Source of the DNA: an uncultured Clostridia bacterium
GTDB lineage: Bacteria; Bacillota; Clostridia; Christensenellales; Borkfalkiaceae
NCBI GenBank assembly: GCA_947625385.1
Contig: CANQOB010000016.1
Coordinates: forward strand, 1 to 32,433
DNA length: 32,433 bases
Direction: 5' to 3'
Shown here: positions 1-32,433 of the stretch, piece by piece
Layout: every line of letters begins with the position of its first letter
Numbering within the stretch: the stretch's first letter is position 1
Translations under genes and position numbers: made by a program
Notes under the pieces: generated by a model
Databases searched by the model: none
Seen by the model: the letters and a program-made list of their open reading frames with translations, nothing else
What the model was told of the DNA's origin: nothing

Positions 1-41
1 CCAAAATTCAATGAAGAAGGGAATGTATGGGCGAAGTTCGC

Positions 42-75
42 TCACGGAAATTTGTCGTCAAGACAAATTTCGTGA
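42..75. repeat. Inverted repeat just downstream of the lipoprotein gene
   Basis: A 14-bp stem (left arm 42-56 with one bulged G, loop 57-61, right arm 62-75) lies 4 bases beyond the stop codon of the lipoprotein gene. No good U-tract follows on the lipoprotein strand. It may be a 3' stabilising hairpin, or a weak terminator for rightward transcripts, since ATTTT follows on the plus strand. Confidence 0.45.
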
Positions 76-79
76 ATTT

Positions 80-1576
80 TCAGTCCTTTTTGACCGTCAC
101 CAAGTGGGACAGAGAGTCGGCAGACGACGGAGAGCTATGATTATTATTCGTAAATCCACCGAGGTGAATTGTGACGTACAAATCCCCAGCTTGGAGCTGC
201 TCATCTGTCACGGTGAAAGAAAGTGTGACAAGATTTCCGTAAATATCGTTGGTTACTGCAACATTCTTTTCGTTGACTTTTACGGCATAGTCCGTAAGGT
301 CTTGCTTCTTCACAGAAGATACGGTTTTGTTATACACACAGCTGGTCGGCATGGAGAACATCAAGGCATAAGCCTTTCCGAACATCAGTGCAACGAGTCC
401 GAGCTGTCCGTCACTCAAGTCGCACACTTCCTCAAAGGTGAGGGTGTAGGTGCCCGCTTCCGTGATCTTTAAGCCCAACGTCTGATACTTATTCCCGGTC
501 GTGAAGTAGTACGTCCCCTCTTCCGAGATGTCTCCGATCGTACTCGTCGGCTTATTCAGCATAGTTGCGTCTCCCGTGAAGCCCTTTGCATAGGGCACGT
601 CTTGCGCATCATGGCAGTCGGGGCAGGTCTTTTGCAGTGTGCCGCCGTCCGCTTCCGCTGCGGGAAGTTCCTCATAATGGAAGGCATATCCCTTGCTGTG
701 GTCGCAGGAGACCGTCTCCACGGCGCCGCAGACGCAAGCATGCGTATCGGGGTCGTAACTGTGCGCGCCCCTCGAACTCTCGTCGACCGTCTGATCTTTC
801 GTCGAGCAAACCTTCCAGTGATTGTTCGCGTCGTACTTCCACACGTATGTATGCGCATGCACGGCAAAGGTGACGCTCCCGTCCGCAGGGTCAAGGGTAA
901 CCGTGTAGGTGTTTGCCGCCTCGATCTGAAGAGCGCCTTCGGAGCGGTCGGGATTCTCCACAGCGGGGTAGCGTGTGGACGAGGCGATATCCGCCACGGC
1001 GAATGTGTCGCCCGCGGCGAAATAGATGTCCGCGGTGTATTTGCCGTCATCGCCGAGCTCCATCTTTACCCATTTATCCTTCTTTGCTTTGATGTCGCTC
1101 ATATTACACCAAATGCCGGAGTACCCAAAGGCCTCAATACTCAATCCATAGACATACACCTCGGGCTCTTTTCTCCCGCATTCTTCGCAGACGCCTTCCA
1201 CATAGTTGTGGGAGCCGCGGGTGCTCTCGCCGATCGCCTTATCGTCGGGGCAGACCTTCCAGTGCTGCAAGATATTGTATTTCCATGCCGTATAGCTATG
1301 GGTGTGCGGCTCTTCATAGCCGCATTTGCAGGTGTGGGTCGCCTTGTCGACCTTGTGCGGCGCACGGCTGCTCACGTCGAGCTCCCCGTCGTCGGGGCAG
1401 ACGAGCCAGTGTTCGGTGTCACTGTGATCCCACTTGGTGAAAGTGTGGGTGTGCGGGGTCGTGGGCTTGTCGCCCTCATCCGGTTCTTTGGGCTGTTCGG
1501 GAGCGCAGGCAGCAAGTGCCGCGGTGGCGGCGAGCGCCACGGAAAGTCCCAGTGCGAGCCATTTCTTGGTGTTCAT
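80..1576 (-). CDS. Secreted lipoprotein with Cys/His-rich repeats
   Basis: 498 residues. A lipoprotein signal peptide is clear: positively charged MNTKK, a hydrophobic stretch, then the lipobox LAAC with Cys24 as the lipidated residue. The mature part starts with an acidic, proline-rich linker. Three related modules of about 45 residues follow (about 42-87, 91-135 and 240-284). Each has a paired His-x-His, a Trp, an HW..C segment, an SSRG- or STRG-like turn and a closing Cys-x-Cys or Cys-x-x-Cys. Between modules 2 and 3 lies a beta-rich domain (about 140-235). A further Cys/His pair and a beta-rich C-terminal domain follow from about 290. The spaced Cys/His residues suggest metal binding, but this is inference. 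Start ATG has AGGAGGA upstream. The function is unknown; a surface binding protein is plausible. Confidence 0.85.
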   Translation of the reverse strand: MNTKKWLALGLSVALAATAALAACAPEQPKEPDEGDKPTTPHTHTFTKWDHSDTEHWLVCPDDGELDVSSRAPHKVDKATHTCKCGYEEPHTHSYTAWKYNILQHWKVCPDDKAIGESTRGSHNYVEGVCEECGRKEPEVYVYGLSIEAFGYSGIWCNMSDIKAKKDKWVKMELGDDGKYTADIYFAAGDTFAVADIASSTRYPAVENPDRSEGALQIEAANTYTVTLDPADGSVTFAVHAHTYVWKYDANNHWKVCSTKDQTVDESSRGAHSYDPDTHACVCGAVETVSCDHSKGYAFHYEELPAAEADGGTLQKTCPDCHDAQDVPYAKGFTGDATMLNKPTSTIGDISEEGTYYFTTGNKYQTLGLKITEAGTYTLTFEEVCDLSDGQLGLVALMFGKAYALMFSMPTSCVYNKTVSSVKKQDLTDYAVKVNEKNVAVTNDIYGNLVTLSFTVTDEQLQAGDLYVTIHLGGFTNNNHSSPSSADSLSHLVTVKKD

Positions 1577-1606
1577 ACATTCCTCCTAAAAAAGTTTTAT
1601 TTGCCG

Positions 1607-1615
1607 TTATCCACG
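1607..1615 (+). promoter_or_regulatory. Single DnaA-box-like site in the lipoprotein leader
   Basis: TTATCCACG matches the DnaA box TTATCCACA at 8 of 9 positions. It lies between the lipoprotein promoter and its ribosome site. A single near-match may be chance. Confidence 0.25.
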
Positions 1616-1641
1616 AAATTTTCATGGTCACGACATATTCT

Positions 1642-1668
1642 ATTATACCACCCCCCCCTGTTTGTCAA
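1642..1668 (-). promoter_or_regulatory. Lipoprotein promoter with a G8 tract in the spacer
   Basis: Read on the minus strand, TTGACA (1663-1668) and TATAAT (1642-1647) are both perfect consensus hexamers. They are only 15 bp apart, and eight of the spacer bases are an uninterrupted run of G (C on the plus strand, 1651-1658). Every other well-formed promoter in the window but one has a 17-bp spacer. Change in the homopolymer length would move this promoter towards or away from the optimal spacing. Confidence 0.75.
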
Positions 1669-1687
1669 GTGTTTTTGTAAATTTTCA

Positions 1688-1720
1688 GAAAAAAATTTTC
1701 GAAACCCGAAAATTTTTTTC
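1688..1720. repeat. AT-rich 14-bp inverted repeat
   Basis: Perfect 14-bp arms at 1688-1701 and 1707-1720 with a 5-base loop. It sits between the terminator of the metG operon and the lipoprotein promoter, so it could act as a second, backup terminator on the minus strand. Apart from this hairpin, the lipoprotein promoter and the terminator at 1782-1815, the gene-free stretch 1577-1994 shows nothing recognisable. Confidence 0.4.
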
Positions 1721-1781
1721 GGATTTCCACAATTTTTGCCTCGCGCGACCTATTAAATAGAAGATTTTCGGCGAAAAGAAA

Positions 1782-1815
1782 AGAGCGCGGCGGCTTCTCT
1801 CGAAGCCGCCGCGCA
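1782..1815 (-). terminator. Rho-independent terminator of the metG-tatD-radical SAM operon
   Basis: A perfect 13-bp GC-rich stem (1786-1798 with 1803-1815, loop TCTC) is followed on the minus strand by TCTTTTCTTTTC. It lies about 180 bases past the stop codon of the radical SAM gene. Confidence 0.85.
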
Positions 1816-1994
1816 CCCAAATTCTAAATTCTTGTGCGCGAGCAAAACCACGCTTTTTGCTTTTTCACTGCATTTGCGCACCACGGTACGCACATTGTCC
1901 GATGAAACGAATAATCGGAATCAAGTCTATGAAGGCATACGCGCCCATTCGCTCGACGAAAATATTTGCGCAGCAAAGATTTTCGCCGAAAAAT

Positions 1995-2585
1995 TTACTC
2001 GATCATTTCCCTCACGCGGAGCGGGATGCCGACCTCCTCCGCAAGCGCGCGGCAGGCGGCGAGCTTCTCCGACCCGATGCAGTCCACGACGGAGAACCAC
2101 GCGTTGAGCCCGCACCTCTTGCAGGACTTTGCAAAGGCGAGCATACCCTCGAACGCGTTCGGGATCTGCGGGCGGCAGAGGGCGTCGTACGCCTCCTTCG
2201 TCGGCGCGTTGAGCGAGATGTTCACGCCGTCCAGCTTGCCCGCAAAGAGGGGCGCGACGTCTTTGCCCGCGATGAGAGAGCCGTGCCCGTTGGTGTTGAC
2301 GCGCGTCTTTCCTCCGCGCGCATGGACGGTGTCGCAGAGCGAGAGCATCTCGCGCAGGCGGCAGGTGGGCTCCCCGAAGCCGCAGAACACGACCTCGCGG
2401 TAGCGTTTGGGGTCGCCGATCTCCGCCGCGATCTGCTCTACGGTCGGCTCGCCGCCTTGTAGCCAAAGGGAATAGCCCTCGTACGTCTTTTTGCTCCGCA
2501 CGCAGAAGGTGCAGCGGTTGGTGCAGCGGTTGGTGAGGTTGACGTAGAGATTTTCGCCGATCTGATAGGTATAGGTATCTTTCAT
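1995..2585 (-). CDS. Radical SAM protein of the TatD-linked family
   Basis: 196 residues. The radical SAM iron-sulfur motif Cys-x3-Cys-x2-Cys is at Cys21, Cys25 and Cys28, within NRCTNRCTFCVR. The remainder fits a short radical SAM half-barrel, with a VVFCGFGEPT segment resembling the glycine-rich SAM-contacting strand and a later VNTNGHG strand. The family is known as a companion of TatD nucleases (TIGR04038-type); its substrate is not established. Start chosen at ATG 2585, which overlaps the tatD stop codon as ATGA. A longer in-frame extension upstream would run deep into tatD and is unlikely. It is the last gene of a metG-tatD-radical SAM unit with translationally coupled 4-base overlaps. 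Confidence 0.85.
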   Translation of the reverse strand: MKDTYTYQIGENLYVNLTNRCTNRCTFCVRSKKTYEGYSLWLQGGEPTVEQIAAEIGDPKRYREVVFCGFGEPTCRLREMLSLCDTVHARGGKTRVNTNGHGSLIAGKDVAPLFAGKLDGVNISLNAPTKEAYDALCRPQIPNAFEGMLAFAKSCKRCGLNAWFSVVDCIGSEKLAACRALAEEVGIPLRVREMIE

Positions 2586-3340
2586 TTCAGTTTCGGAAAG
2601 AGCCGCGCGGCGTTTGCGCGGACGGCTTCGGTCATTGCGGAGAGGGAGACGCCCTTGATCTCCGCCAATTTCCCCACGATGACGGGAATGTTCGCGGGGG
2701 AGTTCTTCTCTCCGCGGAAGGGGGAGAGGTAGGGGCTGTCCGTCTCGGACAGGATGCGCTCCAAAGGACAGCGGGCGACCGCCTCGACCGCGCGCCGCGC
2801 GTTTTTGAAACAGACGACGCCGCCGAAGGAAAAGTACGCGCCGAGTCCGAGAAATTCTTCGAGATTTTCCGCGCCGTACGAATAGCAGTGCATGAGAAAC
2901 CCGTTTTTCATGCGCCCGCTGTGCTCCCGCAGAATGGCGAGGGTGTCGGCGCAGGCGTCCCGCGAGTGAATCTGCTCGGGGAGCCCCAGCTCCTCCGCGG
3001 CGTCTAACTGCGCTTCGAACGCCGCCCGCTGCGCCGCCTTGTCGGGGTCCGCGTAGTGGTAGTCGAGCCCGATCTCCCCCACCGCAACGCATTTTTCATC
3101 CGCAGCCGTCTCTTTGAGCGCCTCCACCGTCTTTCGCCCGAAGTCCGCGAGCTCGGAGGGGTGCACGCCCACGGTGAAGAACGCGCCCTCGTGCGTCTTT
3201 GCGAACCGCGCGTGCCAAACGGCGTGTTCCAACGTGTCCGCGGCGAGGATGACGCGGCTCACCCCGGCTGCTTCGATCTTCTCCCATTCCGCGGGAAATT
3301 CGTACCCCTCCTCCGCAAAATGGGCGTGGACGTCGATCAT
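2582..3340 (-). CDS. tatD: TatD-family metal-dependent hydrolase (DNase)
   Basis: 252 residues, the usual family length. All expected metal ligands of the amidohydrolase TIM barrel are visible: His5-x-His7 near the N terminus, Glu89 in GEIGLDY, His125 in IHSRDA, His151 in LMHCYS and Asp201 in SETDSPYL. TatD proteins have 3'-5' exonuclease or deoxyribonuclease activity in known members, in the cytoplasm. The ATG at 3340 overlaps the metG stop by four bases; reading further upstream gives Arg-rich sequence that shadows metG. The metG-tatD pairing is the same as metS-yabD in Bacillus subtilis. Small variation: the segment before the His125 motif reads LPEQIHSRDA, where most family members have a valine-rich strand. 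Confidence 0.92.
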   Translation of the reverse strand: MIDVHAHFAEEGYEFPAEWEKIEAAGVSRVILAADTLEHAVWHARFAKTHEGAFFTVGVHPSELADFGRKTVEALKETAADEKCVAVGEIGLDYHYADPDKAAQRAAFEAQLDAAEELGLPEQIHSRDACADTLAILREHSGRMKNGFLMHCYSYGAENLEEFLGLGAYFSFGGVVCFKNARRAVEAVARCPLERILSETDSPYLSPFRGEKNSPANIPVIVGKLAEIKGVSLSAMTEAVRANAARLFPKLK

Positions 3341-5289
3341 CGCACCGTCGCGCCGCTGCCCACGGCGCGCTCGGGAGAGACGAGAGATAGGTTGCCCTCG
3401 CTGTCCTCGGCGCACAAGATCATGCCCTCGGAGAGCACGCCGCAGAGCTTGACGGGCTTCAAATTCGTAACGACGACGACCTTTTTGCCCACCATCTCCT
3501 CCGGCGTGTAAAATTTTGCGATACCGGAGACGACGGAGCGCACTTCCTCGCCGAGTTTCACCGTCTCATGCAGGAGTTTTTCGCTCTTTTTGACCTTTTC
3601 GCAGGCGATGACTTCGCCCACTTTCAGCTCGAGCCTGGCGAACTCGTCGAACGCGATCTCGGGCTTTTTTGCGGGCGCGGGCGCCCCGTCTTGGGGGGCG
3701 GGTTTGGGCGCGGGCGCCGACTTTGCATGCTCGGCAAGGAGGGCGTCGAGCGTCTTTTTGTCGATGCGCGGGAAGAGCGGCGGGAGTTTTTCGACGGGCG
3801 TCCCCGCTTGCAGAAGTCCGAATGCGAGCGCGTCCGTTGTCGCGTCCCCGTCGCAGGAAAAACTTTTGAGAATCGCCGCGGAAGCCTTGGTCAAAAACGG
3901 TTTGAGCGCGACGGCGCAGATACGCACCGCCTCGGCAAGGTTGTAGAGCACCGCCCCGAGCCGCGCGCGCTTTGCGGGGTCCTTGGCGAGCGCCCACGGC
4001 ATGGTCTCGTCGATATATTTATTGGCGCGGGCGACGACGGCGAAGATCTCGCCGAGCGCTTCGGGCACATTGAGGGCACCCATGTCCGCGTCTACCCGTT
4101 CAAAAAGCCGCTCGCACATCGCGATGAGCTCTGCGTCCGTCCCCTCGGGCGCGCCCCGCTCGGGCACCGCGCCGAAGTTCTGCAAGATCATCGCCTGCGT
4201 GCGCGAGACGAGGTTTCCGAGGTCGTTGGCGAGGTCGGCGTTGATGCGCCCGACCATGCGCTCCGTCGTGTATTCGCCGTCGCTTCCGAAGGGAATCTCG
4301 CGCAAAAGGAAGTAGCGGACGGCATCGGTGCCGAACGCCTTCACGAGCTCATAGGGGTCGGTGATCTGCGTCTTTGCCGCCTCCTCCTTGGACTTGGAGA
4401 GCTTGTCTCCCCCGATGAGCAGCCAGCCGTGCCCGTACACCTGTTTGGGCAGCGGCAGCCCCAGCGCCATGAGAATCGCCGGCCAGATGATGGCGTGGAA
4501 CCGCACGATCTCCTTGCCGACGAGATGCAGATCGGCGGGCCAGAAGGTGCGGAAGAGTTCGTCGTGCTCCGTCCCGTAGCCGAGCGCGGAGATGTAGTTG
4601 GAGAGCGCGTCTATCCACACATACGCGGTGTGTTTGGGGTCGAACGGGAGCGGGATGCCCCATTTGACCGTCGTCCGCGAGACGCACAGGTCGGTGAGCC
4701 CTGCCTTCAAGAAGTTGTTCACCATCTCGTTGATGCGGGATTTCGGCTGTAAAAACTCCGGGTTGTCCTCATAGAGTTTCAGGATGCGGGGCGCATACTT
4801 GGAGAGGCGGAAGAAATAGCTCTCTTCCTTTTGGAGGGCGACGTCCCTGCCGCAGTCGGGGCACTTGCCGCCGACGAGCTGGGACTCCGTCCAGAACGCC
4901 TCGCACGGGGTGCAGTAGTAGCCGCTGTATTCGGCTTTGTAGATGTCTCCGCTCTCGTAGAGTTTTTGATAGATCTTCTGCACGCACGCGGCATGGTCGG
5001 CGTCCGTGGTGCGGAGAAAGCGGTCGTAGCCGACGTCGAGCAGTCTCCACATATCTTTGAGTTCTTCCACGAGGGGGTCGATGAACTCGCGCGGCGTGAC
5101 CCCGCGCTTTTTCGCCTCTTTTTCCACCTTCTGCCCGTGTTCGTCCGTGCCCGTGAGGAAGAACACGTTGTCCCCCTTCATCTTGTGGAAGCGGGCGAGA
5201 CAGTCGCAGATGACCGTGGTATAGCAGTGCCCGATGTGCCAGTTGCCGCTCGGGTAATAGATGGGCGTTGTAATGTAATAATTTGCCAT
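3337..5289 (-). CDS. metG: Methionyl-tRNA synthetase
   Basis: 650 residues, charging tRNA-Met with methionine in the cytoplasm. Class I signatures are present: HIGH at 18-21 and KLSKS at about 297-301. A single CxxC...CxxC zinc knuckle is at about 127-148. The C-terminal part (about 545-650) is the tRNA-binding OB fold used as a dimerisation appendage, starting IAFDEFARLELKVGEV. An Ala/Pro-rich linker joins it to the anticodon-binding helical domain. The start ATG has a GAGGTG ribosome site. It is the first gene of the metG-tatD-radical SAM operon and has its own consensus promoter. Confidence 0.97.
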   Translation of the reverse strand: MANYYITTPIYYPSGNWHIGHCYTTVICDCLARFHKMKGDNVFFLTGTDEHGQKVEKEAKKRGVTPREFIDPLVEELKDMWRLLDVGYDRFLRTTDADHAACVQKIYQKLYESGDIYKAEYSGYYCTPCEAFWTESQLVGGKCPDCGRDVALQKEESYFFRLSKYAPRILKLYEDNPEFLQPKSRINEMVNNFLKAGLTDLCVSRTTVKWGIPLPFDPKHTAYVWIDALSNYISALGYGTEHDELFRTFWPADLHLVGKEIVRFHAIIWPAILMALGLPLPKQVYGHGWLLIGGDKLSKSKEEAAKTQITDPYELVKAFGTDAVRYFLLREIPFGSDGEYTTERMVGRINADLANDLGNLVSRTQAMILQNFGAVPERGAPEGTDAELIAMCERLFERVDADMGALNVPEALGEIFAVVARANKYIDETMPWALAKDPAKRARLGAVLYNLAEAVRICAVALKPFLTKASAAILKSFSCDGDATTDALAFGLLQAGTPVEKLPPLFPRIDKKTLDALLAEHAKSAPAPKPAPQDGAPAPAKKPEIAFDEFARLELKVGEVIACEKVKKSEKLLHETVKLGEEVRSVVSGIAKFYTPEEMVGKKVVVVTNLKPVKLCGVLSEGMILCAEDSEGNLSLVSPERAVGSGATVR

Positions 5290-5309
5290 ATTTGCACCTC
5301 GTTTTCTCT

Positions 5310-5338
5310 ATTATAGCGTTTCGGCGCAGATTTGTAAA
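5310..5338 (-). promoter_or_regulatory. metG promoter
   Basis: Minus-strand TTTACA (5333-5338), a 17-bp spacer and TATAAT (5310-5315), about 20 bases before the metG start. No room is left for a T-box leader, so metG is not controlled by that class of riboswitch here. Confidence 0.8.
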
Positions 5339-5487
5339 GCGGAAACGGGGTCCGCAAGCCGCGCCCGCGCCGTGCAGCCGAAAAAATTCCGTCCCGCGGA
5401 GACGCATCAAAGGGGGAGAGCGCACTTCCCGGCGCAAAAGAGCAAACCGCCCGGCATATCCGACAAAAAAAGACAATATAGTAAACC

Positions 5488-6042
5488 GTGAACGGTATCT
5501 TTGCGGCAGTGTTTCTCCTATCCGCCGCCCTCTTTCTCCTATTCGACCCGAACGGGTTCCTCCCCGCCATGCTCACGGGCGGACAGAAGGCAGCGACGCT
5601 CTCGCTGTCCCTTCTCGCCGTGTATTGCGTTTGGCTCGGGTTTTTCAAAGTGCTCGAAAAGAGCGGGCTCGCCGCAAAACTGACGCGCGCCGCCATGCCC
5701 GCAACGAGACGGCTTTTCCGCACAACGGACGAGCAAGCGCTCTTCTTCGCAGGTTCCAACATGGCGGCGAATTTTTTGGGACTCCCCGGTGCGCCCACGC
5801 CGCTCGGCATCAAGGCGACGGAGCGCTTCCTGCGCGCGGGGAACGGCTATGCCGCCGACATGCTCTTCGTCCTCAACGCGACAAGCTTGCAGCTCCTCCC
5901 CACGACCGTCATCGCGCTGCGGCTTGCGGCGGGTTCCTCGGCGCCTGCGGACATCTTTCTCCCCACCCTCATTTCTACCCTCGTCTCCACCCTGCTCGGC
6001 GGCATTCTCGTTTGGTTGCTCTCCAAGAGGAAACGCAAATGA
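5488..6042 (+). CDS. spmA: Spore maturation protein A
   Basis: 184 residues, about the usual length for SpmA. It has several hydrophobic segments and the nucleoside-recognition-type (Gate) motif region SNMAANFLGLPGAPTPLGIKA in its middle, which is diagnostic of SpmA. In Bacillus the SpmA/SpmB pair is needed for full spore core dehydration; the mechanism is unknown. The start is GTG at 5488, giving MNGIFAAVFLL. No Shine-Dalgarno sequence precedes it, and a TATAGT lies 5 bases upstream, so it may be leaderless, though no good -35 is visible. It overlaps spmB by four bases. Confidence 0.9.
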   Translation: MNGIFAAVFLLSAALFLLFDPNGFLPAMLTGGQKAATLSLSLLAVYCVWLGFFKVLEKSGLAAKLTRAAMPATRRLFRTTDEQALFFAGSNMAANFLGLPGAPTPLGIKATERFLRAGNGYAADMLFVLNATSLQLLPTTVIALRLAAGSSAPADIFLPTLISTLVSTLLGGILVWLLSKRKRK

Positions 6043-6551
6043 ACGTTGCGGCTTATCTCGTTCCCGCGCTCTTCGTCTTGCTCTTTCTCTTTGCGCTCGT
6101 GCGCAAGATCAAGCTGTATGACTGTTTTGTCGACGGCGTGAAAGAGGCGGTCCCGCTCGTCCTCACCCTCTTTCCCTACCTCGCCGCCGTGCTCATCCTC
6201 TCCGAACTCTTCGAACAGAGCGGGCTTGCCGCCTTCATCACGCGCTTGCTCGCCCCCTGTTTCCGCTTGGTGGGGGTGCCGACCGAGATCGCGCCCCTTC
6301 TTCTCATCAAGCCCTTTTCGGGGAGCGGGTCGACGGCGATCTTATCCGAAATTCTCGAAACGTACGGGGCGGACAGCTATATCGGACGGTGCGCCGCCGT
6401 CTGCTACGGTTCGAGCGAGACCGTCTTTTACATCTCCGCGGTCTACTTCGCGGGGTCCGCAAAAAAACGGCTGCTGCTGCCCACCGCGATCGCGCTCTTT
6501 GCCAATTTTGCGGGCGCGGTCCTCGGCTGTCTGCTGTGCCGTTTTTTATAA
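6039..6551 (+). CDS. spmB: Spore maturation protein B
   Basis: 170 residues. It has an N-terminal membrane segment (LVPALFVLLFLFALV) and the motif KPFSGSGSTAILSEI followed by GRCAAVCYGSSETVFYI, both typical of SpmB. It is probably an inner-membrane protein that acts with SpmA. The ATG at 6039 overlaps the spmA stop codon, so the two are coupled. A longer in-frame reading starting upstream is spmA shadow. Confidence 0.92.
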   Translation: MNVAAYLVPALFVLLFLFALVRKIKLYDCFVDGVKEAVPLVLTLFPYLAAVLILSELFEQSGLAAFITRLLAPCFRLVGVPTEIAPLLLIKPFSGSGSTAILSEILETYGADSYIGRCAAVCYGSSETVFYISAVYFAGSAKKRLLLPTAIALFANFAGAVLGCLLCRFL

Positions 6552-6674
6552 TATCTTGAAATTCATAAATTGTGTACGAATTTTTTTCGTCGGAATGAAA
6601 GATTTGGTACTTTCTCACATTTCGTGAAAGGATACATTTGAAAAAAGATTTTGTGAAAAAATCTGCCGAATTAT

Positions 6675-6703
6675 TTTACTTCAAGGCGGAATTTATATAT
6701 AAT
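6675..6703 (+). promoter_or_regulatory. Orphan rightward promoter facing the ligase gene
   Basis: TTTACT (6675-6680), 17 bp, TATAAT (6698-6703). No convincing protein follows. Transcription would run into the 3' end of the ligase gene as antisense and meet the hairpin at 6763-6808. Confidence 0.5.
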
Positions 6704-6707
6704 ATGG

Positions 6708-6808
6708 GTGTTGGTTGCGGAAAGCGACCGCCATCCACGGCTCATAATTTTTCCCCCTTATCATAAGCAAAACCCTTCGGGACGCGAGTTCCGGGGGGTT
6801 TTGCTTAT
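6708..6808 (+). ncRNA. Candidate small RNA ending in a strong hairpin
   Basis: A transcript from the promoter at 6675-6703 would start near 6710 and form a small GGTTGC/GCGACC stem (about 6712-6728). It would then form a long hairpin at 6763-6808: a 13-bp outer stem, two U-G wobble pairs, a 6-bp inner stem and a GCGA tetraloop. The wobble pairs exist only on the plus strand; on the minus strand they become A-C mismatches and the loop is not of the GNRA type. The 3' arm ends in TTTTGCTTAT. It might instead simply be the spmAB terminator. No known RNA family was recognised. Confidence 0.4.
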
Positions 6809-8200
6809 CTGCGGGCGCGGCGCAGCCTCCGCATAGGCAAGCAGGATCCCGTACAGAATAGGCGGTCCGATATTGAAGAAATGGCAGTCCACGATGCTCG
6901 TCAAAAGGAGCGCGAGCACGGAGAGCAACACGAACATCTTCTCCGCGGTGGGGCGCACGAGCAGCAGCTTCACGGTCTGGACGCGGTGATAGAGATAGGC
7001 GGCGGCGAGGACGAGTCCGCCCGTCGAGAGGAGCTGCAAATAGGTGTTGTGCGCGCGGGGCGGCAAAAAGTTCCCGACGGAATCGAATGCAAACCCCGGC
7101 GTCGCATAGAATCCGACGCCGAAGAGCGGTCTTTGCAGGAAGGTTTTCCAGCATGCGGAATAGATTTCCAGCCGCGACGACGATTCCAGCCCCGCCCGCA
7201 GCAGAGAGCGGAACAGCGCGTTCAGGGTGTCCGTGAAAAAACACGCGGCGAGCGCGACCGCACCCGCAAGCAACAAGAGCGCCAAGAGGACGCGCCGCGC
7301 GGCGCGCGGGGCAGCCGCCCGGATAGCGTAGCATGCGCAGAGAAAGAACGTCAGTCCGCCGAACACGATGCCGCCGCGGCTTTGGGTGAGCGCTATCCCC
7401 GCCAAAAACAGAGAGGCGAGCGCTGTCCCGAGAAAGCCCTTCCCCCGTTTGACCGCAAAATAGAAGGGTGCGGGCAGGCACATCGCCATGATACAGGCGA
7501 CGTTGTTGTACGTCCCCCACCCCGTAAAGAGCTGTTCGCGGAGGACGCCGCTCTCCGTCCAGACTTCATCGGCGCGATACATGCCGATGATCTGCACGAA
7601 CACCCCGACGCCGACGAGGCACATCAGCGCGGGGAGATAGCCTTCGGGCAGCGTTTCCCAACGCAGCGTGTAACGGAAATAGACATACAAGAACGCGAGC
7701 GAGAAAAACTGCACGGCGCCGAACAAGACCGTTTTGCCGCCGTAAGCGGGGGAAAACGCGCCGCCGAGCACATACGCCGCCCCGAGCGCCAGAAAGCCCG
7801 AGAGAAGGCGGGGCGGTCTGCGCTTTTGCGTCGCCACGGAAAACACGAGATGGGTGACGAGCGCGGCGACGGCGAGCGACACCATCGCGATGAACTGCGC
7901 CCTGCCGGCGGGGTCGTCGAACACGGTGCTGCCGAGGAACCAAACCGTACTGTTGGGGCGGGAGAGCGTCATATACGAGCACACCGCGATCGGGAGAACG
8001 CCGCGGGAATCCTTCGTAAACAGAATGGACAGGACGGCGAGGACGAGATAGCTCCAAAGTACGATCATCTCGAGCGAAAAGAGCTCGGACAGCACCATCA
8101 TGAGTACGATGACGGCGGGATAGACGTTGGATTCGCAAAAAGAAACTGCCGCTGCAACGGGTCGACAGGTATACAGTTTGGGATAGATCGCATACAGCAT
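6761..8200 (-). CDS. O-antigen ligase / polysaccharide polymerase family membrane protein
   Basis: 479 residues with many hydrophobic segments (about ten or more), typical of Wzy/WaaL-type integral membrane glycan ligases. The large extracytoplasmic loop and following region contain GVGFYATPGF and PPRAHNTYLQLLSTGG; the His of the second segment fits the conserved RAHN(x)YL motif of the O-antigen-ligase domain. It probably transfers or polymerises a surface polysaccharide; the substrate is unknown. ATG 8200 was chosen because a promoter -10 box lies exactly 6 nt upstream and the rsmI terminator lies beyond it. An in-frame ATG at 8296 would start before that terminator. No ribosome site is visible. 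Its last 14 or so codons lie inside the hairpin at 6763-6808. Confidence 0.8.
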   Translation of the reverse strand: MLYAIYPKLYTCRPVAAAVSFCESNVYPAVIVLMMVLSELFSLEMIVLWSYLVLAVLSILFTKDSRGVLPIAVCSYMTLSRPNSTVWFLGSTVFDDPAGRAQFIAMVSLAVAALVTHLVFSVATQKRRPPRLLSGFLALGAAYVLGGAFSPAYGGKTVLFGAVQFFSLAFLYVYFRYTLRWETLPEGYLPALMCLVGVGVFVQIIGMYRADEVWTESGVLREQLFTGWGTYNNVACIMAMCLPAPFYFAVKRGKGFLGTALASLFLAGIALTQSRGGIVFGGLTFFLCACYAIRAAAPRAARRVLLALLLLAGAVALAACFFTDTLNALFRSLLRAGLESSSRLEIYSACWKTFLQRPLFGVGFYATPGFAFDSVGNFLPPRAHNTYLQLLSTGGLVLAAAYLYHRVQTVKLLLVRPTAEKMFVLLSVLALLLTSIVDCHFFNIGPPILYGILLAYAEAAPRPQISKTPRNSRPEGFCL

Positions 8201-8206
8201 ACGTAC

Positions 8207-8235
8207 ATTATATACTTTCGGCAATTTTTGCGCAA
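8207..8235 (-). promoter_or_regulatory. Ligase promoter, implying a leaderless mRNA
   Basis: Minus-strand TTGCGC (8230-8235), 17-bp spacer, TATAAT (8207-8212), then six bases and the ATG at 8200. Initiation 7 bases after the -10 would place the A of ATG at or next to the first transcribed base. Confidence 0.65.
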
Positions 8236-8268
8236 AAATTTTCCCGTAAAAATTTTTTACGGGAAAAT
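8234..8268 (-). terminator. rsmI terminator
   Basis: A 14-bp inverted repeat (8238-8251 with 8255-8268, 3-base loop) is followed on the minus strand by TTTT. It lies about 65 bases past the rsmI stop codon, and its U-tract merges with the -35 region of the ligase promoter. Confidence 0.7.
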
Positions 8269-8332
8269 GTGAACAGTATGCGGAAAATATGCGCATGGGA
8301 ATAACAAATGCAAATGCGAATCTTGTCGTTTT

Positions 8333-9127
8333 TTATCCTTTCAATACCAATTTATACAATTCGCTCTTGGGGATCCCCCGCTCGCGCGCGACGCGTTTGA
8401 GCGCCTCCATCTTCTCCATGCCCTCCGCCATGTACGCCCTGACTTGATCTGCGGGCGAGACGTCGAATGCGCATTCCTTCGCGCCCTCGACGAGCAGCAC
8501 CATCTCTCCGCGCCGCTCGCCGTCGTAGCCGTCCGCCAAAAAGAATTCTCGGCTCTCCTCGTAGATCTTGGAGATCTCCCTGACCACGCAGGCGCGCCGG
8601 TTCCCGAACGCCTCGAAGAGCGTGCGCACATAGTCGTCTAAATCGTGCGGAGCGCAGTGAAAAACCAGGGTCTCGCGGGCGAGGCGGAACCTTTCGAGGA
8701 GCTCCCGCCGCGCCGTGTTTTTTTCGGGCAAAAAACCGAGAAATGTGAACCTGTCTGCGGGAAATGCGGATAAAACGAGCGCGCAGACAAAGGCGCAGGC
8801 GCCCGGCAGCACGGTATAGGGCACCCCGTTTTCGCGCAGCGTGCGCAGAACGACCGCCCCCGGGTCGGAGATGACGGGCATGCCCGCATCGGAGACGACG
8901 GCGACCTCCTTCTTGTCGCGGTGGAAGGCGACGATCTTCTCCGCCGCTTCCCGCTCGTTGAACTTATGGCAGGCGACCAACGGCTTTCTGATATCGTATG
9001 CCGAGAGCAGACGCAAGGTGTTGCGCGTATCTTCGCACAGCACAACGTCCGCCGCCCGAAGGACTTCGAGCGCACGCAGCGTGATGTCTTTGAGATTGCC
9101 GATGGGCGTCGGAACAAACGTCACCAT
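8333..9127 (-). CDS. rsmI: 16S rRNA (cytidine1402-2'-O)-methyltransferase
   Basis: 264 residues, close to the family norm. The N terminus VTFVPTPIGNLKDITLRA is the RsmI signature, followed by LCEDTRN and the SDAGMPVISDPG loop of the tetrapyrrole-methylase-like SAM fold. It methylates the ribose of C1402 in the 16S rRNA decoding centre, with RsmH methylating the base. The start is either ATG 9127 or the GTG immediately after it (9124); the AAAGGA ribosome site sits only one base from the ATG, so the GTG is better spaced. It follows ricT and the ferredoxin, as yabC follows yaaT in Bacillus. Confidence 0.95.
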   Translation of the reverse strand: MVTFVPTPIGNLKDITLRALEVLRAADVVLCEDTRNTLRLLSAYDIRKPLVACHKFNEREAAEKIVAFHRDKKEVAVVSDAGMPVISDPGAVVLRTLRENGVPYTVLPGACAFVCALVLSAFPADRFTFLGFLPEKNTARRELLERFRLARETLVFHCAPHDLDDYVRTLFEAFGNRRACVVREISKIYEESREFFLADGYDGERRGEMVLLVEGAKECAFDVSPADQVRAYMAEGMEKMEALKRVARERGIPKSELYKLVLKG

Positions 9128-9169
9128 ATCCTTTGCGCGGGCGAATCGCCCCCTCCTCCTTTTTTGCTT

Positions 9170-9199
9170 ACGAGAAAGGGCGCGGTCGTAGCCGCGCCC
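9170..9199 (-). terminator. Ferredoxin-gene terminator
   Basis: An 8-bp GC-only stem (9178-9185 with 9192-9199) is followed on the minus strand by TTTCTC. Its U-tract is poor, so readthrough into rsmI, which has no obvious promoter of its own, is likely. Confidence 0.6.
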
Positions 9200-9214
9200 C
9201 GTCTTGATTGCTGC

Positions 9215-9385
9215 TTATTCAGCGGTGATGGCGCCCGTGGGGCAACCGTCCTCGCATGCGCCGCAGTCGATGCAAACGTCGGGATCGACGACATAGGTCG
9301 TATCGCCGCACGAGACCGCGCCGACAGGGCAGGTCGCCTCGCATGCGCCGCACGAGACGCAAGCGTCCGTAATGACATGTGCCAT
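9215..9385 (-). CDS. Small ferredoxin with two [4Fe-4S] clusters
   Basis: 56 residues. It has two complete C-x2-C-x2-C-x3-C-P motifs (Cys9, 12, 15, 19 and Cys38, 41, 44, 48), the classic clostridial 2[4Fe-4S] ferredoxin layout, and an acidic composition. It carries low-potential electrons in the cytoplasm. The start ATG at 9385 has GGAGG 8 bases upstream. It has its own consensus promoter and terminator, so it is probably a single-gene unit inserted between ricT and rsmI. Confidence 0.95.
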   Translation of the reverse strand: MAHVITDACVSCGACEATCPVGAVSCGDTTYVVDPDVCIDCGACEDGCPTGAITAE

Positions 9386-9415
9386 AACCTGTACCTCCAA
9401 TAAAATCTTATCCGT

Positions 9416-9444
9416 ATTATATCACATCTTTTTCTTTTCGTAAA
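9416..9444 (-). promoter_or_regulatory. Ferredoxin promoter
   Basis: Minus-strand TTTACG (9439-9444), 17-bp spacer, TATAAT (9416-9421), followed by a leader of about 25 nt with a GGAGG site. Confidence 0.8.
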
Positions 9445-9463
9445 GGCTTTTCGGGAAAATATT

Positions 9464-10309
9464 TTATTCTTGCGAATTTTTGTCCTCATCCGTCGATTCT
9501 GCGCGCTTGAAGCCGAGATCGGACACGGCAAAATCGCGGTAGAACACGGCGCCGTCCTTTTCGATCTTGACCCGCGCCGTCATTTTGAGCATGTCCACGG
9601 CGATGACCGCGCCCTTCCCCTCGGGCGTGGAGACCGTGCCGCCCAACTTGGGAATCTTTTTGCATGCTTCGGCGTAGTATTCGTTCTCGTAGGCGAGACA
9701 GCACATGAGTCTGCCGCAGAGCCCGCTGATCTTCCCCGGATTGAGGGAGAGACCCTGGTTTTTCGCCATCTTGATGCTGACTTTTTTGAGATCGGGGATG
9801 CAGCTCGCGCAGCAGCAGACCCTGCCGCAGGGCGCGATGCCGCCGAGGATGCGCGCTTCGTCCCGGCTGCCCACTTGTTTGAGCTCGATTCTGAGATGAA
9901 AGATGGAGGCGAGATCTTTGACGAGGTCGCGGAAATCCACACGGTTTTCCGCGGTGAACGTGAAGATGACCTTGTTTCCGTCAAACGTGAACTCGCAGTC
10001 CACGAGCTTCATGTCCAGTCCGCGCGCGGCGATGCGCTCCTTGCACAGCCGCATCGCTTCCCCGCGCCGCTGTTCGTTGCGGCGGACGATCTCCTCATCC
10101 TTCTCCGTGGCGATGCGCACGATGTTTTTGAGGGGTTGGGCGAGCGTGCTCTCCTCCACTTCCCGTTCGGGCTCCACGACGACGCCGAACTCCGCGCCGT
10201 GCGTCGTCTCGACGATGACGTTCTGCCCCTTTTTGAGTTCGAATTTCCCAAGGCGGAAATAATAGGGCTTGGCGTTGCCCCGGAATTTTATCACGGCTAC
10301 CGTAACCAT
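9464..10309 (-). CDS. ricT: PSP1-domain protein RicT (YaaT)
   Basis: 281 residues. In Bacillus, RicT forms the Fe-S-binding Ric (Y) complex with RicA (YmcA) and RicF (YlbF), which promotes RNase Y-dependent mRNA maturation and influences the sporulation phosphorelay. The PSP1 domain lies in the C-terminal half. Cysteines cluster at 161, 165, 166, 167, 170 and at 198, 203, 204, in segments equivalent to the cluster-ligating cysteines of YaaT. Start ATG 10309 gives MVTVAVIKFRG with GGGAG upstream; an in-frame extension to 10519 only shadows holB. The start overlaps the end of holB by 13 bases. RicA and RicF are not in the window. The C-terminal tail is acidic and ends EDKNSQE. Confidence 0.93.
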   Translation of the reverse strand: MVTVAVIKFRGNAKPYYFRLGKFELKKGQNVIVETTHGAEFGVVVEPEREVEESTLAQPLKNIVRIATEKDEEIVRRNEQRRGEAMRLCKERIAARGLDMKLVDCEFTFDGNKVIFTFTAENRVDFRDLVKDLASIFHLRIELKQVGSRDEARILGGIAPCGRVCCCASCIPDLKKVSIKMAKNQGLSLNPGKISGLCGRLMCCLAYENEYYAEACKKIPKLGGTVSTPEGKGAVIAVDMLKMTARVKIEKDGAVFYRDFAVSDLGFKRAESTDEDKNSQE

Positions 10310-11220
10310 AGTCTTTTCTCCCTTTGGATTCTGCGGGCAAGCGCGAGCGCCGCCTGCCCCGGATTGACGTTGAACTTGATGTCGCGCTCTGCGTCCGATA
10401 CAAACTTCTCCGCGGCAAGCAGCACGCCTGCGGGATAGCTTTGGGCGATCTGCCGGCAGGAAGCGCTCTGCCGCGACCCCTTCGTGTTCTGTTGGAAAAA
10501 GAGCGCGTCCCGCACGCACAGCCGCACGGCGGAAAGGAAGGGTCTTATGCGCTTGTCGGTCATCTCGCGGCAGATCTTTTCCGTCTCCTCTCCCAAAAGG
10601 AAGCGTTCGGCGAGATCGAACTCCCCGCCTCCCGCGAGCAGCGCCTCTGCGGCGGAATACAGCCCGCCGCTCGCCGCAGCCGCCTCCGAAACCTCTTTTG
10701 CGTCCCCGTAGCGGCGGCGCAGGGCAGCCTCGATGCGCTCCTCCGAAAAGGGCACGCAGACAAACTTTTTCGCGCGGGAGAGCACGGTGGAAAGCACGGC
10801 GTGCTCCGCGGTGGCGCCGAGCAGGAAGAATACGCCCTCGGGCGGCTCTTCGAGCACTTTCAGAAGTTTATTCTGTACGATGGGCGTCGCCGTCTGGAAC
10901 GCATCGAGCACAAAGAGCTTCTTTGCGCCCTCCAAGGGGAGCAGCAGGCTCTCGTCGATGAGCTCGCCGACGCCGTCCGCAGTATATTTTTCGCCCGCCG
11001 CGGGATAAAAAATGCAATCGGAATAGCTCTCCTTTTCGATGAGCGCATCCGTCCTGTCCCCGTCCTTCGCGCCGAAAAATGCCTTTGCGCACTCTTTGAG
11101 CAAGGGGCGAAGTAAAGGCTCGTCCGAAAAGAGCACGAGCGTCGTATGGGCGACGCAGCCGCCTGCCGCGTCCTCCGCATATTTTCGGTATGCCGTTGTC
11201 GAACGGAGCAATTCCCTCAC
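10297..11220 (-). CDS. holB: DNA polymerase III delta' subunit (clamp loader)
   Basis: 307 residues. As part of the clamp loader it opens the DnaN sliding clamp. The AAA+ fold is recognisable from KKLFVLDAFQTATPIVQNKLLKVLEEPPEGVFFLLGA (a delta' box VII-like segment) and the SRA motif in VLSTVLSRAKKF that acts as a trans finger. There is no Walker A motif, and the N-terminal part is divergent, so it is probably not an ATP-hydrolysing subunit. The start codon is GTG, overlapping the preceding decarboxylase stop as GTGA. Position between a yaaO-like gene and ricT matches Bacillus, although tmk is missing here. Confidence 0.85.
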   Translation of the reverse strand: MRELLRSTTAYRKYAEDAAGGCVAHTTLVLFSDEPLLRPLLKECAKAFFGAKDGDRTDALIEKESYSDCIFYPAAGEKYTADGVGELIDESLLLPLEGAKKLFVLDAFQTATPIVQNKLLKVLEEPPEGVFFLLGATAEHAVLSTVLSRAKKFVCVPFSEERIEAALRRRYGDAKEVSEAAAASGGLYSAAEALLAGGGEFDLAERFLLGEETEKICREMTDKRIRPFLSAVRLCVRDALFFQQNTKGSRQSASCRQIAQSYPAGVLLAAEKFVSDAERDIKFNVNPGQAALALARRIQREKRLWLR

Positions 11221-12260
11221 GGTCCCTCCCGATAGACGGGGACTGCCCCCGTCGGCGCATCGGACGCGACTTCCCCGCGGGGGAGCGCATCCAACGCCTC
11301 GCCGAGCCTTAAAAGATCGCTCTCTTTCGTGCAGGGCGAGAGATAAAAGAGAATATAATTCCCGTCGTAAAATTCGGGGTAGAGCCCCTCTTTTTCGAGA
11401 GCGCCCGCGGCGGCCTCTCCCGCCGCCCCGAAGGGAACGAGAATTTTCGTCCAGTCATCGTTTCCGAGGCACCCATGTCCGCGTTTGAAGTCCTCGGCAG
11501 CGCGTTCGATCGCAAAATTCCGGGGGTACTTCACCGCATATTCCACGCTCGCCATGATGGGATAGGAGGGCGACGTCGTGCGGAAACGGCGCACCGCAGA
11601 AGAGAGCGGAGATACCCAGCCGTCGGTCGCGGAGACGACCGCTCCCTGCGTGAGCGCGGGAAGCGATTTATGCACACCGTCTACCCACATATCGGCAAAT
11701 TTGCCGGCATATTCCGGGGAAAAATGCAGATGCGAGCCGTGCGCGCCGTCCACGACGAACGGCTTCCCCTGTCCGTCGCAGATCGCCCGCGCCTCCGCGA
11801 GCGGCGCAAAAAATCCGTAATAGTCGGGGCTCGTCAAGAGCAGCGCATCCGCCTGCCGGAGAGCCGCCTCCACCGCCCTTGCCGAGGGCTGCCGCAAGAT
11901 CCCGTATTCCGTCTCCTGCGGGATGAGGACCGACCGTATGCCCAACAGTTCGCACGCGTGATACACGCTCGGATGCGAATATTGGGGATAGGCGAGCGCG
12001 CTCACCGAACGGCTTTTGAGCGCAGCAAGCATGGAAAAAATGCCCGATGTGCTGCCGTCCGTGAGGATAAAACTGCGATTTGCCCCCAAGATGTCCGAAA
12101 TATCCGCCTCTGCCGCGGCGATGACGCCGTGCGGGGCGTACAGGTTGTCCGAATAGGAAAGTTCGGTGATATCCGCGCCCGCGTGTTTGTGCCCGGGCGT
12201 ATGAAAGGAAAGATGTTCTTCGGACTGTGCGCGGAGCATCTCCGCAATGTGCAATTTCAT
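11217..12260 (-). CDS. YaaO-like Orn/Lys/Arg decarboxylase family PLP enzyme, short form
   Basis: 347 residues. It has the fold type I PLP decarboxylase signature: SFHTPGHK near residue 18, the DGSTSGI phosphate-binding loop, Asp171 with His174 in VDGAHGSH, and Lys198 in VHKSLPALTQG as the Schiff-base lysine. Members decarboxylate basic amino acids to polyamines or related amines. It is shorter than typical YaaO/SpeA proteins (about 480 residues), since most of the C-terminal domain is missing, so substrate and even activity are uncertain. Start ATG overlaps the lysS stop as ATGA. It is coupled to lysS upstream and holB downstream. Confidence 0.85.
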   Translation of the reverse strand: MKLHIAEMLRAQSEEHLSFHTPGHKHAGADITELSYSDNLYAPHGVIAAAEADISDILGANRSFILTDGSTSGIFSMLAALKSRSVSALAYPQYSHPSVYHACELLGIRSVLIPQETEYGILRQPSARAVEAALRQADALLLTSPDYYGFFAPLAEARAICDGQGKPFVVDGAHGSHLHFSPEYAGKFADMWVDGVHKSLPALTQGAVVSATDGWVSPLSSAVRRFRTTSPSYPIMASVEYAVKYPRNFAIERAAEDFKRGHGCLGNDDWTKILVPFGAAGEAAAGALEKEGLYPEFYDGNYILFYLSPCTKESDLLRLGEALDALPRGEVASDAPTGAVPVYREGP

Positions 12261-13738
12261 TTTTTGGGTTTCATCGTGGGGAACAAGAGAACGTCCCGGA
12301 TGCTCGCGCTGTCCGTCAGAAGCATGACGAGACGGTCTACGCCCAGCCCCAGCCCGCCCGTGGGCGGCATGCCGCGTTCGAGCGCGTCGAGGAAGTCCTC
12401 GTCCACCTCCGCATTCGCCCCCTGTGCGCGTTTTTTCTCGGCTTGCAGCTCCATGCGCCGCCTTTGGTCGATGGGGTCGTTGAGCTCGGAGAAGGCGTTG
12501 CCCATCTCCATGCCCATCATGAAGTATTCGAAGCGCTCCGTCATGGAGGGGTCGTCCGGCTTGCGCTTGGCGAGCGGAGAGATCTCCACGGGATAGTCGT
12601 AGATGAACGTGGGCTGGATGAGCTTGTCCTCGACAAACGCATCGAAGAACGCGGCGAGCGCGTGCCCCTTGCTGTCCTTCCCCTTTTCGAGCTCCACGCC
12701 GTGCTCCCTCGCCGCGGCGCGCGCCTCTTCGTCCGAAGAGATCGACGCAAAGTCCACGCCGGAGTATTTTTTGACGGCGTCCGTCATCGTGAGCTTCTCC
12801 CAGTGTCCGAAATCAAGCTCTACGCCCTGATAGACGACCTTCTCCGTGCCGCACGTCTCTCGCGCGACATGGCGGTAGAGCTCTTCGACGAGCTCCATCA
12901 TCGCACGGTAATCGATGTACGCCTGATAGATCTCCACCGTGGTAAATTCGGGGTTGTGCTTGGAATCCATGCCTTCGTTGCGAAAGATTCTGCCCAGCTC
13001 ATATACCCGTTCGAACCCGCCCACGATGAGGCGTTTCAGATAGAGCTCGGTCTCGATGCGCAGATACATATCGAGGTCGAGCGCGTTGTGATGCGTCTTG
13101 AAAGGACGCGCGTCCGCGCCGATTTCGAGGGGTAGCAGAATGGGCGTGTCCGCTTCGACAAATCCGCGTCCGTCCAAAAACGCACGGATGGCGCGGATGA
13201 TCTTCGCGCGCTTGAAAAACGTCTCGCGCACGTCCTGGTTGACGATGAGGTCGACGTGGCGCAGACGGTACTTCATGTCCATGTTTTGCAGACCGTTGTA
13301 CTTCTCGGGGAGCGGAAGCAGCGCCTTGGAGAGCATGACGAGCTCTCTCGCATGCACGCTGATCTCCCCCGTCTGCGTCTTGAAAACAAATCCCCTCACG
13401 CCCACGATGTCGCCGAGGTCGAAATCCTTTTTGTAGGCGGCATAGACGTCCTCGCCCACATCCTGGCGCGTGATATAGATCTGAATCTGCCCGAATTTAT
13501 CCGAAATGTGCGAAAAGGACGCCTTCCCCATGATGCGGCGGGACATGAGCCTGCCCGCCACGGTGACCTCTTTCCCCTCGTAGCGTTCGAAGCCCTCCTT
13601 CACGGTCTTGGAATCGGCGTCGACCGGATAGCTCGTGATCCGGTAGGGGTCGTTTCCCTCGCCCTGCAATTTGGAGAGCTTTTCGCGGCGGATCCGCGCC
13701 TGCTCGGCAAGTTCTTCCGTCTGATCGAAAGTTTCCAT
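12257..13738 (-). CDS. lysS: Lysyl-tRNA synthetase, class II
   Basis: 493 residues, the usual length. It has an N-terminal anticodon-binding OB fold (about 55-150) and a class II catalytic core. Visible motifs include FRNEGMDSKHNPEFTTVEIYQAY (motif 2) and GLGLGVDRLVMLLTDS (motif 3), plus MGNAFSELNDPIDQRRR. It attaches lysine to tRNA-Lys in the cytoplasm. ATG start with a GAGGGG ribosome site, six bases after the greA stop. The greA-lysS pair is common in Bacillota. Confidence 0.97.
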   Translation of the reverse strand: METFDQTEELAEQARIRREKLSKLQGEGNDPYRITSYPVDADSKTVKEGFERYEGKEVTVAGRLMSRRIMGKASFSHISDKFGQIQIYITRQDVGEDVYAAYKKDFDLGDIVGVRGFVFKTQTGEISVHARELVMLSKALLPLPEKYNGLQNMDMKYRLRHVDLIVNQDVRETFFKRAKIIRAIRAFLDGRGFVEADTPILLPLEIGADARPFKTHHNALDLDMYLRIETELYLKRLIVGGFERVYELGRIFRNEGMDSKHNPEFTTVEIYQAYIDYRAMMELVEELYRHVARETCGTEKVVYQGVELDFGHWEKLTMTDAVKKYSGVDFASISSDEEARAAAREHGVELEKGKDSKGHALAAFFDAFVEDKLIQPTFIYDYPVEISPLAKRKPDDPSMTERFEYFMMGMEMGNAFSELNDPIDQRRRMELQAEKKRAQGANAEVDEDFLDALERGMPPTGGLGLGVDRLVMLLTDSASIRDVLLFPTMKPKK

Positions 13739-13744
13739 ATCCCC

Positions 13745-14212
13745 TCAACTGATTTTGAGAATTCTCAATGTGTAGTCGCCGTCCGGCGCCTTGACCGTGA
13801 CCTCGTCCCCCGTCTTGTGGCGAAGCAGCGCGGCGCCCACGGGAGATTCGTTGGAAATGATATTGTGCATGGGGTCGACCTCCGTCGTCCCCATGATGGT
13901 ATATGTCGCCTCCTCGTCGAGGTCGGTGTCGAACACCGTCACCGTAGAGCCGATGTGTACGGCGGAGTTGTCGTCGCTGTCCTTGATGATCTCGGCATTC
14001 TTGATCTGATAGTCAAGTTCGGCGATCTCCCCCTCGTTGGCGGCTTGTTCGTTGCGCGCGGCGTCGTACTCCGCGTTTTCGGAGAGGTCGCCGTGGCTGC
14101 GCGCCTCCTGAATGCGTTCGACGATCTCGGCGCGCTTGACGGTCGTGAGATATTTGAGCCGCTCCTCCGCCTTCTTTTTTTGTTCGCTCGTCATATAAAA
14201 CTTATCTGCCAT
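13745..14212 (-). CDS. greA: Transcription elongation factor GreA
   Basis: 155 residues. It rescues backtracked RNA polymerase by stimulating transcript cleavage. It has an N-terminal coiled coil (MTSEQKKKAEERLKYLTTVKRAEIVERIQEARSHGDLSENAEYDAA), whose tip carries the two acidic residues of the D-x-S-E-N-A-E loop. A C-terminal FKBP-like domain ends SPVGAALLRHKTGDEVTVKAPDG. ATG 14212 follows AAGAGGTG; the upstream in-frame extension has no ribosome site and crosses the leader hairpin. First gene of a five-gene run greA-lysS-yaaO-like-holB-ricT. Confidence 0.96.
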   Translation of the reverse strand: MADKFYMTSEQKKKAEERLKYLTTVKRAEIVERIQEARSHGDLSENAEYDAARNEQAANEGEIAELDYQIKNAEIIKDSDDNSAVHIGSTVTVFDTDLDEEATYTIMGTTEVDPMHNIISNESPVGAALLRHKTGDEVTVKAPDGDYTLRILKIS

Positions 14213-14259
14213 GAGACACCTCTTGTGCGCTTTTTGCGCTTGATTTTCATAAATATGAC

Positions 14260-14286
14260 CGTGATTCCCCTCGGGAATCACGGTTC
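14260..14286 (-). promoter_or_regulatory. Hairpin at the 5' end of the greA leader
   Basis: An 11-bp stem (ACCGTGATTCC with its complement, loop CGAGG as read on the minus strand) lies almost exactly at the predicted transcription start, about 50-75 bases before the greA ATG. It is not followed by a U-tract on the transcribed strand. It may protect the 5' end or control elongation. Confidence 0.5.
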
Positions 14287-14295
14287 GTTTCTCTT

Positions 14296-14324
14296 ATTAT
14301 ATCGTATGCGCGCGCATTTGTCAA
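14296..14324 (-). promoter_or_regulatory. greA operon promoter, full consensus
   Basis: Minus-strand TTGACA (14319-14324), 17-bp spacer, TATAAT (14296-14301). This is a perfect sigma-A consensus and should be very strong. The start would be near 14289. Confidence 0.9.
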
Positions 14325-14374
14325 CTTGTTTGAGAGGGGCTGCCGATTTTTTGCGCGCCATTTTCCCCGAACGG

Positions 14375-14403
14375 TTGCTTTTTTCGCCGGAATGCCTTAT
14401 AAT
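14375..14403 (+). promoter_or_regulatory. Promoter of the 84-residue protein, leaderless
   Basis: TTGCTT (14375-14380), 17-bp spacer, TATAAT (14398-14403), six bases, then ATG at 14410. No ribosome site precedes the ATG. Confidence 0.7.
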
Positions 14404-14409
14404 AGTGCC

Positions 14410-14664
14410 ATGATTCGCATTTGGGCAAAAATTTACAAGGATGACCGCATCGCCAAACAGCTGACTTACGAAAAGGAGGGGAGCTTTTCGTATGCCGACT
14501 TCTTCGGCTATCTCGCCGAGATCTGCGACGGGCTGGATATCCCCACCCCCGTCCTCTTGAAAACGCACCTCTTCAACTTTGCAAAGTTCCGCCATACCGT
14601 GTTCCGCCCGCGGGACTTTGTGGAGAGCGTCTCCTTCGAGAAACTCGTTCTCGAAGCGCTTTAA
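14410..14664 (+). CDS. Small conserved-looking protein of unknown function, 84 residues
   Basis: A soluble-looking protein with MIRIWAKIYKDDRI at its start, an aromatic and acidic middle (FSYADFFGYLAEICDGLDIP) and a charged C-terminal part (FRPRDFVESVSFEKLVLEAL). The aligned promoter, the lack of other readings and ordinary codon use support a real gene. I do not recognise a family with certainty. It converges with the next gene, sharing a TTAA that supplies both stop codons. Its only visible terminator (14896-14927) lies beyond that gene, so its transcript is antisense to it. Confidence 0.75.
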   Translation: MIRIWAKIYKDDRIAKQLTYEKEGSFSYADFFGYLAEICDGLDIPTPVLLKTHLFNFAKFRHTVFRPRDFVESVSFEKLVLEAL

Positions 14665-14870
14665 GAGAGAAAGCGCAGCGGACGGAAGGCGATGAGCCAG
14701 AAGAGGAGCCACGCCGCCGCCACGCCCGCAAGGGAGAGGAGAGCCCGATAGACGATCACATTCCCCGCGCACACAAAGAGCAGCAGGGAAAATCCCGAAA
14801 AGGCATACACCGTCGCAAAAAATCCGAAGAGAATGAGGATGGCGCTCGCAAGAATGGTGGTAAGTTTCAT
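14661..14870 (-). CDS. Small two-helix membrane protein, unknown function
   Basis: 69 residues. There are two hydrophobic segments, about 5-25 and 28-62, with a positively charged end (FRPLRFLS). It starts 55 bases after the end of the YjjG-like gene with no terminator acting on this strand in between, so it is probably the last gene of that operon. There is no clear ribosome site before the ATG. Its stop codon overlaps the stop of the convergent 84-residue gene. Function unknown. Confidence 0.6.
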   Translation of the reverse strand: MKLTTILASAILILFGFFATVYAFSGFSLLLFVCAGNVIVYRALLSLAGVAAAWLLFWLIAFRPLRFLS

Positions 14871-14895
14871 GCGGGCAGTATGCGCAGCGCGACCG

Positions 14896-14927
14896 CTTTT
14901 TACTCCGCCTTCCGGGCGGAGTTTTTT
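14896..14927 (+). terminator. Rightward rho-independent terminator
   Basis: 8-bp stem ACTCCGCC (14902-14909) with GGCGGAGT (14915-14922), followed by a T run to 14927. On the minus strand the sequence after the stem is A-rich, so it acts on the plus strand only. It would end the transcript of the 84-residue gene. Confidence 0.8.
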
Positions 14928-15618
14928 ACAACAGGTTCAACAGTTCTTTGAGGGAGCGGATCTCCCGCACGCCCGACGGGCAGACTGCGCCGCGGCGGTT
15001 CAGCCAAACGCTGTCCATCCCGCACGCCTGCGCCCCCGCGATGTCGGCAGAGAGCGAATCCCCCACGAACAGACAGTTTTCGGCGCTCTCGCCGAGCGCC
15101 TCGAAGATGCGGGAAAAATAGTCGGGACTCGGTTTGACGGCGCCGAGCTCCTCGGAGACGAAAATGCCGTCCAGCCCGAACGCGGAGAGCCTCGTCTTTT
15201 GCAGCTCCGAGAGCCCGTTGGTCGCCGCATAGAGACGGTATTTTCCTTTGAGCGCGCCGACGACTTCTTCCGCCCCTTCCATCGGCTGCCCGGGCATGGA
15301 AAACTCCTTCATGAACGCGCGCTCCGCCTCGCTCGCCTTGCCGTTAAATCCGCATACCATGTCCGCATGTACGAAGATGTCGTGGACATGGTTGCGGTAT
15401 AATTCATGGAAGTTATCGCGGACATGGGGTAGGTGAACGTCGCAGAGCCCCACGAGGTCCCAGTTCCCGAAGTCGAACCGAACGAGCACGTCGAGCGCCT
15501 CTTCATCGCCCTCCCGCCCCACGGCGCAAAGCGCCGCGCGGAATGCCCGCTCGGAATCCTTGGCATAATCGACGAGCGTGTCGTCTGCGTCAAATAAAAT
15601 ACATCGATACGGCTTCAT
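14926..15618 (-). CDS. yjjG: HAD-superfamily YjjG-type nucleotidase
   Basis: 230 residues. HAD motifs: DADDT with the nucleophile Asp10 and Asp12, ATNG (motif II), Lys in GAVKPSPDYF (motif III) and GDSLSADI (motif IV). The cap domain (about 16-90) and overall sequence fit the YjjG/YfnB branch, whose E. coli member removes phosphate from non-canonical pyrimidine nucleotides and from dUMP and dTMP. A role in nucleotide-pool cleaning is inferred. The ATG follows GGTGAT, four bases after the stop of the small upstream gene, so the two are coupled. Transcription comes from the promoter at 15900-15928, across the DnaA-box palindrome. Confidence 0.85.
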   Translation of the reverse strand: MKPYRCILFDADDTLVDYAKDSERAFRAALCAVGREGDEEALDVLVRFDFGNWDLVGLCDVHLPHVRDNFHELYRNHVHDIFVHADMVCGFNGKASEAERAFMKEFSMPGQPMEGAEEVVGALKGKYRLYAATNGLSELQKTRLSAFGLDGIFVSEELGAVKPSPDYFSRIFEALGESAENCLFVGDSLSADIAGAQACGMDSVWLNRRGAVCPSGVREIRSLKELLNLL

Positions 15619-15622
15619 GAGA

Positions 15623-15826
15623 TCACCAATCCTGTTTTTTCAAAGATTTGTCCTTGACGTCGTCGTAAAATGCAAAATAGTCGCGCTTCCAATCCTCGAA
15701 GGAGAGCGGCTGTTCTTCGCCGCGCGCATAGCTCAGATAGGCTTCGAGCTCTTCGGGCGTGAAGTCGCCCTCGGAGATCTCCCCCTCGTATGCGGAAAAC
15801 AGTTTCATAAGGTCCAGCTTGCTCAC
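15623..15826 (-). CDS. Small acidic protein of unknown function, 67 residues
   Basis: Start chosen at GTG 15826, which has AAAGGAGAG five bases upstream; an ATG at 15853 lies within the DnaA boxes and has no ribosome site. The sequence begins (M)SKLDLMKLFSAYEGEI and continues with an acidic, aromatic stretch (FTPEELEAYLSYARGEE, FEDWKRDYFAFYDD), ending in a Lys-rich tail. It is predicted to be helical and soluble. No family recognised. It is the first gene of an operon with the YjjG-like nucleotidase and a membrane peptide. Confidence 0.7.
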   Translation of the reverse strand: MSKLDLMKLFSAYEGEISEGDFTPEELEAYLSYARGEEQPLSFEDWKRDYFAFYDDVKDKSLKKQDW

Positions 15827-15845
15827 AGCGCCTCTCCTTTCGGGG

Positions 15846-15878
15846 TTATCCACTTATCCACAATGGGATTGTGGATAA
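15846..15878. promoter_or_regulatory. Cluster of three DnaA boxes, two forming a 25-bp palindrome
   Basis: TTATCCACT (15846-15854), TTATCCACA (15854-15862) and TGTGGATAA (15870-15878). The last two are perfect and form an uninterrupted 11-bp inverted repeat with a 3-base centre (15854-15878). The cluster lies just downstream of the minus-strand promoter at 15900-15928 and about 75 bases from the MarR promoter. DnaA bound here would sit in the path of RNA polymerase. Confidence 0.85.
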
Positions 15879-15899
15879 CTTCGCACCCCTTGTGACAAT

Positions 15900-15928
15900 A
15901 GTATATCAGAAATTGCCGCAAAAAGCAA
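15900..15928 (-). promoter_or_regulatory. Promoter of the small protein-YjjG operon
   Basis: Minus-strand TTGCTT (15923-15928), 17-bp spacer, TATACT (15900-15905). The start would be near 15893, about 15 bases before the DnaA-box palindrome. Confidence 0.6.
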
Positions 15929-15953
15929 GAGGGAAAGTAAAATTCCAAAATGC

Positions 15954-15982
15954 TTGACGAAAGACGCCGTATGGGGTATAAT
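15954..15982 (+). promoter_or_regulatory. MarR-gene promoter
   Basis: TTGACG (15954-15959), 17-bp spacer, TATAAT (15977-15982), about 30 bases before the ATG at 16012. Confidence 0.8.
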
Positions 15983-16011
15983 AAATGCAATCAAACCATG
16001 GGGGACCCGCT

Positions 16012-16449
16012 ATGGAAGAATTGGAATTGGAAGAAGAGGTCATCACCGCATGGGTGCGCCTTACGGGGATTCTGAAAAACACCCGTCTGACAAAGGGCAT
16101 GATCTACAACGAAGCCGTCATCATGCTCCTTGTCAACCGCCGGTACAATGAGGACGGCGAGGGGCTCGTCTCCTTCAAGGAGATCGTTTCCGAGACGAAG
16201 ATGCTCAAATCGCTCGTCAACCGCACCATCGATTCGCTGGTCAGAAAAAATCTCTTGGAGCGCTGCGAGGGCGAAAGCGACCGCCGCACGACCTTCGTGC
16301 GCCCCGTCAAGGAGAACCTGCCGCAATACCTCGAAGTGCACCGCCGCACGCTGGAAATGGTGAAAAAGATCTTGGAAATCGTCGGCAGAGAGGATGCCGC
16401 CGCATTCGTGCGCATCTCCAAACGAATCTCGGAGATCTGTCCCGAGTGA
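16012..16449 (+). CDS. MarR-family transcriptional regulator
   Basis: 145 residues, a usual MarR length. A winged helix-turn-helix is visible at about 55-110: SFKEIVSETKMLKSLVNRTIDSLVRKNLLER, followed by the wing CEGESDRRTTFVRP, whose DRR triplet is typical. Flanking helices would make the dimer interface. Start ATG 16012 has GGGGGA upstream; an earlier in-frame ATG at 15985 lies at the expected transcription start. It is divergent from the YjjG operon, across the DnaA boxes. The ligand and targets cannot be inferred; no clear palindromic operator is seen at its own promoter. Confidence 0.88.
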   Translation: MEELELEEEVITAWVRLTGILKNTRLTKGMIYNEAVIMLLVNRRYNEDGEGLVSFKEIVSETKMLKSLVNRTIDSLVRKNLLERCEGESDRRTTFVRPVKENLPQYLEVHRRTLEMVKKILEIVGREDAAAFVRISKRISEICPE

Positions 16450-16491
16450 CCTTTCGAGCGTTTGCCCTACGCAGACGCTCTTTAATGAAAA

Positions 16492-16530
16492 CTTTCGCCG
16501 CGGACTTTCGTCCGCGGCGAAAGCATTTTT
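16492..16530 (+). terminator. MarR-gene terminator
   Basis: Perfect 13-bp stem (16492-16504 with 16511-16523, loop CTTTCG), then CATTTTT. Confidence 0.85.
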
Positions 16531-16543
16531 GACGCCGCAATCT

Positions 16544-16560
16544 CGGACATGGGTGCCTCG
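16544..16560 (+). repeat. Copy of the CGGACATGGGTGCC motif, intergenic
   Basis: This 17-base stretch is the exact reverse complement of 11465-11481 in the decarboxylase gene, and shares 14 bases with 4075-4088 in metG. It lies in the otherwise featureless interval 16531-16670, where no gene was found. Confidence 0.5.
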
Positions 16561-16673
16561 TTTTCGGTCAGAACAGGGCAAAGTTCCCTCTGTCATTGCT
16601 TGTCCGAATTTTCCTTTTTGAAATACGGATAGCTGCCTCCATGGGTTTGCGGGATTCGATATTCAAATTATAT

Positions 16674-16724
16674 CAAGTCTAAAAAGACTTGTCAAGTATT
16701 TTTCGACTTGTTTTCATTTATAAT
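16674..16724 (+). promoter_or_regulatory. Tandem operators and -10 box of the Xre gene
   Basis: Two 18-bp sites with the same layout, CAAGT-N8-ACTTG, lie at 16674-16691 and 16693-16710, 19 bp apart centre to centre. The first has perfect 7-base arms (CAAGTCT with AGACTTG); the second has 5 matching bases per arm. TATAAT follows at 16719-16724, six bases before the GTG start. No good -35 hexamer is visible. The arrangement fits autorepression by the Xre protein. Confidence 0.65.
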
Positions 16725-16730
16725 ATAGGG

Positions 16731-16931
16731 GTGAAATTTGCAGAACGTCTGAAAGAATTACGAATCGCGCATGATCTCAGCCAGATGCAGCTCTCGCGCC
16801 TGACAGGCATCAGCCAATCCGCTATTGCGAAATGGGAGTTGGGCAAAACCGAACCGACTGCCTCCGCGATCATCTCGCTTGCGGCATTTTTTCACGAAAC
16901 AACGGATTATCTGTTGGGGATAACCGAATAA
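16731..16931 (+). CDS. Small Xre-type (HTH_3) repressor
   Basis: 66 residues consisting of a single Cro/C1-type helix-turn-helix domain: RLKELRIAHDLSQMQLSRLTGISQSAIAKWELGKTEPT followed by a helix ending TTDYLLGITE. Start chosen at GTG 16731, six bases after the TATAAT, which implies a leaderless mRNA. An alternative in-frame ATG at 16689 would lie upstream of the -10 box and is unlikely. There is no effector domain, so it probably acts as a dimeric repressor of its own promoter and possibly others. It converges on parB through a bidirectional terminator. Confidence 0.9.
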   Translation: MKFAERLKELRIAHDLSQMQLSRLTGISQSAIAKWELGKTEPTASAIISLAAFFHETTDYLLGITE

Positions 16932-16939
16932 CAAAACCC

Positions 16940-16980
16940 AAAAAAGAAGAAGGTATCTTGGCGATACCTTCTTCTTTTTT
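16940..16980. terminator. Bidirectional terminator between xre and parB
   Basis: Perfect 18-bp stem (16940-16957 with 16963-16980, loop TTGGC) with six A on one side and six T on the other, so it works on both strands. Confidence 0.92.
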
Positions 16981-17021
16981 GGAGGCCGAACTGCAAGACG
17001 CCGTAAAAACAGAGCGTCCGT

Positions 17022-17915
17022 TCAGTGCAGATTGTCTAAAATGTCGAGGAGCTCGGAGATTCTGTCGAGATCGTCGCGCGTATAGTAATCGATATAGATT
17101 CTCCCCTTCTTTTCCGTTCCGATCAGGGAGACCTTGGTCTTGAACGTCGTCCGCAGGCGTTCGACGAAGTGTTTGAGCTCCACATTGGCGAGCGCATTCT
17201 TCTTCTCTTTGTCCCTCGCGAGCACTTCGGGAGGGTTGAGGAACTGTTTCACGGCGCGTTCCATATCGCGGACAGACCAGCCGTTCTTCACGCATTCGCG
17301 CGCGAGCTCTGCCTGCGAGCCCTTCGGGACGGGGACCAGCGTGCGGGCGTGCCCGGCGGAAAGTTTTCCCTCGCGGACGAGCGCAATGACCTCATCCGCA
17401 AGCGTCAGAAGGCGCATGGTATTTGCGATCGCGGGACGCGATTTCCCGAGGCGTTCCGCCAACACTTCCTGCGTGAGGTTGAACTCCTCCATGAGCCGCT
17501 TCATGCCGTAAGCCGCTTCGATCGGGTTGAGGTCCTCGCGCTGCAAGTTCTCGATGAGGGAAATTTCCTGGATCTCCCGCACCCCGAGCTCTTTGATGAT
17601 GACGGGAATCCGTTCGAGACCGGCGCGGATGGCGGCGCGGTAACGGCGTTCCCCCGCGATGATCATATACGTCCCGTCCGGACGGCGGTTGACGACGAGC
17701 GGCATGATGACGCCATGCTCTTTGATAGACCGTGCGAGGTCGTTTAATGAATTCTCGTCGAATGCCTTCCGAGGCTGGTCGGGATTGGGGAATACGTCGG
17801 AAATCGCAACTTCCGTCGCGCCGCCCTCCTCTTTGATGTCGCCCTGCGCCTTTTCGTAGGCGCTCTCTGTGTCGCTGAATAGTGCGGAAAGTCCGCGGCC
17901 TAATCCTTTTGCCAT
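17022..17915 (-). CDS. parB: Chromosome partitioning protein ParB (Spo0J)
   Basis: 297 residues. It begins MAKGLGRGLSALFSD, the usual Spo0J start. The CTP-binding motifs are present: GERRYRA at 88-94 and ENLQRED at 122-128. A central helix-turn-helix for parS binding is at about 147-170 (LTQEVLAERLGKSRPAIANTM). A C-terminal dimerisation segment ends DRISELLDILDNLH. ParB loads on parS as a CTP-dependent clamp and spreads, recruiting SMC and helping to separate origins. It lies 3 bases after parA, with the two parS sites about 3 kb upstream. Confidence 0.97.
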   Translation of the reverse strand: MAKGLGRGLSALFSDTESAYEKAQGDIKEEGGATEVAISDVFPNPDQPRKAFDENSLNDLARSIKEHGVIMPLVVNRRPDGTYMIIAGERRYRAAIRAGLERIPVIIKELGVREIQEISLIENLQREDLNPIEAAYGMKRLMEEFNLTQEVLAERLGKSRPAIANTMRLLTLADEVIALVREGKLSAGHARTLVPVPKGSQAELARECVKNGWSVRDMERAVKQFLNPPEVLARDKEKKNALANVELKHFVERLRTTFKTKVSLIGTEKKGRIYIDYYTRDDLDRISELLDILDNLH

Positions 17916-17918
17916 GGT

Positions 17919-18695
17919 TTATTCTCCTTTTCCCTCTGATTTTTTCAAAAATTCTTCCGTAAGTGCGCTGTACGCCCGCGCGCCCATGCACTTGGGATCG
18001 TGCAGCAAGATGGGTTTCCCGTGGCTGGGCGCCTCCGAGAGACGCACGTTGCGCGGAATGACGATCTCATAGAGCTTTTTGCTGAAAAACTTTTTGATGT
18101 CGGCGGCGATCTGTTTGGAGATGAGCGACCGCCCGTCGTACATCGTGATGACGACGCCCTCCACTTTGAGACTCTTGTTGAGGTGCTGCCGCACGAGCGC
18201 GATCGTGTTCATGAGCTGGGACAGCCCTTCGAGCGCGTAATATTCGCTTTGGATGGGGATGATGACGCTGTCGCTCGCCGCGAGCGCGTTGATGGTGAGG
18301 AGCCCCAGCGAGGGCGGACAGTCAATCAGGATGTAATCGTACTGCCCGCGCGCCTTGTCGAGCGCGGCTTTCAACACTTTTTCCCTGCCTTTCTTATAGA
18401 CAAGTTCCACTTCCGCGCCGGCAAGATCGATATTGGAGGGCAGAATGGCAAGTCCGTCGATGGCGGTCGCAAGGAGGTTGTCCTTTATGTCCTCGTCGTC
18501 GATCATCACATTATACACGGACTTTTTCAACCCGCCTTTGGCAAAGCCCAGCCCCGTCGTCGCATTCCCCTGCGGGTCGAGATCGACGAGCAAAACACGC
18601 TTCCCCGCAACGGCAAGATACGCCGCCATGTTGACGCAGGTGGTCGTCTTTCCGACGCCTCCCTTTTGGTTGGAAAACGAAATGACCTTACCCAT
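17919..18695 (-). CDS. parA: Chromosome partitioning ATPase ParA (Soj)
   Basis: 258 residues. Deviant Walker A KGGVGKTT at 11-18 with the signature lysine, followed by VDLDPQGNATTG and the IIDCPPSLG-type segment DYILIDCPPSLG. ATP-dependent binding to nucleoid DNA drives ParB-parS movement; in Bacillus Soj also regulates DnaA. The ATG lies 12 bases after the ftsH stop, with GGGAG upstream, so ftsH, parA and parB look like one transcription unit. The start codon falls inside a copy of the CGCGGACATGGGTA-type motif. Confidence 0.96.
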   Translation of the reverse strand: MGKVISFSNQKGGVGKTTTCVNMAAYLAVAGKRVLLVDLDPQGNATTGLGFAKGGLKKSVYNVMIDDEDIKDNLLATAIDGLAILPSNIDLAGAEVELVYKKGREKVLKAALDKARGQYDYILIDCPPSLGLLTINALAASDSVIIPIQSEYYALEGLSQLMNTIALVRQHLNKSLKVEGVVITMYDGRSLISKQIAADIKKFFSKKLYEIVIPRNVRLSEAPSHGKPILLHDPKCMGARAYSALTEEFLKKSEGKGE

Positions 18696-18707
18696 GTCCG
18701 CGACTCC

Positions 18708-20789
18708 CTATTCAGATTCACCGTCTGTGTCCGGATTTTCGGATTTTTTCGCGCCGCCCTTGGCATGGGTGCCCTCTTTTTCTCCTTTGACCGCATCGGA
18801 GCCACCCATGTCCGTGGATTCGGGTTCGGATTTCACATCTTCCGCCTTTCCGAAGGGTTCGTCCGGCATGTCTTTGTCGTGTTCCTCCATATAGGCGAGC
18901 ACTTCGGCATAGCCCGCTCCCTTCATGAGCATGTCGACCTCGGCGGTATAGATGGTCTCGCGCTCGACCAGAACGCGCGCCATGTTGTCGAGAATGGAGC
19001 GATGCTCCGTGAGCATCCTCTTCGCGCGCTCGTACTCTTCGGTCACGATGCGCTTGACCTCGGCGTCGATCGCGCCCGCGGTCTCTTCGGAATAGGTGTT
19101 GCGCTCTTCGAAATCTCTGCCGAGGAACACGGGTCCGTCGCTCGAATAGGCGATGGGTCCGAGACGGTCGCTCATGCCCCACTCCGTGACCATCTTGCGG
19201 GCGATCTGCGTCACCTGCCTGATATCGCTCGACGCCCCCGACGAGACGTCGTGGAGCACGATCTCCTCCGCCACCCGTCCGCCGAGCGCGGAACAGATCA
19301 TGCCGCGCAGCGACTTCACCGTATCGAGGTTGTTGTCCGTCTCGGGACGGTACAGCGTGTACCCGCCCGCGGGACCTCTCGGGATGATCGAAACTTCCTG
19401 CACGTTGTCCTCTTCGTGGCAGAGCTTGCCCAAAATGGCGTGCCCCGACTCGTGATAGGCGGTGAGCTTCTTTTCCTGTTCGGTGACCACGCGGCTCTTT
19501 TTCTGCGGCCCCATGATGACCTTGTTGATGCCCTCGTAGAGCTCATGATTGCCGATGAGCTTCTTGCCGGCACGCGCCGCAAGGATCGCTGCCTCGTTGA
19601 GCAAATTCGCAAGATCGGCGCCCGAGAATCCGCTCGTGATGCGCGCAATGATCTTGAAGTTCACTTCGGGTGCAATGGGCTTATTCCGCGCATGGACCTT
19701 CAAAATTTGTTCACGCCCCTTAACATCTGGCAAGTGGACATAGATCTGTCGGTCAAATCTGCCCGGTCGGAGCAACGCGCCGTCCAAAATATCTGCGCGG
19801 TTTGTGGCTGCCATGACGATAATGCCCTCGTTGGTCTCAAATCCGTCCATCTGAACGAGAATTTGATTCAGGGTCTGCTCGCGTTCATCGTTGCCACCGC
19901 CGAGCCCGGCTCCGCGTTGCCGCCCGACCGCATCGATCTCATCGATGAATATGATGCAGGGTTGATTTCTCTTCGCGAGATCAAATAGGTCGCGCACGCG
20001 CGAAGCACCGACGCCAACATACATTTCCACGAAATCGGAACCGCTCGCAGAGAAGAACGGCACATTCGCCTCTCCCGCGACCGCCCTTGCGAACAAGGTC
20101 TTGCCCGTCCCGGGAGGTCCGACAAGGAGAACGCCCTTGGGAATTTTTGCTCCGAGCTCGGAGAACTTCCTCGGGTTCTTCAAAAACTCCACGACCTCGG
20201 CAAGCTCTTCCTTCTCTTCCTCGGCACCCGCCACGTCTGAAAAACGAACTTTAATGTTTGTCGTGACGCGTGCCTTGGTCTTACCGAAACTCATGATCTT
20301 GCCGTTTCCGCCCATCGTCGTGCGCAAGATCACGATAAACATGACGACGCCGAGCACCAAGATCGCAATATAAATCACGTTGCCCCAGCCGCTGCCCGCA
20401 TTCGGGTCCGTCGCGGAGAGCTTTAATGCGTCAAAGCCGTTTGCCTGCAACGACTCATTCCATTTCTCAATCTCTTGGTGAAGCGACTCGCTATTCTGCC
20501 CCCAAGGGGATTGTGTCCAATAGGTCTGACCGCCCGCGGTCTTGCCCGAGATCACAAAGCCTTCGATATGCAGCTCCACGATTTGCTCGCTGTTCTTGTA
20601 ATCGCCGACCTTTGTGTCGTCGGTCTCCTCCACATCCTTTCCGGCACGTTCATCCGTGATGCGTGCCTCAAAATCGCTCCATGACAGCTCGCGGCTGCTG
20701 TTGATTTGCGAGGTGATCAAAAAATACGCCCCGATTCCCAGAACAGCCACCAGCACAACGGCGATTATGATCTTTACCGTTCTGCTCAA
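18708..20789 (-). CDS. ftsH: ATP-dependent zinc metalloprotease FtsH
   Basis: 693 residues. N-terminal membrane helix at about 7-27, an extracytoplasmic domain, a second helix at about 137-157, then the AAA+ module: Walker A GPPGTGKT at 224-231, Walker B with IIFIDEID at about 279-286 and the SRH region. The zinc protease site is HESGH at 446-450. A charged, low-complexity tail covers the last 70 or so residues. It degrades membrane and short-lived cytoplasmic proteins. The start is TTG at 20789, with AAGGAG seven bases upstream. It is first in a unit with parA and parB, an unusual partner for them. Confidence 0.96.
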
Positions 20790-20849
20790 TTTGCCACTCC
20801 TTTATTTGATTTTACCCCGCCTTTTCTCTGCAACGGCGGGAACATTATT

Positions 20850-20878
20850 ATTGTAACACATCTCATAAAATTTATCAA
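20850..20878 (-). promoter_or_regulatory. ftsH-parA-parB promoter
   Basis: Minus-strand TTGATA (20873-20878), 17-bp spacer, TACAAT (20850-20855). The leader of about 50 nt contains a small CCCGCC/GGCGGG stem before the AAGGAG site. Confidence 0.8.
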
Positions 20879-20988
20879 GTGTTTGATTTGAATTCTTTCT
20901 CGGATTTTATAATTCTTGCCTAACTTTCACAAAACGGTCAAAAATGGGGCTTTTTGCCTCAAAAAACGGCGATTTTGGCATAAAATGA

Positions 20989-21004
20989 TGTTTCACATGA
21001 AACT
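20989..21004. promoter_or_regulatory. parS: parS-like site 1
   Basis: TGTTTCACATGAAACT matches the parS consensus TGTTTCACGTGAAACA at 14 of 16 positions. It lies 42 bp from a perfect parS in the gap between ftsH and cvpA. Such single-change sites are bound by ParB in Bacillus. Confidence 0.85.
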
Positions 21005-21030
21005 CCCCAGAATTTTTCAAGGAAAAACGG

Positions 21031-21046
21031 TGTTTCACGTGAAACA
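21031..21046. promoter_or_regulatory. parS: parS site 2, perfect consensus
   Basis: TGTTTCACGTGAAACA is identical to the canonical 16-bp palindrome bound by Spo0J/ParB. It is about 6 kb from the predicted oriC and about 3 kb from parB. The rest of the 370-base gap between ftsH and cvpA holds the ftsH promoter and the cvpA terminator. Confidence 0.97.
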
Positions 21047-21117
21047 GTCGGTGCAGAAAAAATGCCTTATTTTCCACAAAAACGCAAATTTTCTGTTGAT
21101 AGCGTGTTGAGAAGTTG

Positions 21118-21146
21118 AAAAATCCCCCTCGCGAAATGCGAGGGGG
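21118..21146 (-). terminator. cvpA terminator
   Basis: Perfect 9-bp stem (21124-21132 with 21138-21146), followed on the minus strand by ATTTTTC, 14 bases past the cvpA stop codon. Confidence 0.85.
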
Positions 21147-21159
21147 AACGCTTTTTTCT

Positions 21160-21705
21160 TTATTTTGCCGTCGGGAACTGCATCGCCCACGAGAACCAAT
21201 CCCACTGATAGACGTATTTCACGATGGTGCTGGAATTGATGAACGCGTTGACGCTGTCCGCACCGATCCACTTGCAGATGGCGAGAAGCAGCAAGATGAT
21301 GACGAGCGCCTTGACAAATCCGAGGATTCCGCCGAGAAAACGGTTGATGGCTTTGACGGGCGCAAACTTTTCGACCAGCGCCGTCCCGATCTTCCCGAGT
21401 AGCCATGCGCCCAATTTTATGATGACGACCAGAAGGACAAAGGCGATCACGACCGCGATCCAGCCGCCCGCCGTCGCGTTCCCGATCGCCTCCGAGAGCG
21501 CGCTCGTCATACCGAACGTGCTTTCCAGAGAATTTTCCATGGGGACGCAGAAGCAAACGGCAAATCCGACCGCAAAAATCGTTCCCGCGAGTTTGCAGAC
21601 GCCCTTGATGAACCCGCGGCATACGCCGACGACGATTCCGACGACGATCACCGCAAAAAATATGACGTCAAGCACCCATCCGCCCGATGCAGCGAGTAAA
21701 TTCAT
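21160..21705 (-). CDS. cvpA: CvpA-family membrane protein
   Basis: 181 residues with four likely membrane helices: about 9-27, 30-48, 73-101 and 118-138, with a Gly-rich first helix pair (VVGIVVGVCRGFIKGV), typical of the CvpA/colicin V production family. In other bacteria CvpA affects envelope integrity or purF-operon-linked functions; its mechanism is unknown. ATG 21705 has AAGGAGGA upstream; the in-frame extension to 21756 crosses the -10 box. It is a single-gene unit with its own terminator, adjacent to the parS sites. Confidence 0.85.
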   Translation of the reverse strand: MNLLAASGGWVLDVIFFAVIVVGIVVGVCRGFIKGVCKLAGTIFAVGFAVCFCVPMENSLESTFGMTSALSEAIGNATAGGWIAVVIAFVLLVVIIKLGAWLLGKIGTALVEKFAPVKAINRFLGGILGFVKALVIILLLLAICKWIGADSVNAFINSSTIVKYVYQWDWFSWAMQFPTAK

Positions 21706-21727
21706 ATCTTTCCTCCTTGTAGCTTCT

Positions 21728-21733
21728 ATTATA
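21728..21733 (-). promoter_or_regulatory. cvpA -10 box
   Basis: Minus-strand TATAAT 22 bases before the cvpA ATG. The -35 region (TATGAC with an 18-bp gap) is weak. Confidence 0.5.
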
Positions 21734-21767
21734 TCACCATCTTTGCGAAAAGTCATACATTTTGCGT

Positions 21768-21773
21768 TATAAT
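21768..21773 (+). promoter_or_regulatory. yyaC -10 box
   Basis: TATAAT 37 bases before the yyaC ATG. The best -35 is TTGCGA at a long 19-bp spacing, so this may be weak or need another sigma factor. Confidence 0.45.
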
Positions 21774-21810
21774 TTTTGCGCGTGCTGTCAACAACCTATC
21801 GGAGGTTTCT

Positions 21811-22359
21811 ATGGATTACGCATTTCATTTCAACAATACGATGGCGGAGACGGGCGTCTACATGGCGCTGAAAACGATCTTGGGCGAGACGGAAGCGCCT
21901 CCCGTGGTTTTGTGCATCGGGAGCGACCTCGCCGTGGGGGACAGTTTGGGACCCGTTACGGGCACCATGCTTTCCAAGCGGCGGGAATTCGGCGGATTCA
22001 TCTACGGGACCCTGTCCCGCCCGGTGACCGCAAAAGAGGTCAAATATCTCGACGCGTTCCTGCGGAAAACGCATCCGATGAGCAAGATCGTCGCTGTCGA
22101 CGCCGCGGTGGGGGAGGACGCCGACGTCGGGCTCGTGAAGGTCGTGGACGGTCCGCTCCGTCCCGGTTCGGGGGCGAACAAACGTCTCGGGCGGGTGGGG
22201 GACGTCTCCGTCCTCGGCATCGTCGCCCGCCGGTCGGCATTTTCATACCAGCTCCTCAATCTTACGCGGCTGAATATGGTATATGCGATGGCGGAAGCGA
22301 TCTCGGGCGCGGTTTCGATGCTCGCACTGAAAGAGGGCGCAAAGAGAATCTGTTCATAA
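21811..22359 (+). CDS. yyaC: YyaC-family putative spore protease (DUF1256)
   Basis: 182 residues, the usual family length. VVLCIGSDLAVGDSLGPVTGTML and the central PMSKIVAVDAAVG are the hallmark segments of this GPR-like and hydrogenase-maturation-protease-like fold, with acidic residues that would hold a metal. In Bacillus yyaC is a forespore-expressed gene beside spo0J and soj; its role is unclear. ATG follows CGGAGG. It is read away from cvpA. With spmA and spmB it suggests a spore-forming lineage. Confidence 0.92.
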   Translation: MDYAFHFNNTMAETGVYMALKTILGETEAPPVVLCIGSDLAVGDSLGPVTGTMLSKRREFGGFIYGTLSRPVTAKEVKYLDAFLRKTHPMSKIVAVDAAVGEDADVGLVKVVDGPLRPGSGANKRLGRVGDVSVLGIVARRSAFSYQLLNLTRLNMVYAMAEAISGAVSMLALKEGAKRICS

Positions 22360-22442
22360 CCGTCACAGATCATTTGTTGCCGGCATTCGGATTGGGAAAT
22401 ATTCACAATTTTGAATGTGTTTGAAAATTTTGCAGACTTTCC

Positions 22443-22471
22443 TTGACGAATCCGTGTTTGTCAATTACAAT
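22443..22471 (+). promoter_or_regulatory. Promoter of the 76-residue protein
   Basis: TTGACG (22443-22448), 17-bp spacer, TACAAT (22466-22471), then a leader of about 25 nt with AGGAGGG. Confidence 0.8.
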
Positions 22472-22502
22472 AAGATCAGAAAACGTTTAGGAGGGACGAA
22501 AC

Positions 22503-22733
22503 ATGGTCAAAACCACGCGCAACAAGACGTACGACACCTCTTCCGCCACCGTAGTCAAACGGCTCACGTTTGGCTCGTACGGCGACCCTGCGGGGTATGA
22601 AGAGACGGTCTATCTCACGCCCGAAGGGGACTACTTCCTCTACGTCAACGGAGGGGAGGCGTCGCCTTATACGACGGAGAAGATCACGGGTCTGACAAAA
22701 CCTGCCGCAAGAAAGTGGCTGGAAGAACACTGA
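22503..22733 (+). CDS. Small soluble protein of unknown function, 76 residues
   Basis: It opens with a basic segment (MVKTTRNKTYD) and contains FGSYGDPAGYEETVYLTPEGDYFLYVNGGEASPY, a Gly/Tyr-rich beta-hairpin-like stretch, then a basic C-terminal helix (TGLTKPAARKWLEEH). A strong promoter, an AGGAGGG ribosome site and a tight terminator make it a confident single-gene unit. Similar short proteins occur widely in Clostridia as hypothetical proteins, as far as I recall; no function is known to me. Confidence 0.85.
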   Translation: MVKTTRNKTYDTSSATVVKRLTFGSYGDPAGYEETVYLTPEGDYFLYVNGGEASPYTTEKITGLTKPAARKWLEEH

Positions 22734-22763
22734 AAAGAGACGGGCAAATTTGCCCGTCTCTTT
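22734..22763. terminator. Bidirectional terminator, 30-bp perfect palindrome
   Basis: Perfect palindrome 22734-22763 with AAAGAGACGGGC arms and T-rich flanks, between the convergent 76-residue gene and jag. Both transcripts would end here. Confidence 0.88.
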
Positions 22764-22780
22764 GTCTGTCCGCTTAAAAA

Positions 22781-23755
22781 TTATTCGTCGTCGGAATGCA
22801 AAGCTGTGCCCTCGGTCTCGGGCATGGTATCGCCCGATTCGGTCTTGGGGGCGGGATTCTCTTCCTCCGCCTTCCCGAGATAGGTGCCGAAAAAGCCCGT
22901 AAATCCGCCTTTTTTGTAGGCGGGCGTTCCGCTTCTGGAGATGCTGGTCCCGCTCGTCTCGCGCGTGTCGGAAGGGTCGCGCGGTTTGAACGGCTTCTTC
23001 TCGCCGCCTCTGCCGCCTCTTGCGTTCCGCTCTCCGCGGTCTGTGCGATCTGTGCGGTTGCCCCGCTCTCCCCGGTCGCTACGGGGACCGCGGTCGTTCT
23101 TTCTTCCGGGCTGCCCGTCGCCCCTCGGACCGCGGTTCTCGAATCTGCGCAAGTTTTTGGGGGTGATGACGACGTACCGGTTGGGCTCCCTGCCCTCGCT
23201 GCGCGTCGTGACTTCCTCGTTGTCCACGAGTGCGGAATGGATGATTCTTCTCTCGTAGGGGTTCATGGGTTCGAGCCGCACGCGCTTGCCCGTGCGCACC
23301 GCCTTGGCGGCAAGCTTGTTTGCGACCCGTTTGAGCGTCTCTTCGCGCGATTCGCGGTAGTTCCCGCAATCGACAACGACCCGCTTGTACTCCGCTCTTC
23401 CCGTATTAGCGACCGCGCCTGCGAGGGTCTGCACCGCGTCGATGATCTCGCCTCTGCGCCCGATGAGCTCCTTCGTCTCGCCCTCGAGCTGGATGACGAT
23501 CTTCTCGTCCTCGGAGACGAGAACGGGCTTTGCGTCCGTTGCGATGAAGGGGAAGAGCCCTTCGAGGAACTTCACCGCCCGCTCTCCGTCCGTGAGCTTC
23601 ACGGCGGGGACGATCTCCACCCTTGCGGGCACGGAGCCGAACAGTTTCTTCTTGCCCTGGTCGACGACGGTGATCTCCGCGTCGTCGCGCGCGATACCGA
23701 GTTCTTTGAGCCCGAGCTCGATCGCCTCTTCAACAGTTTTCCCTTGAAATTCCAT
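22781..23755 (-). CDS. jag: Jag/KhpB RNA-binding protein with a long Arg/Gly-rich tail
   Basis: 324 residues. Order: Jag-N domain (1-50, EFQGKTVEEAIELGLKELGI and KKKLFG), a KH domain (about 85-150, with ELIGRRGEIIDAVQTLAG as the GxxG segment) and an R3H domain (about 155-210, RLEPMNPYERRIIHSAL). About 110 extra C-terminal residues (from about 213) are rich in Arg, Gly and Asp, with repeats such as RGERGNRTDRTDRGERNARGG, ending in an acidic Thr/Glu tail. Jag/KhpB binds RNA and affects cell-wall elongation. Usual Jag proteins lack such a disordered tail. It is last in the rpmH operon. Confidence 0.93.
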   Translation of the reverse strand: MEFQGKTVEEAIELGLKELGIARDDAEITVVDQGKKKLFGSVPARVEIVPAVKLTDGERAVKFLEGLFPFIATDAKPVLVSEDEKIVIQLEGETKELIGRRGEIIDAVQTLAGAVANTGRAEYKRVVVDCGNYRESREETLKRVANKLAAKAVRTGKRVRLEPMNPYERRIIHSALVDNEEVTTRSEGREPNRYVVITPKNLRRFENRGPRGDGQPGRKNDRGPRSDRGERGNRTDRTDRGERNARGGRGGEKKPFKPRDPSDTRETSGTSISRSGTPAYKKGGFTGFFGTYLGKAEEENPAPKTESGDTMPETEGTALHSDDE

Positions 23756-23776
23756 ATTCTGTCCTCTTATAAAAGG

Positions 23777-25300
23777 TTATTTCCGTTTTTTATCGTCTTT
23801 TTTGCCGTCCGATTTCTTCCACGGGACCGTTCTGCCGTACTGCGCCTTGATGGCTTCCTCCTCTTTCTTGCGGAAGATCCTTCCGAGGACGAGGTTGCAG
23901 ATCACGGTCACGAGCAGGGAGATGAGACTGCTCACGATCATGTAGATCGAGAACGCGGCGCTGTACAGGAACGCAAACACCGCATAGATGAGCGGCATGA
24001 CGACGAGCATGACCTTCTGGGTCGTCGCGCCCTGTCCGTCCACGGTCTGATACTGGTTGCTCTCCTTTTGGCTGCGCATCGTGATGAATTGGGAAAGCGC
24101 CATGGCGCCGATGGAGAGCACGATGAGGATGTAATACCCGTTCGCCGATTCCTTTTCCGCGGAGAGTTCGGAAGTGAGCTCCTCATAGCGGTCTTGCGGA
24201 AGATCGGAGGACACGGTCTCCTTGGGGATGGGGTTCTTATAGGACGCGTCGGAATACCACACGTTTTTTATCCACAGAAAGTGTGCGTCATGCTCGGGCG
24301 TGTACCATTCCTTGGCTGCGACCGCACCGAGATGAATCATGTAGTCGCCGCGGATGAGGTCTTTTTCACCCTCGGTTTCGGCGGCGACGAGCTTGTCCCA
24401 TGCCGCTTTTTCCGCCCCCTCATTGTTCTTTTCCGCCTCTTCCTTCAAAAACTCGTCGACCGCATAGGTATTTTCCGACGTTTCGGTGAATTCGTACATA
24501 AAGACGGGTTCGGTGGCGGGGACGAACTCCCTTTCCTTTCCCTCCACCAAATGGTAGGTGCCGAGACAGTATTTGTAGCGGATGAACACGGAGACGTCGC
24601 CCGACACATCTTCGACGAGCAAGAACGGCGTCTTTATCATCTCCGTTTTGGCGCCTTCGCCGTCGATCAGGGGGTTGCCGTCCTCGCCGAACACCGTCGT
24701 GGAGACGTTCTCATAGACGATCGTATAGCGCAGATCGCTGTTTGGTACAAAGATCTCCTTCTCTTCGCCCGTGATGTCGGAGAGGGGGATGTCGTTCTCT
24801 CCGTCCGAGACCAAGAGGAGCTCGCCGCCCTCCGCGCCGCCCGCGCTGTGTTCCAAAATGGCGGCGTTGTATTCGTTCTTCATGTTCACGAAGAGCTGCA
24901 CGGTCGCATAGCGGGAATAGGAGTTGAACCCCTGGAAGGCGACGATGAGAATGACGAGAGAGATGATCATGGGCAGACATGCCCCGAGCATGCTGTATCC
25001 ATTCTTTTTGTACAGCTCCTGCATCTTCATATTGTACGTCGTTTTGTCGTTGGCGTACTGTTTTTGCAGTTTATCGAGATCCTCTTTCATGTTTTTCATG
25101 ATGAGGGTCTGCTTTCTCATCTTATATCTCTGATAGATGTCGAAAGGAAGGGTGATTCCCTTCAAAACGAGCGTAAAGACAATGATTCCGAGACCGAGAA
25201 TGCCCACGCCCTCGATGATGGCGCGCGCAAACTCGCCCAGAAAATCCAGTCCGGAACCGAACTCCGGAATGAGATTGATGGCTGCTGCAAGAAAATTCAT
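23777..25300 (-). CDS. yidC: YidC/Oxa1/SpoIIIJ membrane insertase with a large extracellular insertion
   Basis: 507 residues, against about 260 in typical Gram-positive YidC. The core is normal: a first conserved helix with Lys47 in place of the usual groove Arg (LVLKGITLPFDIY), a cytoplasmic coiled hairpin (60-100), the helix at 108-124, then the FLWIKNVWYSD segment (341-351) typical of the family, and C-terminal helices (390-470). Between residues about 130 and 340 is an insertion of about 200 mostly hydrophilic, acidic residues, probably outside the cell. No lipobox is present at the N terminus, unlike many Gram-positive homologues. It inserts and folds membrane proteins. Confidence 0.93.
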   Translation of the reverse strand: MNFLAAAINLIPEFGSGLDFLGEFARAIIEGVGILGLGIIVFTLVLKGITLPFDIYQRYKMRKQTLIMKNMKEDLDKLQKQYANDKTTYNMKMQELYKKNGYSMLGACLPMIISLVILIVAFQGFNSYSRYATVQLFVNMKNEYNAAILEHSAGGAEGGELLLVSDGENDIPLSDITGEEKEIFVPNSDLRYTIVYENVSTTVFGEDGNPLIDGEGAKTEMIKTPFLLVEDVSGDVSVFIRYKYCLGTYHLVEGKEREFVPATEPVFMYEFTETSENTYAVDEFLKEEAEKNNEGAEKAAWDKLVAAETEGEKDLIRGDYMIHLGAVAAKEWYTPEHDAHFLWIKNVWYSDASYKNPIPKETVSSDLPQDRYEELTSELSAEKESANGYYILIVLSIGAMALSQFITMRSQKESNQYQTVDGQGATTQKVMLVVMPLIYAVFAFLYSAAFSIYMIVSSLISLLVTVICNLVLGRIFRKKEEEAIKAQYGRTVPWKKSDGKKDDKKRK

Positions 25301-25304
25301 GATG

Positions 25305-25553
25305 CTAAATCACCCATTTGAGTTTAGAATAGCGTTCGGGCGCGGGGTCGTACCCTCCCTTGGAGAGGGGATTGCAGCGCAGGATCCTCCAAATGCCGAG
25401 CAAGATCCCCGTGATCGCGCCTAAATTGTGGATACACCGCTTGGTGTATTCCGAACAGGTGGGATGATAAAGGCAGGTGTGCCGCGAAAGCCTTCTCTGA
25501 TAGAAAACGATCGCACGGATGCAAACGCTCCGCAGGGGGTGGACGGTCTTCAT
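25305..25553 (-). CDS. yidD: Membrane protein insertion efficiency factor YidD
   Basis: 82 residues. The signature YQRRLSRHTCLYHPTCSEYTKRCIHNLG and the RCNPLSKGGYDP segment, with three conserved cysteines, identify the family. YidD is a small, membrane-associated protein that aids YidC-dependent insertion. The ATG overlaps the rnpA stop by four bases and the gene ends four bases before yidC. Confidence 0.95.
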   Translation of the reverse strand: MKTVHPLRSVCIRAIVFYQRRLSRHTCLYHPTCSEYTKRCIHNLGAITGILLGIWRILRCNPLSKGGYDPAPERYSKLKWVI

Positions 25554-25888
25554 GGTTCGTCGGTCTCGCCGCAGAGCAGCTTTTCCCGCGCGAGCAGCTT
25601 GCCGATGTCCCGCGAAAAGGCGTGAAAATCATATCTGTCGGCAGGTTTGGGAAGCAGGAGAACGAGGCAGGGCTTCATTCTCTTCGCATAGCCGCGAAAC
25701 GCCTCCCGAAGAAGGCGTTTGAGATGATTTCTCCGGACACTTTTGCCGTACTTTTTCCCCACGCATACCGCAAGCGCCGTCTGCTCTGCGGGACGGTAGA
25801 CGAGCGTCAGCGTCTCCGCATGCAGGCGTTTCCCGCTCCTCAGCGTCGCGGTGATGCTCTTCGCCTTTTTCAGCCGAAGATATTCCAT
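25550..25888 (-). CDS. rnpA: Ribonuclease P protein component
   Basis: 112 residues. The signature GKKYGKSVRRNHLKRLLREAFR is the RNR motif region that contacts the RNase P RNA. It has a basic N-terminal half and a loop for the precursor tRNA leader. It matures the 5' ends of tRNAs together with rnpB RNA (not in the window). ATG 25888 lies 3 bases after rpmH, with a short gap, as in other Bacillota. Confidence 0.95.
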   Translation of the reverse strand: MEYLRLKKAKSITATLRSGKRLHAETLTLVYRPAEQTALAVCVGKKYGKSVRRNHLKRLLREAFRGYAKRMKPCLVLLLPKPADRYDFHAFSRDIGKLLAREKLLCGETDEP

Positions 25889-25891
25889 GCG

Positions 25892-26026
25892 TTACGCGGA
25901 AAGGTGCTTTCTGCCCTTATTTCTTCTTCTTTTCAAGACCTTTCTTCCGCCCGCGGACGCCATTCTGGCGCGGAAGCCGTGCACCTTGCTTCTCTGTCTC
26001 TTTTTGGGTTGGTACGTTCTTTTCAT
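25892..26026 (-). CDS. rpmH: 50S ribosomal protein L34
   Basis: 44 residues, [20 protein letters not shown] followed by a strongly basic segment, ending KHLSA. This is the invariant L34 pattern. ATG 26026 is preceded by AAAGGAG. It has its own consensus promoter and begins the rpmH-rnpA-yidD-yidC-jag operon. Confidence 0.98.
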
Positions 26027-26068
26027 ACTATCGCTCCTTTCTGTTCTGCTTTTTTTGCGTACGAAATG

Positions 26069-26097
26069 ATTATAAAGTTTTTCCCGTGTCCCGTCAA
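26069..26097 (-). promoter_or_regulatory. rpmH operon promoter
   Basis: Minus-strand TTGACG (26092-26097), 17-bp spacer, TATAAT (26069-26074), starting five bases beyond the dnaN stop codon. Confidence 0.9.
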
Positions 26098-26101
26098 GCG
26101 A

Positions 26102-27199
26102 TTATACGGCGTTTCTCACGGGTAAAATCAAATATAAGCTGTCTTTTTGCTCTTTATTCTGTAAAATAAAGGGGGAAACGGGTCCGTTGAAGGACAAAAC
26201 GACCTCCTCTTCTTCAAGCGCGCGCAGCGCGTCGAGCAGGAATTTCGCATTCATGGAGATCGTGAGATCGAGCCCTTCCGCGACTGCCGCGACCGTCTCG
26301 GACACATTGCCGTATTCCGAGGTGGAGGACACCTTCACGCCGCCCGTCGTGACGTCGAGGGTGACGAGATTGTTCTTGTCGCCGCGATTGAGAATGGCGG
26401 CGCGCTCCGCACTTGCGGTGAGCTCTGCGCGGGGAAGGGTTACCGTTGTGGTGAATTTTCCGGGGATGACGTTCTCCTTTTTGATGAAGTCCCCGATGTA
26501 CAGGCGGGAGACGACCGTCATGTTTTCACTGTCGGCGAGCAGCATGCCGCCCTGCGTGTAGAGGGTGACTTCGCTTTCGTCGTCCGAGAGCATCCGCGCA
26601 ATCTCCGTGAGGGTGCGGGCGGGACAGATGATGCTGCTCTCGCCGCTCTTGGAGAGGATGTCGCGGGTGGAAAAGGCGAGACGGTACCCGTCGAGGGCGA
26701 CCGCTTCGAGCCTGTCCTTGAACTCCATCAGGCATCCTTTGAGAATGGGACGGGAATCGTCCTGCGCGCAGCAGAACGTCGTCTGCGCGACGATCTTTTT
26801 GAACTCGTTCTTCTTCATGACGAAGGAATTTTCGCCGATGTTGAGATTGATGGCGGGGAAATCCTCCGCGGAGAGCGCCTGCATGTAAGAAACGCTGTCG
26901 CGGTACTTGATCTCCACGCCTCTCTCCCCCGTGGAGAGGGAGATCTCTTCGCCCAAAAGTTTGGAAGTGAAGTCCGCAAACAGCTTCCCGGGCACACAGA
27001 TGTCCCCTTCGTCGAAAACTTCCGCCTTGATCGTCTTGCGGATGGAGAGTTCCCCGTCCGTTGCGAGAAGGGAGACCTCGTCGTTATGCGCAGAAAGGAG
27101 AATGCACTCCATGATGGGCGCCGTCGTGCGGACCGCGCATGCCTTGGATACCTTGCTCACCGCTTCCGAGAGGGTGAGACCGTCTGTCACGAATTTCAT
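26102..27199 (-). CDS. dnaN: DNA polymerase III beta sliding clamp
   Basis: 365 residues, the usual length. Three repeated clamp domains are recognisable: MKFVTDGLTLSEAVSKVSKACAVRTTAPIMECILL (domain 1), VAQTTFCCAQDDSRPILKGCL (domain 2) and the closing SPFILQNKEQKDSLYLILPVR with the canonical C-terminal LILPVR. It tethers replicative polymerase to DNA and interacts with the clamp loader, including the HolB in this window. ATG has GGAGG. No dnaA precedes it; upstream lies the predicted oriC. The gene next in line is rpmH, 75 bases away, with its own promoter. Confidence 0.97.
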   Translation of the reverse strand: MKFVTDGLTLSEAVSKVSKACAVRTTAPIMECILLSAHNDEVSLLATDGELSIRKTIKAEVFDEGDICVPGKLFADFTSKLLGEEISLSTGERGVEIKYRDSVSYMQALSAEDFPAINLNIGENSFVMKKNEFKKIVAQTTFCCAQDDSRPILKGCLMEFKDRLEAVALDGYRLAFSTRDILSKSGESSIICPARTLTEIARMLSDDESEVTLYTQGGMLLADSENMTVVSRLYIGDFIKKENVIPGKFTTTVTLPRAELTASAERAAILNRGDKNNLVTLDVTTGGVKVSSTSEYGNVSETVAAVAEGLDLTISMNAKFLLDALRALEEEEVVLSFNGPVSPFILQNKEQKDSLYLILPVRNAV

Positions 27200-27600
27200 C
27201 GGTTCCTCCGTCAGATGATATTTTTATAAGAAAATAGATTTATCAGTAATAATAAAGGCTGTGGATTTGTGGACAAGCATCCCGCGCCTCTTCAAATCTT
27301 CTCTATTATACAGGAAAACAGGGAAAAATTCAAGCTTTTTTCCTGCGTTTTCAAAAATAGAAGAGGAAAAAAACAAGTGGACAAGTTGTGGACAGGCTGT
27401 CGATAAAAAGGGAGCTTTTCACAGGAAAAAAGAGGGGGAGAAACGGGGAGAAAAAATCCGAACGGGGAGGGCGGGGGTTGTCCACAAAATCTTCCACAGT
27501 GTGGAAAAAAAGTTCGCCCGCCGTCCACACCGCGTGGAAATCGCAAAGCCTTCGGAGAATGCTTGTCAAACCGCAAAAAAAATGCTATAATAAGTCCGCT
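27200..27600. other. oriC: Predicted replication origin, oriC
   Basis: The gap between divergent dnaN and rsmG carries many DnaA-box-like 9-mers: TGTGGATTT (27260-27268), TGTGGACAA (27268-27276), AGTGGACAA (27376-27384), TGTGGACAG (27387-27395), TGTCGATAA (27398-27406), and on the other strand TTGTCCACA (27478-27486), with further near-matches around 27490-27508 and 27521-27529. Left of the first pair, CAGTAATAATAA (27244-27255) resembles a DnaA-trio next to an AT-rich stretch (27218-27243). Divergent gene orientation on both sides agrees. No box is a perfect match. Confidence 0.8.
27563..27591 (+). promoter_or_regulatory. rsmG promoter inside the origin region
   Basis: TTGTCA (27563-27568), 17-bp spacer, TATAAT (27586-27591), nine bases, then ATG at 27601. 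There is no ribosome site, so the mRNA would have at most a few leader bases. Confidence 0.7.
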
Positions 27601-28281
27601 ATGCAACGTCCGGATTTCGAAAAGATCAGTGCGCTTTTGGAGGAGAACAGAGAGAAATTCTCGGCATTCCGTTCCCTTCTTCTTGCGTATAACGAGAAAT
27701 TCAATCTGACCGCCGTCACAGAGGAGAGAGACGTCCTCTATAAACACTTCATAGACTCCTTGGCGGGGGAAGCGCTCTTTCCGAAGGGCGCCTCCGTCGC
27801 GGAAGTGGGCTCGGGCGCGGGATTTCCCTCCGTCCCGCTCATGCTGGTGAGGGACGATCTCACATTTTCGCTCTTCGAGAGCACGGGAAAGAAATGCGAG
27901 TTTTTGAGAGCCGTCATCCGCGAGTTCGGACTGCGTGCGCAGGTATTCTGCCTGCGCGCCGAGGAAGCGGCAAAACACGACCACCGCGAACGGTACGACG
28001 TCTGCTGCGCCCGTGCCGTCGCACGGCTGGACACGCTGGCGGAGTACTGTTTGCCGTTCGTGAGAAAGGGCGGTCTGTTTCTCGCTTATAAGGGCGCCGA
28101 CGACGAGCGCGCCTGTGCGGAGCACGCCGTCTCCGTGCTCGGCGGAACTTGGAAAGAGGCGGTCTCGTACGATCTTCCGGAGGGGTACGGGCGGCGGACC
28201 CTCGTCGCCGTGAAAAAGGAGAGACCTACCCCCGCATGTTATCCGCGCGGCAGGGGCGCGGAGAGGAAGGACCCGCTATGA
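27601..28281 (+). CDS. rsmG: 16S rRNA (guanine527-N7)-methyltransferase
   Basis: 226 residues. SAM-binding motif EVGSGAGFPSVPL at 68-80, YNEKFNLTAVTEERDVLYKHFIDSL before it, and C-terminal YPRGRGAERKDPL, all typical of RsmG (GidB). It makes m7G at position 527 of 16S rRNA. ATG 27601 matches the family start; upstream in-frame codons lie in oriC. Loss in other bacteria gives low-level streptomycin resistance. In most Bacillota it follows mnmG near the origin; here mnmE and mnmG are absent from the window. It overlaps the next gene by four bases. Confidence 0.95.
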   Translation: MQRPDFEKISALLEENREKFSAFRSLLLAYNEKFNLTAVTEERDVLYKHFIDSLAGEALFPKGASVAEVGSGAGFPSVPLMLVRDDLTFSLFESTGKKCEFLRAVIREFGLRAQVFCLRAEEAAKHDHRERYDVCCARAVARLDTLAEYCLPFVRKGGLFLAYKGADDERACAEHAVSVLGGTWKEAVSYDLPEGYGRRTLVAVKKERPTPACYPRGRGAERKDPL

Positions 28282-28736
28282 ACACGCTCGTCTGCGCCCT
28301 CACGGGACACAGAAATCTCCCCGAAGGGTTTGATAAAAACATGCTCTTTTACTCCCTCGAACGGCTCATCAAAGAGGGGTACACCACCTTTCTCTGCGGC
28401 ATGGCCTGCGGGTTCGATCTCTTGGCTCTCGAATGCCTCGTTGAGCTCAAACAGCGGTACCATGTCCGCATCAAGGCGTGCATTCCGTATCCCGGACAGG
28501 AGAATCGGTTCCCCGACGGGGAGAGGAAAAAGTACCGCCGCCTGCTCGACTGGTGCGACGAGAAAACCGTGCTCTACGAGGCGTATTTCCCGGGATGTTT
28601 TCTCGCGCGGAACAGATATATGGTGGAGGGCTGCGATCTGCTCTTTGCCTATCTCACCCAAAAGTCGGGCGGCACGGCATACACCGTAAAGTATGCCGAG
28701 AGCTGTGGCGTTCCCGTACGGTACCTTGAAACATGA
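28278..28736 (+). CDS. SLOG-superfamily protein, YpsA-like (DUF1273)
   Basis: 152 residues. It has the SLOG-type Rossmann pattern: ALTGHRNLP at the N terminus, FLCGMACGFDLLALE (a G-x-A-x-G-x-D loop) and, near the end, KSGGTAYTVKYA. YpsA of Bacillus and Staphylococcus is linked to cell-division control; other SLOG proteins bind nucleotide-derived ligands. The ATG overlaps the rsmG stop codon (ATGA) so it is coupled to rsmG. A terminator starts at its stop codon. Which ligand it binds cannot be told from the sequence. Confidence 0.8.
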   Translation: MNTLVCALTGHRNLPEGFDKNMLFYSLERLIKEGYTTFLCGMACGFDLLALECLVELKQRYHVRIKACIPYPGQENRFPDGERKKYRRLLDWCDEKTVLYEAYFPGCFLARNRYMVEGCDLLFAYLTQKSGGTAYTVKYAESCGVPVRYLET

Positions 28737-28761
28737 AGGACGGAAACGTCCTTTCTTTTTT
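28736..28761 (+). terminator. rsmG operon terminator
   Basis: 7-bp stem AAGGACG with CGTCCTT, GAAA tetraloop, then TCTTTTTT. Confidence 0.85.
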
Positions 28762-28852
28762 GCAAAAAACGGCAAATGCAAACCCAAATCGACGCGCTTC
28801 GCGGGCGCGGATGTGGTACTCTCATAAAAAACCGCACCAACGGGAGGAGAAC

Positions 28853-29749
28853 ATGTCTTACGAAAAACGGGTCTGCGTGCTCAAACAACTCAAAAAGGGA
28901 TTTTCCGCGGACGGCGGCACGCTTTCGGGCGCCGTCTATGCCGAACGGCTCGGCGAGGAGCTGACGGTCACCCCGCGCATTCTCGGGCTGTCGCCCGTGC
29001 GGGAGGGCAGATATGCGCTCGCGATCTGGGCGGACAACACGGTGCACGTGCTGGCGCTGTCCGGGAGCGAACCCGTGCGCGTATCTCCGGGGCCCTCGGT
29101 CAGGGCGGGATTTTCCGCCCTGCTCGTCTTTCTCAAAACGGAGCCCGAGCCCATCGCCTACGGCTGCTGCGGCGCCGCGCCGTCGGGGTACGAAACGCTC
29201 CTTTCCGCCATCCGGGAGAGCGGAGTCAAAAAGAAAAAGGAGACGGAGGAGCCCGTGCGTCCCTTTCGCGAACAGAAACCGTACGATGACGACGCGATTG
29301 CCGGGAACAACTATTATCAACGACCGCCGCATGAAGATGATGAAGTGCCTGCGGTGTGCGGCGGAGACGAAACGGCGCAAGCGGACGGGGCGCAGCCTCC
29401 TGAGGATGATAACGCTGACATCGTCCGTCCGCAGGGAACGCTTACATACTACAACACCGTGCGGAAAGAGCTCCAAACCGCGCTGAACACCCTTCCCCGC
29501 GATACGCGGCTGAACGCGGTATTTCCCTGTTCCGAATGGGTCTGCGCGGAGGGCGCGCTCCTCGGGGTCATCTATAAAGAGGGCGTTCCGCAGTTTCTGT
29601 GCGTGGCGGTGGAGGCGAGCGGCGACCCGCCCGCCGGCATGGAGAAGGCGAGCTTCGTGCCCGCCTCCGCATTTGACGACAAGACGGGCTTTTGGGTCGT
29701 TTTCCAATCCGCCGACAGCGGGGAATACGTCACCGTTTCGGCGAGCTGA
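28853..29749 (+). CDS. Protein of unknown function with a charged linker, 298 residues
   Basis: Start ATG 28853 has GGGAGGAG upstream; an in-frame reading from 28733 would begin inside the preceding terminator. The N-terminal part (1-125) is compact, with KRVCVLKQLKKGFSADGGTLSGAVYAERLG and a hydrophobic beta-like region. A Lys-rich then acidic linker follows (about 125-195), and a second compact region (about 195-298) contains YYNTVRKELQTALNTLP and a central Trp-Val-Cys strand. No signal peptide or membrane helix. I do not recognise a family with confidence. Confidence 0.75.
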   Translation: MSYEKRVCVLKQLKKGFSADGGTLSGAVYAERLGEELTVTPRILGLSPVREGRYALAIWADNTVHVLALSGSEPVRVSPGPSVRAGFSALLVFLKTEPEPIAYGCCGAAPSGYETLLSAIRESGVKKKKETEEPVRPFREQKPYDDDAIAGNNYYQRPPHEDDEVPAVCGGDETAQADGAQPPEDDNADIVRPQGTLTYYNTVRKELQTALNTLPRDTRLNAVFPCSEWVCAEGALLGVIYKEGVPQFLCVAVEASGDPPAGMEKASFVPASAFDDKTGFWVVFQSADSGEYVTVSAS

Positions 29750-29759
29750 CGCTGCCGCA

Positions 29760-29788
29760 TTTTGGGGAGCGCTCCCAAAAAATCTTTT
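29760..29788 (+). terminator. Weak terminator after the 298-residue gene
   Basis: 7-bp stem TTTTGGG with CCCAAAA around GAGCGCT, followed by the A-interrupted AATCTTTT. Confidence 0.4.
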
Positions 29789-29796
29789 GCAAACCG

Positions 29797-29825
29797 TTTA
29801 CTTCGAAGAGGTTTTGTGTTATAAT
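29797..29825 (+). promoter_or_regulatory. pckG promoter
   Basis: TTTACT (29797-29802), 17-bp spacer, TATAAT (29820-29825), then a leader of about 50 nt with AGGAGG. No catabolite-response palindrome was seen. Confidence 0.8.
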
Positions 29826-29880
29826 ATATAAGGGTGGATTTGCGCCCCCGTACTTGCGCAAAATCAGGAGGTAAACATAC

Positions 29881-31647
29881 ATGGCTTTGACCAACAACAA
29901 GAAAGTTCTCGCCTTCGTCAAGGAGAGCGCGGAACTCGCCTGCCCGGACAAGATCGTCTGGATCGACGGGAGCGAAGCACAGCTCGCCGCTCTTCGGGAA
30001 GAGGCGGTCGAAACGGGCGAAATGATTCGCCTCAACCAGGAAAAGCTCCCCGGCTGCTACTATCACCGCACGGCGAAGAACGACGTCGCGCGTGTCGAGG
30101 ACCGCACCTTCATCTGCTGCAAAAACAAGGATGACGCCGGTCCCATCAACTATTGGATGGACCCCGCCGAAGCGTACGCGCTCTGCCGCGAGATCGCCCG
30201 CGGGAAGATGAAGGGGCGTACCATGTACGTGATTCCCTATTCGATGGGCATTGTCGGCTCGCCGTTCTCCAAGATCGGCATCGAGGTCACGGACTCCATC
30301 TACGTCGTTCTGAACATGGCGATCATGACGCGCGTCGGCACCGAATGCTACGACTATCTCGGCGAGGACGGCGACTTCATCAAGGGCTTCCACTGCAAGT
30401 GCGACGTCGACCCCGAGAAGCGCTACATCATGCACTTCCCCGAGGACAACACCATCATCTCCGTCAATTCCGCCTACGGCGGGAACGTCCTTCTCGGCAA
30501 GAAATGCTTTGCGCTCCGCATCGCGTCCTATCTCGGCAAGAACGAGGGCTGGATGGCGGAGCACATGCTCATCCTCGGCGTGACCTATCCCGACGGCAAG
30601 AAGAAATATCTCGCGGCGGCGTTCCCGTCCGCTTGCGGCAAGACCAATCTCGCCATGCTCATCCCCCCCAAACACTATCTCGAAAAGGGATATAAGGTGG
30701 AATGCGTGGGCGACGATATCGCGTGGATCCGTGTCGGCAAGGACGGACGGCTCTGGGCGGTCAACCCCGAGAACGGCTTCTTCGGCGTGGCGCCCGGCAC
30801 CAACGAAAAGAGCAATCCCAACGCCCTTGCGGCGACGAGAAAGGGGACGATCTTCACCAACGTCGCCATCGACCCCGCGGACAATACCGTGTGGTGGGAA
30901 GGGCTCACGAAGCAGGCGCCCGACCGCCTCATCGACTGGCTCGGGGACGACTGGACGCCCGAAAGAGGCGTGAAGGCGGCGCATCCCAATTCGAGATTTA
31001 CGGCGCCCGCCGAAAACTGCCCCTGCCTGTCCGATGCGTTCTACTCCAAGGAGGGCGTCCCGCTCGACGCGATCGTATTCGGCGGCAGAAGGGCGACCAC
31101 GACGCCGCTCGTCTACCAGTCCCGCGATTGGAATCACGGCGTGTTCGTCGGCTCCGTCATGTCGAGCGAGACGACGGCTGCCGCCACGGGCGCGGTCGGC
31201 GTCTTGCGCCACGACCCCATGGCGATGAAGCCGTTTGCCGGCTATCACATGGCGGACTACTTCGGACACTGGATAGAAATGGGCAAAAAGATCGCGCACC
31301 CGCCCAAGATCTTCAACGTCAACTGGTTCCGCCAGGGCGAGAACGGGGAATTCCTGTGGCCCGGCTTCGGGGACAACATGCGCGTCCTCGATTGGATCTT
31401 CCGCCGCTGCGAAGGCACGGTGGACGCCCGCGAGACGGCGATCGGATATGTGCCCTACGCGAAGGACATCGACCTCGAAGGCTGCTCCTGCGACGAGGCG
31501 ACGCTTACAAAGATTCTCGAAGTCGACAAAGCGCGCTGGCGCGCCGAGGCGGACGAGATCGAAGGCTACTATGAGCAGTTCGGCGACAGGCTGCCCGGGG
31601 AGCTGCGCGAAAGCCTCGAAACGCTCAAAAAGAACTGCGAAGCGTAA
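29881..31647 (+). CDS. pckG: Phosphoenolpyruvate carboxykinase, GTP-dependent
   Basis: 588 residues, the usual size of the GTP class. It interconverts oxaloacetate plus GTP with PEP, CO2 and GDP. Diagnostic segments are FPSACGKTN (about 249-257; the GTP-class P-loop) and VGDDIAW (about 277-283), with GGRRATTTPLVYQ and the PEP-site region around RVGTE. In anaerobes it often works in the anaplerotic, PEP-to-oxaloacetate direction; direction here is inference. ATG has AGGAGG at good spacing. It is a single-gene unit with its own promoter and terminator. Confidence 0.97.
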   Translation: MALTNNKKVLAFVKESAELACPDKIVWIDGSEAQLAALREEAVETGEMIRLNQEKLPGCYYHRTAKNDVARVEDRTFICCKNKDDAGPINYWMDPAEAYALCREIARGKMKGRTMYVIPYSMGIVGSPFSKIGIEVTDSIYVVLNMAIMTRVGTECYDYLGEDGDFIKGFHCKCDVDPEKRYIMHFPEDNTIISVNSAYGGNVLLGKKCFALRIASYLGKNEGWMAEHMLILGVTYPDGKKKYLAAAFPSACGKTNLAMLIPPKHYLEKGYKVECVGDDIAWIRVGKDGRLWAVNPENGFFGVAPGTNEKSNPNALAATRKGTIFTNVAIDPADNTVWWEGLTKQAPDRLIDWLGDDWTPERGVKAAHPNSRFTAPAENCPCLSDAFYSKEGVPLDAIVFGGRRATTTPLVYQSRDWNHGVFVGSVMSSETTAAATGAVGVLRHDPMAMKPFAGYHMADYFGHWIEMGKKIAHPPKIFNVNWFRQGENGEFLWPGFGDNMRVLDWIFRRCEGTVDARETAIGYVPYAKDIDLEGCSCDEATLTKILEVDKARWRAEADEIEGYYEQFGDRLPGELRESLETLKKNCEA

Positions 31648-31664
31648 AGAATCCCAAAACAGAA

Positions 31665-31695
31665 GGAGCAGCGGAAATCTCCGCCGCTCCTTTTT
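31665..31695 (+). terminator. pckG terminator
   Basis: An 11-bp stem with one A-C mismatch (31665-31675 with 31680-31690), then TTTTT. Confidence 0.8.
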
Positions 31696-31766
31696 CCATG
31701 CGAAAACATATATTATATATAGTGCACACCCGCGCGACCATATATATGGGTCGGAAGAGCCCGCGG

Positions 31767-31967
31767 TCATTCCCCGTCCATGAAGTCCTTCTCCTTGGGG
31801 GGAGGGGGCGCCGACTTTTTCTTGGCGAAGTACATCGCTCCGCCGAACAGGAGGGCGCCGGCGAGGGGAATTACGACAAAGACGGGCTCGCAGAAGATTC
31901 CCACGGGAACGACGGCGGCGACGCACAGGCAGGCAAGCACACAAAATACGATCTGCAAGGTTTTCAT
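31767..31967 (-). CDS. Small membrane protein with a basic, proline-rich tail
   Basis: 66 residues. Two hydrophobic segments, about 4-24 and 29-48, then a Lys/Pro-rich tail (FAKKKSAPPPPKEKDF) with an acidic end. ATG 31967 is preceded by GGAGG only one base away, too near for a normal ribosome site, and by TACAAT exactly six bases upstream, so a leaderless mRNA is likely. It converges on pckG. Resembles the 69-residue membrane protein in layout but not in sequence. Function unknown. Confidence 0.65.
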   Translation of the reverse strand: MKTLQIVFCVLACLCVAAVVPVGIFCEPVFVVIPLAGALLFGGAMYFAKKKSAPPPPKEKDFMDGE

Positions 31968-31973
31968 GCCTCC

Positions 31974-32002
31974 ATTGTACCACGCCGCATGAAAAAAGGC
32001 AA
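31974..32002 (-). promoter_or_regulatory. Promoter of the 66-residue membrane protein, leaderless
   Basis: Minus-strand TTGCCT (31997-32002), 17-bp spacer, TACAAT (31974-31979), six bases, ATG. Confidence 0.6.
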
Positions 32003-32080
32003 CAAAATCCGCCGCACGGCAAAATGATTTCCCGCGGCAGAGGTATATTTTCCGCTGTCTTGTAGCATAATCGAAAACAA

Positions 32081-32098
32081 AACACAACCGGTTGTGTT
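32081..32098. repeat. Perfect 18-bp palindrome
   Basis: AACACAACCGGTTGTGTT, 57 bases upstream of the first of two tandem promoters. It looks like a dimeric repressor or activator site. No regulator could be assigned. Confidence 0.5.
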
Positions 32099-32154
32099 GG
32101 AAGAAAAAACCGAAAAAAAATACAAAAAATCGTCAAAAAAACGGCGAAAAACAG

Positions 32155-32183
32155 TTGACTTTCCATATTTGATGTGATAGAAT
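32155..32183 (+). promoter_or_regulatory. Outward promoter P1
   Basis: TTGACT (32155-32160), 17-bp spacer, TAGAAT (32178-32183). It points to the right end of the window, about 110 bases before P2. Confidence 0.7.
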
Positions 32184-32263
32184 GTACAAGCTGTCCGAAA
32201 GCGGAACGGCGTCGCGGCGTGAAAATTTTTCGGAAAAAGCCGAAAAAATTTGCGTCAAAACGC

Positions 32264-32293
32264 TTGACAGAGGGAAAGCCGTTATGATATAAT
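32264..32293 (+). promoter_or_regulatory. Outward promoter P2
   Basis: TTGACA (32264-32269), 18-bp spacer, TATAAT (32288-32293), both perfect hexamers. About 140 bases of leader run to the window edge without a start codon plus ribosome site. Tandem strong promoters, and the ATTGAATAAGAAAG-like stretch, recall rRNA operon leaders. The gene-free stretch 31968-32433 otherwise holds the 18-bp palindrome and a hairpin between P1 and P2 (about 32224-32252). Confidence 0.75.
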
Positions 32294-32433
32294 AGGAAAG
32301 CTTTCTCTGCGAAAGAGGCAGCTCGGGCTGTTGTCCGGTCATGAAGATTAAAAATTGAATAAGAAAGAAACGATTTTTTGTAACACTTTTGTAAGCGAGC
32401 AAAAACAGTTTCTGTCAATTTTTTTGAGACAAT

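Follow-up and report, generated by a model that had tools for sequence, protein, structure and literature searches.

A conserved DnaA-box cluster in the leader of a small-protein gene, a predicted DnaA operator in a genus of uncultured Clostridia

Introduction

Why would a gene for a small protein carry in its leader, 11.4 kb from the start of dnaN, a cluster of DnaA boxes? We addressed this question on a contig of 32,433 nucleotides from an uncultured Clostridia bacterium (CANQOB010000016.1 of assembly GCA_947625385.1; the whole stretch is called the window hereafter) and in the genomes of its genus, the relatives of Candidatus Gallimonas, which are uncultured gut bacteria. The initial annotation of the window had described a palindrome of two perfect boxes with a third box next to it, and had suggested that DnaA might there tie the cleaning of the nucleotide pool to replication initiation. 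From the comparisons presented here, the leader of the small-protein gene most likely contains a genuine DnaA operator that is conserved in the genus; what is new is most likely the gene, the geometry and the lineage, and what is known is the kind of site. Searching the open-licence literature, as judged by titles and the starts of abstracts, we found no report of the element or of the change in box code described below.

The three-box element of the window

The stretch at 15846-15878 reads TTATCCACTTATCCACAATGGGATTGTGGATAA and comprises two perfect DnaA boxes that face each other and one 8/9 box (Table 1). The two perfect boxes do form a 25-bp interrupted palindrome, with arms TTATCCACAAT and ATTGTGGATAA and GGG between them, and the third box is indeed present, overlapping the first by one base. 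With matches of 9/9, 9/9 and 8/9, the element is a DnaA-box cluster in the sense of several 9-bp boxes near TTATCCACA within a few tens of bases.

A chance origin of the cluster can be rejected. The window contains five TTATNCACA sites for 0.29 expected, and none of 100 shuffles had five. Moreover, the element scores 55 bits with a leave-one-out matrix (built from 47 of the 48 distinct elements, the one of the window being left out), the best of 200 dinucleotide shuffles reaching 11.3. Over the whole genome (1.66 Mb, 63 contigs), there are 25 TTATNCACA sites for 22 matches to the reversed control pattern. Since the genomic count is not raised, it is the cluster and not the number of single boxes that stands out; 15846-15878 is the only close pair among the 25 sites.

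Table 1. Positions in the window of the features discussed in the text
Feature	Position	Strand	Remark
69-aa peptide	14661..14870	-	hydrophobic by eye, membrane peptide of the initial annotation; without family match
HAD-superfamily hydrolase	14926..15618	-	YjjG-like, below curated cut-off
Conserved small protein, 67 aa	15623..15826	-	C-terminal DDVKDKSLKKQDW-type tail; GTG start
AGGAGAGG	15831-15838		ahead of the GTG start of the small ORF
Three-box DnaA element	15846..15878	.	boxes on 8-bp lattice
DnaA box TTATCCACT	15846..15854	+	8/9; one-base overlap with next box
Perfect DnaA box TTATCCACA	15854..15862	+	
Perfect DnaA box TTATCCACA, inverted	15870..15878	-	
Inferred small-ORF promoter	15900..15928	-	TTGCTT-N17-TATACT, extended -10 (TG at 15907-15908); read from sequence
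Divergent MarR-like regulator	16012..16449	+	start chosen by eye
Tandem 8-bp DnaA box pair of presumed oriC	27260..27276	-	TTGTCCAC/AAATCCACA, then trio-like TTATTATTACT; upstream of dnaN

On the minus strand, an extended -10, TGATATACT (by inspection), is followed by the boxes, a ribosome site and the 67-aa ORF with its GTG start. The likely start is the GTG at 15826 behind AGGAGAGG, so that we consider the protein to be of 67 and not 76 aa. The boxes had been placed directly past the promoter of the operon. The element starts 21 nt beyond the extended -10; the -35 is weak, and a consensus promoter scan did not call this candidate, calling only the promoter of the divergent MarR-like gene (TTGACG-N17-TATAAT, 15954-15982), which does not overlap the element. 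By inspection, the boxes of the window are downstream of the inferred promoter.

Conservation of the element in the genus

The box cluster recurs upstream of the small ORF across the genus: at least two close boxes are present in 56 of the 83 upstream regions with at least 100 nt available, against 0.02 in shuffled copies. An element scoring at least 22 of 27 on the 8-bp box lattice was found at 50 of 101 distinct loci from within and outside the genus. It follows the pattern TTATCCAC(A/T)TATC(C/A)ACA, seven free bases, TGT(G/T)GATAA, and is oriented relative to the gene one way in 36 cases and the other way in 14.

A sequence-only model, R1, was then run over 101 genomes of the genus and detected 68 strong sites in 66 genomes, a site being called strong at E below 1e-4 and matches on the two strands of one place being taken as a single site. 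As R1 was trained on the elements themselves, the E-values of its members are inflated, and the leave-one-out test given above is the clean one. The alignment A1 left out four of the 50 elements, namely L010 (weak first box), L075 and L088 (copies) and L100 (near copy). Sixty of the 68 strong sites are followed by the small ORF at a distance of at most 207 nt, and for 59 of these the distance is 4-74 nt. Four others stand at the start of the operon, at loci with an alpha/beta-hydrolase-like gene ahead of the small ORF, and the last four are elsewhere (in G108, G050, G011 and G033). Counted by genome, a strong site accompanies the small ORF in 64 of the 86 searched genomes that have this ORF and is missing in 22; the strong site of G050 is not at the ORF, hence 64 and not 65 genomes, and G141 and G142, which possess the small ORF, are outside the strong-site search, hence the denominator of 86.

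Some of the sites found elsewhere deserve a description of their own. A strong three-box element precedes an ftsH-like gene in G011 (L203, ~7648) and a degV-like gene in G050 (L202, ~2765). In G108 (L205, ~3013), which is without detectable small ORF, the element is kept about 1 kb from the gene of the 69-aa peptide, between transporter-like and secreted-protein-like genes. The ftsH-like, degV-like, transporter-like and secreted-protein-like genes were named by eye.

The position of these sites bears on the possibility that DnaA binds the element mainly as a reservoir or activity-setting site (compare datA, DARS and the DnaA-box clusters of B. subtilis), without regulating the small gene. In 10 genomes, 11-87 kb separate the small-ORF locus from dnaN, which is what a site near the origin would show; these genomes were picked by eye for having both genes on one contig, where only short distances can show, and not all of them have a strong element. 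However, a reservoir need not sit 4-74 nt ahead of the same start codon, as 59 of the 68 sites do, nor need it keep its place in front of the whole operon once a further gene has come in. We therefore regard this possibility as unlikely, while giving it more credit than the other alternatives below.

The conservation concerns the boxes more than the palindrome. The relative with the most similar small protein (84% identity; L066, which is G134 by its coordinates) has kept the same operon and the two tandem boxes, and the inverted box is absent. The initial annotation would have been contradicted by close relatives that keep the operon without the palindrome; L066 is in part such a case, the box cluster having been kept. 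It is the box cluster, and not the palindrome as such, that is fixed.

These data also speak to an RNA hairpin formed by the inverted repeat in the leader. Some covariation is seen in pairs of the inner arms (2 of 500 shuffles reach the score), and position 6 has an A-T/C-G association (p = 0.008, 48 distinct of 50 elements). However, symmetric change is also expected of half-sites read by one protein, the outer pair is broken in 31 of 46 elements and two further pairs in 17 and 13 of the 46, the element occurs in both orientations, and L066 does without the inverted arm. RNA would also leave unexplained why element, origin and DnaA helix changed together, as described below. A hairpin is thus disfavoured and highly improbable, although the covariation of the arms leaves an RNA role a slight chance.

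Candidate promoters were also sought ahead of the 50 elements. Nine elements other than that of the window have a candidate promoter 7 to 42 nt upstream, eight of which have an extended -10 at 22 to 42 nt; including the window, extended -10 candidates are 21-42 nt ahead of 9 of the 50 elements. In total, 10 of the 50 elements are preceded by a candidate promoter, against 4.8 in the average shuffle and 10 in the highest one, which makes these promoters weak evidence. Ahead of the elements preceded by a DUF4250 gene, no separate promoter is evident. The stop codon of DUF4250 often directly abuts the element (L041 and others), and a stop-like triplet, in any frame, lies within 12 nt of the element in 36 of 50 cases.

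The small ORF as the constant partner

Which gene goes with the element? Among the loci surveyed, which count at least two genomes twice (L073/L206 and L078/L207), the small ORF is followed by a HAD gene in 30 of the 81 that extend 900 nt or more downstream, has a divergent MarR-like neighbour in 55 of 84 and comes after a DUF4250 gene in 41 of 84. Present in just 30 of 81 loci, the HAD gene is disfavoured as the target. DUF4250 is disfavoured as the true partner too, since none was found in the genome of the window, where the element is nonetheless present. From these neighbourhoods, the gene that constantly goes with the element is the small ORF.

The proposed link with nucleotide-pool cleaning is not supported by this survey. 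It relied on a YjjG-type nucleotidase, and the HAD protein scores 109.5 bits against the YjjG/YfnB model TIGR02254, below the curated cut-off of 159.9, so that 'nucleotidase' is a guess; in addition, the gene is there in the minority of loci given above. The other part of the proposal, DnaA as the binder, is retained, on the grounds of box lexicon, geometry and joint change.

The divergent MarR-like gene raises a further alternative, as MarR proteins bind palindromes: the element could be the operator of this regulator, or of another repressor. The frequency of the divergent arrangement would agree with this. However, the element is present at four loci (L074, L075, L090 and L135) where tblastn found no MarR-like gene, which disfavours a MarR operator; moreover, the boxes and their spacing match those of the origin, and the switch in box code follows DnaA. 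We give this alternative as little weight as the hairpin.

The small protein was found in 53 of 61 genomes of the genus in a first set and in 35 of 42 in a second. None of the 37 rows of alignment A2 departs from its tail, DD(V/I)KDKSLKKQDW, which varies in G133 (within the genus) and in more distant homologues. The protein has no NCBIfam match and no Pfam match over the cut-off. Its predicted structure consists of three helices (mean pLDDT 70.9), with which a fold search of the PDB gave no match at E 0.001 or better. One match to the small ORF, G036:C3:5347-5559, contains an in-frame TAG.

Beyond the genus, the small protein occurs in several families of the order, in differing gene neighbourhoods; the order-wide count of 64 of 297 genomes includes the members of the genus and partial matches. 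At 21 loci outside the genus (L301 and L303-L322), none has two 8/9 boxes within 200 nt upstream of the small ORF, and a single box is present at L308. As the small protein reaches beyond the genus and the box cluster is absent at these 21 loci, the element looks like a genus-level addition.

Comparison with the presumed origin

The presumed oriC of the window is found at 27200-27600, flanked by dnaN on one side and, as named by eye, an rsmG-like gene on the other; dnaA is no neighbour of dnaN, being carried by another contig (L064, G000:C28). No DnaA box above 8/9 was found at 27200-27610 upstream of dnaN. The earlier statement that the leader has a better cluster than any single site of the predicted oriC, some 11 kb away, thus holds.

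A tandem 8-bp pair is present in 35 of 45 dnaN-upstream regions (mean 1.3 and maximum 5 in shuffles), and 33 of these 35 regions have a trio-like run at most 30 nt from it. In five genomes (G047, G117, G116, G007 and G019), weak matches to the first half of model R1 fall immediately ahead of dnaN. As shown by this comparison of sequences, the tandem pair of the leader has the same spacing as the box pair of the origin and much the same lexicon. In contrast, a trio-like run, the mark of an oriC or of a basal unwinding system, is found within 250 nt in 44 of 45 origins and within 125 nt on either side in 0 of 50 leader elements, which speaks against the leader being a second origin.

Apparent joint change of the DnaA helix and part of the boxes

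We read the DnaA recognition helix in 48 genomes; 99 had a match, and those not read resemble the VGY query less closely than do the three VGY genomes. In these three, G012 (L234), G016 (L236) and G119 (L298), the recognition segment is ILRRDHTTVGY, and the other 45 of the 48 have Ile in place of Gly. The three genomes form one clade with 100/100 support. By the E. coli numbering of PMC5043019, the Ile-to-Gly change of the clade is at position 438, and positions 438-439 are, in the portion of that paper used here, among the base-contacting residues of E. coli DnaA. The VGY genomes also have a one-residue gap ahead of the DH motif, which is not specific to the clade since G035 and G036 have it too.

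In both leaders and both origins of the clade that could be examined, part of the boxes change from CCACA to CCCCA. TTATCCCCA and its inverse are found in the leaders of G012 and G016, which are the only two among 101 with CCCCA boxes. Likewise, an inverted pair of CCCCA boxes is found, among 45 origins, only in those of G016 and G119 (L188 and L297). There are three T-N-TCCCCA boxes in the origin of G016 and two in that of G119, whereas the other 43 origins have 0.16 on average and never more than 1. Five of the 11 TTWTCCCCA sites of the G016 genome fall in its origin or leader. A control origin, L153, has a TCCCCA pair by a loose pattern, and one of its arms only resembles a box.

The switch is partial: the outer box stays CCACT in the leaders of G012 and G016, two boxes of CCACA type are kept in the origin of G016 and one in that of G119, and the tandem origin pair of the latter is still CCAC/CCAC. 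The search for dnaN gave nothing in G012, nor did that for the small ORF in G119, so that leader and origin are both seen in G016 only; the switch is one event, since the clade is single. Within these bounds, the box code follows the species' own DnaA, CCCCA boxes being found in leader and origin together with a VGY DnaA. This apparent joint change of the helix (VIY to VGY) and of part of the boxes is the best evidence for DnaA, and marks the leader site as a probably genuine target. Altogether, DnaA as the predicted binder is well supported by the lexicon, the geometry and this joint change.

A model for the leader element

We propose that the element is a DnaA operator, predicted to repress the small-protein gene from just beyond the transcription start, a reading to which we assign a probability of about 0.6. 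Bound cooperatively to the tandem pair and the inverted box, DnaA would sit at about +16 to +48 relative to the inferred start site and would thereby hinder initiation or elongation by RNA polymerase. The small protein would be low while active DnaA is abundant and rise once DnaA is drawn away or inactivated, for example after initiation. The regulated product common to the genus would be the small protein and not the HAD hydrolase. When a DUF4250 gene precedes, the element may act on readthrough. Positions downstream of the start site are the usual ones for repressors, and repression by a block of transcription fits the predicted position of the boxes.

The location of the window boxes downstream of the inferred start site also argues against activation by DnaA, or action in either direction according to the nucleotide that it carries, on the model of sda of B. 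subtilis. The precedent is a close one, DnaA being described in the portion of PMC4447404 used here as an activator of sda, a small-protein gene with a DnaA box array. We nevertheless consider activation improbable, and less likely than a reservoir.

That the small protein feeds back on replication is a guess. A broader proposal, which we put forward tentatively and with more doubt than confidence, is that DnaA directly represses a small replication-linked protein through an origin-type tandem pair plus an inverted box, in a feedback loop outside the sda, Hda and SeqA schemes, and that one clade is re-coding base 7 of the box (A to C) by an Ile-to-Gly change in the helix, origin and operator being rewritten together.

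Under the preferred reading, repression by DnaA, the element would be a genus-wide, sequence-defined predicted target of DnaA outside oriC in uncultured Clostridia, and would tie to the replication initiator an unannotated small protein with homologues across several families of the order. In the VGY/CCCCA clade, the DnaA-box code seems to have undergone a natural change, which may serve as a case for how an essential initiator changes its specificity together with its origin and regulon.

Comparison with known systems

The closest parallel is sda of B. subtilis, whose protein is a checkpoint regulator: according to the sections of PMC4447404 consulted, sda has at least seven numbered DnaA boxes and is activated by DnaA. 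In both cases, DnaA boxes are clustered ahead of a small-protein gene. Unlike at sda, there are three boxes here, in an 8-bp geometry and, in the window, beyond the inferred start site; the small protein also differs in being without NCBIfam match or Pfam match over the cut-off, as judged by family models.

The same sections report DnaA binding outside oriC with apparent direct repression at ywlC, vpr, ywcI-sacT and trmE-noc of B. subtilis (PMC4447404). The sites described here are likewise predicted DnaA sites outside oriC. However, the genes are different, and in most of our genus a single compact element goes with a single gene.

In the basal unwinding system, a co-oriented tandem pair of DnaA boxes guides DnaA, as outlined in the parts of PMC8287927 and PMC10721633 used here. 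A co-oriented tandem pair is also seen in our case, with a step of 8 bp in both the leader and the presumed origin. Unlike in that system, DnaA-trios are replaced in the leader element by a third, inverted box, and unwinding is not expected.

Finally, nucleotide genes are under the control of DnaA in E. coli, in the case of nrdAB and gua (PMC8203912, in the part drawn on here). The leader element differs from these in that a link with nucleotide genes is not supported, its constant partner being the small ORF.
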